The notes under the pieces: generated by a model | What the model saw: only the letters and a program-made list of their open reading frames with translations | Told to the model about the DNA's origin: nothing | Databases searched by the model: none | Origin: Seongchinamella unica | GTDB lineage: Bacteria > Pseudomonadota > Gammaproteobacteria > Pseudomonadales > Halieaceae | Length of the DNA stretch: 64,000 nucleotides | Direction of reading: 5' to 3' | Assembly: GCF_004354085.1 (NCBI RefSeq) | Contig: NZ_SMSE01000001.1 | Location: 357,335 to 421,334, forward strand | Program-made: the position numbers and the translations under genes | Shown here: positions 1 to 64,000 of the stretch, piece after piece | How positions within the stretch are numbered: the stretch's first letter is position 1 | Layout of the letters: each line of letters opens with the position of its first letter

Positions 1-355
1 TTTCGGTGGCGGCTGTGTCCAACCGCTTTGTCTCCAAAGCTGTCTGCACTTTCGACAGCACGTTGTTTTCGATCTGTTTTCTATCGTCGACAAGGCCGCG
101 ATTCTCCAGTTTGAGGGCGGTGTTATCCCGACGCAGGGCATTGAGTTCCGAGGTCATGGCGCTGACATTCGCCGTCAGTGTCTTGATGGTGTCTGCGGGT
201 GTATCGGCATCCGGTTTCGGCGCCCGCGGTACGGCCTCCAACAGCTGAGGTTGCCCTTCTTTCGGGGAGCAGGACTTCAGCCCAACTAGCACTGCCGCCA
301 ACACAACGGAGCCGGCAAGAATAGGTAACAAACGATTACTGGTGACCATCGACAT
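1..355 (-). CDS. ICE conjugal transfer protein, TIGR03752 family (partial, 3' end off window)
   Basis: Reading leftwards from an ATG at 355, the frame stays open to the window edge. The visible N-terminus has a short membrane anchor (about residues 8-28), then a proline-rich linker, then a predicted coiled coil (roughly residues 55-95) rich in Glu, Leu and Asn. This fits the TIGR03752 protein, a membrane-anchored component of MPF_G-type conjugation systems with a role comparable to TraB/VirB10 scaffold proteins. It follows the TIGR03749 gene by 19 bp, as is usual in this operon. The C-terminal part is missing only because the window ends. Confidence 0.85.
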   Translation of the reverse strand, partial: MSMVTSNRLLPILAGSVVLAAVLVGLKSCSPKEGQPQLLEAVPRAPKPDADTPADTIKTLTANVSAMTSELNALRRDNTALKLENRGLVDDRKQIENNVLSKVQTALETKRLDTAATE

Positions 356-374
356 GGTTGATTCCTATCCTCTC

Positions 375-1184
375 TCAAAGTGCCACATCGAAGGGCCGGT
401 CAGAGACCAGATAGACGGCTGTCGTATCGGCCTCATTGCCGGCGGGTAACAGGCGATTATGTTGAAACGTGGCGGCCAGCCATGACCCGCGCAGTTCCCG
501 CGGATCCAGCACCACCGCTGTTTGAGTACGATTGGTCAGTTTTACGGCGGTGACGTACTGCAGACCTACCTTCCAGGCGGCGACTGGCACGGCCTCAACC
601 TTGGCGCCATACACCAGATCGACCGGTTTGCCATTTACCGGCATGGCAGCCACACCCGACTGACGGGGAATCAGTCGCGTTGGCGCATAGAGTTGTTGAG
701 CCGCATATCGGGTTAACGCAGCATAGCCCCATGAACGTGATCGAGTGCCATACTTCGACTCAGCTGCACCTGTATTTTGCGGTGTTTCCAGCAGTATCTG
801 CACATCAGGCAGTGAGCGCCCCTCTGCCTCGTCAGGCGCTGCTGAAATATCGAGGACGTACATCGGACCATCGGTTTCCGATCGCACCATGACACGGCTA
901 GGCTCAAAAGACTGTCTGGCCAGTAGGTATACGGTGCCGTTGATGCTTTGAGTACGTAGCAATGGCGTCAGCGTCTGCGGCAAGCCGATACTCACCGAAT
1001 CAGGGAAATGAACAAGACGCTCTTCGCCCACGACCAACGGGATGACAATGGGTGATTTGTTCCAGACAACTCTTTCAGGACCATTCGAGGCCGCGTCATC
1101 GGCTTGCGCAAAGCACACCACGAAAAAACATAACCCTAGAAGAGCAACCCATTGGGCTGGAGAGTAACAATTCGGTGCTTTCAT
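375..1184 (-). CDS. ICE conjugal transfer protein, TIGR03749 family (TraK-like)
   Basis: A 269-residue protein with an N-terminal signal peptide (hydrophobic stretch about residues 12-28 ending AQA-DD), so it is exported. The rest is a beta-rich secretin-associated type domain typical of the TIGR03749 family, which takes the place of TraK/VirB9-like outer membrane core proteins in MPF_G systems. Its start overlaps the end of the TIGR03746 gene by 4 bp (ATGA type), showing translational coupling. No odd features. The family assignment rests on sequence resemblance and operon position; the precise biochemical role is inferred. Confidence 0.88.
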   Translation of the reverse strand: MKAPNCYSPAQWVALLGLCFFVVCFAQADDAASNGPERVVWNKSPIVIPLVVGEERLVHFPDSVSIGLPQTLTPLLRTQSINGTVYLLARQSFEPSRVMVRSETDGPMYVLDISAAPDEAEGRSLPDVQILLETPQNTGAAESKYGTRSRSWGYAALTRYAAQQLYAPTRLIPRQSGVAAMPVNGKPVDLVYGAKVEAVPVAAWKVGLQYVTAVKLTNRTQTAVVLDPRELRGSWLAATFQHNRLLPAGNEADTTAVYLVSDRPFDVAL

Positions 1185-1858
1185 CTAGAGGATTCCTCTT
1201 CAGTTCTGGTACCCGTTGCACCGGGCTCAGCCAGTTCGGCATCGGTTAATCGACGCGGGCCTTCAGTTCCGTACCCATCAAGAGCCATGCCCCAGGGATT
1301 AGTTTCAGGATCGATTGCTTGCCTCACCACGCGAATCGGATATCGAATAGTGGTCTGCTTAACGGTCATGCCTTTCACCGACTCCATCAAATCCAGATCC
1401 AGCCATACGATCCATGTGTCGGAGGACAACACGTCAACTCGGCGTTCTTCGTAGCCATGCCCCGGTACTTCATGCACACCCCTTACCCGGTAAGCCAGCT
1501 CACCGCGTCTGGCTTTTAGCTCCATATCCTCAATCAGATCATTGCGGTAGCGAGGCGTCAGATAAGGTGATATCCGAAAAATTGCACTGCCATAATCAGT
1601 CGCGCCGTTCTCGGGCCAGCGATTGAGTTGCTGAAAAATGTAGAACGCGAACGCATAGACATTCGCTGGAGGCACTTCCTCCGCGGCCAGCACTGCGCCA
1701 GAGCGCAAATCAGGTGGCACATAGACGCGCAGCTGTTTGGGGGCCTGACTCCAGCCAATCCAGAGCGCGAGAATGATCAGTCCTTGTAGGCCGATGACGG
1801 CCCACAGGGAGCGCAAATGCGAACGTACGTTATCGATTTCGAGACGGTAGCGGCGCAT
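1181..1858 (-). CDS. ICE conjugal transfer protein, TIGR03746 family (VirB8-like)
   Basis: The protein of 225 residues starts at the ATG at 1858, where it begins MRRYRLEID; a longer open frame extends to 2044 but only through the overlapping upstream gene. One N-terminal membrane helix (about residues 18-36) is followed by a periplasmic NTF2-like domain, the arrangement of TraE/VirB8 inner-membrane assembly proteins. The family (DUF2895/TIGR03746) belongs to the MPF_G conjugation apparatus. The start overlaps the end of the TIGR03750 gene by 29 bp and the end overlaps TIGR03749, so the three are coupled. The tail after about residue 205 is acidic and probably disordered. Confidence 0.9.
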   Translation of the reverse strand: MRRYRLEIDNVRSHLRSLWAVIGLQGLIILALWIGWSQAPKQLRVYVPPDLRSGAVLAAEEVPPANVYAFAFYIFQQLNRWPENGATDYGSAIFRISPYLTPRYRNDLIEDMELKARRGELAYRVRGVHEVPGHGYEERRVDVLSSDTWIVWLDLDLMESVKGMTVKQTTIRYPIRVVRQAIDPETNPWGMALDGYGTEGPRRLTDAELAEPGATGTRTEEESSR

Positions 1859-2210
1859 GCTGCGTTCTCCCGATATCCCAGGACCCACTCCGTAGCACCC
1901 AGGGGACACGATACAGCCCCATGGTCTGCAGGCGGATACGTAACCATTGCTGGTAATAACCTTCTGGCCGCCCACGTTTGATACGCTGGAACAGCGTCGC
2001 CATGACCACGACTGTGGCCACCACGCCGACACCGGCGATCCCAAAACCCATAGTGATTGCGCCCAGCAACCAGGCCAGCAATAGACTGAGGGGCAGCCAT
2101 ATTACAATGGCCACCCCCACAATCATGCCTAGCTCAGAGGATGAGCAGCCTTTAAAGATGGCGGGCTCAGCATTGAGCCGATCCGCCAGAATTTCATGGT
2201 CGTTGGACAC
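1830..2210 (-). CDS. ICE conjugal transfer protein, TIGR03750 family (DUF3487)
   Basis: A 126-residue inner-membrane protein with two adjacent membrane helices (about residues 28-46 and 50-72) followed by a basic cytoplasmic tail ending in SRNR. Size and topology match DUF3487/TIGR03750, which occupies the TraL/VirB3 position in these systems. VirB3-like proteins work next to the conjugation ATPase (TraC/VirB4), which is outside this window. It lies between TIGR03745 (38 bp upstream) and TIGR03746 (overlapping). Function is inferred from family and order. Confidence 0.88.
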   Translation of the reverse strand: MSNDHEILADRLNAEPAIFKGCSSSELGMIVGVAIVIWLPLSLLLAWLLGAITMGFGIAGVGVVATVVVMATLFQRIKRGRPEGYYQQWLRIRLQTMGLYRVPWVLRSGSWDIGRTQHAPLPSRNR

Positions 2211-2248
2211 TCACGTCTCCTATCGCAGTCAATTGTTGACGTCAGGCA

Positions 2249-2626
2249 TTAGATGACGCCTGCCGCTTCAGTGAGCAGATAACTGGCGAATATCAGCACA
2301 ATCGCACCGACAATCCCGAGCACACCCACTTCGGCCCATTCAGCCTTGCCCTGGCGAGCTTCATTGAATTTTGCAAAGCCCAAATACGCGATCCAGAGAA
2401 ATCCCAAAACCGCAATAGCCAACCCAAGCACCAGGCCACCATCTTTGATATAGCCCTGAATCAGGCCAATCCAGTCACCTGCTGGCGGACCGGTACTCGG
2501 CGCGACCGGCGTCGGCAATGCCGCCCAGAGCGGCAGTGGAACAGCCACCGCTGCCGCTGCCAATAACGCTCTGCGGATGGCAGCAGTTTTTTTGCTGAAA
2601 CTGATTTCTGTACTTGATGTACCCAT
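2249..2626 (-). CDS. ICE membrane protein, TIGR03745 family (pilin-like, DUF2976)
   Basis: A 125-residue protein with an N-terminal export signal (about residues 17-35, ending LWA-ALP) and two further hydrophobic segments (about residues 60-80 and 96-120). This is the layout of VirB2/TraA-type pilin precursors, and TIGR03745 holds that position in MPF_G operons. A proline-rich linker lies between the cleavage site and the first mature helix. It is followed by TIGR03750 38 bp downstream. That it forms the conjugative pilus subunit is an inference from topology and location. Confidence 0.87.
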   Translation of the reverse strand: MGTSSTEISFSKKTAAIRRALLAAAAVAVPLPLWAALPTPVAPSTGPPAGDWIGLIQGYIKDGGLVLGLAIAVLGFLWIAYLGFAKFNEARQGKAEWAEVGVLGIVGAIVLIFASYLLTEAAGVI

Positions 2627-2726
2627 AACAACTGTCCTCTTCTATAACGTTGATAAAAATGGGGACTATCCCCGCATCCCACTGCGATGCTCCGCCGCTT
2701 GCCCCTGCGGGACTTTCTCGATTGAC

Positions 2727-2957
2727 TCACCGCAAATAGAAACCCAACACCATCAAAACAATGCTTGCCCGCAGAGTACTCCAGGTCAGATCAAAGACCG
2801 TGGCATGCCCGTCCTGCCAGGCCCGAAATGCGCCTAAAGCCACCCAAATCACCCAAACAAACGCCAACACCAAAACCATCGACGCGATTGCCGTCAACAT
2901 GGTGGCTGGGGTAATACCGGAACCGGCTTGAAAAGCTGTTTGTTGTGCGGCGTTCAT
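2727..2957 (-). CDS. ICE protein, TIGR03758 family (DUF3262)
   Basis: A 76-residue, very hydrophobic protein with two membrane helices (about residues 20-45 and 55-75). It matches the small DUF3262/TIGR03758 family that always lies between RAQPRD and TIGR03745 in this class of ICE. It begins 8 bp after the RAQPRD stop codon and ends about 100 bp before the pilin-like gene, so it is in the same transcript. It may be another small pilin-like or scaffold membrane protein; no catalytic motif is present. Confidence 0.87.
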   Translation of the reverse strand: MNAAQQTAFQAGSGITPATMLTAIASMVLVLAFVWVIWVALGAFRAWQDGHATVFDLTWSTLRASIVLMVLGFYLR

Positions 2958-2965
2958 GACGAGAC

Positions 2966-3268
2966 CTATCGACGGTAATCGCCGCGCAATGGCGGAAATG
3001 AGCGAGGCTGGGCGCGGGGAGAATCAATGTGTGACTGAATGCCGTCCCGGATCTGCTTTAGGTCCTGACGCAGCCAGTCATAACGGAATCGGATACGGGA
3101 GTCTTGTTCAGCATTAGCCTCCGCCTGACTGATTAGCGGCTCGAGGGCATTGAGTTCATGGATGATTTTCGCCAGCGCCTCACGCTCAGCGTCTGCATCA
3201 GCGAACGCCGCCGGCGCGACGCACAAGCCTAGAATCAGAAATGTTGATGGCCAGAATTGGCGTTTCAT
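2966..3268 (-). CDS. RAQPRD family ICE protein (TIGR01690)
   Basis: A 100-residue secreted protein with a signal peptide (about residues 5-24, ending AFA-DA), an all-helical body rich in Glu and Arg, and near the C-terminus the sequence RAQPRSF, which is the signature that names the RAQPRD family; the usual final Asp is Ser here. The family is periplasmic and of unknown biochemical role, and occurs only in PFGI-1-class conjugation operons. In sister elements it directly follows TIGR03747. Here the two are separated by the 6 kb cargo, making this gene the left border of the insertion. Confidence 0.92.
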   Translation of the reverse strand: MKRQFWPSTFLILGLCVAPAAFADADAEREALAKIIHELNALEPLISQAEANAEQDSRIRFRYDWLRQDLKQIRDGIQSHIDSPRAQPRSFPPLRGDYRR

Positions 3269-3420
3269 GGCACTGCTGCTCCCGTGTTTTGTTACGGGGC
3301 ATAGTGCGAGAATCAGAGGCCGTGGACGATGGGAAATCTATTCGGTGGGTGGGGTGGTTTTTCTAGCTGTTGTTGCAAACTCTACTCAGTGCCAAAATAG
3401 AGGACATGTCTTTCTTGTCG

Positions 3421-5691
3421 TTACAATTTTATGAGATTAGAAAAAAGGCTTTTCAAATCATCGTCAGTAAATTTTTCCTCTGTGTGATTTCTCCTCGGAA
3501 AAATGGAAGCGCTCTGTTCAGATGGTTCTACTTCTTCTAGTTCAAGTATGCGATCTTGAACAACAGATTTGGCGTGATCAGAATTATGCCCCGTAATTTT
3601 TGCTAGTAAAGCCAAAAAATCAATATGCTCAGCAAGCTCACTCTCTGTATCCAAATCACTGATAGCATCTCGCGTTTCTGTAAATTCATAGCAAACTGCA
3701 TTATCAACAGCTTCGTCGACATGAGCAGATTCACCATGAGGTAAAAATTCATTGATTTTTTCGATAATTGATACTAACTCATCTGAAGGAACGCCTTGGT
3801 CAAACACACTGACGATTTTATCCTCTATGGCGAGCAATAGCTGGGATTTTAGTCGATGATCGTCATGGATGAAATTGTAGGCTTTCCAATGCAATTCAGG
3901 TAGTAACGGCCCATCCCGCCAAGAGACCAAATCAAGAGATTTGGATTGAATGAGATTAAGCATTTTTTCAAGAAAATAGTCATCATGAGTGCACTCCCAC
4001 CATCCGAAGAGCAAATCTGCCCTTTCTGAAAGTGGAAGATCGTCGTGATGGAGGGATACAGATCCATTTTTCTCCACTCGACTATATGTTGGCGTCGCAC
4101 TTATATCACGGGCGAAACCCTTAAAACATAATGCAAAGAACTGATTTTCTTCGTCGCGTGTTCCAAACACATCTGTTATATGTTGCCATAAATTCTCTGC
4201 CCAGTCGGAACGGCTCGCAGCGTTCGGTAATAAACTTAAAAACTCTCGGTTAGTGAGATATGATCTAAGGAAGTCTCTGACAGAGGGGTTAACAAACGTA
4301 ACCGTGCCACCTACAATCGAAATAAAACCTGACTCTAATGACCGCAAAGCTTCTTCAAAGTCATTCGGTTCAATTGGTTGCGAATAGAATAGGCATACTG
4401 CTCGATGCAGTCCTAAGTAATTACCTCTCAGAATTTCTATTCCCTGCCCATATTGACTACCAAAAAATAGAGTGACTAGTAGATTCTGACACTTCATATT
4501 TAGAGTTCTAAACGGCTTACTCCAAATAAGATTTGGGTTCTGCAAGGAAGAGTAGATATATTGGGGGTACTCTTCTGGCTCAACATTATCGAGACAGTCA
4601 CTGGAAACTGATGCGATAACACGGGGATTATAGTTTTTATGGTCTACAATTTTTCCAAGCCAATCCCCTTTTAGTATGGATACAAAGTGCTGCTGAGAAA
4701 GCCCTGATACCAATAAATGATTAAAAAAGATATGCGACTTTAGTTTTCGCGTGTATGCACCAACATCCAGTAAATATTTGGATAGTTGAAGTCGTCGATC
4801 GTCAACGTGATCGGAAAGTCGTCTCGCTTCCTCAAAAATGTGCGCCCTTGTGGTAAGAACAAACCTTGCGTTCTTAGACCTCCTTACGCGTTTAACAAAA
4901 GTTGATAGTGCGGTATCACGCTGAAGAAGAGACTGTCGATCAAGCTCAATTCGGCCAAGAAAATCATCAAAGAAAAATATTGTTGGCCTTTCATCTTCAA
5001 TTTTTGTAAATCCATCCTCCAGCGAGCTTATTGCATAAAATCTCCATCCGTCATTTAAGTACTTGTAGGCAACCATTTTCGCTAACGTTGTTTTCCCTAC
5101 ACCTGGAGGACCTGAAACAATCAGTATTTTTTCTTTTTCTAATTTGTCTATCGCTTCTTCAAAACTTGGATTGCGCGCATAAACTTTGAGGTCTTCCAAA
5201 ATCTCGGACTTGGTTGATTGAGTGAAGGCTTCAAGACCGGACTGCAAAATTCGTTCAATGACGGCAGCGCTAGACATCCATAGCTTTACATTTGACTTCT
5301 CTATTTCTGGGTTTCGCCTTAAAGCCGCTTCGATATCCTCACGCCCCCAAACGTCATCTGATTGCAATAGTACATTTCCGAAAATACGGGAAAGATCATC
5401 GCTTCTTTTTGGAGTTAATGACTGCGATGTAAAAAACAAGTAGCGTTTTGGCGCAAGTTCTATAATATTTTCCATCTCCTTTCTAGCAGCTTTTTTTAGC
5501 GCTGAAAATGTTGACCCCTCATAATGTTTACACTGCAGTATAACTGTCCCTGTACCCAGAGAATGACGACCATCAATACCACCGTCAGGTCCGGGGCCAA
5601 ATGCAGAAAATCGCTGTCCAGTTTCAACCTGTGCAATGTCACGGCACAAATCTTCAAAATCAATAGGGGAAAGATTTTCTAGTTGGGACAT
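3421..5691 (-). CDS. Mrr-type nuclease fused to STAND NTPase; candidate anti-phage effector
   Basis: A 756-residue protein. Residues 1-125 form a PD-(D/E)XK restriction-endonuclease-like domain of the Mrr type: it starts with the typical DFEDLC helix, then GGID with Asp40, and QCK with Gln53 and Lys55 as active-site residues. Residues about 165-310 form a P-loop NTPase: Walker A GPPGVGKT (194-201), Walker B IFFFDDF (238-244), and a VLTTR sensor strand (278-282), matching the nSTAND3 type. The remaining 440 residues look alpha-helical and may be the sensor. STAND NTPases fused to nucleases are known bacterial immune proteins that detect phage proteins and then degrade DNA. The gene is AT-rich compared with the ICE, a sign of separate origin. 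It lies 85 bp downstream of the OLD gene, same strand. Whether both work together is unknown. Confidence 0.82.
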   Translation of the reverse strand: MSQLENLSPIDFEDLCRDIAQVETGQRFSAFGPGPDGGIDGRHSLGTGTVILQCKHYEGSTFSALKKAARKEMENIIELAPKRYLFFTSQSLTPKRSDDLSRIFGNVLLQSDDVWGREDIEAALRRNPEIEKSNVKLWMSSAAVIERILQSGLEAFTQSTKSEILEDLKVYARNPSFEEAIDKLEKEKILIVSGPPGVGKTTLAKMVAYKYLNDGWRFYAISSLEDGFTKIEDERPTIFFFDDFLGRIELDRQSLLQRDTALSTFVKRVRRSKNARFVLTTRAHIFEEARRLSDHVDDRRLQLSKYLLDVGAYTRKLKSHIFFNHLLVSGLSQQHFVSILKGDWLGKIVDHKNYNPRVIASVSSDCLDNVEPEEYPQYIYSSLQNPNLIWSKPFRTLNMKCQNLLVTLFFGSQYGQGIEILRGNYLGLHRAVCLFYSQPIEPNDFEEALRSLESGFISIVGGTVTFVNPSVRDFLRSYLTNREFLSLLPNAASRSDWAENLWQHITDVFGTRDEENQFFALCFKGFARDISATPTYSRVEKNGSVSLHHDDLPLSERADLLFGWWECTHDDYFLEKMLNLIQSKSLDLVSWRDGPLLPELHWKAYNFIHDDHRLKSQLLLAIEDKIVSVFDQGVPSDELVSIIEKINEFLPHGESAHVDEAVDNAVCYEFTETRDAISDLDTESELAEHIDFLALLAKITGHNSDHAKSVVQDRILELEEVEPSEQSASIFPRRNHTEEKFTDDDLKSLFSNLIKL

Positions 5692-5776
5692 GGTTTTAAC
5701 GCTTCTTCCAATAATTTACGGCAATTTTCCGCTTTCTGTATTTACTGATAACTACAGGTGCATGTTCTAAAACCTA

Positions 5777-7609
5777 CTATTCAACCAAAGCAATTAATTT
5801 CTCTGCCAGCTCAATCAGCTCCGATTTCTCAACCCCGCTATCATCGTACTTTGATTGCTCAATAATTTTTGCGGCACACATAGATGGCCAAAAACGATCA
5901 ATTACATCGTCAGGCTTCATCCCCACCGCATTTCCAATAATCTTTTTAGCGTCACAGGTATTAGTGAATGTAACCTCTGCTCCAGATTTATCCTTAATCA
6001 AGTCTTTGCAGAGATAATTTTCGATCTCACGTTTACGAGTGGAATAGAACGCCCTACCTTGTGCTTCTACTTCAGCTTTACGTTTTTGAATAGACTTAAC
6101 CTGCTCCGGACTACCGCCAAGATCTGAATCGAGAAAAACGCACCACGGCAACCCCAGATCGTCAGCTAGCTTCAGGGTCACCCAGTGCTTAACATTTCCG
6201 CTACCTCCTGTTTGAAGAGGAACTATCCCAGCTTCCTCCAAGCTGGCTGCAATATGTCCAGCATCTCTCAGAGTTGTGGTTGTATGACGCAAGAAGGTTA
6301 CGTCTGACTTCCCCTCCACCAGTACAACACCTTTGGCACGCTCCATACCGGTTTCTGGCAGTACACCAAGACTTTCGGCAGCTTCTTTCAGCACCGTATC
6401 ACATGGCATTCTAATTATTGGAGAACCATCGAAATTCTTAGTGACGTAGCGAACGCCTTCAATTGGAATCAATCCGGCCAAGGCAGGCACATGCGTAGTC
6501 ACCAGGATCTGTCGATTGTCTTGATTGGCTAAATCAAGCAATGCCTTCATCAGCATAATCTGGTAGTTGGGGTGCTGAGATGTCTCAGGCTCTTCAATGG
6601 CGTAGATTACTTTTCGATTTGATCCCTCCATGGCTTTTTCAGCCTCCGCACGAAAGAAATTCAAAAGAATTAAACGACGCACTCCGCTGCCGCGTTTGTT
6701 AATAGGAATGCCGTTCTCACCATCCAATGTAAAGCTAAACGTCCATTTGGGCTTATCTTTAAATCGGGGCCTTAATTCGTTTGCCAGCTCTGGCGCCATC
6801 TCTCGTAACTTCCCCAGTGTTCGATTGGCGACATCGAGTACGCTTTGTTCAATCTGCATTTCGAGGGCAGAAATCTGCTCCTGTAGTGTAGCTTGAGCCT
6901 CCTTCACCGCCTGCTGGAGAGGATTTTTGGCTTCAGCGTCGCCATCACTACTTTCGCGGTCAGCTTTAAATAGCGCAAATATCGGCAATTGATCTTGAAT
7001 TTTAGCCCAAACTGATTTTCCCTCCGTCGACAACCCCTTATCAACGTCCAATAGTGTTTCAGTGAGATTTAGTGGTTGAGCGGCATCTCGAATGGCCTTG
7101 CGCCAGTGAGATGCCACGCGTTTGTCGACAACAGCACCTTCAATACCACGATCTTGACCAAGCTTTTTTAATTCCGCAATTTTTAGGCCAAGCATATTGT
7201 TTAAATCGTTATCGACGGGATGTTGGCATCGAATGCAGGTTTTATCGGGCTTACCGGATGTGGTTGCTTTGAAGATCTTTACAACTTCAATGCAACCTTC
7301 TGTATTAAGCAGTAGCTCATCGGCTAATGTGGTCTCAACATTTTCATCTAGAATGAGGCTATCAGGAAGCTCATCGAATACGCAGGTTATCTCAAAGTGA
7401 CTTTCACCTGCTTCTAATCGGAAGCAGTTTATGTCGTTTTTGTCCGCCTTAGCACCATCCGTTTCAAAGAATATAGCCAATGCCTCCAATATGGTGGATT
7501 TTCCAAAGTCATTTCGTCCCACAATACCAGTCATTGCTTCATCAATAGGTATAATGGTCGTATCTTGATATCCTCTAAAATTGGTCAGCTTAACGGATTT
7601 CAAACGCAT
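5777..7609 (-). CDS. OLD-family ATPase with TOPRIM nuclease domain
   Basis: A 610-residue protein with an ABC/SMC-type ATPase head and a C-terminal TOPRIM domain, the architecture of OLD (overcoming lysogenization defect) nucleases, the family of GajA. Visible motifs: Walker A GRNDFGKS (31-38), a signature-like RGSGVRRL (306-313), Walker B YAIEEPE (336-342), H-loop VTTH (370-373), then TOPRIM VLVEGKSD with Glu432 and Asp436, and FLDSD with Asp494 and Asp496. A coiled segment (about 225-260) is predicted in the ATPase insertion. No GajB-type helicase, reverse transcriptase or PtuB-type HNH gene is adjacent. The next gene downstream is the Mrr-STAND fusion. A stand-alone OLD defence protein or part of a two-gene system are both possible. 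Base composition is AT-rich like its neighbour. Confidence 0.87.
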   Translation of the reverse strand: MRLKSVKLTNFRGYQDTTIIPIDEAMTGIVGRNDFGKSTILEALAIFFETDGAKADKNDINCFRLEAGESHFEITCVFDELPDSLILDENVETTLADELLLNTEGCIEVVKIFKATTSGKPDKTCIRCQHPVDNDLNNMLGLKIAELKKLGQDRGIEGAVVDKRVASHWRKAIRDAAQPLNLTETLLDVDKGLSTEGKSVWAKIQDQLPIFALFKADRESSDGDAEAKNPLQQAVKEAQATLQEQISALEMQIEQSVLDVANRTLGKLREMAPELANELRPRFKDKPKWTFSFTLDGENGIPINKRGSGVRRLILLNFFRAEAEKAMEGSNRKVIYAIEEPETSQHPNYQIMLMKALLDLANQDNRQILVTTHVPALAGLIPIEGVRYVTKNFDGSPIIRMPCDTVLKEAAESLGVLPETGMERAKGVVLVEGKSDVTFLRHTTTTLRDAGHIAASLEEAGIVPLQTGGSGNVKHWVTLKLADDLGLPWCVFLDSDLGGSPEQVKSIQKRKAEVEAQGRAFYSTRKREIENYLCKDLIKDKSGAEVTFTNTCDAKKIIGNAVGMKPDDVIDRFWPSMCAAKIIEQSKYDDSGVEKSELIELAEKLIALVE

Positions 7610-7789
7610 ACATAATTTCCTTATTTAGAGCTCGCAGTACAAAGATTTTGAACCGTTCTTGAGTCCACTTTCTACAGATTTTTATTAAGCGAAAAAAATC
7701 CTAATGCCCGCATTGAGTTACGGATTCAGTCGATCGTTGCAACTGGGCACTTTTATCTATTGCCAAGTATCATGAAGCAAGGTCTAAAT

Positions 7790-8380
7790 CTATTCTATAT
7801 TTCCACTACGTCTCATCACCTCTATAACCCGCGCTGCCTGTTTGCTATCACTCGCCGCCCCATGAACCCCATCCTTGTGTGCCCTGAGATCCTCAACGCC
7901 AAGTTCTTTTGTCAACGTGTCTAAAGACGGACCTCTTGAACTACTTTTGAGATCCATGGCCTCCGCCCAAGGAATCGCGGCTTTCTGGCTGCAAAAAACC
8001 CCCTGTATGCCTGGCATTTCCAGATCGTACCGCTCAACATGATCAAGCAGGATGGGCCAATCGAAACTCGAGTTATGAATAATGGCCAGCTGATTTTTCA
8101 GGTACTCGGCGATCTGGTTCCACTGCGATTCAAAGGATTCAAAGTTGGCTGCTTGCTCATTGGAAATGCCATGTATTGACTGCGCTTCTTCCGAGATGGG
8201 TTTGTGCGGTCGCGTTTCAAATTCTACGGATTTAGCAATCTCTCTCTGCCTCACCACCGTGATCCCAAGCGTCACGATGTCCGGCAGGCCATTTTCGTCA
8301 GGGAGTCCGGTGGTTTCGGTATCGAGTACGATGTAATCGTCTGGTAGTTGGGTAAAGACCCACAGTAACTCTTTATACAT
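7790..8380 (-). CDS. DEDDh 3'-5' exonuclease (DnaQ-like), third gene of the RES/Xre operon
   Basis: About 196 residues. All DEDDh exonuclease motifs are present: Exo I LDTETTG near the N-terminus, Exo II NSSFDWPIL in the middle, and Exo III HGAASD near the C-terminus with the HxAxxD pattern. The protein therefore should be an active 3'-5' exonuclease on DNA or RNA. I chose the ATG at 8380 because AGGAGG is exactly 8 bases upstream; a GTG and an ATG slightly upstream (8389, 8386) overlap the toxin stop codon but lie too close to that site. It starts 5 bp after the RES toxin gene, so all three genes share a transcript. A nuclease as a third gene is not a normal part of RES/Xre systems. Confidence 0.85.
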   Translation of the reverse strand: MYKELLWVFTQLPDDYIVLDTETTGLPDENGLPDIVTLGITVVRQREIAKSVEFETRPHKPISEEAQSIHGISNEQAANFESFESQWNQIAEYLKNQLAIIHNSSFDWPILLDHVERYDLEMPGIQGVFCSQKAAIPWAEAMDLKSSSRGPSLDTLTKELGVEDLRAHKDGVHGAASDSKQAARVIEVMRRSGNIE

Positions 8381-8385
8381 TGCCA

Positions 8386-9078
8386 TCACCTCCTGCCACT
8401 GCCGTCCAGGGATTCAACATTCACGACTGACCCCTGTTCATAGTGGTAACGCAGATAACGCCAGTGAATGGCATCCGAGAGTGCCTTGGGACGCATCACC
8501 CCATAGCAATCACCTTCCGCTCTTACACTTTGGTAGTGCACGCCGAAGCTTTTTGCATCTCGCAACGCGTACCCGAGCTGTTGCCCTACTGCGTATTCAT
8601 GGGGGTCGTAGATTGCGTCACCAATCAGGTGTCGCACATCATGCAGGGTTGTCGGCCCAAGCTGTGCGCGGATAACGCGCATTTCCTGGGTGGTTTGTTC
8701 GATTCTTGATTCCCGCAGAAAGCGTGCGCTATGAAAAGACGACTCAGCGATGGCCACATCCTCGTCAGCGGTGCAGTAGTAGATACCGAAATCCCGGTTG
8801 AAGCGTCCGCCGCGAGCATCGACCGGTGGGTGGGTAAACGCCGCCATGATCCAGGATGCGCCATCGCCGTACACCCGGTCTTCCGGCGGCACCAAGCGAA
8901 TATCTCCCACTTCATCGCGCAACCTGGGGTTAGTCAGGGACTCGACAGCATAGAGCACGTCCCAATCCTGCGGATTAGAGACGCGTTCAAACAGGTGGAT
9001 CTGCGGATAGCGCGACAGAATGACCCGATAGACCGGTTCATCTGCCTCGCTACTAGGTAGTGTATCGATATCGATCAC
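8386..9078 (-). CDS. RES-domain toxin (NAD+-degrading type)
   Basis: A 230-residue protein with a RES domain over about residues 15-215. The conserved features are visible: Arg in GGRFN (Arg92), a Tyr pair (100-101), and Glu112 followed by Ser, then a C-terminal Tyr/Ser-rich end. RES toxins of RES/Xre modules degrade or phosphorolyse NAD+, or in some cases ADP-ribosylate targets, and stop growth. The start overlaps the antitoxin stop by 4 bp (ATGA), the usual arrangement. Length is within the family range though somewhat long. Whether it is a plasmid-type addiction module for ICE maintenance or a phage-response module is not decided by sequence. Confidence 0.9.
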   Translation of the reverse strand: MIDIDTLPSSEADEPVYRVILSRYPQIHLFERVSNPQDWDVLYAVESLTNPRLRDEVGDIRLVPPEDRVYGDGASWIMAAFTHPPVDARGGRFNRDFGIYYCTADEDVAIAESSFHSARFLRESRIEQTTQEMRVIRAQLGPTTLHDVRHLIGDAIYDPHEYAVGQQLGYALRDAKSFGVHYQSVRAEGDCYGVMRPKALSDAIHWRYLRYHYEQGSVVNVESLDGSGRR

Positions 9079-9476
9079 CAGCCACCCCGCTCCGAATCGA
9101 GGAAATTTCTGACTACGGCCAGGTCCACCACCTGCCCGGCCAGCAACCGATCCAGCGGTGCCGTACCATTGAACAGTGGGTTGTCATTGGGGGTTGCCAG
9201 CCACTGATCGGCCAGACCCTCGTCAGGCAACAGAATCTCCAGGGATTTGTAGATACCCAGGATATAACTGGCCCGTTCCAGCAGATCCCGCGTCAGCTTG
9301 GCCTTCTCCGGCTGGCTCTTCCAGTTGTAGAGGGTCTTCTCGTTGCTGAGCCCCAACAGGGTCATCTGCTGGGCGCCAGTCAGACGCCACTGGCTGAAAA
9401 TACGAAAAATCGCTGGCAGCAGGGAACTGGTGACACTGGAACCACGTTGCAGCAGTTGTTCGGCTTGCGCGATCAT
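9075..9476 (-). CDS. Xre/MbcA/ParS-type antitoxin
   Basis: A 133-residue protein. The N-terminal half is a helix-turn-helix of the Xre type (about residues 25-75, with the MTLLGLSNEKTLYNW recognition region). The C-terminal half is the MbcA/ParS/Xre toxin-binding domain (about residues 80-130, including PNDNPLFNG and the RLLAG element). It binds and blocks the RES toxin encoded by the overlapping next gene, and represses the operon. The start codon at 9476 has a strong AGGAGGT ribosome-binding site just upstream. Two matching palindromes lie in the promoter and are the expected binding sites. Confidence 0.9.
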   Translation of the reverse strand: MIAQAEQLLQRGSSVTSSLLPAIFRIFSQWRLTGAQQMTLLGLSNEKTLYNWKSQPEKAKLTRDLLERASYILGIYKSLEILLPDEGLADQWLATPNDNPLFNGTAPLDRLLAGQVVDLAVVRNFLDSERGGW

Positions 9477-9500
9477 GATTACCTCCTGAACAGCATTTAG

Positions 9501-9552
9501 ACTGTATATTTACAGTGCTCAAATACAGCCTATCAAACTGTAATAGTACAGT
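9501..9552 (-). promoter_or_regulatory. Two identical palindromic operators of the RES/Xre operon
   Basis: Two perfect palindromes with the same arms, ACTGTA-N4-TACAGT, occur at 9501-9516 and 9537-9552, upstream of the antitoxin start. Their centres are exactly 36 bp apart. A further half-site TACAG lies between them near 9523. Two equal sites in front of an autoregulated Xre antitoxin are what cooperative repression would need. Binding by this antitoxin is inferred. Confidence 0.75.
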
Positions 9553-9560
9553 CAACTGTG

Positions 9561-10292
9561 TCAGAGATACTTTTTGAAGGTGCTAGCCGTGATGGTCACA
9601 GCGAAGGCGAAGGCCAGAGCGAACGGCAAGATGATCCAGGACGGGTGCAAGCTGAACGGTAGCGCCAGGTACAGCACCCAAGCCATGATGATCAGTGGTA
9701 TGGCGGCTTTCTTGGCGTAGTGGTAGACGAAAGAGCTTTCCCTGCCGCCGCCCCAACGCCGCAGGTCCCTCCGCACCAGTCCATCCACCAGCGCCACCAG
9801 CGTGAAAAGTCCAAATACTGGTGTGGCCAGAGCAAGAATAGCCAGGCGTACCGCGAAGACCTGGGTGATTTGCATCCCTGCCAGAACAAAGTCAGCTACC
9901 GGTCGGTAAAGCCGATGGAGCACCGGGCGCACGCCGGATTCTTCAATAGATGGAGCCTGCGTAATCCACTGGAGGAGATCGACAAACCCGGTCCACTCAA
10001 AGGCGAAGTAGTAGAAGCGCTCCGACAATTCACTGGCGAACTGCATGGGATGTTCGGTCAACCAACTGCGATGAAAGTCCGCGCCGAGGAACTGCAACTC
10101 ATTCACCAGCATCTGCCGGCTATGCGCTAGACCCTGTTCCTCCCACCAGAACACCATGCCAATCCACTCGATCAAAACGGAGAAGACCAGGGAGAGCAAT
10201 AGCCATTTAAAGCACTGGGCGATACCGGTGAGAATCCGGGAGAACATGCCCGGGCTTGCGACAGACCGGCGGGGATCGGCTGGTTCCGCCAT
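9561..10292 (-). CDS. ICE membrane protein, TIGR03747 family (DUF4400)
   Basis: A 243-residue inner-membrane protein with about four membrane segments (roughly residues 27-48, 140-162, 193-212 and 215-236) and a helical periplasmic section between the first two. It matches the DUF4400/TIGR03747 family, found next to the coupling protein in MPF_G operons and thought to assist it. It starts 1 bp after TraD ends. In related ICEs RAQPRD comes next; here the RES/Xre promoter starts immediately after its stop codon. The gene is the right border of the cargo insertion. Confidence 0.88.
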   Translation of the reverse strand: MAEPADPRRSVASPGMFSRILTGIAQCFKWLLLSLVFSVLIEWIGMVFWWEEQGLAHSRQMLVNELQFLGADFHRSWLTEHPMQFASELSERFYYFAFEWTGFVDLLQWITQAPSIEESGVRPVLHRLYRPVADFVLAGMQITQVFAVRLAILALATPVFGLFTLVALVDGLVRRDLRRWGGGRESSFVYHYAKKAAIPLIIMAWVLYLALPFSLHPSWIILPFALAFAFAVTITASTFKKYL

Positions 10293-10293
10293 C

Positions 10294-12456
10294 TTAAGGT
10301 GAATCGACCTGTTCAGATGAATCCGATGTGGTCTCAGACACCGCGTGCCACCAGTGATCGGTCACCCGATACCAATGATCGTTGGTGATGTAGCTGCGCC
10401 GCATCGCGTCGGCCATCGCTTCAAAATCGCTCGGTATGGCGGCATCCCCACGGCTATCCGGCAAGGGAATACGGATTTTCCAGAGCTGACCGCCCTCCAA
10501 TAGCGCGAAGGCCTGCCCTTTGGGTAGCGTGACCATATCAGCAGCGGTCAGCATGGGCACTTCCGAGACACTGATCCGATCTTCGTTACGGGACTTGAAG
10601 TCGACACCAGACCCGGGATCCGATGAATCATCGACGCCGGAAACACTCATCAGACTGAACACTTCGACCCTGGGCAACTGTTCGGTCAGCATGTCTGCCG
10701 TGTCTAGCTCCTTCACCCGCAGCATTAGCATCGTATTGAAGTTACCGGCCACCTGACCTGCCTTGGCCTTGCTGCCAATCCGCGCCTCCACATCCGACCA
10801 GGTCTGGGTGTAGGCCGTTACCTGAAACCCAGCTCCGCCCGCTTTGTTCAGCAACGGTACGAACTCATCACCGATCAGCTCATTGAACTCGTCGGCATGT
10901 AGGGAGATGGTCGGTAGTGTGGACATGGAGGACTGTCCGGGGCCGTGTCCGGACGCGTCCAGATCGCCGCCCCGCGCGTGTCCAGCCTGTTCGGACGCCA
11001 CGCCGTGTTTGTAAATATGGCCCGCCACTGACACGAGATCTGCAAACATGGAATTGCCCACCGCACTGGCCACCGTAGTATCGGTGAGTGCATCAAGCCC
11101 CACGTAGACAATCCCTTTGCGGCGCACCACATCCATCCATTCGAAGATGGGTCGTGCATCCTGCTCGTCTTGATAGTCCGGAGATATCAAGGCGGCGATG
11201 GTGCCGGTCGTGAGTTTTTCCATCAGCGGGCCGACGGAGCTGACGATCTTATCGAAATAAGTCTTGTCGTACTTGAACGCGGAAATAAGGCCATCCAGGA
11301 CGGGGTCGTAGATGACCCTCTCCTGCAACAACCGCATGCAGGCGATGGCTTCCATCGACCTTCCGCGCAGTGCATTGGGCAGATTGCGCTCCTTGATATC
11401 CGCTGCGCGTTCTTCGACCAGAGACGCCCAGGCGTCGATGCCTGCAATCGCCGCACAGTAGCCCGCATACTCCACAAACAGCGGTTCGATGTCGTTGATG
11501 TAACGGCGGATCTGTTGATAGTCCGGTCGACGTTTCAGCGCCACCAACGCTCGGGCAATAATATTGACGAAGCGCCAGGCGAACTCTTTGAATGCGGCAG
11601 AGTTACCCTCGTTGGGCAACTGGTTGGCAATACGGGTTGCGACCTCGGTAATACGGGAGAAATTCCCTATAGCGTTGTAGCGCGCCGATAGCTCCGGAAA
11701 ACCCAAATGAAACAAATAGAAATCGTCCAGACGATCGGCACGCTTGGCTTCGGCATAGATGCGGCGCAACAGATCTGCATCGCCTTTGGGGTCGAAGACA
11801 ATCACCACATCCCCGCGGTGGATGTCCTGGGTAATCAGCAGTTCCGCTAATCGTGTCTTCCCGACCCGGGTGGTGCCTAACACCAGTGTGTGTCCGACCC
11901 GTTCACCCAGATCCATCCACACGGGTTGCTCATGGGGTTCAACCGCGTGTAGAGCGGGCTTGCCGCCCACTGGCGGTAACGGCGCCAACAGGTTCCAGCG
12001 GGATCGACTGCGCAAGAGCCTCGCCAATAAGGTCAGCCCCGGTATCGACTCCCAGGCGACTTCCTTTTGCCGCGCCCAATGGTAAAGCGCACCCGGCTGA
12101 ACGTAACGCTGAACCTCGGGTTTCAGCGTGTCGCGTAGCCGCTGCGTGTGTTGCTGGGTCCAGCGAAAGCCTTTGCCCAGAAATAGTTTGTGCTGACTGA
12201 CAGGGACCCGATCGGCCGCTATTCGATACTCGGGTAAGCGTTTCATGTGACGCTGATAGCGCAACACACGCCAGGCTTGATGGCCCCGCCAGAGACCAAA
12301 CCCCCAAAAAGCCAGGCTGCTGGCGGCAGCAATACCCGGCGGCATCATCAGGGCCCACGGTGCAAGCAAGGCCAGTAAGCCTGCGGCGATCGCCGTGAAG
12401 CAGGACCATAACTCGACCGGCGGGCGAAGCAACGCCTCCATAGGATGGGCGCTCAT
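10294..12456 (-). CDS. traD: Type IV coupling protein TraD (SXT/PFGI class)
   Basis: A 720-residue coupling protein. Two N-terminal membrane helices (about residues 17-37 and 42-58) anchor it. The ATPase domain shows Walker A GTTRVGKT (194-201) and the strand VVIVFDPKGD (217-226), which carries the conserved DPKGD of SXT-type TraD proteins. A conserved SLHADEFNELIGDEF segment follows around residue 515. It brings the relaxosome to the secretion channel and pumps DNA. Its start overlaps the end of the TIGR03765 gene by 4 bp. Length is normal for the TIGR03743 family. Confidence 0.95.
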   Translation of the reverse strand: MSAHPMEALLRPPVELWSCFTAIAAGLLALLAPWALMMPPGIAAASSLAFWGFGLWRGHQAWRVLRYQRHMKRLPEYRIAADRVPVSQHKLFLGKGFRWTQQHTQRLRDTLKPEVQRYVQPGALYHWARQKEVAWESIPGLTLLARLLRSRSRWNLLAPLPPVGGKPALHAVEPHEQPVWMDLGERVGHTLVLGTTRVGKTRLAELLITQDIHRGDVVIVFDPKGDADLLRRIYAEAKRADRLDDFYLFHLGFPELSARYNAIGNFSRITEVATRIANQLPNEGNSAAFKEFAWRFVNIIARALVALKRRPDYQQIRRYINDIEPLFVEYAGYCAAIAGIDAWASLVEERAADIKERNLPNALRGRSMEAIACMRLLQERVIYDPVLDGLISAFKYDKTYFDKIVSSVGPLMEKLTTGTIAALISPDYQDEQDARPIFEWMDVVRRKGIVYVGLDALTDTTVASAVGNSMFADLVSVAGHIYKHGVASEQAGHARGGDLDASGHGPGQSSMSTLPTISLHADEFNELIGDEFVPLLNKAGGAGFQVTAYTQTWSDVEARIGSKAKAGQVAGNFNTMLMLRVKELDTADMLTEQLPRVEVFSLMSVSGVDDSSDPGSGVDFKSRNEDRISVSEVPMLTAADMVTLPKGQAFALLEGGQLWKIRIPLPDSRGDAAIPSDFEAMADAMRRSYITNDHWYRVTDHWWHAVSETTSDSSEQVDSP

Positions 12457-13055
12457 TGCGTGATGCCGTCGCGGGTAATGAGTACCGGATACCGATCAAT
12501 ACCCAAGGCACTGGCCAAATCGCTGCCAGATCCGAGTGTGATGGAAAGGCCCTGTGAGATTTCGGCGACATGCCGGACATCTTGCTCGGTGTCGGCTTGC
12601 ACCAGCATCCCCACCGCACCAAGCGATATAAGGGTGTCTCGATGGGTTGCCAGCCACTCCAGCGATACCCGGTCGGAACCGATCAAGAAAAAGGGACGCG
12701 GATTGCCCTGTGCCAGACGCTCTTGGACACCAGGTTCGAGTTGCCTTCCTGCAAGATCGCCGACCAGCAGGCCGGGAGAACGTACCGGTAGTAAGTTGCC
12801 GAGCGTCGCGCCAGTTAACACATTCTGGTCAGCTGAATCCGCAGCAGTGCCCGGGTGGTCCGGCAGTACTTGATCCGACACAAAGGGCTTCAGTAGGGGC
12901 GCTATCGGTTTCGTGTGACCCGTATCATAAATAATAGTCAACTCGGCGATTGCCGATACACTTGCGAACGCACCTACGAAGACAACAAGTAGAAACTTGG
13001 GCAAACAGTGACGACTAGGGATATTCAAACCGACCCTCCGGTTCAATGTCGGCAT
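12453..13055 (-). CDS. ICE protein, TIGR03765 family
   Basis: A 200-residue protein with a signal peptide (about residues 20-38, ending AIA-ELT). The mature N-terminus has the family hallmark LTIIYDTGHTKPI, followed by an alpha/beta domain. The TIGR03765 family is exported and always lies between the lytic transglycosylase and TraD in these elements. Its molecular role is not known. The start overlaps the transglycosylase gene by about 40 bp if the first ATG is used; a later start is possible but would still leave the signal peptide. Confidence 0.9.
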   Translation of the reverse strand: MPTLNRRVGLNIPSRHCLPKFLLVVFVGAFASVSAIAELTIIYDTGHTKPIAPLLKPFVSDQVLPDHPGTAADSADQNVLTGATLGNLLPVRSPGLLVGDLAGRQLEPGVQERLAQGNPRPFFLIGSDRVSLEWLATHRDTLISLGAVGMLVQADTEQDVRHVAEISQGLSITLGSGSDLASALGIDRYPVLITRDGITQ

Positions 13056-13575
13056 GCTGCGTCAAATATTGTTGGACGCGACTGGCGTAAGCCTGCGCTC
13101 TCGTGCGATCGTTGGGAGCGTGGTAGCAGCCAGCAGTCTGCATCCAGTTAGCATGCTCACTAAGGCAATCTCGCAGAATCGCCGCCGCGACGCGCAAATT
13201 ATGGTAGGGATCCAGTGCTTGCCATGCTGAACCCAGTGCGGCGCGATGGTAGCGCCAGTTGATTTGCATTAACCCGATATCGACAGAACTGTTCGTGTGT
13301 ATCAAGGCCGCTTGCAGCACCTGCAATGCTTCTTGTCTTGAGGTGAAATAGTGTCCTTCACCATTAATATTGAGCGCCCAGGGCCAGGGACGGAACCGAC
13401 CTTCGCTGAGTGCGCTCTGCCCGCTCTCAGTCAATGCCACCGCGTAAAGCAAAGCCGGGGGCAAATCATACTCAATCGCCACTCGCTGATATCCGGCCGG
13501 TATGGACTGGGCCTCGAAGACGAGGGACCCACACATCAGGCCGATAATCCACGCGACAATGGATTGACGATGCAT
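13015..13575 (-). CDS. Lytic transglycosylase (SLT domain) of the conjugation system
   Basis: The start at 13575 gives 186 residues with a signal peptide (about residues 5-22, ending FEA-QS). The SLT domain follows: the catalytic Glu lies in AVALTESGQ (about residue 49), and IGLMQINWRYH is the conserved GLMQ motif. It cuts peptidoglycan so that the conjugation channel can pass the cell wall, like VirB1. A start at 13599 is also open. The gene follows TIGR03759 by 11 bp. Confidence 0.9.
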   Translation of the reverse strand: MHRQSIVAWIIGLMCGSLVFEAQSIPAGYQRVAIEYDLPPALLYAVALTESGQSALSEGRFRPWPWALNINGEGHYFTSRQEALQVLQAALIHTNSSVDIGLMQINWRYHRAALGSAWQALDPYHNLRVAAAILRDCLSEHANWMQTAGCYHAPNDRTRAQAYASRVQQYLTQHADIEPEGRFEYP

Positions 13576-13586
13576 CGTGATGACCT

Positions 13587-14405
13587 TCAGAATCGCCATG
13601 CAGGCAAAGGCGTGAACTGGTCCCCCCTGCGTAACACGAGCACGGGTAATGCTTGACCGTCCTGCCCAGTGTGCGCGGCGACCCTGTCGCGCGCACCCGC
13701 GTCGACATTCAGCGTAACCTTGTGTTCTTTGACCCATTGCGGACTGATCTGTTTCGACGCTGCCCATTCGCGTATCAGGGATTCCTCACCGGGGGACACA
13801 TTGATCAGGTACACATCGATGCCGGAGAATTGCGCTAACTGACTGACGAGACGCTCAAGTACAGCATCGCACGTCGAACATTGCGTGTCGGTAAAAAACA
13901 GCACGCGGTCGGTGGGCTGCCACGCCAATTTTTCTAACGCCTCAAGATCTGTCTTGTGGGCATTCAGCATACTGGCGTCAATAAGTAAACCATTGGGATA
14001 TAAACGTCGCTGGGCTTCATCGTACGCGCGTTGAAATGCCAAAATACGCTCGGCGTCCTCACGCATCATTATGGCCCATTGCTCGGCGTACCGCCGCCGC
14101 TCTTCGGTACTCCGCGAGTGAATACCGAGGACTTCTATGGGGGACAAGGTTGCGGCACTCACACTCCCGCGAATACCCTGCTTCAGCACTTCATAACGCT
14201 GCCATTCGTTATCATCCAAGCCCCACCGTGCAGCGCGGGAGGTCTGATGGTCCAACTGCTGTGTTGCAGATGCTTCGGTCGTATGTCGTGTAGACACTTG
14301 TGAATTCGATTGTTCTCCCGCTCCGGCGAGAGTGGATAAGGCAGTAAGGATAGCGCACCCGACAATCCGAAAAACACGGCCGCGTCCTCTGGCGCTACTG
14401 TTCAT
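13587..14405 (-). CDS. ICE protein, TIGR03759 family
   Basis: Starting at the ATG at 14405 (the open frame begins at 14474), the protein has 272 residues. It has a signal peptide (about residues 10-29), a helical middle and a C-terminal thioredoxin-like fold with the motif CSTC in VLFFTDTQCSTCDAVL. TIGR03759 proteins are exported, and the CxxC suggests a role in disulphide handling or redox sensing during assembly, though this is an inference. The start overlaps the end of the small gene upstream by 11 bp. Confidence 0.88.
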   Translation of the reverse strand: MNSSARGRGRVFRIVGCAILTALSTLAGAGEQSNSQVSTRHTTEASATQQLDHQTSRAARWGLDDNEWQRYEVLKQGIRGSVSAATLSPIEVLGIHSRSTEERRRYAEQWAIMMREDAERILAFQRAYDEAQRRLYPNGLLIDASMLNAHKTDLEALEKLAWQPTDRVLFFTDTQCSTCDAVLERLVSQLAQFSGIDVYLINVSPGEESLIREWAASKQISPQWVKEHKVTLNVDAGARDRVAAHTGQDGQALPVLVLRRGDQFTPLPAWRF

Positions 14406-14622
14406 CGTCAATGACCCTCTGGTCGAGTGGGATAGTGAGATCACGCTGGGTAATGTGACCGCCCCATGGATCACAGAACTGACCCGAGTGTTTGCGAGTT
14501 ACTGGGTAAACTTTCGATTCCGATGAAACATTGGAAGAATCTGCTTGATCCTCACGCTTGCTATCTCCTGCTCCAAAAGCCATTACAGCAAACAGCACGA
14601 GAGCGACTAAAAAGACGTCCAT
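14395..14622 (-). CDS. Small exported or membrane-anchored ICE protein, unknown
   Basis: A 75-residue protein beginning with a single hydrophobic helix (residues 1-18) and then a polar, charged tail with one Cys (CDPWGG). I do not recognise it with certainty. It ends 11 bp inside the TIGR03759 gene and begins at the last base of pilL, so it is translated as part of the operon. A protein of similar size and topology is common at this place in PFGI-1-class ICEs. The WGG and QRVI parts may be conserved contacts. Confidence 0.6.
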   Translation of the reverse strand: MDVFLVALVLFAVMAFGAGDSKREDQADSSNVSSESKVYPVTRKHSGQFCDPWGGHITQRDLTIPLDQRVIDDEQ

Positions 14623-15110
14623 TACAGCTCTCCTTGTGCCTGTGAAGAATTCTGTACTGTGTTACAACGCTCAAATGACACCAGACGATGTACCGGGTCC
14701 TGAACGATGTGAAACTCAGGGCCAACCATAAGTGCTAGCACCTCTTTCAGCGGCATCGGCCCTAGTCGTCGATGGCCTGCGGGTAACGGCAGTTTGAGCA
14801 TCGAATGTATCTCAGGAGGAATAGCGGAGTCGGCGGCGAGGCGGTAGCCCGAATCACGCAGAATCCAACGCAACGCACCACCGAGGCTGGCGATGTTATT
14901 GGGTATGGAGACGGCTACAGTCGCAGCAAGCAGATCACGCTGCTCCAACGTCGGCCCAGCTGTCAGTTCTGAATAGCGATCAACCTGGGTGACGTTTTTG
15001 CTCGAGGTTATGGGTTGCGCTGCTGCCAGCACTCCATTGTGTGCTATCGCAACAGCCAGACCGCCCAACAGCATCAACCTTTGCGTAGAGAATAGACGAT
15101 GGATTCGCAT
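14622..15110 (-). CDS. pilL: PilL N-terminal-type protein of the ICE (TIGR03748)
   Basis: A 162-residue protein with a signal peptide (about residues 12-30, ending AAA-QP). The remainder matches the short PilL proteins of PFGI-1-class ICEs, with the typical LGGALRWILRDSGYRL and PLKEVLALMVGPEFHIVQDPVHRLVSFE stretches, which resemble a secretin N-domain. In SPI-7-type islands a longer PilL opens a type IVb pilus operon; here no other pil genes are nearby, so it probably serves the conjugation machinery. It is the first gene of the conjugation block, 100 bp downstream of the recombinase-like gene. Confidence 0.85.
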   Translation of the reverse strand: MRIHRLFSTQRLMLLGGLAVAIAHNGVLAAAQPITSSKNVTQVDRYSELTAGPTLEQRDLLAATVAVSIPNNIASLGGALRWILRDSGYRLAADSAIPPEIHSMLKLPLPAGHRRLGPMPLKEVLALMVGPEFHIVQDPVHRLVSFERCNTVQNSSQAQGEL

Positions 15111-15210
15111 GGTTTGGCCCTAGCTATGGTGAGGAGCCTCATGATCGCCAAATCGTTCGCGTGCGTGAATGCGTAATCCATGCTCGGGGTGCTGTGCTTT
15201 TTTGGGTGAC

Positions 15211-16077
15211 TTATCGCCCAAGATACACAGCACTGATCTGTTCGCGAACATGGCCTAATTCGCGGCTGATGATCAATCGCGCTTGATGATCCTGCTTTCT
15301 TTGCTCTGCATTTAAACTCTTTGCGACCGGCCCACCCGCCGCAGGGCACGCCCACCCCGTCAACCGTTGATAGCGAGATTGGGCATAGGCGTGACGTAGT
15401 CCGTGCAGCTTCGACAGTCCAGCCAGGGTAGTATGACGTTCGTAGGTGCGCAGTTGCTGAATGTAGTTCTTTTGCGGCGGAATCAAGGAACCGGTTCCCG
15501 CCAGACGGTGGGCTCGATTCAGCGCGGTGCGCTGCTCCTCGGTGAGCAACGGCACGATCCGCGATTTGCCCCCTTTCGTCCAGGATGCCTTCAGGCGAAC
15601 ATGATCGCCCTGATCGGCATATGCCGGTATGAATTTGATTGCCTCCTCCCGGCGCAGGCCAAAGACGCGCTGCAACTCCAGGCTGACACGCACATGGTCA
15701 TCTCTGATACTCGCCAATGTGTCTCTATCGACAATAACGGCCTCGGAATCGTTGCTAACGAATTGCCGGTCGGGAATGCCATAGAAGCTATTCGATCGCG
15801 CCACCACATTGGACCGACCCACTTTGGCAGCCCACCAGCGCAGGCAATTCATGCGATTTTTAATGGTGCCGGCCGCCATTCCATCACCTAACCAACGCTT
15901 CACCAATGCATCAACGTGCTTTGGTTTTAATGACTGCGCGGTCATTCGTCGGTACCCCATTTCTTGCAGTTGATTCGCGATTTGATTGAGAATACGCGCC
16001 CGGTTAGCCTGCGTGCTGTAGCTGCCATCCCGATTGCGCTGACACATTTGCTTCAATTGGTAGTTCAGGTCTTTCAT
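15211..16077 (-). CDS. Tyrosine recombinase-like integrase-domain protein inside the ICE
   Basis: A 288-residue protein (ATG at 16077). The N-terminal part (about residues 1-95) is a SAM-like core-binding domain; the C-terminal part is a tyrosine recombinase catalytic domain. The full set is visible: Arg in FGLRREEA, His-x-x-Arg in LHGLRHAYAQ, His in LGHVREQ and Tyr in SAVYL near the C-terminus. It is unrelated to the P4-type integrase at 26,017 and smaller. Such proteins are a regular backbone gene of PFGI-1-class ICEs; their substrate is not established. A long structured leader precedes it. It could act on an internal site such as a resolution or oriT-near site. Confidence 0.85.
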   Translation of the reverse strand: MKDLNYQLKQMCQRNRDGSYSTQANRARILNQIANQLQEMGYRRMTAQSLKPKHVDALVKRWLGDGMAAGTIKNRMNCLRWWAAKVGRSNVVARSNSFYGIPDRQFVSNDSEAVIVDRDTLASIRDDHVRVSLELQRVFGLRREEAIKFIPAYADQGDHVRLKASWTKGGKSRIVPLLTEEQRTALNRAHRLAGTGSLIPPQKNYIQQLRTYERHTTLAGLSKLHGLRHAYAQSRYQRLTGWACPAAGGPVAKSLNAEQRKQDHQARLIISRELGHVREQISAVYLGR

Positions 16078-16323
16078 CGTGTACTTTCCAGTCTGGTAAG
16101 TGTTTATGACCAACCAGCAGGCGCGTAGCCTGACCGGGTCCGCTTACGCGGATGGGTCAAGGGACACTACTCCCCGTTTGACCTGATAAGCCTGGTCACA
16201 GGCAACCTGGCTGCTCTTCTGATGAAGATGGTGCCGGGTAAACCAAATGGGCTCAAAAGCCCACATTCGATGGTGAGTGTTTCACCTCCTTTTAAATAGG
16301 CGGAACCATCAGTCCGCGTGTTG
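16078..16323 (-). promoter_or_regulatory. Structured leader of the recombinase-like gene
   Basis: This untranslated stretch holds several short perfect hairpins in the transcript: TCCGC-TTAC-GCGGA (16139-16152), GCCTG-GTCA-CAGGC (16190-16203) and GGGCT-CAAA-AGCCC (16249-16262). A perfect Shine-Dalgarno sequence (AAAAGGAGGTGA as transcribed, 16282-16293) stands in front of no convincing gene. The stretch begins directly after an intrinsic terminator. Function unknown; regulatory RNA is plausible. Confidence 0.5.
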
Positions 16324-16344
16324 AAAAAACCGTCAGTAGGACGG
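16324..16344 (-). terminator. Intrinsic terminator upstream of the recombinase-like gene
   Basis: As transcribed leftwards: CCGTC, loop CTACT, GACGG, then TTTTTT. This is a compact GC-rich hairpin followed at once by six T, a standard Rho-independent terminator. It lies 560 bp past the DUF6573 stop codon and about 247 bp before the recombinase-like gene, so it ends the upstream transcript or serves as an attenuator in the leader. Confidence 0.75.
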
Positions 16345-16907
16345 CACGTTGGGTTTCGGCTACTTGCGAGCCGGGTTTGAAATGGCTAATGCCACGGTGA
16401 AGGGAGGACGAACGTCCTGTTGTTGAAGACCCATTGAAGATGAGCTGCAGTTTTCACTGTGCGCCTTGCAAGCTCTGAGGGCGCTAGTGCTGTTTTTTGC
16501 CATTTAAGATGGCGAGGGCAACTCCCCCCATCCACGTTACCGCCGTGGCCGCGTTTTGTTCTGCTTTCAATCAATGGCCATCAGTATAGTCAGACCGAAT
16601 TCGCCGTGAACTCAACAATCCGAGCGCAACCCGTTGTCGTTCGGTGCTCCGCCGCCCTCGTCACTACCCCGCTTCGCTCTGCAGTGACGAGGGCTTCGTT
16701 CGTATCAACTGCGACGCCAGGTCTTCGACCTGTCATGGCAGTCGAATAGGCCGCAGTGGTTACAGTGGAACCAGCGGCAAAGCGTCAGGTGGTGCCTTAG
16801 TGACATATCGCGGAAGTCAACGGAGCTGGAAGGCGGAGCAGACGAAAGAGAGAGGCGCCACTTTATCCCAAGTGGCCAGGGCAAGGAGCCGATTCACATC
16901 GGCGACA
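16345..16907. other. 563-bp structured non-coding block; candidate ncRNA or oriT
   Basis: No credible gene lies here. The stretch is rich in perfect inverted repeats: a 12-bp stem at 16654-16665/16683-16694, CAGGTC-TTC-GACCTG at 16718-16732 within an outer ACTGC/GCAGT pair (16708-16712/16738-16742), and GCCACTT/AAGTGGC at 16857-16863/16870-16876. A 17-bp word TGGTNACAGTGGAACCA at 16757-16773 recurs at 21027-21043. Such clusters fit a non-coding RNA or a transfer origin with relaxase-related stems. No experimental or family support is available from sequence alone. Confidence 0.45.
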
Positions 16908-17333
16908 TTAATCTTCGTTGGGCAGCATGATGGTGACAACAGGTTCTCCGGCATCACCGGGACCCACCATCAGTTTCAAGGCAACCTCCTGAGCTTCCAT
17001 CGTGCAACCATCACTGGGTACCCGATACAACGAGAAGCGCAGTCGATCACCAGAATCAGTGGCCGTGCGTATGGCAACAAATGCCATGAATAACACGTCC
17101 CACAAGCGACCGGACTCATCCTGATGCATCTGACTCCGGCTATCTTGTTCAGTCCAGGAGACACAATCACACCATGCCGCATGTGTTAGGGCCACCGGCC
17201 ACTTGAAACCAGCTTCCCGCGCCATATTGGTAACATCGACCAACATACCGTCTTCAATTGCCTGTGCTCGGCTGTAGCATGAGATGACAGGACCAAAGAC
17301 CTCTTCCAATGAAGCGTTCTCTGTATTTTTCAT
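16908..17333 (-). CDS. DUF6573 family ICE protein
   Basis: A 141-residue soluble acidic protein. It opens with a short helix containing FGPVISCYSRAQAIEDGMLVDVTNMAREAGFKWPVALTHAAW, the conserved segment of DUF6573 proteins, and ends in a beta-rich part with KLMVGPGDAGEPVVTIMLPNED. The family is widespread on plasmids and ICEs but has no known role. The start codon is preceded by a hairpin that covers the ribosome-binding site, so its translation may be controlled. Confidence 0.8.
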   Translation of the reverse strand: MKNTENASLEEVFGPVISCYSRAQAIEDGMLVDVTNMAREAGFKWPVALTHAAWCDCVSWTEQDSRSQMHQDESGRLWDVLFMAFVAIRTATDSGDRLRFSLYRVPSDGCTMEAQEVALKLMVGPGDAGEPVVTIMLPNED

Positions 17334-17428
17334 AAAGTTTCTCCCTGAGGATATGATTTAATATTTCAGGGAGTCCCTCCTTCCCAAAGGGAAGAAGCGT
17401 CTCCCCAATGGGTTGAGTAAATGGTGAT
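17334..17428 (-). promoter_or_regulatory. Hairpin leader of DUF6573 with a sequestered ribosome-binding site
   Basis: In the transcript three stems follow each other: a small CCC-ATT-GGG (17404-17412), CTTCCC-TTT-GGGAAG (17380-17394), and CTCCCTGA/TCAGGGAG with an AT-rich 17-base loop (17341-17348/17366-17373). The last arm contains GGGAG, the Shine-Dalgarno sequence, exactly 7 bases before the ATG at 17333. The ribosome-binding site is thus inside a perfect 8-bp stem. Regulation by structure is inferred. Confidence 0.65.
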
Positions 17429-17944
17429 TTAAAGCAGTCCGCGCTCTGCGAACGACAGTGACTCACCGGCTGTGACGATGAAATGATCCAGCACACGTAT
17501 GTCCACCAATGCCAGTGCATCTTTCAGCCGCCGGGTAATCGCCTCATCCGCATGACTGGGTTCGGCGACACCACTGGGGTGATTGTGAAAAAACATCACC
17601 GCGGCGGCATTGAGGGTTAGCGCCTGCTGCACCACCACGCGGGGGTACACTGCTGCACCGTCAATCGTTCCCTGGAACAGCTCAGCCGTCTCGATCACTC
17701 GATGCCGGTTATCCAGGTACATGCAACCAAACACTTCTGCTTTCCGGTCGGCCAACAGCACCCGCAAATAGTCGCGAGTGGCGTTGGGACTGGGCAGCTC
17801 GAGCCCCGGTCGATGCAGGTCCCGCAGAACCGCAAGAGCCAGCTCCATTAGAGACTGCTTTTCAACGTCGTTGAGCGTTGCGATCTTCAGCGTCGCCAAA
17901 CGGTTTTTAGGATTCACCTTTGCAGGCGATGATTTCGAGGCCAT
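17429..17944 (-). CDS. radC: RadC-like JAMM (MPN+) domain protein
   Basis: A 171-residue protein with the JAB/MPN+ metal-binding motif of RadC-like proteins: a Glu in AEVFGCMY, then FFHNHPSGVAEPSHAD with both His residues, Ser and Asp that ligate zinc. The N-terminal helix-hairpin-helix region of chromosomal RadC is absent, as is normal for the short plasmid/ICE version. Members are frequent on mobile elements and may help the incoming single strand, but activity is not proven. The start follows directly on the third stem of a hairpin leader. Confidence 0.88.
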   Translation of the reverse strand: MASKSSPAKVNPKNRLATLKIATLNDVEKQSLMELALAVLRDLHRPGLELPSPNATRDYLRVLLADRKAEVFGCMYLDNRHRVIETAELFQGTIDGAAVYPRVVVQQALTLNAAAVMFFHNHPSGVAEPSHADEAITRRLKDALALVDIRVLDHFIVTAGESLSFAERGLL

Positions 17945-18049
17945 GACTGGTCTCCTTCGATGGTGCGGGGAGACCAGTCCCGCGAGGAAGTGGTTTCCTC
18001 GCGAGATTGAAAGATTGGCAGCATCGGTAGATGCTGCCAGGGATTGTGG
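17945..18049 (-). promoter_or_regulatory. Three tandem perfect hairpins ahead of radC, the last covering its RBS
   Basis: From 5' to 3' in the transcript: GGCAGCATC/GATGCTGCC with a four-base loop (18017-18038), CGCGAGGAA/TTCCTCGCG (17981-18003), and an 11-bp stem GACTGGTCTCC/GGAGACCAGTC (17969-17979 and 17945-17955). The second arm of the last stem contains the GGAG ribosome-binding site and ends at the base next to the ATG. Three perfect stems in 105 bp cannot be chance. It suggests translational control. Confidence 0.75.
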
Positions 18050-18472
18050 TTAGGCGATGGCATCTCTGGCGACAGGCGCCAGAAACGGTTGTCCGTCGAC
18101 TTTGATCCACTGGAATCGCAGCAATCGGGACTTCAGACCAATGCCTGTTGTGCCGGCACGTTCACCTTGTTTAAAGGTGAACGCTTCTGCCTGCAAATCG
18201 CTGAGGTGAAACCCCACCAACACTTTCATGTCGGCTTCGACTGCAGGCATCAGCTGGCGCACCAGATCCTTCGCTTCTTCGCCCGATACCACACAATCAA
18301 AGTGCGTATGCTGGACGTTGTCGGCTGGCCCTCGCAGTGCAGCGATGGTGACACTGAGAAACGGAGATCCGTTCTCGGGTGTCACTTCGCGTACACGGTT
18401 GAGGTAACCAATCCCATGGATATCAAGATCGAAATACTTCGGTTTTTCAGAGGTAGTTTGTCTACTGGTCAT
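18050..18472 (-). CDS. STY4534-type ICE protein, DUF3577
   Basis: A 140-residue soluble protein matching the DUF3577 family (STY4534-type). The conserved core is YFDLDIHGIGYLNRVREV, followed by SVTIAALRGPADNVQHTHFDCVVSGEEA, which is beta-rich and resembles a single-strand DNA-binding (OB-like) fold. The family is a backbone gene of SPI-7/PFGI-1-class ICEs and has been called an ICE replication protein. Here it lies between ParM and RadC. A tandem-hairpin leader precedes it, but its own ribosome-binding site AAGGAG is free. Confidence 0.82.
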   Translation of the reverse strand: MTSRQTTSEKPKYFDLDIHGIGYLNRVREVTPENGSPFLSVTIAALRGPADNVQHTHFDCVVSGEEAKDLVRQLMPAVEADMKVLVGFHLSDLQAEAFTFKQGERAGTTGIGLKSRLLRFQWIKVDGQPFLAPVARDAIA

Positions 18473-18658
18473 AACACATTCTCCTTGAACATAATGAACT
18501 GCCAGGGAACGCGATTCCCTGACGGGAAGGCGCTTCCCGACAGGGTGAGTAAAATCAGGGCAAGCCCTGACAATGGATTGACGGTAACCCGCAGTATCGC
18601 TTCCACAATCCGACGATACTTGTTGCCACTGAGACCGCAGTGACCACGTATAAAGCCT
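18473..18658 (-). promoter_or_regulatory. Tandem hairpin leader ahead of the DUF3577 gene
   Basis: Three short stems follow each other in the transcript: TCAGGGC/GCCCTGA (18555-18570), CGGGAAG/CTTCCCG (18523-18539) and CAGGGAA/TTCCCTG (18503-18521). After them comes AAGGAG and the ATG at 18472. All three sit in 68 bp. They resemble the leaders of radC and DUF6573 in number and spacing although the stem sequences differ. The GGGTGAGTAAA stretch between stems is echoed near 17410. Confidence 0.6.
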
Positions 18659-19753
18659 TTAGAAACCACCCGCTGTGTCATCACAGACATATTGGAGGTA
18701 TTTGAGCATTCCTCGTGCATTCGCAAAAACTGCGTGGTCGGGTATCGTTTGGTTCGGGAACCAGTTGGCTATATCGGTTGCGAGCGCGGCACTGCCACCA
18801 CCCACGAATAGCACCCGATCAAGTTCGACACCCAGTCCTAGTTTGCGCCGGGTCTCGGCGTAGAGCAGCTCCACCAGTTCTCGCTTCGCAGCAGCCACCA
18901 TGGCCGAGATATCATGATCCTTGCCATGCAGGCGTAATCGGGAGCTGTCCACCGCCTTGGCGATACTCTGCTCACCCAGTTCGCTCACATCGAAGGTTTG
19001 CTGAATAAGATCAGCGACCCGGGACTTCACATTCAGCATGCCCCGGTTGAGGGACCCGGACGAGCCGTGAACGATGCCTTGATCTTGCACCACCACAAAG
19101 TCCGTCGTGCGCCCGCCAATATCAACGATAGCGATGGGTGCACTCAATCGATCACCATCCAGTGTTACACCATCGGCCTGCGTTACGATGACATGGTCAT
19201 ACCAGGCAGCAAGCGCTTCGGGAATCACCTCATGAAAGGCAACACTGGCACTCAAAATGGATTTGCCCGGTTTTGCGCTGTTCGGCTTAGGTTCAACCGG
19301 TAGTTTCAGACTCTCGCACTTTCGATCAATATCCCGTTGACGCCGTTGGCCGTCGTGGCGGTAGTACGCAGAGACAGGTAAGCCCGTCACAAGATGAATG
19401 GAACGGCCCGACAAGCCCGCCTGCTGGAAGGCGTGCTGTACAATCACGCGATTGAGGGCAGAACCGGGGTATTCGTCGAACTGTGTCGCCTCACCATCGA
19501 CGGCACCCACCGAGTAAACGGTTCCACCGGTCTCGTACTCAAAAATCCGTTGCTCCTGCTCTCGAATCCAGGTGACACCAGCAGAGCCAATTCGCGCTCT
19601 GGAGGGTGCACTAAACAGCCGCCCATCGGCTAACGCCACCTTGGTATAGGCATACCCGTCATCGAGACCTACCTGAACCACAGACATAGGATCCGAGGTC
19701 AGTTGCGAAGTCTTGTCAGCCTGGGTTGGCTTAGTATCGATGCGTTCTGTCAC
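18659..19753 (-). CDS. parM: Actin-like ParM/StbA-type segregation ATPase
   Basis: A 364-residue protein of the actin-like ATPase superfamily. It shows the phosphate-1 motif VGLDDGYAYTKVAL (Asp and Gly near residues 29-32), the phosphate-2 motif AIVDIGGRTTDFVVV and the adenosine motif VLFVGGGSAAL. ParM polymers push plasmid copies apart. I took the GTG at 19753 as start since AGGA lies 8 bases upstream; an ATG at 19687 is possible. It is the only motor-type partition gene in view: no ParA is adjacent to the ParB farther right. The small basic gene just upstream is a natural candidate for its adaptor. Confidence 0.85.
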   Translation of the reverse strand: MTERIDTKPTQADKTSQLTSDPMSVVQVGLDDGYAYTKVALADGRLFSAPSRARIGSAGVTWIREQEQRIFEYETGGTVYSVGAVDGEATQFDEYPGSALNRVIVQHAFQQAGLSGRSIHLVTGLPVSAYYRHDGQRRQRDIDRKCESLKLPVEPKPNSAKPGKSILSASVAFHEVIPEALAAWYDHVIVTQADGVTLDGDRLSAPIAIVDIGGRTTDFVVVQDQGIVHGSSGSLNRGMLNVKSRVADLIQQTFDVSELGEQSIAKAVDSSRLRLHGKDHDISAMVAAAKRELVELLYAETRRKLGLGVELDRVLFVGGGSAALATDIANWFPNQTIPDHAVFANARGMLKYLQYVCDDTAGGF

Positions 19754-19784
19754 AGTCTATTTCCTCGAAATCAATCCCTGTACG

Positions 19785-20159
19785 CTAATGGCCCATAACG
19801 CTTCGCAGCTGCGCAAACGGCTTTTCACAATGAGCATTGGGGCTACTCTGGGCGTTTTCAGCGCATTGCTGGCCGCCAGACCCGGGTGATGCATCACTTT
19901 TGGAACTACGTACACCACTGCGCGTCGCAGGCATACGCCAATGTAAAAATCGGCGATCGGCACCATCTTGCTGAGGGATCGGCGGTGCTTGCGATTTGAT
20001 AACCTGACACTCTGTATTGAATCCAGTCATCAGCAAGCCTCTTAACCAATCTTTTCGCCGCCGCTGCGGCAATCGCTGTAAACGATTGAGAATCATCGCC
20101 TCCAGGGGAATACGCGTATCGAGAATGATATTCAGGCGCTGTTGAGTCGCGGCTAGCAT
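19785..20159 (-). CDS. Small basic protein upstream of ParM; possible DNA-binding adaptor
   Basis: The start at 20159 gives 124 residues and leaves 5 bp after the TIGR03761 stop; an ATG at 20192 would overlap that gene. I do not recognise the family. The N-terminal half (ILDTRIPLEAMILNRL, then RRRKDWLRGLLMTGF) looks like a short strand plus helices with a basic patch, the form of small ribbon-helix-helix adaptors. The C-terminal half is low-complexity, rich in Ser, Ala and Gln, and probably disordered. Adjacent to ParM by 31 bp in the same direction, so a ParR/StbB-like role is a guess. Confidence 0.55.
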   Translation of the reverse strand: MLAATQQRLNIILDTRIPLEAMILNRLQRLPQRRRKDWLRGLLMTGFNTECQVIKSQAPPIPQQDGADRRFLHWRMPATRSGVRSSKSDASPGSGGQQCAENAQSSPNAHCEKPFAQLRSVMGH

Positions 20160-20164
20160 GGCAG

Positions 20165-20902
20165 CTATCCATCCTGGCAAGCAGGACGACAAGTCGCACT
20201 CGCGCTCTGGAATGTGACGGGGCGTAGCGAAGGTAGTTTCTCACCGTCGAGTATCTCCTGTGGCAAGTCCCCCATACATTCACGCGCTTTCGCTGCTCGC
20301 GCGGTGCCTTGATGTATGTCGCTGCGACTGATCTCCAGATACTGGTAGCTTTGGGGCAGTGCAAATACGCGCCGCAGCCACCGGCCACTCCCACTCACCT
20401 GTTCAGCGATGTCCGTCGGAAAATCCATGCCCAAATGTCGGACTGTCATCCAGGCGCACATCACGCGGTCATAGTCAGCAAGCATCTGCGCCGCCCGAAA
20501 AGCATAAGGATTGGCAAACTGTAGCGAAACTCGCTGGGGTCGACTCGACTGCGCAAAGGCCACGTCGAAGCACTCGACGCTGACCAGCACGGCCTGAAGT
20601 TGTTCCTGCAAGCGATGTAACTGCGAACGCGCATCACCAATACTGGCTTCCACCTTGATCAGCCACCAGTCGGCGAATGGGTCATCCGATCGGATGGCTT
20701 GCCAGAGCACCTTCAACCGCTCTGCAAAACCAACCAGGCCCATAATCGCCGGCTTGCCTTCGCCGCCACGCCTCCCCCGGATCAAGCTTTGTGCCTGATA
20801 GGTCTGGACGTTCAACCAGACCTCGCCACGCAACGCGCCGGGACCCGTTCTATCCGGTTGATCAACAGGCTGTTCGCGAGGGAGGTCGTCATGAGTATTC
20901 AT
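20165..20902 (-). CDS. ICE protein, TIGR03761 family
   Basis: About 245 residues from the ATG at 20902 (an ATG at 20920 is also in frame). It matches the TIGR03761 family of PFGI-1-class ICEs: the opening GALRGEVWLNVQTYQAQSLIRGR, the middle DPFADWWLIKVE and the MLADYDRVMCAWMTVRHLGMDF segment are typical. The function is unknown. It sits downstream of the STY4528-type gene with a 200-bp gap in between, as in the class. No membrane segment and no catalytic motif seen. Confidence 0.87.
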   Translation of the reverse strand: MNTHDDLPREQPVDQPDRTGPGALRGEVWLNVQTYQAQSLIRGRRGGEGKPAIMGLVGFAERLKVLWQAIRSDDPFADWWLIKVEASIGDARSQLHRLQEQLQAVLVSVECFDVAFAQSSRPQRVSLQFANPYAFRAAQMLADYDRVMCAWMTVRHLGMDFPTDIAEQVSGSGRWLRRVFALPQSYQYLEISRSDIHQGTARAAKARECMGDLPQEILDGEKLPSLRPVTFQSASATCRPACQDG

Positions 20903-21102
20903 CAGCGCGGTTCCTATCAATTTTTCACCACGCTATGAACCCACGAATCCCTCCCGCCGACCACGGAGTATCTCGCCAAGTGCCGTGGAGGTTTACGTCC
21001 TGCTATGAGGTATTGGTCCTTCAAACTGGTGACAGTGGAACCACCTCAAGAATGGCGTTCTATCCGCGCTTCAACAACCGGACGGCAGGCAGAGGGGCTG
21101 AA
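20903..21102. other. Gap between TIGR03761 and STY4528-type genes with a repeated word
   Basis: This 200-bp gap holds a CCACGG/CCGTGG inverted pair with a loop of about 16 bases around 20961-20990 and the word TGGTNACAGTGGAACCA at 21027-21043, which also occurs in the structured block at 16757-16773. No gene is credible. A role as protein-binding site or RNA element is possible. Confidence 0.4.
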
Positions 21103-22353
21103 TCAGGAATCATCCTTCGCATTGAATGAGAGACGCAGTTTGGCAATTTGTTCGATGCCATAGGCCCGCGAGCGTTCACGTTCCTCAGCCTTGAGTGCCT
21201 CTTGCTGTGGATCCACAGGAGGCGGAGCTGACTGGGCACGAGACAATCGGCCTTCAGCCACCTTGATGCCGAGATTGGGTATAAATTCACCCTTGTCCGC
21301 GGCCTTGCACAGCGAATGCAGGAAACGCAATTCGTCGTAGACCGGTTTCATCCCTCTTTGCTCTGAGTCCAGCCGACCCTGCAACTCATCCAAGACAGAC
21401 TGACGAGCCTCGGGGGCGATCATGCCAAGGTAACGATCTGCCAGCAGTCTCTGGTTTTCGGACAGCCGGGGCGGATAAATCAGGGGTTTATCAGAAAATG
21501 AGCTTGCTGCCGGTAAAGCACTCTCGTTGCTGTTGGCATTCTGTGTCGGGGTTGTTGTTGTAGTTGTTTTATAATTACTACTACAACCACTACTGTAGTG
21601 TACTTTTTCCTCCGTCTTTGAATTTTGGTCACGGTCACCGGCCCCGCCAGATCTCTGAGGCGACGGCTGTTTAAGTCGGTTAACAGATGCGCCGGTGAAG
21701 GCGAAGTAGCGACTCGAGCCGTCTGTGTTTTTTCCTTTCTCTGCCAGAAACTGCGCCGCACGCAGACGACGCTCCGACCCCGCCTCTCTTTCCGCAAGGT
21801 TTTGTCCGTCCCGAATGGTTTCATCCAGACTGTCTGATATGCCCTGCGCAACGAGACGCACACGTCCGTGGTGATGTTGCTGAGACTGACTGACAAATGC
21901 CATATAGGCATCGTCAAGATGCAGGGCGTCAACCAGCGGCAAGGGCTCGTCGTGCAGAACATAGATGTTGCCGGTAAAGCGGCCAGATTTTTGACGTAGC
22001 CTGGCGTATAAGGTTAGCCAGCGGGTGAGCCGCAATATCGCAATCGCCCGCGATACGGTTGACGTTGAGGAAACGTTAGTCTGGTTAGCAATGGTGTCGT
22101 AATCCGGGAAAGCCGTTCGTCCTCCGGTTTCTCTGGCGTGAGACATAATGACCATCCACACCACTTTGTCTACCGGCTCCAGGATGGGATCCTGAATCAC
22201 CATGGCGGGAACCGCCTGGTGCCAATTGCCCACAAATAGCATAGCGTCGGACGACGCTACCGCACCCTCACCTTTGAATTCCGCAATGGTTGCTTTGATT
22301 AGGGCATCGAGGGCAACTGTTTCCGGTCGCGGTACGGCATCATCATGGGCCAT
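21103..22353 (-). CDS. STY4528-type ICE replication/regulatory protein
   Basis: A 416-residue protein. Residues about 50-150 form a winged helix-turn-helix of the replication-initiator type (VVWMVIMSHARETGGRTAFPDYDTIANQTNVSSTSTVSRAIAILRLTRWLTL). The rest is polar, with a long Thr/Ser/Asn-rich linker (around residues 265-290, where TTTTTTPTQ occurs) and a helical C-terminus. The STY4528 family is described as a pathogenicity-island replication protein. It overlaps DUF2857 by 11 bp. The low-complexity linker is encoded by GTTGTT/GTAGTT repeats at about 21550-21600. Confidence 0.82.
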   Translation of the reverse strand: MAHDDAVPRPETVALDALIKATIAEFKGEGAVASSDAMLFVGNWHQAVPAMVIQDPILEPVDKVVWMVIMSHARETGGRTAFPDYDTIANQTNVSSTSTVSRAIAILRLTRWLTLYARLRQKSGRFTGNIYVLHDEPLPLVDALHLDDAYMAFVSQSQQHHHGRVRLVAQGISDSLDETIRDGQNLAEREAGSERRLRAAQFLAEKGKNTDGSSRYFAFTGASVNRLKQPSPQRSGGAGDRDQNSKTEEKVHYSSGCSSNYKTTTTTTPTQNANSNESALPAASSFSDKPLIYPPRLSENQRLLADRYLGMIAPEARQSVLDELQGRLDSEQRGMKPVYDELRFLHSLCKAADKGEFIPNLGIKVAEGRLSRAQSAPPPVDPQQEALKAEERERSRAYGIEQIAKLRLSFNAKDDS

Positions 22354-22945
22354 GCTCGATAACCTGATTCGCTCCGGCGCCTGCCATAGGCTCGCCGTAT
22401 GCCTCCCACCGTTGCACCAGTGCCCAAATACACCGTAGCGCGATGTCCGTCTCGTGGTAGAGACCGAGATAGTCTACTGCCGCCAGCGGGGCTTCCGCAC
22501 ACGCCTGAACCCGTTCCTGCCAGGCATACCACAGTGTATGGGTATCGGTCTCATCGAGCTCAGGCGGTCTTCCCACAGAGGGCGCGAGCGTCAGCACTCG
22601 ACGCCATCGCGTGTACTCACGTGAACTCATCCCAAACAACTGCTGCATCATATCCAAGGGGGCATCGGCCACTATCAGCGTGCGCTGTAGCTCTTCGGAT
22701 TCCCGCTGATGGCGCAGGTGTGCCAGCATGGGCCAGAACACCTCCCTGTCCAGGTCTATCTTCAGACAATGCACGCGGAGCGCATCGGCTCGATACAGGT
22801 CAGCCAGGTTGATCCCCTGTAAAGCATCCAGCTCCTTGGGACCGAAATTCATGCTTCGCAGGGCCTGCTGGTCACCTTCGGCCAAGCAACGGACCGCGTA
22901 TAGGAGAACGGCAGAGGTGAGATCCGCTTCCTTATTAGATGACAT
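22343..22945 (-). CDS. DUF2857 (STY4526-type) ICE protein
   Basis: A 200-residue, all-helical soluble protein matching DUF2857, with the conserved opening of short helices LTSAVLLYAVRCLAEGDQQALRSMNFGPKELDALQGI and a middle helix-turn-helix-like part FGMSSREYTRWRRVL. The family is a partner of the ICE-type ParB and STY4528-type proteins and may regulate transfer genes, as DUF2857 members act in flagellar-type FlhDC-like control of ICEs. It overlaps both neighbours, so the three are co-translated. Confidence 0.82.
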   Translation of the reverse strand: MSSNKEADLTSAVLLYAVRCLAEGDQQALRSMNFGPKELDALQGINLADLYRADALRVHCLKIDLDREVFWPMLAHLRHQRESEELQRTLIVADAPLDMMQQLFGMSSREYTRWRRVLTLAPSVGRPPELDETDTHTLWYAWQERVQACAEAPLAAVDYLGLYHETDIALRCIWALVQRWEAYGEPMAGAGANQVIEHGP

Positions 22946-24495
22946 CAGCTGTCACCTTCCGCGGTGTCCCACAACGCCAAGCCAGCATCAAAGGCACACC
23001 GTTTTAGCGTACGATAAGTCTCCATCATCTGCAGCAGAAGCCGCCAATCCTCGGGATTGAGCTGCTGCCAAAACTGGCAGCCCATGTGACCAGGGTCTAG
23101 CGTCCAAACATTGCTAAACAACAACTCCGCATCCTGCGATGCCAGTGCCCGGTGCAATATCGAGGACTCGTCAAGGTCATTCAGGAGGACATCCACGGGA
23201 GCCGCGGTAACCTCCGAGCAGGCTGCCAGTTGCCACCACAGTAAGGACACCATTGCGAGCATCTCCTGATCCAGTGTTTCCGTCAGTTCCGCGGGCGGGA
23301 CATCGGTCACTAAAAAACCCATGCCGTGATCTTCAAGTGGTATGACGCGATCGCCCAAGCCATGATGTTCCGCCAAGCGCAAAGCGGTGGCATACAGGTG
23401 GCGGCGCAATGAGGGAATATCCAATGACTTCAGGTCTCGAGTACTCGTTACACTTTCGGCAGAGCCCTCGGTGGTGTTACTCAAGTTGTCCGGTGATTCA
23501 CCTTCTTCAATTACTGGGCCTGCTGGCGCAGTTTGATGGGACGGCGACGTGTAGGCGGTTGTGCTTTTACCCGACGCTTCACTCGAGGCCACTAGCTTGT
23601 TTGGCTCGTCCTTTGGCTGCGCGTCATCGCAGTCTTGTTCGGGAGTGGAGGGATATTCAAATGGGCGGCCTGCCAGGCAGGCTTCAATTTCGAGATGGAT
23701 GATGTGTTCACTCTGCTCTGACTCCACTGCGATCTCATGTTGCAGCGCATGGCGCAGTGGTTGGATATCCCACTCACTGCCATCGTAGCGCCGACACAAT
23801 TCAGCGAATACATCATCAAACAGGCTTTCATCGCCCAGTTGGCGATGTAGCCAGATGTGGCGAGCCGCACGCTCCAAAGCCCGAATCTTTTCTATCTGAG
23901 GGCGACCCAGGCCGGCACTCAATGCGGTTGGCATCACCGGCCACAGTGTCTGAACGGCGTACCCCATTTTAGAGATCATACTGTGACCGAGGCTGAAGCC
24001 TCGCTCCCTGAACAGAGTTTCCAGTTGCCGCTGTGAAAGAGTCTCCACGGACAGTTCCGCTTCGAGCAACGATTTGGCGTCAAACACGGCATGCGCTTTA
24101 TCGATAAAGGGCAGACTGCCGCGCAGTTCATTCTCCCGCAGGTGCGCGAACAACAATGCCGACTCCTGGGACCAGCCTCTGACCACACAATCTATCCAGT
24201 AAAACTGCTCTTCCCCTGTCTCCTCGTACAATTCTTTAAGGATACTCAGCCGGGTATTGCCCCCGGCATGAAGCACATAGTCAGCCGCGCCGGGTTCCTG
24301 CGAGATCACTAGCGGCTGATCCAGACCGCCGGCACGGATAGACGCTTTGATACGGTCATACTCCGGGTTTTGCTGACGGCGGGGATTGCGCCCGTAGTGG
24401 TGAATACGGGTGACCTCGATGCGTGTGGCAACGACATCGTCGGATGTGGACGCAGCGGTCGTGGACGATCGATTATTCTGTGGCATCGACGTCAC
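22945..24495 (-). CDS. parB: ICE-type ParB partition protein (TIGR03764)
   Basis: A 516-residue protein. The N-terminal ParB/Srx-type nuclease-like domain (about residues 20-150) has the family stretches NPRRQQNPEYDRIKASIRAGGLDQPLVI and AGGNTRL, and ALLFAHLRENELRG. A ParB helix-turn-helix follows (about residues 150-230). The second half is long, acidic, and unlike chromosomal ParB, as in TIGR03764 proteins of PFGI-1-class ICEs. A ParA gene normally lies next to it; here the neighbour is a small Cro-like regulator instead. It overlaps this by about 23 bp. Confidence 0.88.
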   Translation of the reverse strand: MTSMPQNNRSSTTAASTSDDVVATRIEVTRIHHYGRNPRRQQNPEYDRIKASIRAGGLDQPLVISQEPGAADYVLHAGGNTRLSILKELYEETGEEQFYWIDCVVRGWSQESALLFAHLRENELRGSLPFIDKAHAVFDAKSLLEAELSVETLSQRQLETLFRERGFSLGHSMISKMGYAVQTLWPVMPTALSAGLGRPQIEKIRALERAARHIWLHRQLGDESLFDDVFAELCRRYDGSEWDIQPLRHALQHEIAVESEQSEHIIHLEIEACLAGRPFEYPSTPEQDCDDAQPKDEPNKLVASSEASGKSTTAYTSPSHQTAPAGPVIEEGESPDNLSNTTEGSAESVTSTRDLKSLDIPSLRRHLYATALRLAEHHGLGDRVIPLEDHGMGFLVTDVPPAELTETLDQEMLAMVSLLWWQLAACSEVTAAPVDVLLNDLDESSILHRALASQDAELLFSNVWTLDPGHMGCQFWQQLNPEDWRLLLQMMETYRTLKRCAFDAGLALWDTAEGDS

Positions 24496-24772
24496 ACACC
24501 ATTGCAGGCCGTTGCTGCGCTTCTTGTTCCTCTACCCCATAGAAGATTTCGGGGTGGCGGACCATTGAAGCGCGAGGCACAGGGTGAAGTCGCCCCCCCG
24601 ATGCTTCTGCAACCAGTCTCGTCGATTGTTCGATTTGAGTCGCCAACAAGGGGCTGGCGTAGCGGTGGTTGCCCGCGATCTGGTAAAGGTAAGACACCGA
24701 GTCATTGCAGGCGACGGCGACTTCTGCTCGCTCCCTCTTCGTTGCCATCTTGAGAAAATACTTTAGCTCCAT
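24473..24772 (-). CDS. YdaS/Cro-like helix-turn-helix regulator
   Basis: About 99 residues from the ATG at 24772, the start that aligns with relatives; an ATG at 24790 is also open. Residues 1-50 (MELKYFLKMATKRERAEVAVACNDSVSYLYQIAGNHR in two pieces) are a Cro/YdaS-type helix-turn-helix. The tail is not recognised. It is divergent from the S24-type repressor at 24865, with shared operators in between, the layout of a phage CI/Cro switch. It leads the leftward operon, overlapping parB, so it likely controls the ICE maintenance genes. Confidence 0.75.
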   Translation of the reverse strand: MELKYFLKMATKRERAEVAVACNDSVSYLYQIAGNHRYASPLLATQIEQSTRLVAEASGGRLHPVPRASMVRHPEIFYGVEEQEAQQRPAMVCDVDATE

Positions 24773-24783
24773 GCGAATAGACA

Positions 24784-24856
24784 TTAGCACTGAGCAAATT
24801 GGCGAACAAGCTAACGTGATATTTTTTTGTTTATCATTTTGCTAAATTTTGCTAAA
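24784..24856. promoter_or_regulatory. Divergent operator region of the CI/Cro-like switch
   Basis: The word TTTTGCTAAA occurs as a perfect tandem repeat at 24837-24846 and 24847-24856, directly before the repressor start. Its reverse core, TGAGCAAA, lies at 24791-24798 near the leftward gene, and TTAGC/GCTAA half-sites occur at 24784-24788 and 24810-24814. Repeats spaced exactly 10 bp put the sites on the same face of the helix. Repressor binding is inferred. Confidence 0.65.
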
Positions 24857-24864
24857 CTACCTCA

Positions 24865-25533
24865 ATGACAAGAAAACATATCCCTATTCGACTCAAGAAC
24901 CTTGAGGCTCTAATTCGCGAAGCGGGTTCGGCCGTGCGCCTGGCGCGTGCCGCAGGAACCAACAGCTCCTACCTCAGCCAGGTACGCAATCAGCTCCCAA
25001 CCAAGAAAGGAACTCCGCGCGCAATCGGGGATGATCTGGCGTCCAAATTAGAGGCGGCGATGAACAAGCCTCCAGGGTGGATGGATGAGGAGCACCCTAC
25101 TGGCCCAGATCTGACAGCCGAGCGCGACGAATCCAATACAGGCAGTCAGCATCGGTTAATACCGTGGGACCAGGTCGGCAAGGGGCACGATATTTCAGAA
25201 GACCTGCCACCCCCATACGGCACAACGCTTTTACGGTGTCCCGTGGAATGTAGCCCGGAGACCTTTGTGCTGCGCGTGCGCGGCGCGAGCATGGAGCCCA
25301 AATTCCGGGAGGGCGAATTGATTTTCGTTGACCCACAGGCACCAGTCGAACACGGTAAGTTTGTCGTGGTTCGGCTGGAAGAGTCCAATGAGGTGACGTT
25401 CAAGCAACTGATCCTGGAGGAAGGCAAGAAGTATCTCAAAACGCTCAACCCGGACTGGCCCAATCGCATTATTGCGGTGAATGCAGACACCCCTATTTGC
25501 GGTGTCATTATCTTCAAGGGAGAGGCGGTCTGA
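24865..25533 (+). CDS. S24/LexA-type HTH repressor (CI-like)
   Basis: A 222-residue protein with an N-terminal helix-turn-helix (about residues 10-65) and a C-terminal S24 peptidase domain. The Ser/Lys pair is clear: Ser142 in GASMEP and Lys180 in VTFKQL, 38 residues apart as in LexA. At the expected cleavage position, about 35 residues before Ser142, I find VGKG (104-107), not the usual Ala-Gly. So the protein may cleave at Val-Gly or Lys-Gly, cleave poorly, or be released by an antirepressor. It is the only rightward gene apart from alpA in the ICE, facing the Cro-like gene. Confidence 0.88.
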   Translation: MTRKHIPIRLKNLEALIREAGSAVRLARAAGTNSSYLSQVRNQLPTKKGTPRAIGDDLASKLEAAMNKPPGWMDEEHPTGPDLTAERDESNTGSQHRLIPWDQVGKGHDISEDLPPPYGTTLLRCPVECSPETFVLRVRGASMEPKFREGELIFVDPQAPVEHGKFVVVRLEESNEVTFKQLILEEGKKYLKTLNPDWPNRIIAVNADTPICGVIIFKGEAV

Positions 25534-25790
25534 ACGGCCTCACCTCCCTAGGCAATACACGTAAAGAACCCAGTCAGTGGGATTAAACCATGACATAAAC
25601 ATAGTGGACAGGCTTTTCACTGCAGACAGCCACACTCCTCAGGACCGCTAAAACCATCAGATGATCTGGCAAGATGTTTATCACCATGCTAAACATTCTC
25701 CTTTGCCAAAATGATTTGCACGATGCTAATGTTCAGTTATCACAACCACACAATTTTCAGAGGTGCCGTCAGGGGCAACAGAAACAATCA
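25534..25790 (+). promoter_or_regulatory. Promoter region of the AlpA-like gene
   Basis: This 257-bp gap has no credible gene of its own. A possible promoter is TTGCCA (25703-25708), an 18-bp spacer, and TAATGT (25727-25732). Transcription from there would reach the ATG at 25791. The open frame of alpA runs back to 25674, so a longer form cannot be excluded. Confidence 0.4.
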
Positions 25791-26033
25791 ATGGATGCTG
25801 GAACCCAAAACCGCCCAAGCAAGACATTAATAAATCGAAAAACACTTCTGGCGATGATCCCACTGTCAGATCGTGCCATTTTCAACATGGAAAAACGCGG
25901 CGACTTTCCCCGCCGAATCGTACTAACAAGTCGCAATGTTGCGTGGGACCTGGCCGAGGTCGAGGATTGGATTGAGTCGCGCATAGAGTCTGAGGATCCA
26001 GCACACCGTCCTGGATTTACTGCCGCTTCATAG
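25791..26033 (+). CDS. AlpA-like excisionase/regulator
   Basis: An 80-residue protein from the ATG at 25791 (the frame extends to 25674). It has the AlpA-type winged helix: LINRKTLLAMIPLSDRAIFNMEKRGDFPRRIVLTSRNVAWDLAEVEDWIESR, with the usual FPRR turn and W at the end. AlpA proteins switch on integrase genes or act as excisionases in P4-type islands. It converges on the integrase, with the two 3' ends overlapping by 17 bp. A recombination directionality role is likely by position. Confidence 0.85.
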   Translation: MDAGTQNRPSKTLINRKTLLAMIPLSDRAIFNMEKRGDFPRRIVLTSRNVAWDLAEVEDWIESRIESEDPAHRPGFTAAS

Positions 26034-27213
26034 TCCAATCGTCAATCATATCTGCCCAATCTTGTAACATCGCCGCTCGCTGCTCCCGGTACTCGGCTTT
26101 GTTATAGATCGCCCGCACGCCTTTCTGCTCGTGCGCAAGACACTTTTCAATCCAGTCGGTGTTATACCCAGCCTCGTGCAGTAGTGTGCTGGCGGTGCGA
26201 CGCAGGTCATGAGGACCGAATTTCCCAAGCGGTTCATCATTCTTTTGTGCCGCCTGGTAGGTCAATGCTAGAACGCGATTCATCGTTGCTGCACTCATAG
26301 GTAAGTCCGAATCATACCGAGAGGGAAGTACGAATTCAGAACCGCCGGCAAAGGTCTTGAGTGCGATAAAAATATCCAACGCCTGACGAGACAGAAACAC
26401 CAAGTGCGGATTGCGTCGTTTCATGCGCTCTTTTGGAATCGTCCAAAGCGCTTCGCTGAAACTGACCTCCGACCAGGTAGCGTTGGACAGCTCGGACTTC
26501 CTCACCATGGTCAGCAACAGCAACTTTATAGCAGCTCTATATTGAGGCGACGTTCCAACTCGGTCCATGTACCGATACATCAGACCAATCTCTGGAGGAC
26601 TCAAAGCCCGATCGCGAGGTTCAAACCTGGCGATACTGGTAGGCCGAACCAGCTCCGCAGGATTCTCTACTTTCTGTCCGCGCTCAATCGCCCAACGATA
26701 GACCTGCATTACCACCTCTCGGGCGTGAACTGCTGTTGCTGGCGCCCCTCTCTCTACTATGGCATCGGTTACAGTCCGAAGATCCTCATGCGTGATCTCA
26801 GATAATTTCTGATTGCCAAAGCGCTTCTTCAATTCACGGTTGTAGACTGACTTACGCATGTCACGCGTCGAATCAGCCATCTGATAGCCACGCATCCATT
26901 TCTCGGCCCATGCACCAAACGTTTCGGCATCCTTTACGCGCGTCTTGTCGCGTGCTTTTTCCCTGGCTGGTGACTTCCCTGCCGCAATCATCTTCTTTGC
27001 TTCGCTGACGCGTTCTCGCGCTTCTGAAAGCGTGACGCCACGCTTGCCATACCGGCCTATCGTCAGCGTCTCCTGTCGACCGCTAATCGAGTAGTTGTAT
27101 CTGAAGGAGATACCTCCCGCTGGTGTCACCGCCACATAGAGCCCATCGCGGTCGTTCACCTTGTAGAGTTTTTCCTGGGGCTTCAAATTTCGCAGCTTGG
27201 TATCCGTCAACAT
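26017..27213 (-). CDS. int: P4-type tyrosine integrase of the ICE
   Basis: A 398-residue integrase (ATG at 27213 with a GGGGGAGG ribosome-binding site; the frame runs to 27255). Residues 1-90 are the arm-binding domain of P4-type integrases (LTDTKLRNLKPQEKLYKVNDRDGLYV). The catalytic domain shows Arg in TMVRKSEL, HDLRR, AHEQ and the nucleophile Tyr in YNKAEY. It reads away from guaA and lies 307 bp from the guaA stop codon, so it must be the enzyme that inserted the element there. Length and motifs are complete. It is not closely related to the recombinase-like gene at 15,211. Confidence 0.95.
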   Translation of the reverse strand: MLTDTKLRNLKPQEKLYKVNDRDGLYVAVTPAGGISFRYNYSISGRQETLTIGRYGKRGVTLSEARERVSEAKKMIAAGKSPAREKARDKTRVKDAETFGAWAEKWMRGYQMADSTRDMRKSVYNRELKKRFGNQKLSEITHEDLRTVTDAIVERGAPATAVHAREVVMQVYRWAIERGQKVENPAELVRPTSIARFEPRDRALSPPEIGLMYRYMDRVGTSPQYRAAIKLLLLTMVRKSELSNATWSEVSFSEALWTIPKERMKRRNPHLVFLSRQALDIFIALKTFAGGSEFVLPSRYDSDLPMSAATMNRVLALTYQAAQKNDEPLGKFGPHDLRRTASTLLHEAGYNTDWIEKCLAHEQKGVRAIYNKAEYREQRAAMLQDWADMIDDWTMKRQ

Positions 27214-27237
27214 CACAAGTCCTCCCCCTGGGGAAAA

Positions 27238-27392
27238 AATACCATGATATTTCATGGCATATTTTTCTGATGATTCTTCTTTATTTTCAGGGACTTAATG
27301 ATTTTTAATACCATGAAACCACTGAATAACATGGCATGGTATTTTGTCGCAACCCTGATCCTGTGGGCGACAATACCATGATTTATACCATT
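27238..27392. repeat. Repeated AATACCATGA boxes at the integrase promoter
   Basis: The decamer AATACCATGA occurs at 27238-27247, 27307-27316 and 27372-27381. An inverted copy with one mismatch (GCATGGTATT) lies at 27334-27343, and weaker versions at 27251-27260 and 27385-27394. The boxes cover the space just upstream of the integrase. They look like binding sites for AlpA or the integrase. The sequence is unlike the neighbouring guaA gene. Confidence 0.65.
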
Positions 27393-27420
27393 AAAAAACT
27401 GTGCTTGGCGGTGCCTGCCA

Positions 27421-27512
27421 GTGCCAGCAGGTGCCAGATAGAAATAGAATTATTCTATTAAATACAATGGTTTATGTGTTGTCTGGTACCTGTTGGTGCC
27501 AGCCAGTGCCAG
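27421..27512. repeat. Two pairs of GTGCCAG repeats; likely integrase arm-type sites
   Basis: GTGCCAG occurs at 27421-27427 and 27431-27437, and again at 27496-27502 and 27506-27512. In each pair the copies start exactly 10 bp apart, and the pairs are 75 bp apart. Paired direct repeats next to the att core are typical arm-type binding sites of tyrosine integrases. An AT-rich stretch between them contains a partial IHF consensus near 27462-27474 (CAA-N4-TTA). Confidence 0.65.
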
Positions 27513-27520
27513 ACGTGAAA

Positions 27521-27533
27521 TCATTCCCACTCG
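27521..27533. other. Right attachment site core at the guaA 3' end (proposed)
   Basis: Island-type base composition and repeats end exactly at the guaA stop codon. The last codons of guaA (minus strand GAGTGGGAATGA) are the place where other guaA-specific islands recombine, keeping guaA intact. The matching copy at the other end of the ICE would be outside the window, so the exact core and its length are not confirmed here. Confidence 0.6.
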
Positions 27534-29098
27534 ATCGTCGCTGGGGGTTTGGAGCTCACGTCATAAGTGACCCGTGAGACCCCGCTGATCTCGTTGATGA
27601 TGCGGTTCGATACCAGTTCCAGTAACTCATAGGGCAGATGCGCCCAGCGGGCAGTCATGAAATCAACCGTCTCCACCGCACGCAGGGCGATCACGTATTC
27701 GTAGCGGCGGGCATCGCCCACCACACCCACTGACCGGACCGGCAGGAACACGGCAAAGGCCTGGCTGGTTTTTTCGTACCATCCTGAGCGACGTAATTCC
27801 TCGATAAAAATGGCATCCGCTTCGCGCAACAGGTCCGCGTATTCCTTCTTGACCTCGCCGAGAATACGCACACCCAGGCCGGGGCCGGGAAATGGGTGAC
27901 GATACACCATGTCGTAAGGCAGCCCCAGTTCCAGGCCAATCTGGCGCACCTCGTCCTTGAACAGCTCGCGCAGCGGTTCCACCAGTTCAAAGGCCATGTC
28001 CTCTGGCAGTCCGCCCACATTGTGGTGCGACTTGATCACATGGGCCTTGCCGGTCTTGGCGCCGGCAGATTCAATGACGTCGGGATAAATGGTGCCCTGA
28101 GCCAACCATTTCACATCCTTGAGCCTGGTGGCTTGCTCGTCGAATACTTCGATAAAGGTGTTACCGATGATCTTGCGTTTGGCCTCCGGGTCAGCCTCGC
28201 CGGCCAGCTTGCCCAGGAACAGGTCCTCGGCATCGGCGCGAATCACCTTCACCCCCATATTGCGGGCAAACATATCCATTACCGCGTCGCCTTCGTGCAA
28301 ACGTAGCAGGCCATTGTCCACGAACACGCAGGTGAGCTGGTCGCCTATGGCCTTGTGCAGCAAGGCAGCGACGACCGATGAGTCAACGCCGCCGGAGAGG
28401 CCGAGCAGAACCTTGTCGCTGCCGACCTTTGCCTGCACCCTCTCCACCGCATCCTCGACGATATTGGCTGGCGTCCACAGCGGTTCACAGCCGCACTGCT
28501 CAAGCACGAAATGCTGGAAAATTCGCTTGCCCTGCAGGGTGTGGGTGACTTCGGGGTGGAACTGGATACCGTAAAAAGGCTGCTCACGGTGAGCCATGCC
28601 GGCGATGGGGCAACTCTCGGTCTCGGCGATGAGTTCGAAGTTGTCGGGTAACTCCACCACCTTGTCGCCATGACTCATCCACACATCCAGCAGGCCATTA
28701 CCCTGCTCGTCGATATGGTCGCGAATGTCATGCAGAAGCCCACCGTTGCCTACCTGGCGAATCTGGGCATAGCCGAACTCACTGATATTGGAACACGCCA
28801 CCTGGCCGCCGAACTGCTCGGCCATGGTCTGCATGCCATAACAAATGCCCAACACCGGCACTCCCAGCTCAAACACCACCTGCGGCGCGCGCGGAGACGC
28901 GGCTGCCGCTACGGACTCCGGCCCACCGGAGAGAATAATGCCTTTGGGGTCGTAGTCACGGATATCCTCCTCGCTCATGTCAAAAGCGCGGATCTCACTG
29001 TATACCCCCACCTCGCGCACGCGGCGGGCAATCAGCTGGGTGTACTGGGAGCCAAAATCGAGAATGAGGATTTTCTGGGCGTGAATGTCTGCGCTCAT
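27521..29098 (-). CDS. guaA: GMP synthase (glutamine-hydrolysing)
   Basis: A 525-residue, full-length GuaA, which makes GMP from XMP, glutamine and ATP in the last step of guanine nucleotide synthesis. The glutaminase domain (about residues 1-205) has GICYGM with the catalytic Cys and HPEVTHT with His/Glu. The synthetase domain has the P-loop LSGGVDSSV (about residue 236). The C-terminus ends PPATIEWE, the usual terminal sequence. The last codons form the ICE attachment site, but the reading frame and stop codon are intact. It follows guaB with a 183-bp gap. Confidence 0.98.
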
Positions 29099-29160
29099 GG
29101 CGTTTCCTGAGTTGGGTAATGGCTAACAGGCCCCTGCTAACTGACCTGAATCACTGCTAT

Positions 29161-29221
29161 CCCGGCGCGAACCGGGGTTCAGCTGTCTCCTGAAAGTCTC
29201 TGGTTCCCCGCTTTCGCGGGG
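29161..29221. repeat. Two hairpins between guaB and guaA
   Basis: CCCGG-N6-CCGGG at 29161-29176 and CCCCGC-TTTC-GCGGGG at 29206-29221, the latter followed by GATGACGAA. The second has the look of the widespread short palindromic repeats found between genes of marine gammaproteobacteria. They may limit guaB transcripts. No T-run follows, so it is not a plain terminator. Confidence 0.55.
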
Positions 29222-29281
29222 ATGACGAATAATGCACTGCCGACGCCAGCGAATCACTTCGAGGCGGTACCTGAGTATCCG

Positions 29282-30751
29282 TTAACGAACCGGGTAGTTC
29301 GGCGCTTCCTTGGTGATCGATACGTCGTGCACGTGGCTCTCTGACATCCCCGCAGAGGTCACCCTCACAAACTGGGGCCGGGTTCGCATGGCTTCCATAT
29401 CGATGCTGCCGGTATAGCCCATGGCAGAGCGCACTCCACCCATCAGCTGATGCACAATAGCCGTCACCGGGCCCTTGTAAGGCACCCGCCCCTCGATACC
29501 CTCGGGTACCAGCTTCTCGGCGCCCTTGCTGGAATCCTGGAAGTAGCGGTCCGAAGAACCCTGGGTCTGGGACATGGCCCCCAGCGAGCCCATACCCCGG
29601 TAGGCCTTGTAGGTACGGCCCTGGTACAGCTCGACTTCACCGGGGGCTTCCTCGGTGCCGGCAAACATGCTGCCCATCATCACCGCGTGGGCACCCGCTG
29701 CATAAGCCTTGGCGATATCACCGGAAAAGCGGATGCCGCCATCGGCGATCAGCGGTATATCGCGATCCGCCAGCGCCTCGGCGACATTGGCGATAGCGGT
29801 AATTTGCGGTACACCGATACCGGTGACGATACGCGTCGTGCAGATGGATCCCGGACCTATGCCCACCTTGACCGCATCCGCGCCGGCATCCGCCAGCGCC
29901 AGGGCGGCTTCACCGGTGGCGATATTACCGCCAATCACCTGCATCGAGGGGTAGGCTCTCTTGATCATTCGCACCCGTTCGATCACGTTGCGGGAGTGGC
30001 CGTGGGCAGTGTCGACCACCAGCACATCCACCCCGGCCTTGATCAGCGCCTCGACCCGGTCGTCGGTGTCCGGGCTGGTTCCCACGGAGGCCCCCACGCG
30101 CAACTGGCCGTAGGAATCCTTGCAGGCGTCGGGGAAGCTCTCGGCCTTGTCAAAGTCCTTGACCGTAATCATGCCGGTCAGGTCAAAATCGTCGTTAACC
30201 ACCAGGATCTTCTCGATCCGATGCCGGTGCAGCAGGCTCTGGACCTCGGTGGCACTGGCACCCTCTTTCACCGTCACCAGTTTTTCCCGGGGGGTCATGA
30301 TGTCGGACACCAGCTTGCTGTGGTCTGATTCAAAGCGCAGGTCGCGGCGGGTGACAATGCCCACCAGGTCCTCGCCGTTCAGTACAGGCACCCCGGAGAT
30401 ACCGTGGAAGGAGGTCAGCTCGATCAGTTCGGCAATGGTGGCAGACTGCTGGATGGTAATGGGGTCCTTGACCACCCCGCTCTCGTACTTCTTGACCTTG
30501 CGCACCTGCTCGGCCTGCTCCGCAACCGTCATACTCTTGTGGATGATGCCGATGCCGCCCTCCTGGGCCATGGCGATCGCGAGGCGAGCCTCCGTCACTG
30601 TATCCATGGCAGCGGACACCAGGGGGATATTGAGCTCGATCTCGCGGGTCAGCCGGGACTTCAGGGAGACGTCAGTGGCCACCACTTCCGAATAACCGGG
30701 CAGCAGTAGAACGTCGTCGAAGGTCAGGGCTTCCTGGGCGATACGCAGCAT
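29282..30751 (-). CDS. guaB: Inosine-5'-monophosphate dehydrogenase
   Basis: 489 residues from the ATG at 30751 ([23 protein letters not shown]); the open frame extends to 31306 only by chance. It converts IMP to XMP with NAD+, feeding guaA. Two CBS domains lie between about residues 95 and 205. The catalytic loop [15 protein letters not shown] with the active Cys and the flap [10 protein letters not shown] are present. It is normal in length. A clear promoter sits upstream, shared face to face with xseA. Confidence 0.97.
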
Positions 30752-30790
30752 TGAGGAGTCTCCGGCTGGCGGGTTTAAGGTAAACGTGCA

Positions 30791-30820
30791 ATTATAACTT
30801 TTTGCCGCTCTCCCAGTAAA
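30791..30820 (-). promoter_or_regulatory. Putative guaB promoter
   Basis: On the minus strand a perfect TATAAT -10 box (30791-30796) is preceded by TTTACT (30815-30820) with an 18-bp spacer. The guaB start codon is 40 bp downstream of the -10 box, with GGAGA as ribosome-binding site. The match is good but was found by eye. Confidence 0.55.
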
Positions 30821-30832
30821 CACAAGTTCACA

Positions 30833-32209
30833 TTGACCAACCCCTTTAACAACAGCATCCAGCCCCAGGCCCTGACCGTCAGCCAGCTCAACCGACAGGC
30901 CAGATCCCTGCTGGAAAGCCACTTCGACTTCGTCTGGGTTGAGGGGGAGATCAGCAACTTCGCCGCCCCCTCCTCGGGACACTGGTATTTCTCCCTCAAG
31001 GACGGCAGCGCCCAGGTGCGCTGTGCGATGTTCCGCGGCCGCAACCAGCGCCTGCGCTTTACCCCCGGCAGCGGCGATCACGTGCGCTTGCGCTGCCGGG
31101 TGTCCCTCTACGAGGGACGGGGCGAGTTCCAGCTTATCGTCGAGCATATGGAACAGGCCGGGGCCGGGGCCCTGCAGGCCGCCTTCGAGCGGCTGAAGGC
31201 AAAACTGCTGGCCGAGGGACTGTTCGACCCGGCGCGCAAAAAGCCGCTGCCGGAAAGCGTCTCTCACCTGGGGGTAATCACCTCCCCCACCGGAGCGGCT
31301 ATTCACGACATTCTCACCGTTCTCAAACGGCGCTGCCCGGCCATCGAGATCTCGATACTGCCAGTGCCGGTGCAGGGTGAGGGGGCGGCCGCGGAAATCG
31401 CCCGGGCGATCGAACGCGCCAACCGCTGGCAGGCCGAAGGCAAAATCGACCTGGACGCATTGATCGTCGGTCGCGGTGGCGGCTCCCTGGAAGACCTGTG
31501 GGCATTCAACGAGGAGGTGGTGGCCAGGGCAATCGCCGCCAGCGAATTACCCATTGTCTCCGCCGTCGGCCACGAGGTGGATTTCAGTATCGCCGATATG
31601 GCCGCCGACCAACGCGCGGCAACGCCATCGGCAGCCGCTGAACTGCTGAGCCCGGACCAGCGCGAACAACTGCAGCAGCTGAAGAAGCTGGAAGCAGACC
31701 TGAGCCGGTTGATGCGGCGCAAACTCGCCGACGCACAGACCCGACTGGACCACCTGCGTGCCCGCCTCAAGCACCCGGGCGCCCAGTTGCGGGAACAGTC
31801 CCAGCGCCTGGATGAACTGGAGCAACGCCTGATCCTGGCACAAAAGAACCTGCTGGCTAAAAAGAAGAGCGAACTGGCCCTGCTGGAATCCAGGCTGCAT
31901 GCCAGCTCCCCGCTGTCGCGCATCCAGCAACTACGTGGCGAATTGAACAGTCTCCAGCAGCGTCTGGAGTCGGCAATGCAGGGCAAATTGCAGGCATCCA
32001 GAAGCCGTCTCGCCCATCTCGCGGGGCTGCTGGATTCCCTCAGTCCACTGGCCACCCTGGCTCGCGGCTACGCCATCGTCACCGACCCGGCGGGTAAAGT
32101 GATCACCGACGCCACGACCGTCGAGGTCGGTAGCCAGCTGCACACCCGGCTCGCCAGTGGCCGGCTGGAGGTCAGCGTCACGGCCGCCATACCTGACCCC
32201 GAAAAGTAG
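30833..32209 (+). CDS. xseA: Exodeoxyribonuclease VII large subunit
   Basis: A 458-residue XseA, which with XseB cuts single-stranded DNA into oligonucleotides. Order of domains: N-terminal OB-fold (about residues 10-105, with HWYFSLKD), nuclease core with the signature [12 protein letters not shown] and [15 protein letters not shown] (about residues 140-240), a long coiled coil (about 270-390), and a C-terminal part with LARGYAIV. The frame offers no ATG at the front; TTG at 30833 fits the conserved beginning. It is divergent from guaB, and shares the small 81-bp intergenic region with it. Confidence 0.96.
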
Positions 32210-32250
32210 CAGAGACAGATTCCAGGACGGCCATTGAACACGCGTCCAAC

Positions 32251-32280
32251 CAAAAAGCCCCGACCGCCAGGCCAGGGCTT
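32251..32280 (-). terminator. Terminator of the Crp-like gene
   Basis: In the leftward transcript: AAGCCC, inner GGCC/GGTC pairing, then GGGCTT followed by TTTTT. It sits 19 bp downstream of the stop codon of the Crp-like regulator and between two convergent genes, so it can serve that gene and possibly the facing xseA in reverse form. Confidence 0.65.
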
Positions 32281-32298
32281 GGGAAAGCTTAGTGGCTG

Positions 32299-32946
32299 CT
32301 AGTATTTCGCCGGCAGGCGGGTGTTGATAATGATGTGACGCCCCTCAAAGCGGATGTATTCGCCGATTGTGAGGTCCTTGAGAATACGGGCGACCATTTC
32401 GCGGGAAGCACCCACGCGGTCGGCAATATCCTGCTGCGTGAGCTTTTCGGGGATATAAAGGGTGCCGTCGCCACGCTCTTCGGACAGGTCCATCAGTACA
32501 TTGGCAACACGGCCATACACGTCCTGCAGGGCCAGGCTTTTGACATCGGCGGTCAGTTTGCGGACCCGCTGGGCCAGGTTCTTGACCAGCTTACGGCCAA
32601 TATTGGGGTGCTCATCAAGAACCCGGTTGAAGTCTTCCTTGTACACAATACAGAAGCTGGATTTTTCCACAGTGCGCACGGACGCGGAGCGGGTGGAATC
32701 GTCCAGCAGCGCAAGCTCACCGAAGTAGTCGCCGGCTCCCTGGGTATTCATGATGAATTCCTTGCCGTTCTTGTCGGAGCAGTAGACCTTTACCTTGCCA
32801 CTCTCGATAATGAACAGGGAATCGGCGGGGTCATTCTCATGGATAACGACAGTGTTCTTGGGGAATGAACGACTGGTACTGCTGGCCGACAGCGCCTCCA
32901 GCTCTTCCTGAGAAAGGCCCTGGAATAATTCAACTTGCTGCAACAT
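32299..32946 (-). CDS. Crp/Fnr-family transcriptional regulator
   Basis: A 215-residue protein. The cyclic-nucleotide domain (about residues 5-120) contains the phosphate-binding cassette GELALLDDSTRSASV with Glu, Arg and Ser positions as in Crp, so it probably binds cAMP. The C-terminal winged helix has LTQQDIADRVGASREMVARIL. No Fnr-type Cys cluster is present. A gene for a class III cyclase starts 190 bp away on the other strand, so the cAMP source may be next door. Whether it is the cell's main Crp (Vfr-type) or a paralogue is not decided. Confidence 0.85.
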   Translation of the reverse strand: MLQQVELFQGLSQEELEALSASSTSRSFPKNTVVIHENDPADSLFIIESGKVKVYCSDKNGKEFIMNTQGAGDYFGELALLDDSTRSASVRTVEKSSFCIVYKEDFNRVLDEHPNIGRKLVKNLAQRVRKLTADVKSLALQDVYGRVANVLMDLSEERGDGTLYIPEKLTQQDIADRVGASREMVARILKDLTIGEYIRFEGRHIIINTRLPAKY

Positions 32947-33136
32947 TGATGTACCTGATCCCCTTTTAGCTTTAGTCCCTGAAGCTATGCGGACAATAGT
33001 AACCTAAAGTTTCGCAAAAACGCACCTTGCGCGAGCAAAAATCGCGCTCGCCGGCAATTCGCTCTATCCTTTTAGACGAACGAAATCCCATTTCCCACAA
33101 TCCTGTTGACCTCGTTATACTCGGTGCTGGAAATAC

Positions 33137-34600
33137 ATGAGAGGACACTGCTCCACCGTGACCACCGGCCCCAGTCAAAGCACCACCCTGTGGAGCGATT
33201 TGCTGTTGCGTGCAATGGCCGAGCTGCGAGAGCTCTATCTTCCACTGGAGAGCCATCTCGACGACGGGGTCCGCGACGATTTCTCCCACCTGTTTGAAGG
33301 CTCCGCACGGCTGGATGCCCTGCTGCAGCAGGAGTCGCCGGACCGGCATGACCTGATGAACGTACTCTCGGCGATTCGCGGATATGGCGAAATGCTGCGG
33401 GAGGACCTCGCCGCCGAGCACACAGAGCTGGACGCCGCCCTCACCCGCTTGCTCAAGGCCACCCAGGCGGCCAATAGCGGCGATGCCCCGGAACCCGCCA
33501 GCCAGGACCACCGCAATATCACCTCAGAGCCGGGTTTTATCCTGGCGGTAGACGACCTGCAGGAAAACCGCGAGCTGGTCGCCCGTTACCTGTCACGGTC
33601 AGGCCACATCGTGGTCACCGCCGCCGGTGGCGAGGAAGCGCTGCGCACCCTGAATCAGGCCGATGTCGATGTCGTGCTGCTGGACCTGGTGATGCCGGAT
33701 ATGGATGGCAGGGAGGTATTGCGGCGCATCAAGGAGCACCCCGAGTGGCGGGCCACGCCGGTGATCGTCATATCCGGCAGCCAGGATATGGAGGGCATCA
33801 TCGAGTGCATTGAGGCCGGCGCCGATGACTACCTGTTCAAGCCCTTTAATCCGGTGCTGCTGCAGGCCCGGATCAAGGCCGGTATCGAACGCAAGCGCTG
33901 GCATGACCGGGAGGAGCTTTACCGGCAGCAGCTGGAGCGTAACGAAAAGTTTATTCGCGCAACCTTTGGGCGCTATCTCTCCGACGAAATTGTCACCGAC
34001 ATTCTCGAACGCCCTGAGGGCCTGGAACTGGGCGGCGACCTGCGCCGGGTCACCATCATGATGTCGGACATACGCGGCTTCACCTCGCTCAGCGAGCAGC
34101 TCGCTCCCGCCCAGGTGGTTACCCTGATCAACCGCTACCTGGGAGCAATGACCGACATTATCATGGCTCACCAGGGCACCATCGACGAATTTATCGGCGA
34201 CGCCATTCTGGCCGTGTTCGGCGCGCCCATGCGACGAGACGACGATGCCGACCGGGCAGTGCAGTGCGCCCTGGAAATGCAGGCGGCCATGGAGGAGATC
34301 AACCGGCTCAACCGGGAAGACGGCCTGCCGGAAATCAGTACCGGTATCGCGCTCAACACCGGCGATGTGATCGCTGGCAACATCGGCTCTGAGCGACGCA
34401 GCAAGTACGGTTTTGTCGGCCACCCGATGAACGTTACCTCGCGCATCGAGGATGTGACCGCCGGTGGCGAGATCCTCATCGCCGACAGCACCCTCGAGTC
34501 ACTCAAGGGTGACTACTGTACCGGCGAATGCCGCGAACTGAAGGTCAAGGGCATCGACGAGTTACTGCAGGTCCACCAGATTCTGGAGTGCGCGCCATGA
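33137..34600 (+). CDS. Receiver domain fused to class III adenylate/guanylate cyclase, with degenerate histidine-kinase-like N-terminus
   Basis: A 487-residue protein. Residues 60-115 resemble a histidine-kinase dimerisation helix pair: RHDLMNVLSAIRGYGEML, with His71 in an H-box-like place but no ATPase domain. Residues 133-255 are a receiver domain with Asp183 as phosphate acceptor (VVLLDLVMPDMDG) and Lys in LFKPF. Residues 300-480 are a class III cyclase: metal-binding Asp311 in MSDIRGF and Asp355 in EFIGDAILAVFG. Such proteins make cAMP or cGMP in answer to phosphorylation. It overlaps the response regulator gene by 4 bp and lies beside the Crp-like gene. A GTG at 33158 is another possible start. 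Confidence 0.88.
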   Translation: MRGHCSTVTTGPSQSTTLWSDLLLRAMAELRELYLPLESHLDDGVRDDFSHLFEGSARLDALLQQESPDRHDLMNVLSAIRGYGEMLREDLAAEHTELDAALTRLLKATQAANSGDAPEPASQDHRNITSEPGFILAVDDLQENRELVARYLSRSGHIVVTAAGGEEALRTLNQADVDVVLLDLVMPDMDGREVLRRIKEHPEWRATPVIVISGSQDMEGIIECIEAGADDYLFKPFNPVLLQARIKAGIERKRWHDREELYRQQLERNEKFIRATFGRYLSDEIVTDILERPEGLELGGDLRRVTIMMSDIRGFTSLSEQLAPAQVVTLINRYLGAMTDIIMAHQGTIDEFIGDAILAVFGAPMRRDDDADRAVQCALEMQAAMEEINRLNREDGLPEISTGIALNTGDVIAGNIGSERRSKYGFVGHPMNVTSRIEDVTAGGEILIADSTLESLKGDYCTGECRELKVKGIDELLQVHQILECAP

Positions 34601-34968
34601 GCGGAAAGATCCTGCTGGTCGAGGACAACGAGCTCAACCGGGACATGCTCATACGGCGACTTACCCGGGCCGGGCTGGAGGTCATGTCCGCCGGCGATGG
34701 ACAGCAGGCACTGGACTTCATGCGCCAGCAACAACCGGCGGTGGTGCTGATGGACATGAATCTCCCGGTGATGGACGGCTGGACTGCCTGCCGCCAGGCC
34801 CGGGAAGACGCCAGCATCAGTCATATACCCATTATTGCCCTGACCGCACATGCATCCGATGCGGACCGGCTCGCAGCACTGGACGCGGGATGCGATGACT
34901 ACGCCACCAAGCCCGTTGATTTTCCCGGGCTGCTGATCAAGATCGAAAAACTCACCGGCCAGCGCTGA
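34597..34968 (+). CDS. Single-domain response regulator
   Basis: A 123-residue CheY-like receiver, from the ATG at 34597 that overlaps the cyclase stop (ATGA). Conserved residues: the acidic pair in LLVEDNE, the phosphorylated Asp in [13 protein letters not shown], Thr in ALTAH and Lys in ATKPVDF. There is no output domain, so it is a phosphate shuttle or works through protein contact. The kinase gene follows 17 bp downstream. Confidence 0.92.
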
Positions 34969-34985
34969 GGACGCCCCATCCACGC

Positions 34986-36518
34986 ATGAGCTTACGCCGC
35001 CGCCTGACCCTCTCCCTGGTGACCATTCTGATGTTGTTCGCCATCAACGTGGGCACCCACTTCTGGGGCAGTTACGCCCGAAACGAAAGCATGGAGGCCT
35101 ACCGCAGTTCGGTCACCGCCGCCCAGCTGTCCACCGAGGTCGAAGGGCTGCTCAATGACCAGCGCCAGACCATCCTGGTTCTTTCCACCATCCGCGCCAA
35201 CACCGGTGACCAGCTGGACGCCGACGAGTCGCTGCAGGCAGAGACACAGCTGGACGCTATTCGCCTGCGGATCAGGGAACTGGGGAAGCTGAGCCACGAT
35301 GTGACCCGCCTGCACTACGACCGCCTGCTGGAAAGCAGCAACGCACTGCTGGATGACTGGACCCGGTTTTACCAGAATTACAATGACCCGGAGTTCAAAT
35401 CCGACGTCGACGATCCCGTGCCCTATATCCAGGCCAGTCAGCGACTGAAGGAGCTGGAGCAGCGCCAGGCATTCATCGCCATGCAGCGGGCCAATATCAT
35501 CGACCGCACCATTGCCCTGACCGACAGAATCACGGTAATCGGCTTTATCGCCTCCATCTTCCTCACCGCGACCCTGGGGTTTTTCCTGGTGCGCTACACC
35601 AATCGCTCACTGAAGCACCTCAAGCGGGGCACCGAGAGAATCGGCAGTGGCGATCTCAACTACCGGATCGATAACATCGATGATACCGGTGAGCTAGGGG
35701 ATCTCGCCAACGCCTTCAACGACATGTCGGAAAAGCTGCGCAACGCCATGTACGACGTCAGCAAGGCCCGGGATGCGGCAGACGAAGCCAGTGCGGCCAA
35801 GAGCATGTTCCTGGCCAATGTTTCCCACGAATTGCGTACGCCACTGAATGCCATCATTGGCTACTCGGAGATGCTGCACGATGAGCTCTCCGACGAAAGC
35901 GAAGTGGACCGGGCCCAGTTCCAGCAGGATCTGGATAAGATCATTCGCTCCGGGCGCCAGTTGCTGAGCCTGATTAACAACATCCTGGATCTCTCCAAGA
36001 TTGAAACCGGCAAGATGGTCCTGCACTGCGAAACCTTCCAGCCCGGTGATTTGCTGGAGCAGGCTTGTGATGCCATCACGCCCCAGTTGCGGGACCGCAA
36101 CAACAGCCTGGAAAAGTCAGGTTTCTCCGGACTGCCCACCCTCTATAACGACGCGGCCAAATTCCGCCAGGTATTTACCAATCTGCTCAGTAACGCCTGC
36201 AAGTTTACCGAGAACGGCCGGCTCAGAGTCACGGCAAGGGAACGGGAAGACAATCGGGGCTGGGTGGAAATTGCCGTCGAGGATACCGGCATCGGCATGG
36301 ACAAGGAGCAGCAGAAACAGGTGTTTGAGGCCTTCGTGCAGGCAGACGCCTCCACCAGCGCCAACTACGGCGGCACCGGCCTGGGACTTGCTATCTGTCG
36401 GGATTATTGCGAACTGATGGGTGGTAATATCCGGGTGGACAGCACTCCGGGCGTCGGCTCTACCTTCACTGTGTTACTGCCGGCTGACCCAGAGTTAGCT
36501 CTCGAAGGCGCTGGATAG
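34986..36518 (+). CDS. Membrane-bound sensor histidine kinase
   Basis: A 510-residue kinase. Two membrane helices (about residues 8-28 and 180-200) flank a helical periplasmic sensor domain; a HAMP domain follows (about 200-255), then HisKA with [17 protein letters not shown] (His near residue 282), and HATPase with LLSNACKF (near 400), DTGIGM and GTGLGLAIC. No receiver is attached, so the single-domain regulator just before it is the probable partner, with the receiver-cyclase as output. The 3' end overlaps the convergent lipoprotein gene by 53 bp. Confidence 0.93.
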
Positions 36519-37128
36519 CCTCCTCGCGCTTTTTCAGGTCCTCCCTCAGGCTCCTGTTAGCTGCCTTCAGGCCGGCGATTTCCCGATCCATGTCGCGAAA
36601 GTTCTCCAGCGACTGGCGCAGCAGCAACGTCTGTTCGTGCAGCTGCATTGACTGCCAGTCCTCCTTGACCAGTTCGCGGTAACTCTTACGTGCCTCCTCG
36701 GCATCGTGATAGGGACTGTCGCCCAGGGATTTTATGAAGGCGATGGCGATGGCCGCCTCCCAGTCTGCCGCCGGCGAGGATTCCAGGCGCCGGTAGCGAC
36801 TGAAATATTCCAGGGCTTCTTCGTGATCGCCCCTGGCCATGGAGACGAAGCCTTTTTCGAGAAAGGTATAGTCTGCCTCGATTTCCTCCTCACAGGCGCA
36901 GGTAGTGCCATCGGGCAGGTTAAGGATTATTTCCGGCACCTCCTCCACCCTATTGCTGGTGACGACCGTGTCCTCCGGTGACTGAGGCTCCGTCGGGGCC
37001 TGGACGCAGGCCTGCAGCAACAACAGCAGGGACAGCAGGCCGGGTCGCAACAGGGAACGTGGGAGCAAGGACGCTTCCTCTATCTCGGTAAAAACCAGAG
37101 TGTAGCCTATTCGCAGCGTCCTGAGCAC
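36466..37128 (-). CDS. Putative lipoprotein with coiled-coil tail
   Basis: About 220 residues. The N-terminal signal contains [13 protein letters not shown], a fair lipobox with Cys41, so the mature protein would be a lipoprotein; a later start (for example a codon closer to [10 protein letters not shown]) is possible. TPR-like helices (about residues 85-160: [31 protein letters not shown]) come next, then a coiled coil at the C-terminus (about 175-212). The family resembles the YbgF/QseG-like lipoproteins found beside kinase genes but I cannot name it firmly. It converges on the kinase with overlapping ends and lies upstream of nothing coupled. Confidence 0.7.
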
Positions 37129-37139
37129 CCCGGAAATTG

Positions 37140-38633
37140 TTACTCAGGTCGCATATGCGGGAACAGCAGCACATCCCTGATAGAGGGGGAGTCAGTCAGG
37201 AACATGACCAGTCGGTCGATGCCTATACCCTCTCCTACCGTTGGCGGCAGGCCATACTCCAGGGCGCGAATATAGTCCGCGTCGTAGTGCATGGCCTCGT
37301 CGTCTCCGGCATCCTTCTCCGCCACCTGGGCAAGAAAACGCTCCGCCTGGTCCTCGGCATCGTTGAGCTCGGAAAAACCATTGGCCAACTCGCGACCGGC
37401 AATGAAGAACTCGAAGCGATCGGTGACAAAGGGATCGTCATCATTGCGCCGCGACAGGGGCGAGACTTCGGTCGGATAGTGGGTAATAAAGGTGGGCTGA
37501 TCCAGTCGATGCTCGACGGTCTTTTCGAAAATTTCGATCTGGACCTTGCCCAGCCCCCAGCTGTCCTTCAGCTCAATGCCCAGGCCGCGGGCGATGTCCC
37601 GGGCTGCGCTTTCATCGGCCAGCTGGCCGGCGCTGATATCCGGGTTGTAGTGCAGTACGGCGTCGAACACCGACAGGCGTGCAAAGGGTCTGGAGAAATC
37701 GTAGCTGTTGCCCTGGTACTCCACAGTAGTGCCGCCCAGTACTTCCCCGGTCAGCTTGCGCAACATGTCCTCGGTGAGGTCCATGGCATCCTCAAAAGCG
37801 GCGTAGGCCCAGTAAAATTCCAGCATGGTGAATTCGGGATTATGCCGGGTCGACAGACCCTCGTTGCGGAAGCTGCGATTGATTTCGAACACCCGTTCGA
37901 AGCCGCCCACGGTCAGCCGCTTGAGATAGAGCTCGGGAGCGATACGCAGGTACATGTCCTGGTCTAGCGCATTGTGATGCGTGACAAATGGCCTGGCAGC
38001 GGCGCCACCGGGAATAACCTGCATCATGGGAGTTTCCACCTCCATGAAGCCGCGATCCATCATGTAGTCACGGATGAAGGCAATAATGCGCGAGCGAGTG
38101 CGGAACACCGCGCGGGCCTGTTCGTTAACGATCAGGTCCACGTAGCGCTGGCGATAGCGCATCTCCTGGTCAGCAAGGCCGTGGTACTTGTCTGGCAGGG
38201 GGCGCAGCGCCTTGGTCAACAGCCGTGCCTCTTCCATATTGATGTACAGGTCGCCCTTGCCCGACTTGTGCAGCGGGCCGCTGGCGGCGACGATATCACC
38301 GAGGTCCCAGCCCTTGATCTCGGCCAGGGCATCAGCATCCAGCCCCTTGCGGTTAACGTACAGCTGGATCTGGTCGGAGCCATCCTGGATCAGCAGAAAC
38401 GCCCCACGGTTGCGTATCAGGCGGCCGGCAACCGAAAAATGCCTGTCCGCTGCCTCGAGCTCCTCCTTGGAGCACTGACCATACTGCTGTTGCAGTTGCC
38501 CCGCTTCCGCCGTGCGCCGGAAGTCATTGGGGAACGCATTGCGCTTCTCCCGGATCGCGTCCAGCTTGGCACGCCGTTCGGCTATCAGCTTGTTCTCGTC
38601 CTGGGCGTCCGGAGACTGGTCCTGTTCACTCAT
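37140..38633 (-). CDS. lysS: Lysyl-tRNA synthetase (class II)
   Basis: A 497-residue enzyme that charges tRNA-Lys. N-terminal OB-fold for the anticodon (about residues 60-160), then class II core with motif 1 ([20 protein letters not shown]), motif 2 ([20 protein letters not shown]) and motif 3 ([27 protein letters not shown]). Length and motifs are complete. It starts 34 bp after prfB, the same pair and order as in many gammaproteobacteria. Confidence 0.98.
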
Positions 38634-38667
38634 TAATCGCTTCTCTGCTGTTCACTGGGGCGGGGCT

Positions 38668-39766
38668 TCACAACCCGCTTTTCAGCGAGGCCTCGATAAA
38701 CTGGTCGATGCTGCCGTCCAGCACCGCCTGGGTATTGCTGGTCTCCACGCCGGTGCGCAGGTCCTTGACTCGGGAGTCATCCAGCACGTAGGAGCGAATC
38801 TGGCTGCCCCAGCCGATGTCAGACTTGCTGTCCTCAGTGGCCTGGGCCGCTTCCTGGCGCTTCATCATTTCCTGTTCGTACAGTTTGGCCCGCAGCATTT
38901 TCCAGGCTTTGTCACGGTTCTGGTGCTGGGAGCGCTCACTCTGGCACTGCACCACGATACCGCTGGGCTCATGGGTCAGGCGCACCGCCGAGTCAGTTTT
39001 GTTAACGTGCTGGCCACCGGCACCGGAGGCGCGGTAGGTATCAGTCCGCACGTCCGAGGGATCGACCTCGATTTCAATGTTGTCATCGATCTCCGGCGAG
39101 ACGAATACCGCGGTAAACGAGGTATGGCGACGGTTGCCGGAATCGAAGGGTGACTTGCGCACCAGTCGGTGTACGCCAATCTCGGTACGCAGCCAGCCGA
39201 AAGCGTATTCACCCTCGATAAAAATTGTGGCGCTCTTGATGCCGGCCACATCGCCGGCACTGCATTCCACCAACTCGGCCTTGAAACCCTTGGCATCGGC
39301 CCAGCGCAAGTACATGCGCAGCAGCATCTCAGCCCAGTCCTGTGCCTCGGTGCCGCCGGAGCCGGCCTGGATATCAAGAAAGGCGTTGTTGGCGTCCATT
39401 TCGCCATCAAACATACGCCGGAACTCCAGCCGTTCCAGCTGGGCCACCAGGGCATCGATTTCACCGCTGACTTCGGCAACCGTGTCCTCGTCATCCTCGG
39501 CGGCGGCCATTTCCAGCAGGTCACCGGCATCAGCGGCGCCGCTGTCCAGTTTTTCGATCGTGTGCACCACCGTTTCCAGCGCGGCGCGCTCGCGCCCCAG
39601 CTCCTGGGCGCGGGTGGGGTCTTCCCATACGCTGGGCTCTGCCAGCTCCAGCTCTACCTCCGCCAGCCGTTCCTTACGATTGGCAAAGTCAAAGATACCC
39701 CCTAAGCACGTCGGTGCGCGCTTCAATGTCTTTCAGGGTCTGTATCAGGGGGTTGATTTCAAGCAT
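38668..39766 (-). CDS. prfB: Peptide chain release factor 2 with programmed +1 frameshift
   Basis: The gene starts at the ATG at 39766 and encodes 25 residues ([20 protein letters not shown] and the next five) up to an in-frame TGA at 39691-39689; a +1 shift there continues to 38668, giving about 365 residues in all. The rest contains the SPF motif in [10 protein letters not shown] for UGA/UAA recognition and GGQ in [17 protein letters not shown], which triggers peptide release. Annotating only the open frame from 39726 would lose the true start. The regulation is the classic one: too little RF2 lets the shift occur. Confidence 0.97.
39688..39703 (-). promoter_or_regulatory. prfB: prfB +1 frameshift site
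   Basis: As read in the gene: AGG GGG TAT CTT TGA C. The Shine-Dalgarno-like AGGGGG, then CTT and TGA followed by C are exactly the elements known to drive release-factor-2 autoregulation. The stop codon is at 39691-39689. Confidence 0.97.
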
Positions 39767-39860
39767 TGTCCGGCCCGCTTTATTTCAAGGGCGCGCATTT
39801 TAACGTAGCCAGCGGCCCGGGCCTAGCCCGAATATTACCTGCCTCGCTCACGGGCGCCGC

Positions 39861-40670
39861 TTACAGGTAACTGCACCAGTCACTCCAGCTGCCTGCGTAT
39901 AAGGTGGCGTCATCACGCCCCAGCAAGGCCAGCGAAAACAGGTTGACGCAGGCGGTCACCCCCGAGCCGCAATAAACGACCAGCTCCGGGGCATCGAGTG
40001 TGCTGCCCCAGTGGGCGCGCTGGCCCGCCTCATCCAGGGCTCGACCGGCTTCGTCGGTGACCCCCTGCCAGGGATGATTGACTGCGCCGGGAATATGGCC
40101 AGCGACCGGGTCGATCGGCTCTTCCAGCCCTTGATAGCGGCGCGGTTCCCTTGAATCTACCAGTAGTGCACCCGCGCCCTGCAACTGCGCCAGACCATCG
40201 ATATCGCAAGAACCCCGTAGCCGGGCATCCACACAGATATCGCCGACGGCAACCGGGCGGCTCACCCCCTGCTCCACTTCGCCACCGGCCTGCAGCCAGG
40301 CGGCATACCCGCCGTTGAGCAGTCGCGGCGAGCGGTAGCCCAGGCTGCGCAGCAGCCACCACAGGCGTGCAGCGAAGGCGAACCCGGAGTCGTCATAGGC
40401 AACCACGGCAGTCTGCGGGCCGATACCGCAGTCTGCCAGGGTCCTGGCCAGGGTCGCTGCATCCGGTAGCGGATGGCGCCCCCCGTGCGCCTGAACCGGC
40501 GAAGAAAGATCCCTGTTGAGGTCCAGGTAACAGGCACCGGGAATGTGCCCGGCCTCGTAGGCAGCCCTGCCGGCATCCGGGTCTTTGAGAGAAAAGCGGC
40601 AGTCCACAACAACCACGTTTTCGGCCTCCCGCAGGGCCTCGGCTTCAATTAACTGTTGCTCGTAGGACAT
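39861..40670 (-). CDS. sseA: Rhodanese-type sulfurtransferase (3-mercaptopyruvate type)
   Basis: A 269-residue protein from the ATG at 40670 with two rhodanese domains (about residues 5-125 and 150-265). The second has the active-site loop CGSGVTA, whose Gly-Ser-Gly form points to 3-mercaptopyruvate sulfurtransferase rather than thiosulfate sulfurtransferase. It moves sulfane sulfur to cyanide or thiol acceptors. No special operon: it lies between prfB and a DUF2244 gene read from the other strand. Confidence 0.9.
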   Translation of the reverse strand: MSYEQQLIEAEALREAENVVVVDCRFSLKDPDAGRAAYEAGHIPGACYLDLNRDLSSPVQAHGGRHPLPDAATLARTLADCGIGPQTAVVAYDDSGFAFAARLWWLLRSLGYRSPRLLNGGYAAWLQAGGEVEQGVSRPVAVGDICVDARLRGSCDIDGLAQLQGAGALLVDSREPRRYQGLEEPIDPVAGHIPGAVNHPWQGVTDEAGRALDEAGQRAHWGSTLDAPELVVYCGSGVTACVNLFSLALLGRDDATLYAGSWSDWCSYL

Positions 40671-40757
40671 GGCAGTTCCGCCTGGACACAATCCCTACGA
40701 TAGTAGGCGAGTATCGCGTTTTTCACTACACTGGCGTTTCGACAGGAGGAACCTGCT

Positions 40758-41261
40758 GTGGTCACCAGCAACCGCGAGCCCGGCAAACTGATGATTATCG
40801 CCCGCCCCAACCACTCTTCCAGCTGGCGGGCGAACCTTTACGCCCTCCTGGCTATCTCGGTGCCTTCCCTGGGTGCGGCGATCGGCTTCACCGCGCTGGG
40901 CGCCTGGCCCATCCTGCCCTTTGCAGGACTGGAACTCCTGGCCCTGGCCGGTGCGCTTTATTACGTGAACTGGAAGCTTCAGTATCGACACGTGATCACC
41001 CTCAGTGAGGACAGCGTGCAGATCGAGAAAGGTCACTACCACCCTAAACAGTGCTGGCGGTTCGCTCGCCAGCGCACCGGGCTGAGCATTATCCCGCAAA
41101 GACACCCCTGGGAGAGCCCGGAGCTGGCCGTGCACGACAGCCGGGAGAGCGTGGGTATCGGGGAATTCCTGAGCCCTGCCGACGCGCGGGAGTTGATCAC
41201 CCTGCTGCGCGGCGAACTGCGGGTCGACAGCGCCAGCCCGCGACAGGGCCGTAGCTTCTAG
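40758..41261 (+). CDS. DUF2244 membrane protein
   Basis: A 167-residue protein with two membrane helices (about residues 28-46 and 50-68) followed by a soluble domain with QYRHVITLSEDSVQIEKG and the HPWESPELAV segment of DUF2244. GTG at 40758 is preceded by AGGAGG at 8 bases, so I take it as start rather than the ATG at 40791. The function of the family is unknown; members often lie next to cytochrome oxidase genes, which is not the case here. Its 3' end overlaps the enoyl-CoA hydratase gene by 4 bp, convergent. Confidence 0.85.
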   Translation: MVTSNREPGKLMIIARPNHSSSWRANLYALLAISVPSLGAAIGFTALGAWPILPFAGLELLALAGALYYVNWKLQYRHVITLSEDSVQIEKGHYHPKQCWRFARQRTGLSIIPQRHPWESPELAVHDSRESVGIGEFLSPADARELITLLRGELRVDSASPRQGRSF

Positions 41262-42037
41262 TCGCCGAGATCGCCGAAGTCGCCGTGGCGCCCTGCACCT
41301 GCGGCAAAGCGCCGGGCCCCAGCCACCGTTTCCTGCGATGCGATCACCTCCAGCCCCTGGCGGAATTCATTGGCCATTGCCGTGCTCAAGTCCATGTCCC
41401 ACTGCCGATAGGCACTGAGGCGATCAGAGCGCAGGCAGTTCTGGGGGAAGGCGGACAACTGCTGTGCCAGGTCCAGGGCGGCCTGTAACGCCTCCCCCTC
41501 GGCGACCACCCGGTTCGCCAGGCCCATGGCCAGCGCCTCCGAAGCCGCTACCGGGCGACCGGTTAGAATGAGGTCCAGCGCCCGGCTATGGCCGATCAGC
41601 CGCGGCAGTCGCACCGTGCCGCCATCGATCAGCGGCACTCCCCAGCGGCGGCAGAACACGCCCATAACGGCAGTTTCCTCAACCACCCGCAGGTCACACC
41701 AGAGAGCCAGCTCCAGACCACCCGCCACCGCATGGCCGGCGACCGCGGCGATTACCGGCTTGTCCAGTAACATACGGGAGGGACCCATCGGCCCGTCGCC
41801 TTCCTCTGAAAGAGCATTCGCACCCGTCTGGGACGCCAGTGCCTTCAGGTCAGCACCCGCGCAGAAGGTGCCATTGGCGCCATGGAAGACGGCCACGTCA
41901 CTGTCGGGGTCGGCATCGAAGGCGGTAAACGCCCCCGCCAGGGCCCGGGCGGTCGCGCCGTCCACCGCATTGCGAACCTCGGGTCGCGCCAGGGTGATCA
42001 CTGTCACCCTGCCCTGTTTTTCAACGCTGATGTTCAT
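41258..42037 (-). CDS. Enoyl-CoA hydratase/isomerase family protein
   Basis: A 259-residue crotonase-fold protein from the ATG at 42037. The oxyanion-hole pieces NGTFCAGADLKALA (with the AGADL motif) and the later GHAVAGGLELALWCDL (with GGG-type loop and Glu) are both present. Of the two catalytic Glu positions of hydratases only the second (in GGLELAL region) is certain, so hydration is likely but isomerase or another activity is possible. It stands alone between DUF2244 and rimO. Confidence 0.88.
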   Translation of the reverse strand: MNISVEKQGRVTVITLARPEVRNAVDGATARALAGAFTAFDADPDSDVAVFHGANGTFCAGADLKALASQTGANALSEEGDGPMGPSRMLLDKPVIAAVAGHAVAGGLELALWCDLRVVEETAVMGVFCRRWGVPLIDGGTVRLPRLIGHSRALDLILTGRPVAASEALAMGLANRVVAEGEALQAALDLAQQLSAFPQNCLRSDRLSAYRQWDMDLSTAMANEFRQGLEVIASQETVAGARRFAAGAGRHGDFGDLGD

Positions 42038-42235
42038 GCTGAATCTCCGGCACAAAAACAATCAGTGTAGGGAGAGCGATGGCGAGGCACAATACGGCGG
42101 CGGGAGAAACCCGGGCGGGCGCGGGGCCTGCTGTCGTGGCCAGGGCGCGGGCATAACACTGCCCTGCTGCACTTGGCACAGCGCCCACACGCTGCGGTAC
42201 AATGCGCCCCCACTTCGCTGGAGGCAGCCCCTGCC

Positions 42236-43561
42236 ATGAAACAACCTGCAAGCAACAAAGTCGGCTTTATCAGCCTTGGCTGCCCCAAGGCGCTGGTAGA
42301 TTCCGAACGCATCCTCACCCAGTTGAAACTGGACGGATACGACATCGTACCAAGCTACGAGGATGCCGAGGTCGTGGTGGTCAACACCTGCGGCTTTATC
42401 GACAGCGCCAAGCAGGAATCACTGGATGCCATCGGCGAGGCCATCAGCGAAAACGGCAGGGTGATTGTCACCGGCTGCATGGGCAAGGGCGACGACGCCA
42501 GCATCATCCGGAAGTTGCACCCCAAGGTGCTGGCAGTCAGCGGTCCCGCCGCCTACGAAGAAGTGGTGGGCGCGGTCCACGAATATGTGCCCCCGGTGAT
42601 CAATCACGACCCCTACACCGACCTGGTTCCGCCACAGGGGGTCAAGCTCACGCCGCGCCACTATGCCTACCTGAAGATTTCCGAGGGCTGTAATCATCGC
42701 TGCAGCTTCTGCATTATTCCGGATATGCGCGGTGACCTGGTGAGCAGGCCCATCGGTGATGTGATGGAAGAAGCCGAACGCCTGGTCAGGGCCGGGGTGA
42801 GGGAACTGCTGGTAATCTCCCAGGACACCAGCGCCTACGGTGTCGATACCCGGTTTCGTACCGGCTTCTGGAACGGCCGACCGCTGAAAACCCACATGCA
42901 GCAACTGTGCGAAGCCCTGGCGGAGTTCGGGGTGTGGGTCAGGTTGCACTATGTCTATCCCTATCCCCACGTGGACAAGGTCGTTCCGCTCATGGCCGAC
43001 GGCAGGATTCTGCCTTACCTTGACGTACCCTTTCAGCATGGCAGCCCTGAGGTGCTCCTGCGAATGAAGCGCCCGGCAGCGGCGGAAAAATCCCTGGAGC
43101 GTATCCAGGCCTGGCGATCGATCTGCCCGGATATCACCCTGCGCAGCACGTTTATTGTCGGCTTCCCCGGCGAGACCGAGCAGGACTTCGAGATCCTGCT
43201 GGACTTCCTGCGAGAGGCACAGCTGGATCGGGTGGGCTGCTTCCAGTATTCCCCGGTCAAGGGCGCTAAAGCCAACGACCTGCCCGACCAGGTACCGGAA
43301 GTGCTCAAACAGGAACGCTGGGAGCGTTTCATGGCCCTGCAACAGGAGATCAGCAGTGCCCGGCTGCAGCAGAAAGTCGGGCGCGATATCGAGATCCTCA
43401 TCGATGAGGTCGACTCCGACGGGGCCATTGGTCGTTCCCCTGCCGATGCCCCGGAGATCGACGGTAAAGTCTTTCTCGATGGCGCCACTGGCCTGAAACC
43501 CGGCGATCTGGTCAAGGCCACGGTTACCGGTGCCGACGAGTACGACCTGTGGGCGGGTTGA
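42236..43561 (+). CDS. rimO: Ribosomal protein uS12 methylthiotransferase
   Basis: A 441-residue protein from the ATG at 42236. It adds a methylthio group to Asp88 of ribosomal protein uS12 by radical SAM chemistry. Domains in order: UPF0004 domain with [10 protein letters not shown] and NTCGFID (Cys residues of the auxiliary cluster), radical SAM domain with CNHRCSFC (about residue 150), and C-terminal TRAM domain from about residue 370. All six cluster cysteines are present. rsmE follows in the next frame with nearly no gap, so both rRNA/ribosome modifiers are coupled. Confidence 0.97.
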
Positions 43562-43565
43562 GCGC

Positions 43566-44273
43566 TTGAATCTGCTGTTATTTACCGAGCAGGACCGCAG
43601 CGACGACGGCCTGTTGCATATCACCGGCCCGCGACTGCAGCACCTGCGGCAAATACACGGCAAGACGGTTGGCGAAGACGTGCGGGTGGGCCGGATAAAC
43701 GGCATGATCGGCAGCGCACGGATTGTCAGTATCGACAGCCATCGGGCGCTGCTGGACCCGGTACTGGACCAGCCGCCCCCTGAAAAAATCCCGCTGACCC
43801 TGGTGGTGGCCCTGCCCCGGCCAAAAATGTTGCGCCGCATCCTGCGCACGGTGGCGGAGCTGGGTGTTGGCGAACTGCACCTGATCAACACTTACCGGGT
43901 GGAGAAGAGCTTCTGGCAAACCCCTGTGCTGAAGGAAAGCAACGTGCACGAGTACCTGCTGCAGGGCCTGGAACAGTCGCGGGACACAGTTGTGCCTGCC
44001 GTTTCCTGCCACCGGCGGTTCAAACCCTTTGTCGAGGATGATCTGCCGGGCCTGCTCGCGGGGCGCAGGGCGCTACTGGCACATCCCGGCGATTATCCAC
44101 CGTGCCCGCGCGGCGTTGCCGTTCCGGCGCTGCTGGTCATCGGCCCGGAGGGCGGCTTTATCCCCTACGAAGTGGATAAGTTGCAGCACGCGGGTTGCGA
44201 GCCGGTAAGCCTGGGACCCCGCATTCTCCGGGTGGAAAACGCGGTAACGGCCCTGCTCGGACGACTGTACTGA
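43566..44273 (+). CDS. rsmE: 16S rRNA m3U1498 methyltransferase
   Basis: A 235-residue SPOUT methyltransferase. It methylates N3 of U1498 in 16S rRNA. I place the start at the TTG at 43566, 4 bp after the rimO stop, because it gives the family's usual beginning LLLFTEQ; an ATG at 43530 is open but lies inside rimO. Visible parts: PUA-like N-terminus, then the trefoil-knot motifs VIGPEGGFIPYEV and LGPRILRVENAVTALLGRL at the C-terminus, which bind S-adenosylmethionine. Confidence 0.94.
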   Translation: MNLLLFTEQDRSDDGLLHITGPRLQHLRQIHGKTVGEDVRVGRINGMIGSARIVSIDSHRALLDPVLDQPPPEKIPLTLVVALPRPKMLRRILRTVAELGVGELHLINTYRVEKSFWQTPVLKESNVHEYLLQGLEQSRDTVVPAVSCHRRFKPFVEDDLPGLLAGRRALLAHPGDYPPCPRGVAVPALLVIGPEGGFIPYEVDKLQHAGCEPVSLGPRILRVENAVTALLGRLY

Positions 44274-44279
44274 GTCGTC

Positions 44280-46751
44280 TCAGAAGTTGTATTGCAGTTC
44301 CAGGCCGTACATGCGCGGCGCCGCCGGCACATAGCCGCCAAAGCCGGACGATTCCACCAGCGCGGTGCCACCAATGGTGTAGTCCTCATCCGTCAGGTTG
44401 GTACCGTAGAGCGCGCCCTCCCACTTGCCCTGCGGTGAAACCCAGCCAATGCGCGCGTTCAGGTCAAACTGCTTGTCCTCCAGCCACAGGCCGCTGCGGC
44501 AGCTGGCGGAATCGAAACAGTAATCGATGTCGAACTTCCAGTTGGCCTGCAGCCGGGGCTGGATCAGGCCGATAGCGGACTCCCAGTTGTACTGGGCGGC
44601 CAGCATGTAGGTTTCTTCCGGCAGCCGTGGCAGGTTCTCGTCTGAGCGGTCATTGGGGCATTCATCAACCTCGATGATGGTCAGCGAGGTACGGGTACAG
44701 CCTGGGGCCACCACCGGATCCGCTACCAGGGTCAGCTGCACATCATCAAAGGCGTCGATCTGGCCATCGTTAATCGTGGCATTGAAGCTGATGAGCCAGT
44801 TTTCTGTCGCCAGCCAGGTGGTCTCCAGTTCAATTCCGCGAATGGTCGACTCGGCGGCGTTGATGGTCGCCGGGGCCGGCGAGCCGCTGTTGGGATTAAT
44901 AACCAGCGTGGTCAGCTGCCGGTTGGTGTAATCCATATTGAAAATCGCGCCGTTAACCCGCAGACGGCGATCCAGCAGGTCGAGCTTGAAACCAAACTCC
45001 CAGTTCTCCACCTCCTCGGGCTGGAACTCCTCCAGGTCACCGCTTGGTGCCTCGGACAGGCCGCCGGAAAGGAAACCCTCGCTGTAGGTCAGGTACAGGG
45101 AGCCCTGGTCGATATAGCTGTTCTCCCCCAGCAGGTACTGAATGCTTGCCATGGGGGTCACATCGTTATTGGAGACCTTGCCGGTGGGTGCTGATTCCAG
45201 GACAAAATCAAAGTTCGGGTTGAACACGAAATCGGGTCGATTAACGATATACAGGCCCCCGCCCAACGGAATTGCCGGTGCGCCATTGGCGTCCAGGGTT
45301 GCGGGATCCGGGAGGTATTGCTCGCGGGTAAACTCCCTGTCCTCCTCGGTGTAGCGGACGCCAACGGTCGCTCGCCAGTGGTCATTGAACTCCCATTCCA
45401 GCTGGCTGAATACGGCGAGGGCATCGTTCTCGGCAATCTTCAGGTTGGCAGTGGAACTGGTGAAAAAGGTATCGGCAATGGCGGGATCAAAAGGCCCCAG
45501 GATACTCACTGAGCGCCGGTTATCGGTCTTCTCCTGAAACCAGTACAGGCCGGCAACGTATTGCAGGCGGTCGTCAAAAGCGGCGCCGGTCAACTGGAAT
45601 TCCTGGCTGTACTGGTCCGTCTCCGCGGGCGTACTGAAGGGGTGTACCGAGTTGGTCCGGTGCAGGAAGGGAATACCGGTGTTGTCGAGTTCGTCATTCT
45701 GCTCAGCCTCGGTGTAGCGCCAGCCGCTGATGCTCTTGAGCGTAATGTCCTCGCCGAGGGCCCACTCTGCGGTCAGGGAAGCTCCCCGGTTTTCCACCTC
45801 GTAGGTCCCGCCGAGGTCGGAAATGATCTTGTACGGATCCCCGCCACCGGCCTGCTCGGCGTCGACACAGTAATCCTCCAGCGTCCTCCCGGTTGAAGGC
45901 GTGATCGCCAGCAGGTTGAAGAGTTCCTCCTGCCAACCGTCGTAGCCTTCGACATTGCGACACTTCTGCGGACGGGCCGTCTGGTCCGTCCGGGCCCAGT
46001 TCAGGTTGAGGTCCAGGGTAAAGTCCTCGCTAACCAGCCAGCGGGTGCGCCAGATCACATTCTGCCGGTCCTCGTCGTTATAGGCCTTGCCATCGAACAG
46101 GTTGTCCATGTACCCGTCCCGGGAACGGCTCGCCATCGACAGGCGGGTAAACAGGGACCCGGTAATCGGCACATTGACCATCAAATCCGCATCCAGACGG
46201 TCATAGTTGCCGACCCGGCCGCCAATGCTCGCCTCAAACTCGTCATTGGGCGGATTGGTGGTGAACACCAGCGCTCCCCCGGTGGTGTTCTTGCCGAACA
46301 GCGTCCCCTGGGGACCGCGCAGCACCTGCACCGACTGTATGTCATTGAGGTCAAGCAGGGCGCCGTCGGGGCGGCCCAGGTACATGCCATCGATGTATAT
46401 ACCCACCCCGGAATCGATATTGGCGCCGGAGTTGCGTTGCCCCACCCCGCGGATGTATACGTTGGCGATACCCGCGTTGCCATTTCCGGCCGCCACTTCG
46501 ATGTTGGGCACAACCTGGTTGAGGTCGGCGAGATTACGCACACCGGCATCGCGCAGTGCCGCAGCGCCGAGCGCGGTGACCGCAACCGGTGTTTCCTGCA
46601 GACTCTCAACCCGCTTGCGCGCGGTGACGATGACCTCTTCCAGCACAAGATCCTGGGCGACGGCGGGGACAGCTGACAGGGGCGTCAGCGCAGTAAAAAG
46701 GCACAGGGTTAACCCACGCGTTCGCTGGGGGATAGACACGGACATACTCAC
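44280..46751 (-). CDS. TonB-dependent outer-membrane receptor
   Basis: An 823-residue protein with a signal peptide (about residues 12-33, ending AVA-QD) and a TonB box EEVIVTARKR at the mature start. The plug domain (about 50-165) includes GVRNLADLNQVVPNIEV and RGVGQRNSGANIDSGVGIYIDGMYLGRP; the barrel follows and ends in a terminal aromatic LELQYNF. The sequence resembles the large receptor group found in sphingomonads and Halieaceae used for uptake of organic compounds rather than known siderophore receptors. The substrate cannot be named. It has no coupled transporter or regulator. Confidence 0.93.
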   Translation of the reverse strand: MSMSVSIPQRTRGLTLCLFTALTPLSAVPAVAQDLVLEEVIVTARKRVESLQETPVAVTALGAAALRDAGVRNLADLNQVVPNIEVAAGNGNAGIANVYIRGVGQRNSGANIDSGVGIYIDGMYLGRPDGALLDLNDIQSVQVLRGPQGTLFGKNTTGGALVFTTNPPNDEFEASIGGRVGNYDRLDADLMVNVPITGSLFTRLSMASRSRDGYMDNLFDGKAYNDEDRQNVIWRTRWLVSEDFTLDLNLNWARTDQTARPQKCRNVEGYDGWQEELFNLLAITPSTGRTLEDYCVDAEQAGGGDPYKIISDLGGTYEVENRGASLTAEWALGEDITLKSISGWRYTEAEQNDELDNTGIPFLHRTNSVHPFSTPAETDQYSQEFQLTGAAFDDRLQYVAGLYWFQEKTDNRRSVSILGPFDPAIADTFFTSSTANLKIAENDALAVFSQLEWEFNDHWRATVGVRYTEEDREFTREQYLPDPATLDANGAPAIPLGGGLYIVNRPDFVFNPNFDFVLESAPTGKVSNNDVTPMASIQYLLGENSYIDQGSLYLTYSEGFLSGGLSEAPSGDLEEFQPEEVENWEFGFKLDLLDRRLRVNGAIFNMDYTNRQLTTLVINPNSGSPAPATINAAESTIRGIELETTWLATENWLISFNATINDGQIDAFDDVQLTLVADPVVAPGCTRTSLTIIEVDECPNDRSDENLPRLPEETYMLAAQYNWESAIGLIQPRLQANWKFDIDYCFDSASCRSGLWLEDKQFDLNARIGWVSPQGKWEGALYGTNLTDEDYTIGGTALVESSGFGGYVPAAPRMYGLELQYNF

Positions 46752-46908
46752 CTCTTACTTATATTTATTGGCAGATCATGCTCCTGATTGTTATAGGGTG
46801 AAGTCGCCCTGCAGACAAGTCTTATCTTGACTGGAATCAACACAGGCCGGCGCCAGGCGGGCTAATCTTGTCACTGGAACAATCGTTTAAACCGCCAGGT
46901 AACTGACT

Positions 46909-47367
46909 ATGTTAAGCGTCGCAGAAATCATGACCGCCCAGCCCTACACCCTGTCACCGGACGACAGCCTCGCACAGGCCCGCAAACTGATGGCAGACCA
47001 CCACATTCGCCACATCCCGATCGTCAGCGGCAATGGCATACTGGTCGGCGTGGTGTCACAAAGGGATGTTCTGGCCGCCGCCGACTCCAGCGTACTTCCC
47101 GACCCGCAAGGCCGAGAACAGGAGGAACGCTACATCGCCCTCTCCAGCGTGATGACCTCGCCGGTGCAAACTGTGGACGAACACGCCAGCCTGCGGGGAA
47201 CGGCTATGCATTTGATGCACAACAGGCTTGGCTGCCTGCCGGTGACCCGGGACGATGAACTGGTGGGCATTATTACCGATTCGGACTTTGTTACTGTCGC
47301 CATCAACCTGATGGAACAGTTGGAGCAGGCCGAGCCGCTGGCGGACGATTTCGACGACGGTTACTAG
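46909..47367 (+). CDS. Two-CBS-domain protein
   Basis: A 152-residue protein made of two CBS domains (about residues 5-65 and 80-140), with the typical [17 protein letters not shown] and [21 protein letters not shown] parts, and again MTSPVQTV with [22 protein letters not shown] pairs bind adenosine nucleotides and act as energy sensors. There is no attached catalytic domain, and the neighbouring genes do not tell its target. The tail is acidic (DDFDDGY). Confidence 0.92.
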
Positions 47368-47377
47368 CGCCCGTCCC

Positions 47378-48040
47378 TCATCCGGACTGCCGGACCACGC
47401 CGATGGGGCAACTGACGCCAGTGCCGCCTAAACCGCAATACCCTCCCGGATTCTTGGCGAGGTACTGCTGATGGTAGTCCTCGGCGTAGTAAAAGGTCGG
47501 GGCCGGCAGGATTTCCGTGGTGATGTCGCCGTAGCCTGCCTCATGCAGAACCGGCTGGAATTCCTCCAGCGAGGCCGTGGCCAGCGCTGCCTGTTCATCG
47601 TCAAAGGTGTAAATGCCCGAGCGATACTGGGTGCCCATGTCATTGCCCTGGCGCATGCCCTGGGTGGGGTCATGACCTTCCCAGAAGGTTTGCAGCAATT
47701 GCCGGTAACTGATCTGCCCGGGATCGAAGACAAGCTGTACGACCTCGTTGTGACCGGTCTGTCCGCTACAAACCTCCTGGTAGGTCGGATTGGGCGTCAG
47801 GCCCGCGGCATACCCGGCAGCGGTTGAATACACACCGGGCAGTTGCCAGAACATCCGCTCCACACCCCAGAAGCAGCCCATGCCGAACATCGCCCTGCGG
47901 TATCCCTTCGGCCAGGGTCCCTGCATGGGATTGCCGTTGACGTAGTGGGTGTCGGCCACGGGCATCGGCTCCGTTCGACCCGGCAACGCCTTGTCGGGGC
48001 TGGGCATGGCATGTTTCTTTCGTATCTCAAACAGGGACAT
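47378..48040 (-). CDS. msrA: Peptide methionine sulfoxide reductase A
   Basis: A 220-residue protein from the ATG at 48040, preceded by CGGAGGAT. It reduces methionine-S-sulfoxide in proteins. The catalytic motif GCFWGVE is clear, followed by [12 protein letters not shown] and GHNEVVQL, and the C-terminus has GYCGLGGTG with a resolving Cys. It is at the long end of the family with an N-terminal extension of about 40 residues containing [13 protein letters not shown], which is common to a subgroup of MsrA. Confidence 0.95.
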
Positions 48041-48239
48041 GGATCCTCCGGCGTGGGAGCCTGGTTGCAATCTGTGACTAATGGGCTAGAGTAGACACCC
48101 TTCCCGGTGAAAAATTCAAGTAACCGGCCCCCGCAGACTTATCCGTAATACCGGTGTCACATACAAGGACTAGGCTGGAACCTGCTTAAGGTTACCACCT
48201 CTGCTCCTCACAGCGGGCAACAGAATACAAGAGAGAAAA

Positions 48240-48437
48240 ATGACGTTACAGGCAAATGAATTCGATGCCAGCGAGCTTTGCAGCCGCAAGCTCTGGCAAA
48301 TAGTCACCAGTGAAGAGGACGCCAGGATGTCCCGAGACCAGCTGACGCAAGCCATTCAGGAACTGGCAACCCGCCGCCGCTACCTGGCAGAATTGTCACG
48401 CATGGGTAAACTGGGCAGCACTACCCACAACGCCTGA
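48240..48437 (+). CDS. Small helical protein, unknown
   Basis: A 65-residue protein, mostly helical and without a signal. A segment DQLTQAIQELATRRRYLAELSRMGKLG gives an amphipathic helix with basic residues. The family is not recognised. It precedes the VWA-type gene by 28 bp in the same direction; the start has a fair GAGAGAAAA upstream. It may be part of a short operon with the next four genes. Confidence 0.6.
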   Translation: MTLQANEFDASELCSRKLWQIVTSEEDARMSRDQLTQAIQELATRRRYLAELSRMGKLGSTTHNA

Positions 48438-48465
48438 GGGCGGCGCCCGGCGCGCACCTCCAGAT

Positions 48466-49152
48466 ATGGCCCGACTTCCCTCCCGTCGTTCGTCGCGAAC
48501 GGAAATTGCAAGTTTCCTGAACAAAAGCAAGACCATTGCCACGGTTCGGCAACGGCAGCCAAGACTGCTGTTCGCAATCGACGCAACCGCCAGTCGCCAA
48601 CCCACCTGGGACCGGGCCAGCCACCTGCAGCAGGAGATGTTCCTCGCTACCCAGGAGAGCACCAGCCTCTGCGTCCAGCTGTGCTACTACCGCGGTTTTG
48701 CTGACTTCCATGCCGGCCCCTGGACCACCGACTCCCGGGCGCTGGCCAGCCAGATGAGCAAGGTCAGCTGCGAGGGCGGCCACACCCAGATTCAGCGCCT
48801 GCTGCGCCACGCCCTGGCCGAACACGGCAAAAACCGGCTCCGGGCGATGGTTTTCATCGGCGACGCCCTGGAGGAAAACCCCGATAGCCTGTGCCAACTC
48901 GCCGGCCAGTGCGGGATGCTCCAGCTCCCGCTGTTCATCTTTCAGGAGGGCCAGATGCGCGATGCCCGGGATTGCTTCACCCGCATGGCCAGACTGAGCA
49001 AGGGTGCATGGGCGAGCTTTGACAGCAGCAGCGCCAGCACGCTCGCTTCCCTGCTGGGAGCCGTGGCCAGCTACGCTTCTGGTGGCGTCAAGGCACTTGA
49101 ACGCAACCGGACCGAGGGTGCTAAACTGCTGCTCCAGCAACTTAAAGACTGA
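48466..49152 (+). CDS. VWA-like domain protein
   Basis: A 228-residue protein with a von Willebrand factor A-like fold (about residues 30-190). The opening strand [11 protein letters not shown] resembles the DxSxS-type metal-binding site but with DATAS. A later strand is [11 protein letters not shown]. No signal peptide is seen, so it acts inside the cell. Such proteins often serve as adaptors for MoxR-type ATPases or chaperones; none is adjacent. It is followed by the DnaJ-like membrane protein 8 bp downstream. Confidence 0.7.
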
Positions 49153-49160
49153 GAGCCACT

Positions 49161-49871
49161 GTGCCCCGACTGATCCTGCTGGCGGCTATCGCCTTCACAC
49201 TATTTATCCTGTTCAAGCGCGCCCGGGCCGCGCCACCGCACAAGCGCCGCAGCGAATACATCAAGCTCGGACTGGGCATTGTCCTGGTGACAGTCGTGTT
49301 GCTCGCCCTTGCCGGTAAAATGCACTGGATTGGCGTCGCGCTCACCGGGCTGCTGGTATTACTGCGCCAGATGGCGCCCGCACTGCTGCGATTGTCCCCA
49401 ATGCTGGCCTCAAAACTGGGGCAGGCCTCTACCGGTGGCGGCCAACGCTCCACCGTGGCTACCGAGATCCTATCGATGCAGCTGGACCACGACAGCGGCG
49501 AACTTGCCGGCGAGGTGCTGAAAGGACAATTTGCCGGCTGGCGCCTGGCGGACATGGACCGCTCCCAGTTGCAGGAACTGCTGGCTTTTTGCCAGAACGA
49601 GGACGAGGATTCGGCGCAACTGCTGCAGAGTTACCTGGAACAGCGCTTTCCCGGCGAAACGGATTTCGAGGCCAGGCGGCCACCCCCCGATTCCGGCAGT
49701 GGCATGAGCAGGAAAGAGGCGCTGGCGGTACTGGGCCTGGAAGATGACGCCAGCAAGGAGGATATCATCGCCGCCCACCGTACGCTGATGCAGAAACTGC
49801 ATCCGGATCGTGGTGGCAACGACTACCTGGCGGCCAAGATCAACCAGGCCAAGGACCTGCTGCTGGACTGA
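49161..49871 (+). CDS. Membrane-anchored DnaJ-domain protein
   Basis: A 236-residue protein, GTG start, with two membrane segments near the N-terminus (about residues 4-20 and 35-75 as one or two helices) and a C-terminal J domain (about residues 190-236: [50 protein letters not shown]) with the HPD motif. It resembles TIM14/DjlA-type membrane J-proteins that activate DnaK at the membrane. It is directly coupled to the VWA-like gene. Confidence 0.88.
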
Positions 49872-49945
49872 CTGCAGACACGCTGGCAACCCGTCCGGGT
49901 AGCGCTTAAACTTGCCGCCATCTTTTCAGCAAGGACCAACATCCA

Positions 49946-50266
49946 ATGACCGATGTTTATGTGATTCGTAACCAGCACGGCCACTTCTGGGGCAAGCGCA
50001 AACAATGGCTCAGCGGTGACGAGCCGAAAACCGTTTTGCGCACCAGGCATGAGGATGAGGCGGTCAACATCCTGTTTGAGCTGTCGGCAAAGGATACGGA
50101 ACTTCGCGGTGAGGTGGTTACCGCGCAACTTTCCGAGCGGGGTGAGCCGATCATCGAGCCCAGCCAGATCCCCCTTCCCAGCCTGGAAGAGCCGGCGACG
50201 GGCACGGAACCGGCGCCTGACGCACCGGTCGAAGAGGCTGGTTCAACTGCACAGGAGACCCACTGA
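49946..50266 (+). CDS. Small acidic protein, unknown
   Basis: A 106-residue protein. The first 65 residues are folded-looking (VYVIRNQHGHFWGKRKQWLSGDE, EDEAVNILFELSAKD), the rest is a low-complexity acidic tail rich in Pro, Glu and Ala. The family is not recognised. It ends 4 bp before the htpX start, so the two are co-transcribed and probably linked in function. Confidence 0.6.
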   Translation: MTDVYVIRNQHGHFWGKRKQWLSGDEPKTVLRTRHEDEAVNILFELSAKDTELRGEVVTAQLSERGEPIIEPSQIPLPSLEEPATGTEPAPDAPVEEAGSTAQETH

Positions 50267-50270
50267 AACC

Positions 50271-51152
50271 ATGCGCATACTACTGTTTCTGGCTACCAAT
50301 ATGGCGGTGCTGGTGCTTCTCAGCACGGTCTTCAACCTGCTGGGGCTGGAGGGCATTCTCGCCGCCAATGGCGTCGACCTGAACCTGAAGAGTTTGCTGG
50401 TATTCTGCGCCCTGTTCGGATTTGGCGGTTCGCTGATATCGCTGTTTTTATCCAAATGGATGGCCAAAAGAGGCACCGGCACCTACATCATCGAGACCCC
50501 GCGCAACCGCGAGGAGCAATGGCTGCTGGATACCGTGCGCGAGCTCGCCCAAGAAGCCGGTATCGGCATGCCGGAAGTGGGGATATTTCCTTCTCAGGCG
50601 GCCAACGCCTTCGCCACTGGCTGGAACCGCAACGCCGCGCTGCTCGCGGTAAGCGCAGGCTTGTTACAGCGTTTCCGCCCGGAGGAAACCCGCGCAGTCA
50701 TGGCTCACGAAATAGGCCATGTGGCGAATGGCGACATGGTCACCCTGACCCTGATTCAGGGGGTCGTCAACACCTTCGTCATGTTTCTGGCGCGAGTCAT
50801 CGGCCACACGGTAGACAGGGTGATCTTCAAGACCGAGCGCGGCTACGGCCTGGGCTATTACGCGGTGACCATTGTCACTGAACTGGTACTGGGCTTCCTT
50901 GCCAGCATGATCGTCTTCTGGTTCTCCCGCTGGCGTGAATTCCGCGCCGATGCCGCCGGCGGCCGGCTGGCGGGCAATCGGCATATGATCGCGGCACTGC
51001 AGCGGCTCAGGGAGGAGCAGGGCCTGCCCCAGGATTTACCCGGGGAACTCACTGCTTTCGGTATCAGCGAACAACTGAAGCAGGGCATCGGTGGCCTGCT
51101 GCGCTCCCATCCACCGCTGGAAGACCGGATCAGGGCCCTGCAGTCAGCCTGA
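50271..51152 (+). CDS. htpX: Membrane metalloprotease HtpX
   Basis: A 293-residue protease from the ATG at 50271 with four membrane segments (about residues 5-22, 33-53, 155-175 and 190-210). The zinc motif HEIGH lies in VMAHEIGHVANGDM (about residue 140), and the third ligand Glu in FRADAAGG. HtpX degrades misfolded membrane proteins in heat or envelope stress together with FtsH. Length and topology are typical. The upstream J-protein supports a proteostasis role for this small cluster. Confidence 0.96.
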   Translation: MRILLFLATNMAVLVLLSTVFNLLGLEGILAANGVDLNLKSLLVFCALFGFGGSLISLFLSKWMAKRGTGTYIIETPRNREEQWLLDTVRELAQEAGIGMPEVGIFPSQAANAFATGWNRNAALLAVSAGLLQRFRPEETRAVMAHEIGHVANGDMVTLTLIQGVVNTFVMFLARVIGHTVDRVIFKTERGYGLGYYAVTIVTELVLGFLASMIVFWFSRWREFRADAAGGRLAGNRHMIAALQRLREEQGLPQDLPGELTAFGISEQLKQGIGGLLRSHPPLEDRIRALQSA

Positions 51153-51866
51153 TCAGGCCAGTGGCTTGAGCAGGTATTCGCTCATCGGTATCACATCGAT
51201 GCGATCAAAATCGATAAAACGGGCGACACTTTCCATCATCGCCTGGGCATTTCGGGCCAGGCCCTCGTCATCGTCCTCTGCCACGTTATAGAAGGCATGA
51301 TTGGAAGCCATGGCGGCCTCGGGAAAGTTCTCTTCGATCATGGCGTCGAGCGGCGGTGCCGCATAACTGAGGCCGCGCACTATCACGTTCTGCCGGTAGC
51401 CGAAGGTGGACTGGGTGTCGATCGCCACCTCGGTATGGCTCTCCAGCCAGATTGACAGCCACTCGCTTGCCGAAAGCCGCGGCGGGCGTTGCAGGAAAAC
51501 CACGTGACACATACCGGGAACGCGGCCGTCATCGCCCGGCGGATGGTTGCGATTGACCAGTGGTTCGGATTCCGTCACCAGGTAACAGTGAAAGCGGGAG
51601 ACCCATTCCTCCAGGCAGGCATCGACCTCACCACGCTGCCCTGCGGCAGTATCCAGCCAGGCCGACACCATGGCATCCGGCAACGGGCGGGTGGCCGCCA
51701 TACGCCGCTGGGAGCCGCTGGCAACCGCAGAGTCGGCCACCGCCAGTCGCAGTCCGCGGATGGCAGGATTTTCCGCCAGTTTCTCCAGGGCGGCGAGCAA
51801 CTGATCACGGAAACCGTCACTGTCGGTCGTTTCTGGCTTCCACAGGGGATAAATCAGCTTTTCCAC
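51153..51866 (-). CDS. EthD-like dimeric alpha/beta barrel protein
   Basis: A 237-residue protein with GTG as the likely start at 51866; the open frame runs to 52034 but only through the promoter of the next gene. It looks like two EthD-type ferredoxin-like halves: the second has FLQRPPRLSASEWLSIWLESHTEVAIDTQSTFGYRQNVIVR, typical for EthD (a family of unknown role near degradation genes). No metal or cofactor motif is seen. It converges on htpX with no gap and is divergent from the DUF1499 gene. Confidence 0.65.
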   Translation of the reverse strand: MEKLIYPLWKPETTDSDGFRDQLLAALEKLAENPAIRGLRLAVADSAVASGSQRRMAATRPLPDAMVSAWLDTAAGQRGEVDACLEEWVSRFHCYLVTESEPLVNRNHPPGDDGRVPGMCHVVFLQRPPRLSASEWLSIWLESHTEVAIDTQSTFGYRQNVIVRGLSYAAPPLDAMIEENFPEAAMASNHAFYNVAEDDDEGLARNAQAMMESVARFIDFDRIDVIPMSEYLLKPLA

Positions 51867-51987
51867 AATAGCGCACTCTTGAAAAAATCCGGCGAGGCTC
51901 CAGTAAAACAAAAGACAACCCGCGCCACAACGCACTGCCTCGCCAGAACCCGGCACCGGTAGTATTCTTATACCGACGACAACCCCA

Positions 51988-52725
51988 GTGGAGAAAGCAG
52001 TGACAGCGACAGCGAAGAATCCGGCAGTTATCAACTGGATAGGCTACCTGGCCATCACCCTGATGGTCACTATCCCGGTGGCAGTCCTGACCGTGCGCTC
52101 CGGCGCCTGGCAGCAGGGCCTGCTGCTGTATGCAATCAGCTGCGCCGGTTCGGCACTGCTGTTGCTGGTTGGCGTGGTCGTGCTGGCACTGCCGCGCTAC
52201 GCGCGCTGGCGCAAAGCCACTGGAAATCGCGCCCTGTTTGCAATACCCGGCACCCTGTTGCTGTTGACGCTGCTGGCAGGTCGTGGGGATTATCCACCCA
52301 TCCACGATATTACCACCGACCTGCAGGACCCACCGCAGTTTGTCACCGCCGGAAAAGTCCGCGGTGAGGCAAGTAACAGCCTCGCCCTGCAACCGGAAGT
52401 ACTGGAGGCGCAGGCCGTGGCCTACCCGGACCTGCGGACACTGGTCACCAGCGAGTCCATTGAAACGGCTTTCGAGCGCGCACTGGACACGGCTGAAGAA
52501 CTGGGTTGGGAGGTATATCACCAGGATCTCAACGCCGGTGTTATCGAAGCGGTGGATACCACCGCAATCATGGGTTTCAAGGACGATGTGGTTATTCGAG
52601 TGAACACCAACGCCGAAGGGACCCTGCTTGATTTACGTTCTGTGTCCCGGGTAGGCATTAGCGACCTGGGCGCAAACGCGGCACGCATCCGGGATTTCCT
52701 TCAGGCCTTCGAGCAACAGGACTGA
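51988..52725 (+). CDS. DUF1499 membrane protein
   Basis: A 245-residue protein with three membrane helices in the first 95 residues and then a DUF1499 domain (DYPPIHDITTDLQDPPQF, then YPDLRTLVTSESIETAFERALDTAEELGWEVYHQDL and VVIRVNTNAEGTLLDLRSVSRVGISDLGANAARIRDFL). The RSVSRVGxSDLGxNAxRI segment is characteristic. The function is unknown. It is followed by the HtrA-type protease 3 bp downstream, so the two are coupled. Confidence 0.85.
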   Translation: MEKAVTATAKNPAVINWIGYLAITLMVTIPVAVLTVRSGAWQQGLLLYAISCAGSALLLLVGVVVLALPRYARWRKATGNRALFAIPGTLLLLTLLAGRGDYPPIHDITTDLQDPPQFVTAGKVRGEASNSLALQPEVLEAQAVAYPDLRTLVTSESIETAFERALDTAEELGWEVYHQDLNAGVIEAVDTTAIMGFKDDVVIRVNTNAEGTLLDLRSVSRVGISDLGANAARIRDFLQAFEQQD

Positions 52726-52728
52726 GCC

Positions 52729-53781
52729 GTGAAAACACTTTTACTCCTTTTAGGTGCCCTGCTTTTACCCGCCCTGGGGGTGGCCGCCACCGAACCGGAC
52801 TATCTGAGTTTCGCCACCGAGGATGAAAAAAACTCCACTGAAATTTTCAGCCGGGCCAGCCCGTCCGTGGTCTATGTCACCAATACCGCGCTCAGGCGCA
52901 ATCTTTTCTCGCTGAATGTACAGGAAATTCCCCGCGGCTCAGGCACGGGTTTCGTCTGGAACGAACGGGGGCTTATTGTCACCAATTTCCACGTCATTGC
53001 CGGCGCCCACCGGTTGATCGTCACCCTGGGCGATCAACGGGAGTTCGAAGCCCAGGTTGTCGGCGTGGCGCCGGAGAAGGACCTGGCGGTATTGCGCATC
53101 GAAGATCCGCCCGAGGACCTGCAGGCACTGCCGTTGGGGGATTCCTCGGAGTTGTCGGTGGGCCGCAAGGTACTTGCCATCGGCAACCCCTTCGGCCTGG
53201 ACACCACTCTCACAACCGGGGTGGTGAGCGCCCTGGGGCGCGAAATCCAGGCGCCCAGTGGACGCACGATCCGCGGGGTGATCCAGACCGACGCCGCTAT
53301 CAACCCCGGCAACTCGGGGGGGCCGCTGCTCAACTCGCTGGGCCAGCTGGTGGGCGTCAATACGGCAATTTTCAGCCCCAGCGGTGCCAGTGCCGGCATC
53401 GGTTTTGCCATACCGGTAAACACCGTCAAGGAAGTGATTCCGCAGTTAATCGCCTACGGCAAGGTCCTTCATCCGATCATCGGCGTCGAACTGGCCAGTG
53501 ATCGCTGGATACGGCGCTTCGGTATCGAAGGCGTACCTATCGTGCACGTCTACCCGGGGTTGCCAGCGGCAGAAGCGGGCATGGAAGGCGCACGCCAGGT
53601 GGGCCGCAGGGAGATCAAGCTGGGAGACGTCATTACCCACATCGATGGCAAGGAAATTCGCTCCAGTGACGATTACCTGACCGCGCTGGAAACTCATGAG
53701 CCTGGCGATACGATAAGCATTGACACCCGGCGGGGTGACAAGAAACTCAGCTTCAAGGTGACCTTGATAGAATCCCAGTAG
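52729..53781 (+). CDS. HtrA/DegS-like serine protease with one PDZ domain
   Basis: A 350-residue S1C protease (GTG start). It has a signal peptide (about residues 2-20), then the protease domain with His in TNFHVIAG, Asp in EKDLAVLRI and Ser in GNSGGPLLN, and one C-terminal PDZ domain (about residues 250-345). One PDZ domain and this size fit periplasmic DegS/HhoB-like or plant Deg1-like forms; without a membrane anchor it is not a plain DegS. All three catalytic residues are in place. The small DUF1499 gene is translated with it. Confidence 0.93.
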   Translation: MKTLLLLLGALLLPALGVAATEPDYLSFATEDEKNSTEIFSRASPSVVYVTNTALRRNLFSLNVQEIPRGSGTGFVWNERGLIVTNFHVIAGAHRLIVTLGDQREFEAQVVGVAPEKDLAVLRIEDPPEDLQALPLGDSSELSVGRKVLAIGNPFGLDTTLTTGVVSALGREIQAPSGRTIRGVIQTDAAINPGNSGGPLLNSLGQLVGVNTAIFSPSGASAGIGFAIPVNTVKEVIPQLIAYGKVLHPIIGVELASDRWIRRFGIEGVPIVHVYPGLPAAEAGMEGARQVGRREIKLGDVITHIDGKEIRSSDDYLTALETHEPGDTISIDTRRGDKKLSFKVTLIESQ

Positions 53782-54531
53782 TCAGGACAGGGTTCCCCCG
53801 TCCACCCTGATGTCCTCTCCGGTGATGTGAGCGCCATCCTCTGATATCAACATGGCAATCACCCCGGCGACCACCTCCGCGTCCTTAGGTCCGGTGAGTG
53901 AAGAGATTCGCCCCATGAGGCTGTAATCCATGGTCGAGGGAAAGTCGATACCGCGGGTCATGTCGGTTTTGATATCGCCCGGGCAGACGCAGTTGGCCCT
54001 CACGCCCCGCTTGGCGTACTCCACCGCAAGGCTGCGGGTCATTGCCAATACCCCACCCTTGCTGGCCGAATAGGCGACCCCACAGGGCAGACCGGACAGA
54101 GCAGCGGTTGACGCTGCGTTGACAATGCTGCCCCCGTTTTCCAGCAAATGGGGCAGCGCCGCCTGGCACAGCAACAGCGTGCCGGTGAGATTGATGTCGA
54201 GCACCTGCTGCCATTTATCGAGCGCCAGCTGCTCAGTGTCATCAAATCGCAGGACGCCAGCCATATTAACCAGCGCATGCAGCCCGCCAAATTGCGCGGC
54301 ACAGTCGTCAACAGCCGCCTGGACCCCGGCGGCGTTACTGATATCGCAACGGCGTGCCACGGCCCTGCCGCCGGCGGCGCGAATCTCATCGGCGGTAGCG
54401 CGCGTCCGCGCATCATCAATGTCGACACAATAGACGCTGGCACCTTCCGCAGCCGCGCGTATTGCGCTGGCGCGGCCAATGCCGCTACCCGCCCCCGTTA
54501 CCAGAACCACCTTACCGGCCAGTCGCTGCAC
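53782..54531 (-). CDS. Short-chain dehydrogenase/reductase
   Basis: A 249-residue classical SDR. Cofactor motif TGAGSGIG near the N-terminus with Asp after the second strand (CVDIDDA), so it should use NAD(H). Catalytic Ser in NAASTAALSG, and YSASK with Tyr and Lys. The substrate is unknown; hydroxysteroid or 3-hydroxyacyl-CoA type oxidation would match the neighbouring genes. It is divergent from the acyl-CoA dehydrogenase operon, with 255 bp between. Confidence 0.92.
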   Translation of the reverse strand: MQRLAGKVVLVTGAGSGIGRASAIRAAAEGASVYCVDIDDARTRATADEIRAAGGRAVARRCDISNAAGVQAAVDDCAAQFGGLHALVNMAGVLRFDDTEQLALDKWQQVLDINLTGTLLLCQAALPHLLENGGSIVNAASTAALSGLPCGVAYSASKGGVLAMTRSLAVEYAKRGVRANCVCPGDIKTDMTRGIDFPSTMDYSLMGRISSLTGPKDAEVVAGVIAMLISEDGAHITGEDIRVDGGTLS

Positions 54532-54786
54532 GGCTCATCCTCCCCCGTCAAAAGCCTGAATATGCCCAGCCGTTGTGCAACCGTCAAACCTGCCGGTATG
54601 CAGCGCTATACCCCGCCGCAGGGAACGCCGGGCACAGCCGGGACTGTCCCATATTGTCATCCGGGCTGACTTATTAAGCCATTGCCATGGGATGGGGCAG
54701 CGGTACCCTGACAAGACTTCAATGGAGGCGGATCGTGGGCTTACACTTGCCCCTGCCCTTCGCGCTGAACACAATCCGGAGAGCCT

Positions 54787-56001
54787 ATGAACGCCCCCGC
54801 CAGGAGAGATATTGTGCAGGACCTTGAGCAGTTTCGCAGTGATGTTCGCCAGTGGCTGGAGGAAAATTGCCCCCCCTCCCAGCGGCAACCCATCACCCCG
54901 GAAGAGCAGTACTACGGCGGCCGTCATGCCCGGTTCCCCAGTGAGGACGCAAAACTCTGGTTCGAGCGCATGCGCGACAAGGGCTGGATCTGCCCGGAAT
55001 GGCCCGCAGAATATGGCGGCGGCGGGCTCGGGCCGCAAGAGGCCAAAATCATCAAGGAGGAGATGAAAGCACTCAATGCGCGTACCGCCCTTTACAGTAT
55101 TGGCATCTGGATGCTGGGTCCGGCATTGCTGGAATTCGGCAACGAAAAGCAAAAGCAGCAGCATATCCGCGCCATTATCAACGGCGAAGCCCGCTGGGCA
55201 CAGGGCTATTCGGAACCGGGCTCCGGCTCAGACCTCGCCAGCCTGCAGTGCCGGGCCGAGGATAAGGGAGACCATTTCCTGGTCAATGGCAGCAAGATCT
55301 GGACGACGGCTGCCGACAAATGCGACTGGATTTTCTGTCTGGTGCGCACCGACCCCAAAGCCAAGAAGCAGGAAGGCATCAGTTTCCTGCTGATCGATAT
55401 GGATGACCCCGGCGTCAGCACCACGCCCATTGAATTGATCAGCGGCGAGTCTGAGTTCTGCCAGACATTCTTTGACAATGTGAAAGTGCCGAAAGACAAC
55501 CTGGTAGGCGAACTCAACAAGGGCTGGAGTGTCGCCAAGGCGCTGCTGGTCCATGAAAGAAAGTTGATGTCGGAACTGGGCAGCGACTCCCCGCGAGAGG
55601 TAGTCCCCCCCAGCACCGCCGCCCGCCAGTACCTGCCATTCGCAAACGGCAAAGTTGCCGACGCCCAATTGCGCTCGGAACTGGTGGACTATGACATGGA
55701 AATGCACGCCATTGGCCTGACCCATTTCCGCACCTTCGAGGAGAAGATCGCCGGGGTCCGCAGTGCCGCCCCTCTGGTCATGAAGTACGTCGGCACCGAG
55801 GCGGAAAAAACCAGGAGCGAATTGCTGCTGGCTATCATGGGTAGCCGGGGACTGGGCTGGGAGGGCGAGGGCTTCACCCAGCCGGAGCTGGACACCCTGC
55901 GCCTGTGGGCCATGTCCAAGGCCATGACCATCGCTGGCGGCACCTCGGAAATTCAATTGAATGTTATCGCCAAGAACGTGCTGCAACTGCCCCAATCATA
56001 G
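54787..56001 (+). CDS. Acyl-CoA dehydrogenase family protein (first of a pair)
   Basis: A 404-residue flavoprotein subunit that dehydrogenates an acyl-CoA with FAD. Typical parts: PEWPAEYGGGGLGP, the FAD-binding QGYSEPGSGSDLASLQ, WTTAADKCDWIFCLVRT, and at the end AGGTSEIQLNVIAKNVL. The catalytic base is not obvious. The next gene, 9 bp on, is a second and distinct dehydrogenase; such pairs often form alpha2beta2 enzymes that act on steroid side chains. The pair, ketosteroid isomerase and SDR make up one cluster. Confidence 0.9.
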   Translation: MNAPARRDIVQDLEQFRSDVRQWLEENCPPSQRQPITPEEQYYGGRHARFPSEDAKLWFERMRDKGWICPEWPAEYGGGGLGPQEAKIIKEEMKALNARTALYSIGIWMLGPALLEFGNEKQKQQHIRAIINGEARWAQGYSEPGSGSDLASLQCRAEDKGDHFLVNGSKIWTTAADKCDWIFCLVRTDPKAKKQEGISFLLIDMDDPGVSTTPIELISGESEFCQTFFDNVKVPKDNLVGELNKGWSVAKALLVHERKLMSELGSDSPREVVPPSTAARQYLPFANGKVADAQLRSELVDYDMEMHAIGLTHFRTFEEKIAGVRSAAPLVMKYVGTEAEKTRSELLLAIMGSRGLGWEGEGFTQPELDTLRLWAMSKAMTIAGGTSEIQLNVIAKNVLQLPQS

Positions 56002-56010
56002 GAGCTTACA

Positions 56011-57150
56011 ATGGCCCTGGTCCTCAACGAAGAGCAACGTTTCCTGCAAGACAGCGCCAGGGAATTTCTCGCCAACAACGCCCCGGTGGCGAGCCTGCGC
56101 CAGCTCCGGGACTCCCGGGATCCACTGGGATACGACCCCGAACTGTGGCAACAGATGGCCGGATTGGGCTGGGCCAGCATCATTCTCCCTGAAGCCTATG
56201 GCGGTCTGGACTTCGGTTTCACCGGCCTGGGCATCGTCATGGAAGAGGCGGGCCGGACACTCACTGCATCACCTCTGTTTGCCTCCGCGGTAGTGGCAGC
56301 CTCGGCCATCCTGCTCGGTGGCAACGAGGCGCAGAAAAATGAATTACTGCCTGAAATCGCCGCCGGCAGACTCACCTTGGCGCTGGCTCTGGAGGAAAGT
56401 CACCATCACCGCCCCAGCCAGATCGAGACCACTGCCGCCCCCCGGGGCAATGGCTTTGTCATCTCCGGCAGCAAAAGCTTTGTCATCGACGGCCACAGCG
56501 CCGACAAGCTGCTGGTTGTTGCCCGCAGCGGCGGCGAGACAGAGGCAGAGGAAGGCCTGAGCCTTTTCCTGGTAGACCGCGAGGCCAACGGGGTCAGCGT
56601 GCAGCGCACCATCATGGTAGACAGCCGCAACGCGGCCAACGTGGTTTTCGACAACATGGAGGTTGACGCCTCCGCCCTGGTCGGTGAATTGGGTCAGGGC
56701 TGGGGGGTGCTTGAACCGGTCCTCGACCGCGGGCGGGTGGCGCTGGCGGCGGAAATGATGGGACTGTCACTGGAGGCTTTTGAGCGCACCGTGGAATACC
56801 TGAAAGAGCGTGAGCAGTTTGGCGCCAAGATCGGAAGTTTCCAGGCGCTGCAACATCGCGCAGCGCATATACAGTCCCAGCTAGAGCTGTGCCGATCGGT
56901 AATCCTGCAGGCACTGTCGGCGGTCGATGAGGCACCGGATCAATTGCCACTGCTGGCCAGCCTGGCCAAGGCAAAGCTCAACCAGCTGGCAAAACTGGTC
57001 ACCAATGAAGCGGTGCAGATGCACGGCGGTATCGGTGTTACCGACGAGCTGGAAATCGGCTTTTTTCTCAAACGCGCCCGGGTTGCCATGCAGGTTTTCG
57101 GTGACACCGGGTTTCACAAGGACCGCTACGCCACACTCTGTGGCTACTGA
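56011..57150 (+). CDS. Acyl-CoA dehydrogenase family protein (second of a pair)
   Basis: A 379-residue acyl-CoA dehydrogenase. It has the opening LNEEQRFLQDSAREFL, LPEAYGGLDFGFTGLGIVMEEAG, then the C-terminal domain REQFGAKIGSFQALQHRAA and MHGGIGVTDELEIGFFLKRARV, where the Glu in TDEL aligns with the catalytic base of the family. So this subunit is probably the active one. The Arg-Glu-Gln-Phe-Gly motif is complete. It sits between the first dehydrogenase and the isomerase, with gaps of 9 and 11 bp. Confidence 0.92.
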   Translation: MALVLNEEQRFLQDSAREFLANNAPVASLRQLRDSRDPLGYDPELWQQMAGLGWASIILPEAYGGLDFGFTGLGIVMEEAGRTLTASPLFASAVVAASAILLGGNEAQKNELLPEIAAGRLTLALALEESHHHRPSQIETTAAPRGNGFVISGSKSFVIDGHSADKLLVVARSGGETEAEEGLSLFLVDREANGVSVQRTIMVDSRNAANVVFDNMEVDASALVGELGQGWGVLEPVLDRGRVALAAEMMGLSLEAFERTVEYLKEREQFGAKIGSFQALQHRAAHIQSQLELCRSVILQALSAVDEAPDQLPLLASLAKAKLNQLAKLVTNEAVQMHGGIGVTDELEIGFFLKRARVAMQVFGDTGFHKDRYATLCGY

Positions 57151-57161
57151 CAGGAACCCTC

Positions 57162-57503
57162 ATGGATAACACACATAAAATTGCCACGGTCCACAAGTAC
57201 GTGGAAGCCTTCGCCAATTCCGACATCCAGCTGATTCGGGAGATTTATGCCGAGGATGCGGTAGTTGAAGATCCCGTGGGCAGCGAGCCCCATGTAGGCA
57301 TTGACGCTGTTGTGCGCTTCTATGAGGGCGCCTTTGCCACCGGTGCCAGGCTCGCTTTAACGGGCGACGTGCGCTGCGCCGGCAATGCGGCCGCTTTTCC
57401 CTTCAAGGTCATCATGGAAGGCATAGACATCTCTCCCATTGATGTATTTGAGTTCAACGACGCAGGCAAGGTCGTCAAGATGAAAGCCTACTGGGGAGGC
57501 TGA
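57162..57503 (+). CDS. Delta5-3-ketosteroid isomerase-like protein
   Basis: A 113-residue NTF2-fold protein. All key residues of ketosteroid isomerase are found in the right places: Tyr13 in HKYVEAF, Asp37 in VVEDPVGSEP (the base), Asp94 in SPIDVFEF and the C-terminal Trp111 in KAYWGG. This is a stronger match than to generic SnoaL/NTF2 proteins. The enzyme moves a double bond in 3-oxo steroids. It ends the operon with the two acyl-CoA dehydrogenases, pointing to steroid or sterol-like breakdown. Confidence 0.82.
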   Translation: MDNTHKIATVHKYVEAFANSDIQLIREIYAEDAVVEDPVGSEPHVGIDAVVRFYEGAFATGARLALTGDVRCAGNAAAFPFKVIMEGIDISPIDVFEFNDAGKVVKMKAYWGG

Positions 57504-57522
57504 AACTGCCGGGGACGAGCGT

Positions 57523-59865
57523 TCAGGATATGCGGGCCGCCGGCGCATCTCGCTGCAGTCGCGTCTCCAGTTGCTTGATCTGCTCGAGGAAGTGCCAGGG
57601 CGCCAGCAGCGGCTCCAACTCCTCGGCGGAAACCGGCTTGCTGAACATATAGCCCTGAATCACATGGGCCCCTTCGTCGGTCATAAAGGCATATTGCTGG
57701 TCGGTTTCGACCCCCTCCGCCACCAGTTTGAGCCCCAGCCCCTTTGCCATGGCGACGATTGCCCGCACCAGGCTGGCGTCTTCGGGGCTGCTGGTCGCCC
57801 CGATCACAAAGCTGCGGTCAATTTTCAATTCATCCAGCGGGAAACGACTGAGGTAACTCAAGGAGGAATACCCGGTGCCGAAATCGTCGATTGACAGGCT
57901 CACGCCCAGGTCGCGAAGCTCTGCGAGCGCCTTGATCGAAGCCGACGTATCGCCCATGACCACGCCCTCGGTCAGCTCCAGTTCCAGCACACTGGGGTCA
58001 ACCCCGATTTCATCCAGCATGGCTTTCACCCGCCGGGTAAAACTGGGGGTGAATTGCAGGGCCGATACATTGACCGCGACCTTGGGCAGATGGATTCCCC
58101 GGTCTTCAAAGGCCTTTACCTGGCGACAGGCCTCCCGAATCACCCAATCACCCATCTCGCCTATCAGCCCCATCTCCTCGGCCAGGGGGATAAAGCGGAA
58201 GGGCGGGATCAGGCCCTGCTCGGGATGCTGCCAACGCAACAGGGCCTCGGCGCCCACCACCTTGCCACTGTGGGTATCCACCTGTGGCTGGTAGAACAGC
58301 ACCAGCTCATTGTTGTCCATGGCCTTGCGCAGGTCGTTTTCCAGGGTCAGCCTGTCCAGTCCCTCGTCCTCCATGCTGACGTCATAGAAAAGATGCGAGC
58401 TCTTTCCCGTGGACTTGGCCCGGTACATCGCGGTATCGGCACAGCGCAGCAGTCCCTCCACATCGGTGGCGTGATCCGGTGCCAGGGCAATGCCGATGCT
58501 CGGGGTAACGACCAGCTCGTGACCGTTGATCAGCATGGGCTCGGTGAGCGCCGTGATCAGGCGCTGGGCCACCAGAGCCGCTGATTCCGATGTCTCTATC
58601 TGGTTCAGCACCACGGTGAACTCGTCGCCTCCGAGCCGTGATACATCGATTTTCGCCGAGGGGTCCACATAGTGGGCGACCACATCGCTATCGCGAACAC
58701 AGCGGCTTAATCGCTGGCCAACTTCACGCAGCAGCAGGTCGCCGGCGCTGTGGCCCAGGGAATCATTAATTCGCTTGAAGTTGTCCAGGTCCAGAAACAG
58801 CAAAGCCAGCATCTGGCTGTTGCGCTGGGAAAGTTTCAGCAACAGGGACAGCTGCTCGGTAAACAGGCGCCGATTTGGCAGTGAAGTCAGCGAGTCATAA
58901 TAGGCCATCTGCCGCAAGCGGTTCTTGGTGCGCGTCACCTGCTCCACCGCCTTGTTGAGTTCCGCGTTGCGCCGGCTCAGCTGGGAGGTCCGCTCCTCCA
59001 CTTTCATACTCAGCAGCTGGTGGTCCACGTCCATTTCGCGCTTGTACTTGCTGATCCCGGTAACTACCCCGTTGAGAATATTGGCGATCTCCTCCACCTC
59101 TCCCCCGCCGCTGACTTTCAACGGTTCCTGCATCTGCCCGGAGGCGATACCGTCGGCAAGCCTGGCGAGCCGGGAAATCGGCGCGGTGATCCGGCGGGTC
59201 AGGGAAAGGCTGAATGCCAGACATAACAGGGCAAAAGCGAGACAGGCGATCACCACCAGCAGGATGCCCGGAAGCACCTCCCGCAGCAGGGCACGCTGAT
59301 TTACCGCCAACTGCAGATAGCCCATAACGTGGCGAACCTTCGCTTCCCGGGGCTGGGCTGCCGCGGCCAGAAACTCCCGTTGACTGACCCGGCTAGCCAG
59401 CGGATTGACGGGAGAGGTAATTGGCAGCGTTAGCTGGAAATTGCGATCGGCACCCAGCAGGGCGCCCAACAGGCCACCGCTAACCTCTCGGCCGCGGCCA
59501 TCCAGGCTGACAAGGCCGTTGTCCGCCTCGGACAGCCCCTGGCGCAGGAACTCCAGTTTCGGCGCACCGGCGGCGGCCCCCGACGGTAGCTGCAGCATTG
59601 CGCTCCCGCCAACGCTGCGCACGATAGCGGAAGCGACCGACGGCGGCTCAATCAGTCGGGCAAGCGTGCTGGCCAGTGCCTGCTGGTTGTCAAAATACAG
59701 GTAGAAAGCCAGGTCCGGGCGGTGGGTAGCCTCCTCCCGGAGCTGCGTCAGCAGACGGTCCCGTTCCAGCCGGTACTCCCGGACACTGGCAAAACCACTG
59801 ACCAACAGGCTCATGCTGAGCAGTATGGCGATTACCAGTGCATTTATTCTTCCGGCGATGGTCAC
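57523..59865 (-). CDS. Bifunctional diguanylate cyclase/phosphodiesterase (GGDEF-EAL)
   Basis: A 780-residue membrane protein. An N-terminal membrane helix (about 10-28), a periplasmic sensor domain (30-200), a second helix (about 205-225), HAMP (about 225-280) and coiled coil lead to GGDEF (about 335-515, with SRLGGDEFTVVL) and EAL (about 525-770, with EALLRW, DDFGTGYSSL and QGYMFSKP). Both active sites look complete, so it could make and break cyclic di-GMP. An insertion of about ten residues lies just before GGDEF (HYVDPSAKIDV). No partner gene is adjacent. Confidence 0.93.
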   Translation of the reverse strand: MTIAGRINALVIAILLSMSLLVSGFASVREYRLERDRLLTQLREEATHRPDLAFYLYFDNQQALASTLARLIEPPSVASAIVRSVGGSAMLQLPSGAAAGAPKLEFLRQGLSEADNGLVSLDGRGREVSGGLLGALLGADRNFQLTLPITSPVNPLASRVSQREFLAAAAQPREAKVRHVMGYLQLAVNQRALLREVLPGILLVVIACLAFALLCLAFSLSLTRRITAPISRLARLADGIASGQMQEPLKVSGGGEVEEIANILNGVVTGISKYKREMDVDHQLLSMKVEERTSQLSRRNAELNKAVEQVTRTKNRLRQMAYYDSLTSLPNRRLFTEQLSLLLKLSQRNSQMLALLFLDLDNFKRINDSLGHSAGDLLLREVGQRLSRCVRDSDVVAHYVDPSAKIDVSRLGGDEFTVVLNQIETSESAALVAQRLITALTEPMLINGHELVVTPSIGIALAPDHATDVEGLLRCADTAMYRAKSTGKSSHLFYDVSMEDEGLDRLTLENDLRKAMDNNELVLFYQPQVDTHSGKVVGAEALLRWQHPEQGLIPPFRFIPLAEEMGLIGEMGDWVIREACRQVKAFEDRGIHLPKVAVNVSALQFTPSFTRRVKAMLDEIGVDPSVLELELTEGVVMGDTSASIKALAELRDLGVSLSIDDFGTGYSSLSYLSRFPLDELKIDRSFVIGATSSPEDASLVRAIVAMAKGLGLKLVAEGVETDQQYAFMTDEGAHVIQGYMFSKPVSAEELEPLLAPWHFLEQIKQLETRLQRDAPAARIS

Positions 59866-60035
59866 GTTGGCGTCGCTTCACTCCGGTCAAAAAAGTCGAT
59901 GAATCCGCACAGTATGTGATATCGGGGAGAAAAGCCCAAGCCTGTTTATCTCTACTTTTTGCCGATTTTCCGTAGAGTGCATTCAGGCCTGTGTGCTTGA
60001 ATTCTGCATTAGCCAGGATCGGGGAAAACCGGCAG

Positions 60036-60560
60036 ATGTCAGAATTCCAGATGACTCACGTAGCGCTGGTGGGAGCGCGGATCGATGCGTTTGCGGCGCT
60101 GGGATTTCGCAGCCGGAGTGATCTCACCATGCGCCGTGCGCTGCCAGCCGGGATAGCGGTCGAATTCCAGCACATGGATGAGGGTGAACTGAAAGCCCTG
60201 CTGACCCGCCAACTGCCCATCTGGGTGCATAATTGCATCACCGACCCGCAGTTTCCGGCCAGGAACAGGCTGCTTATGCACCTGCGACGCTTCGAAGGCG
60301 AATTGCGGGATAACCGCGACAATGAAGTGATAGCAATGGTGCTCAACGCCGGTTTTCGCAACCGGCAACTGGACCCGATGGCGCTCCCCCAAAGCATGCC
60401 CCTGCGACAGCGCTGCAGTATGTTGATGCACGTCGAACCCTGGCGGGAGGCCTACCGCGAACTGGAAACCGCGGTGGTCAATATCCTGGCGTCAGAGGCG
60501 GAGCAACTGGACACCTGGCTGGCGACGGCGGAGCCCCGGATCGAGCACGCCGCCGTATAA
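60036..60560 (+). CDS. Unknown soluble protein, PilZ-like beginning not confirmed
   Basis: A 174-residue protein from the ATG at 60036, preceded by GGGGAAAA; the frame extends to 59991. It has no signal peptide or membrane segment. It is rich in Arg, Leu and Glu and mainly helical, with the segment LLTRQLPIWVHNCITDPQFPARNRLLMHLRRFEGELRDNRDNEVIAMVLNAG. I do not recognise a family. It is 126 bp from the GGDEF-EAL start, divergent, so a c-di-GMP-linked role is only a guess. Confidence 0.65.
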   Translation: MSEFQMTHVALVGARIDAFAALGFRSRSDLTMRRALPAGIAVEFQHMDEGELKALLTRQLPIWVHNCITDPQFPARNRLLMHLRRFEGELRDNRDNEVIAMVLNAGFRNRQLDPMALPQSMPLRQRCSMLMHVEPWREAYRELETAVVNILASEAEQLDTWLATAEPRIEHAAV

Positions 60561-60574
60561 GCCTGCTGCGCGAA

Positions 60575-60910
60575 TCAGACGTCTGCGGGACGACGATCAG
60601 CTGAGGAGGAGCCGGTTACCATGCGCACGGTCCGCTGACAGGTTTCCAGCCAGGGCTGCACTGTCTCTGTTTTCAGGGCACGCACATATCCCCCTTCACT
60701 CTTGCAGGAGATGCTGGTTTTGTTCGGTGTCCAATCGCCCTCTTTGGGACGCGGCTTGCGGGTACTGTAGTACCAAAGACCGCGGCGGTCCTGCATGATG
60801 TAGTTGGCGTCTTCCGGCAAGTAAACTTTTTTGCCGTCAATAACCGCAAACACTTCCAGTTCACTGTCGGGCTGCTGTTCCAGTACCGCTGTAGGTGTAA
60901 TCGTCAACAT
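60575..60910 (-). CDS. Small unknown protein
   Basis: A 111-residue protein from the ATG at 60910. It has no signal. The central stretch EVFAVIDGKKVYLPEDANYIMQDRRGLWYYSTRKPRPKEGDWTPN is rich in aromatic and basic residues and looks like a small beta domain; Cys residues in SCKSEGG and TCQ could form a disulphide or bind metal. The family is not recognised. The region upstream (60911-61160) has repeated boxes. Confidence 0.6.
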   Translation of the reverse strand: MLTITPTAVLEQQPDSELEVFAVIDGKKVYLPEDANYIMQDRRGLWYYSTRKPRPKEGDWTPNKTSISCKSEGGYVRALKTETVQPWLETCQRTVRMVTGSSSADRRPADV

Positions 60911-61048
60911 GGCTGACTCCCTGAATCTTGTTATCCAATCCCTCGAAAGTGAGCGTCCCCTGGCACAAGGCCCGCTTGCCCACCGCACGCGGACTCCTGT
61001 CTACGTGTTGCATCAGTTATAAGGGGTGTCGGGAGTTGCGGCAACGTG

Positions 61049-61154
61049 AATTTGGCCAGATTTTTAGAGAATTACGTGAAAATGGTATTTATTGGCCAAT
61101 TTTTTCAATCATTGGGTGGAATTTGGCGTATTTTCCGGAATCGACTGCCAAATT
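61049..61154. repeat. AATTTGGC boxes in an AT-rich promoter-like region
   Basis: AATTTGGC at 61049-61056 and 61120-61127, its inverse GCCAAATT at 61147-61154, and a near-inverse GCCAATTT at 61095-61102. The pair 61120/61147 could also form a stem in the cheW-side transcript. The AT content is far above that of the surrounding DNA. Either a regulator site or a terminator-like structure. Confidence 0.5.
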
Positions 61155-61160
61155 TTCAGC

Positions 61161-61556
61161 CTAGCTGCGAATCAACCTGATGTGTGGCGGGGAATCCGCG
61201 TCTGGCTTGAGCTGCTCCAGCTTGCTCGGAACGCCTCTGGAGAGCAGGTCCGGTGCCTGTTCGACGGAACTCATGAGCATATGCAGGGATAATGCGGCGC
61301 GTGCATCCTTGCTTGCAATCATGGGGTCGAAACCCGGCAGCTCGTCCTCGGGGATAAATCCCAGCATCACGGCATTGGTCAGGTAATCCCGGATAATCTG
61401 CCGGTTAACCTGGTCCTGAAGGTAAATCTGGTAGCCCTCATCACCGAACACGCGCAGCAGCACATCCCGGTCGCTAGCGGCCAGGCCGGCTGAGGTGAAT
61501 GGCGGATTCTCGCCAAAGGCCGTTTCAATCCGCTCTACCACTGTGTCCAGTCTCAA
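61161..61556 (-). CDS. Unknown protein in the chemosensory operon
   Basis: A 131-residue protein from a TTG at 61556 with GGAGAA a few bases upstream; the longer frame would overlap the CheW gene entirely. It looks helical (LRVFGDEGYQIYLQDQVNRQIIRDYLTNAVMLGFIPEDELPGFDPMIASKDARAALSLHMLMSSVEQ). I cannot assign a family. It comes 13 bp after the CheW-like gene and may be an accessory of that system. Confidence 0.6.
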   Translation of the reverse strand: MRLDTVVERIETAFGENPPFTSAGLAASDRDVLLRVFGDEGYQIYLQDQVNRQIIRDYLTNAVMLGFIPEDELPGFDPMIASKDARAALSLHMLMSSVEQAPDLLSRGVPSKLEQLKPDADSPPHIRLIRS

Positions 61557-61569
61557 GGCATCTTCTCCG

Positions 61570-62034
61570 TTATCTCGCCATCTGGGCGTTAGCTGCCGTA
61601 TCCGGGCGCGAGGCCATGCCCTGCAGGGCTGGCAGGTTCGGCACCTGGTATACCTTCCCGTCCAGCTCAAAAGCTGCAAGGGCATATTCATCAACTGCTG
61701 CGGGAAGATCCCGGCAGTCGGCGGAGTCAATCCTGCGCACTGCCAGACCGGGACCACGCAAGGCGACCCCCCAGTAATCGGAGCCGCCTCCCTGCAGGCC
61801 CAGAATCACCGCAATCAGGCCACTACTGTTGCCGGCGTCCCGCCAGGGCAACTCGCCATCCGCACCAAAATCCATGACCGGTATCTCCACGCCGCGCCAG
61901 CTCACTTGTTCCGGCACCTGGTCCTCGTGGGCTGGCAGCGTCACTATTTCCCCCAGGCACTTCTGCGGCACCGCCCATTGGCGGTCAGGGCCGCAGGGCA
62001 GGAGTACGCACATTCGCTCCGCTTGCTCGCTCAT
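61570..62034 (-). CDS. CheW-like adaptor protein
   Basis: A 154-residue protein resembling CheW/PilI adaptors, beta-rich, with the opening RMCVLLPCGPDRQWAVPQKCLGEIV and the WRGVEIPVMDFG segment, which is the CheW motif of P-G-x-x-x-I-D type in changed form. It links receptors to the CheA-like kinase whose gene ends 8 bp upstream. Similarity is moderate, so confidence is limited. Confidence 0.78.
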   Translation of the reverse strand: MSEQAERMCVLLPCGPDRQWAVPQKCLGEIVTLPAHEDQVPEQVSWRGVEIPVMDFGADGELPWRDAGNSSGLIAVILGLQGGGSDYWGVALRGPGLAVRRIDSADCRDLPAAVDEYALAAFELDGKVYQVPNLPALQGMASRPDTAANAQMAR

Positions 62035-62042
62035 GCCACCTC

Positions 62043-64000
62043 CTAGCCGAGTTCCAGCCGCTGGCCGGTCAGTTCATTGATCTGGCCGATCAGCATACGG
62101 AAGTTAAAAGGCTTGCCCATATAGCCATTACAGCCAGCTTCTTCGGCGAGCGTCCGGTGTTTCACTCCGGTCCGCGAGGTAATCATAATCACCGGGATGT
62201 GGCTGTAACGGGCAGAATTACGGATTTCCCGCAGGGTCTGGATACCATCCTTCACGGGCATTTCCACGTCCAGCAAAATGACATCGGGCAATTGCTCGGT
62301 GGTGTTGAGCCAGTCAATGGCCACCGCCCCGTTCTCCGCGGTGGCAGTTTCTATACCCACGGTCTCAAGCTGACTGGTAGCCACCATACGCTGGGTCCGG
62401 GAGTCATCGACCACCAGCGCGACAAATTTATCTTCCTCGGGCTGGTCCTCGGGGACGGCGATACCCTGGCCGTCGCCGTAGCAACTGACCAGTACGTTGA
62501 GATCCAGTGCGACAACTGCTTCGCCATCCGCCGTGGTCGCGGCACCGGCGACGCCCGGTACAGACGCGAACTGGGCCCCCAGGGAGCGAATCACCAGTTC
62601 CAGCGCTTCCTCCACGTCATCGATGGCGATGGCCATGTAACGCGACTCTGAACCCGCCACGATAACCGGCAGAGTGCTCCGCCAGCTCGAGCGATCAGGA
62701 AGACTGCCACTGTTGCACAGGGTGCCCAGGTAGGCAGGCTCACATTCCATGCCTTGCAGCCGCATGGTTTCACCCCGCTCTACGGCGGCAAAGAAATCAT
62801 CGACCGGCACCTCGTCAACACACACCAATCCACCCAGGGGGATGGCATAAGAGTTCTCCCCGGAGGTGACCAGCAGGGCCCCGTTGACGGTGACGTTGGT
62901 CGGTATGCGCACATGAAAAGACGTGCCCTTACCTACTTCCGACTCGATACGCACATCGCCGCCCATCTCCTGCAATTCGCTGCGGACGATATCCATGCCC
63001 ACCCCGCGGCCGGAAATCTGGCTAAGCTGGGCGGCGGTCGAAAATCCCTTATGGAAAATCAGGTTGAGGGCTTCTTCGTCGCTAAGGGCATCGGCATCGA
63101 CATCAAGCCCCTTGCGTACCGCAGACTCGCGCATTGCTTCAGGATCAATACCGCGACCATCGTCGGACAGCACAATGATCGAATCGGAACCCGACATGCG
63201 TACATCCAGTGTGACCTGTCCTACCGACGGTTTGCCGCTGGCTTTGCGCTCCTCCGTGGATTCGATGCCGTGGTCCAGCGCGTTACGCACCATGTGCTCG
63301 AGAATCGTCTGGCAGCGAGCATAGTCATCCCTGTCCAGGGTGCCGACCTCGTTGGCGACCCGGAAAGCAACATCCTTGCCGAGGTCGTTGCTGACCGTGC
63401 GCACCAGGCGCCGCAATCCCGGCATCAGGCGGGACACCGGCACCACCCTGGCAGCGCGGATCGAGGAGCCGATGGAACTGATTACGGTCGCCTGTTGCTT
63501 CAGTAACGCTTCCGCCTGAGCGTTGTGGCGGCTCGCCAGCTCGATCAGGTCGGCCAGATCCTCGACGCCCTCGCGGAGAATATTGGCAGCTTCCTGCAGT
63601 TCGCTGTACTGGTCCATCTCCAGGGCATCCAGCTCGGCCGAATGATTGCTGCTCCTGGCATTGACGTTGAACAGGGCTCGATCGGCAATATCCGCGATAT
63701 GCGCCCGGACTGACGACAGGCGTCCCTGCAGTTCCGCTGAGGCCCGTTTGTTGCGATTGGTGCTCTGGGCAGTTCGTACCCCCAACTGCTGGGCCTGATT
63801 GGTCAGGTTGAGTAACAGGTCCAGTTTTTCGGACGTAATGCGCACTGACTGCTGGGCCGCCAGCGCCCGGGCGCCCTCGTCTGCCAGCTTCTTGTCTTCC
63901 TGCTTGCGTTTGCGATCCCGATCGGCCTGATCCGAGGCTGCGGTGGCGGGAATAACCTGTTCTGTTGATTGCTCCGAGTTCTCCGTGACGCTGTGGTCCG
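62043..64000 (-). CDS. ChpA/CheA-type hybrid histidine kinase (partial, 5' end off window)
   Basis: The frame stays open to the right edge, so only the C-terminal part (about 650 residues) is visible; a GTG at 63845 is not the real start. Domains: dimerisation helices (RITSEKLDLLLNLTNQAQQLG), ATPase with EHMVRNALDHGIES (N-box), DDGRGID and FSTAAQLSQISGRGVGMDIV, a CheW-like regulatory domain, and a terminal receiver with the Asp in ILLDVEMPVKDG. This is the ChpA/PilL-type kinase for twitching motility or surface sensing. The His-phosphotransfer domains expected upstream are outside the window. Confidence 0.92.
   Translation of the reverse strand, partial: DHSVTENSEQSTEQVIPATAASDQADRDRKRKQEDKKLADEGARALAAQQSVRITSEKLDLLLNLTNQAQQLGVRTAQSTNRNKRASAELQGRLSSVRAHIADIADRALFNVNARSSNHSAELDALEMDQYSELQEAANILREGVEDLADLIELASRHNAQAEALLKQQATVISSIGSSIRAARVVPVSRLMPGLRRLVRTVSNDLGKDVAFRVANEVGTLDRDDYARCQTILEHMVRNALDHGIESTEERKASGKPSVGQVTLDVRMSGSDSIIVLSDDGRGIDPEAMRESAVRKGLDVDADALSDEEALNLIFHKGFSTAAQLSQISGRGVGMDIVRSELQEMGGDVRIESEVGKGTSFHVRIPTNVTVNGALLVTSGENSYAIPLGGLVCVDEVPVDDFFAAVERGETMRLQGMECEPAYLGTLCNSGSLPDRSSWRSTLPVIVAGSESRYMAIAIDDVEEALELVIRSLGAQFASVPGVAGAATTADGEAVVALDLNVLVSCYGDGQGIAVPEDQPEEDKFVALVVDDSRTQRMVATSQLETVGIETATAENGAVAIDWLNTTEQLPDVILLDVEMPVKDGIQTLREIRNSARYSHIPVIMITSRTGVKHRTLAEEAGCNGYMGKPFNFRMLIGQINELTGQRLELG

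Follow-up and report, generated by a model that had tools for sequence, protein, structure and literature searches.

An OLD-family nuclease gene and an Mrr-nSTAND3 gene share the traD-RAQPRD cargo slot of an ICE and are linked recurrently but not obligatorily

The window, a 64,000-nucleotide stretch of the Seongchinamella unica genome, carries two adjacent minus-strand genes: one for an OLD-family ABC ATPase/TOPRIM nuclease (5777..7609) and one for a protein combining an Mrr-type nuclease, an nSTAND3 NTPase and a helical C-terminus (3421..5691), which we call MN. The OLD gene reads from 7609 to 5777 and MN follows from 5691 to 3421, leaving a gap of 85 bp (5692..5776, minus strand), so that the open reading frames bear out the coordinates, shared strand and spacing of the first-pass annotation. 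Ahead of the MN start, the purine-rich sequence GGAAGAAG resembles a ribosome-binding site by eye, and a scan for promoters and terminators returned none in the gap, its overall result being not above chance. Both genes are AT-rich relative to the element, as had been claimed, with G+C contents of 40.7% (MN) and 45.1% (OLD) against 56-58% for the ICE genes TraD, RES, Xre and RAQPRD; the exonuclease gene beside them has 49.7%. At third positions MN has 33.7% G+C and OLD 41.9%, and the two genes may therefore have come from different sources.

The 610-residue OLD protein, recognized in the ORF list and by Pfam, PADLOC and Foldseek, contains an AAA_15 domain (7.8e-71) and an OLD-like_TOPRIM domain (2.5e-8). 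Its ATPase motifs are intact (P-loop GRNDFGKST at residues 31-39, IEEPE at 338-342 and TTH at 371-373), as are those of the TOPRIM domain (VEG at 431-433, LDSD at 493-496 and KRE at 526-528); the roles we assign to these motifs, and to those of MN, are the ones we take them to have. On the minus strand, P-loop residues 31-38 are encoded at 7496..7519, the LDSD motif at 6122..6133 and the TOPRIM glutamate Glu-432 at 6314-6316. The Thermus scotoductus OLD structure (6p74) is both the best structural match (Foldseek, E 1.3e-17) and the best PDB sequence match. An ABC ATPase joined to a TOPRIM domain with its acidic motif places the protein in the OLD family, and the earlier description of an ATPase/TOPRIM nuclease with complete motifs is upheld by the Pfam domains, the motif reading and the fold.

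MN is a protein of 756 residues with Mrr_cat (3.3e-6) and nSTAND3 (1.3e-47) domains. Its motifs are likewise intact, with Asp-36, Asp-40 and QCK (53-55) in the nuclease and GPPGVGKTT (194-202), FFFDD (239-243) and TTR (280-282) in the NTPase, and Asp-36, Asp-40, Gln-53, Lys-55, Gly-197, Lys-200, Asp-242, Asp-243 and Arg-282 are invariant across 43 sequences in the MN relatives. From the alignment of relatives and the motif reading, the nuclease motif D36-x3-D40...Q53-x-K55 maps to 5527..5586 and the P-loop to 5086..5112, both on the minus strand. The C-terminus is helical in the structure model (pLDDT 82.6), and the domains, motifs and model together agree with what had been proposed for this second protein. 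The suggestion of newness does not hold as far as MN itself goes: judged by sequence match, MN is not a new protein but one covered by the PADLOC-DB candidate PDC-S73, which matches residues 5-659 over profile positions 7-662 of 752 (412.5 bits, E 1.2e-123). PDC-S73 is listed as a single gene, which we take to be the meaning of its "S", whereas in the window an OLD gene lies beside MN. The searchable literature, which takes in few subscription journals, yielded no paper that names PDC-S73.

The top Foldseek hits of the MN model are Avs4 (8dgf, E 3.7e-9) and Avs5 (9jap, E 2.3e-8), with which it shares the order of N-terminal effector, STAND NTPase and helical C-terminus, although no repeat family was assigned to the C-terminus and the whole-chain TM-scores are low. 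The available text of PMC12931631 places nSTAND3 in Avs5 also. MN differs in having an Mrr effector instead of SIR2 and in being much shorter than Avs4, and it scores 13.4 bits against the NCBIfam Avs4 model (cut-off 1500) and 13.8 bits against that of PADLOC. From the modelled fold, MN most likely works like an Avs protein, while not being filed as one.

The genes adjoining the pair encode RAQPRD, a DEDDh exonuclease and RES/Xre, with no UvrD helicase, reverse transcriptase or HNH gene among them by Pfam and NCBIfam and no Rfam match over 2500-10300, which confirms the earlier statement that such partners of OLD are missing. Gabija was accordingly rejected for the pair: the OLD protein is a GajA-like ATPase/TOPRIM and matches GajA profiles, but no GajB helicase lies among its neighbours. 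A retron-type (Class 3) OLD was rejected on the lack of a reverse transcriptase in the neighbours scanned and of an Rfam RNA in the same interval. The best PADLOC match of OLD is a model named AriA (2e-58), whose 373 positions look like a general AAA_15 domain; PARIS shares this ATPase type, but the window protein carries a TOPRIM domain in the same chain and no AriB-type gene occurs among the eight proteins scanned, and PARIS was also rejected. Like Class 1 OLD proteins such as that of Thermus scotoductus, the window's OLD protein has ATPase and TOPRIM in one chain and no helicase or reverse transcriptase beside it, and the four plasmid relatives read stand without MN. According to the available text of PMC10568477, Class 1 genes occur singly and at a distance from other defence genes, whereas the window gene lies in a defence slot with a defence-type gene adjoining. 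IbfA, which the accessible part of PMC12111858 describes as a plasmid-borne ATPase/TOPRIM defence gene of Salmonella, was rejected as a tested relative, the best aligned piece being the P-loop region (29.6 bits) and not the full length. The pairing of an OLD-type ABC ATPase gene with a nuclease gene has been published; as the portion of PMC12839542 at hand describes it, such ATPases are paired with nucleases, of PD-(D/E)XK or other type, both in BREX and in ABC-ATPase-anchored systems, the BREX nucleases being simple ones, whereas the window combines a TOPRIM-bearing OLD with an Mrr-STAND protein outside BREX. No title or abstract opening in the literature searched, again mostly outside subscription journals, describes an OLD and MN pair, which leaves its absence unproven, and no phage test of OLD, MN or a close relative was found there.

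The pair occupies a cargo block (3361..7738) that differs from the corresponding DNA of sibling ICEs. Homology of the left flank stops at 3359-3362 in five siblings, and at 3365 and 3378 in two whose left flanks are remnants; that of the right flank begins at 7738-7906 in the seven readable siblings. On the left the slot is bounded by a RAQPRD-family gene (2966..3268, minus strand; PF09686, TIGR01690), and on the right by the DEDDh exonuclease gene (7790..8389, minus strand; RNase_T, 4e-17), which homology shows to be conserved in the siblings, followed by a conserved RES/Xre toxin-antitoxin pair (8386..9476, minus strand; PF08808, PF20432, PF09722) and the TraD coupling protein gene (10294..12456, minus strand). 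TraD (TIGR03754, E=0) and RAQPRD (TIGR01690) establish the ICE location that had been proposed. A slot with changing defence cargo between traD and RAQPRD corresponds to GI-Hotspot 8, reported in the available text of PMC12629846 from PAGI-2, PAGI-3 and LESGI-3 of Pseudomonas; the slot described here differs in belonging to another ICE and in the conserved exonuclease-RES-Xre block added to its flank. The slot could be read in seven of 12 sibling regions fetched, L108-L112 lacking the left flank or reaching a contig edge, and L103 and L107 being counted on left-flank remnants of only 117 and 190 bp. Five of these slots hold one known system each (Qat, Avs3, Shango, Mokosh and Drt3) and two a single ATPase gene. 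That all seven hold one system or gene favours counting OLD and MN as one system too, and tells against a view of them as two separate genes. In the obligate form of that idea, OLD would sense or gate, MN would act as co-receptor or second effector, and neither could be dispensed with. This is possible, but the reading we prefer below is more likely, and we would give the obligate form a low probability for reasons that emerge when other loci are compared.

Adjacency was then set against that of control defence genes in the same genomes, a check of the kind that the first-pass annotation had called for. Across 22 MN genomes and 6 plasmids, among the matches listed, an MN gene is no more than 5 kb away from eight of 15 OLD-class genes, whereas of the controls one of 15 HsdR genes (HSDR_N) and one of 28 N6-methylase genes (N6_Mtase) are within 10 kb (Fisher p 0.007 and 0.0003, taking genomes as independent). 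With the genome of the window removed the counts become 7/14 against 1/14 and 1/25 (p 0.016 and 0.0014), and with the related loci L035 and L040 collapsed 7/14 against 2/43 for the pooled controls (p 0.0004). The 22 genomes are the matches listed in a pattern scan plus two others and so not a random sample. All candidates were scored in the TOPRIM, HSDR_N and N6_Mtase searches; for AAA_15 up to 55 first-look candidates per genome were scored, more than half of the genomes having more, and in further genome searches up to 31 or up to 3, so that these may miss genes far from MN. Two sets of background genomes (369 and 398, partly overlapping) were searched with the OLD protein, and the MN genomes with Pfam models. 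The association of OLD with MN is non-random and recurrent. A coincidence of two unrelated defence genes in one hotspot, with no selected relation, would account for the clustering of defence genes in general, for the many unrelated systems in sibling slots, for the facultative and variably oriented neighbours that an island should show and for MN loci beside RNR, HipA, a type ISP enzyme or housekeeping-like genes. We nevertheless consider it improbable, given that HsdR and N6-methylase genes show no such linkage, that ABC-type ATPases are enriched beside MN and that the pair is common to genera with different flanks.

These genera are two of the Sphingomonadaceae (L035 and L040), which have OLD and MN in common at about 96% identity. 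OLD also lies beside MN in separate branches of the MN family, namely the window, L052, L035/L040, L038 and L003, and at L023 an IS66 element separates the two. In three lineages (window, L035 and L038) OLD precedes MN on one strand with 85-525 bp between them, as operon partners might, which again weighs against the preferred reading and for an obligate system; at L040 the same order has a spacing of 1449 bp. The convergent arrangement common to L023 and L052, with both genes at ~66-70% DNA identity where aligned, points the same way. Several findings oppose a fixed two-gene system: loci differ in order, strand and spacing, the block common to L052 and L025, like that common to L041 and L035, consists of MN alone, and most close MN loci read have no adjoining OLD gene. 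The MN tree places L052 with L025, whose ATPase partner differs (SH-aLRT 92, below the 95 mark).

OLD genes are found alone as well. The four plasmid relatives that we read (69-72%), from 448 plasmid records with a match, are the closest to the window's gene and lack MN, as do six further genome loci, making 10 of 10 OLD loci found independently of MN; solo plasmid genes could be decayed or use partners elsewhere in the cell, which bears on how far they support self-sufficiency. Conversely, 17 of 22 MN genomes have no AAA_15 gene scoring like the window's OLD subfamily among the candidates scored. Phage records gave six OLD matches and two MN matches, the latter in faecal contigs that carry no annotation and one of them nearly full-length; E. 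coli genomes gave no DNA match. The earlier claim that the genes form one system thus stands in part: linkage is non-random, the block is shared between two genera and the pair fills a slot, but its strong form, a fixed system, fails by the refuting criterion set there, rarity of the two together in other genomes, given those 10 OLD loci and 17 MN genomes, and at other loci MN has other ATPases or none beside it.

Those other ATPases form a pattern of their own. By Pfam, an ABC-type ATPase of one of several families adjoins MN in 10 of 22 close loci, which amounts to 10 of 43 adjacent genes compared with 1 of 38 detected at 4-9 kb (p 0.006) and with 1 of 34 neighbours of the family's divergent branch (p 0.011); with the window excluded the figure is 9 of 41 in 21 loci (p 0.010 and 0.016). 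The close set represents L024, L026, L027, L028, L002 and L007 by L025 of the same lineage, L040 by L035 and L012 by L076, which is the same place; the divergent set of 20 leaves aside L053, L056, L060 and the short-match loci L062-L075, and matches in G966 and in G922 contig C71 were kept out of the loci. Neighbour families were taken from the best 25 of 49 and 25 of 38, the remainder matching one protein each. Closely similar MN genes (86-90% DNA identity) lie beside different ATPases, a 919-residue ABC ATPase at L025 and OLD at L052, or OLD at L035 and Wadjet at L041, and L025, L026 and L028 share MN with an ABC ATPase as a 5.38-kb block. Such exchanges would suit a scheme in which MN is a plug-in partner and OLD, SMC-like, AAA_13-like, TrlF and YhaN proteins are interchangeable sensors or loaders. 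We regard this as unlikely: no Pfam-recognized ABC ATPase is adjacent in 12 of the 22 loci, MN already has a candidate sensor, and some neighbours are systems in their own right (Wadjet at L041 and Gabija, an OLD and UvrD-helicase pair, at L030). L113, a second Leucothrix MN gene read after the count and outside the 22, has neither OLD nor ABC ATPase within about 8 kb by phmmer, a less sensitive test than Pfam, since from other ABC proteins it recovered eight of the 10 adjacent ATPases called by Pfam. Among the three scanned neighbours of L087, the one MN relative on viral contigs, Pfam recognized no ABC ATPase. A two-key receptor, in which a swappable ATPase (OLD, SMC-like, AAA_13-like or TrlF) reports the state of DNA and MN, as a mobile STAND protein, confirms a phage product, is a speculative variant to which we attach little weight.

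Our preferred reading, at a probability of about one half, is a mobile anti-phage cassette, here carried in the traD-RAQPRD slot, in which two defence genes, OLD and MN, each probably sufficient by itself, have come together again and again, the combination being favoured but not obligate. Since each gene is also found without the other, they look like partners of convenience and not an indivisible system. The domains and motifs, the position in the slot, the non-random, recurrent linkage and the sharing of MN between genomes with and without OLD are established, whereas defence activity, triggers, targets and the lack of mutual dependence are inferred. MN, which carries nuclease, ATPase and candidate sensor in one chain and has an Avs4/Avs5-like modelled fold, is probably autonomous and would most likely be a one-protein Avs-like immune receptor: the helical C-terminus would recognize something made or done by a phage, the nSTAND3 ATPase would then assemble oligomers, and the Mrr domains would cut DNA, leading to abortive infection. 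OLD would most likely act by itself as an ABC ATPase/TOPRIM nuclease, sensing a state of infection and cutting nucleic acid. Some protection would probably come from either alone, and their repeated meeting suggests that the combination is favoured, for wider coverage or synergy, without mutual need; "favoured" may overstate the case, because of the MN genomes without a window-type OLD gene and because of L113.

Candidate defence systems are often called from adjacency alone; here adjacency was measured against controls and a defined cargo slot, and the outcome falls between the two usual classes, since the genes are not tied together in an operon as one system and yet are not neighbours by chance. 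Should cooperation underlie the link, the pair would offer a tractable case for studying how single-protein Avs-like receptors and OLD nucleases combine, and a route to understanding why a conserved nuclease-STAND protein keeps gaining different ABC ATPase neighbours.

The OLD-family ABC ATPase/TOPRIM nuclease gene (7609..5777, minus strand, 610 aa) is followed, 85 bp downstream and on the same strand, by the gene for MN (5691..3421, 756 aa), a single protein in which an Mrr-type nuclease domain is joined to an nSTAND3 NTPase and a helical C terminus. The first-pass annotation had described this arrangement from sequence, and every detail that could be checked, namely coordinates, domains, motifs, base composition and the surrounding ICE genes, was borne out. 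The active-site motifs of both proteins are intact, and an alignment of 43 MN sequences shows no variation at D36, D40, Q53 or K55 of the nuclease, at G197 or K200 of the P-loop, or at D242 or D243 of Walker B. A structure model of MN (38 sequences, pLDDT 82.6, pTM 0.59) most closely resembles Avs4 in complex with a phage portal protein and Avs5, a SIR2-STAND protein, and that of OLD (11 sequences, pLDDT 76.6) the stand-alone OLD of Thermus scotoductus and next GajA; the TM-scores of these top matches are low (0.17-0.36), perhaps as a result of differing domain placement. Because residues 3-218 of MN (Mrr plus linker; gene 3421-5691) also match PADLOC models of Argonaute-associated proteins (Aga_TIR-PNTD, 7e-49), and the N-terminal part matches plasmid proteins annotated with TIR domains, this part of the chain seems to be common to several effectors. 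Both families are already known, MN as PDC-S73, and OLD-type ABC ATPases paired with nucleases have been described before (PMC12839542). A literature search, with most subscription journals outside its reach, found no paper describing the OLD and MN pair.

The two genes lie inside an ICE, recognized by its TraD (TIGR03754) and RAQPRD (TIGR01690) proteins. A tyrosine-integrase-like ORF (26017-27255) adjoins a guaA-like ORF (27521-29098; together 26017-29098, both named by eye), and the ICE is probably inserted at guaA, with its far end preceding the start of the window. DNA of the right flank of the cargo site between RAQPRD and traD matched 14 of the 390 genomes searched from the order, the source genome among them, and sibling regions were fetched from 12 of the 13 others. 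Both flanks were readable in 7 of the 12, two of these with a short remnant only of the left flank. Left-flank homology to the window ends at 3359-3362 in the five full left flanks and at 3365 and 3378 in the remnants, and right-flank homology starts again at 7738-7906 in all seven. On this right side a DEDDh exonuclease gene leads directly into a RES/Xre toxin-antitoxin pair (7790-9476), a block kept in five full and five truncated sibling ICEs. Between the flanks PADLOC recognized Qat in L105, Avs3 in L106, Shango in L101, Mokosh in L103 and Drt3 in L107, and lone ABC ATPase genes fill the slot in L102 (11109-13607; LmuB-like, no partner visible) and L100 (12641-14098; 485 aa). The nearest sibling, L105, with flanks 94% and 89% identical, carries all four Qat genes in place of OLD and MN. 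OLD and MN are thus one cargo block at a site where each readable sibling has a single system or gene, and this slot evidence speaks in favor of an obligate pair.

The proposal that OLD and MN form one two-gene defence system fared less evenly than the description of the genes: linkage exceeds that of control genes, but order, strand and spacing are not fixed. MN relatives came from plasmids (52 matching records, five spanning at least 80% of MN; six read), from class genomes (6/369), from one scan of species genomes (at least 53 loci) and from one viral-contig scan (one locus), and family searches over whole genomes covered 22 MN-bearing genomes and six plasmids. Genes were classed as OLD when an AAA_15 stretch scored 100 bits or more or an OLD TOPRIM match exceeded its cut-off. 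On this basis, 8 of 15 OLD-class genes in this last set are no more than 5 kb from MN (7/8 of the AAA_15 genes that reach 100 bits, 4/10 of the OLD TOPRIM matches), compared with 1/15 for HSDR_N and 1/28 for N6_Mtase within 10 kb in the same genomes. AAA_13 ATPases reach 9/14 within 10 kb, but seven of the nine represent one Rhodobacterales pair. The OLD subfamily of the window occurs in 5 of the 22 MN genomes, its own included, always within 5 kb of MN, and is otherwise rare, being found, own genome excluded, in 5/368 genomes of the class (E up to 1e-40) and 1/397 of the phylum (E up to 1e-50), two samples that overlap in part. With two related locus pairs collapsed, it is found in 2/19 other MN genomes versus 6/765 (p 0.014), the groups having been searched by different methods.

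The arrangement itself argues against one fixed pair. In the window, L035/L040 and L038, OLD lies upstream of MN on the same strand; it is convergent to MN in L052 and L023, with an IS66 between the genes in L023, and divergent in L003. The spacing also varies among loci. DNA comparison of Sphingomonas L035 with Novosphingobium L040 found the two genes in common at ~96%, with ~850 bp extra between them in L040 and no homology beyond them in the compared stretches. MN is also shared on its own: L041 has only MN and ~110 bp upstream in common with L035 (86%), and Wadjet genes adjoin MN there. L076 (MN 61% identical) has no OLD nearby, a ResIII gene being present and another ABC ATPase ~4.7 kb off. 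The four enterobacterial plasmids read, out of 448 records, carry OLD relatives of 69-72% with no MN beside them, their neighbors being resolvase or transposon genes or nothing relevant; MN is likewise absent from six further OLD loci. In the OLD tree, the OLD of the window groups with the solo plasmid OLDs and not with other MN-linked OLDs. An obligate pair, which the slot evidence favors, is a less likely reading than two self-sufficient genes. Two plasmids carry a gene for a resolvase-type recombinase 21-30 bp upstream of OLD (L009 5344-5979; L010 5413-5970). At two of the six further loci, a 445-aa DUF2130 protein, a possible partner, adjoins the OLD relative on the same strand (L081 10967-12301; L085 7127-8461), and the relatives of 458-518 aa in L083, L084, L085 and L086, alignable over the ATPase part only, seem to lack the TOPRIM domain.

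Neighbors of MN, defined as the closest ORF of 200 aa or more on either side, are ABC-type ATPases in 10 of 43 cases in the close clade, at 10 of 22 loci (Pfam). The ATPase is OLD in the window, L052, L035, L038 and L003 and another ABC-type protein in L025, L032, L005, L006 and L037. At 4-9 kb from MN in these loci, no such family has more than one Pfam match among 38 proteins, and phmmer finds one; in the divergent branch (28-36% identity) the figure is 1/34 neighbors by either method. In Rhodobacterales, MN and a 900-919-aa ABC ATPase are conserved as neighbors on the same strand (L025, 10001-15089, with its relatives L024, L026, L027, L028, L002 and L007), an equally good candidate for a two-gene cassette, and in L025, L026 and L028 the two form a common 5.38-kb block; L052 shares with L025 only MN and ~175 bp upstream (90.5%) and has OLD instead. 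On the Thioclava plasmid (L007), the MN matches fall into two pieces separated by ~10 kb, and an IS element precedes the second. The boldest reading, in which MN is a plug-in to various ABC ATPases, draws on these neighbors and is likewise less likely than two self-sufficient genes. The Leucothrix genome G375 carries two full-length MN genes (contig C4, L113; contig C14, L029), 55% and 46% identical to that of the window, with OLD beside neither, and no OLD or ABC ATPase was detected within ~8 kb at L113.

MN should be autonomous, because effector, switch and candidate sensor share one chain, as in Avs receptors. From fold and family, its C-terminal helices would bind a ligand, ATP-driven assembly would follow, and the Mrr domains would then cut DNA. 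OLD similarly holds ATPase and nuclease in one protein, as stand-alone OLDs do. Together these data fit two self-sufficient defences that have been repeatedly combined, sometimes as one shared block.
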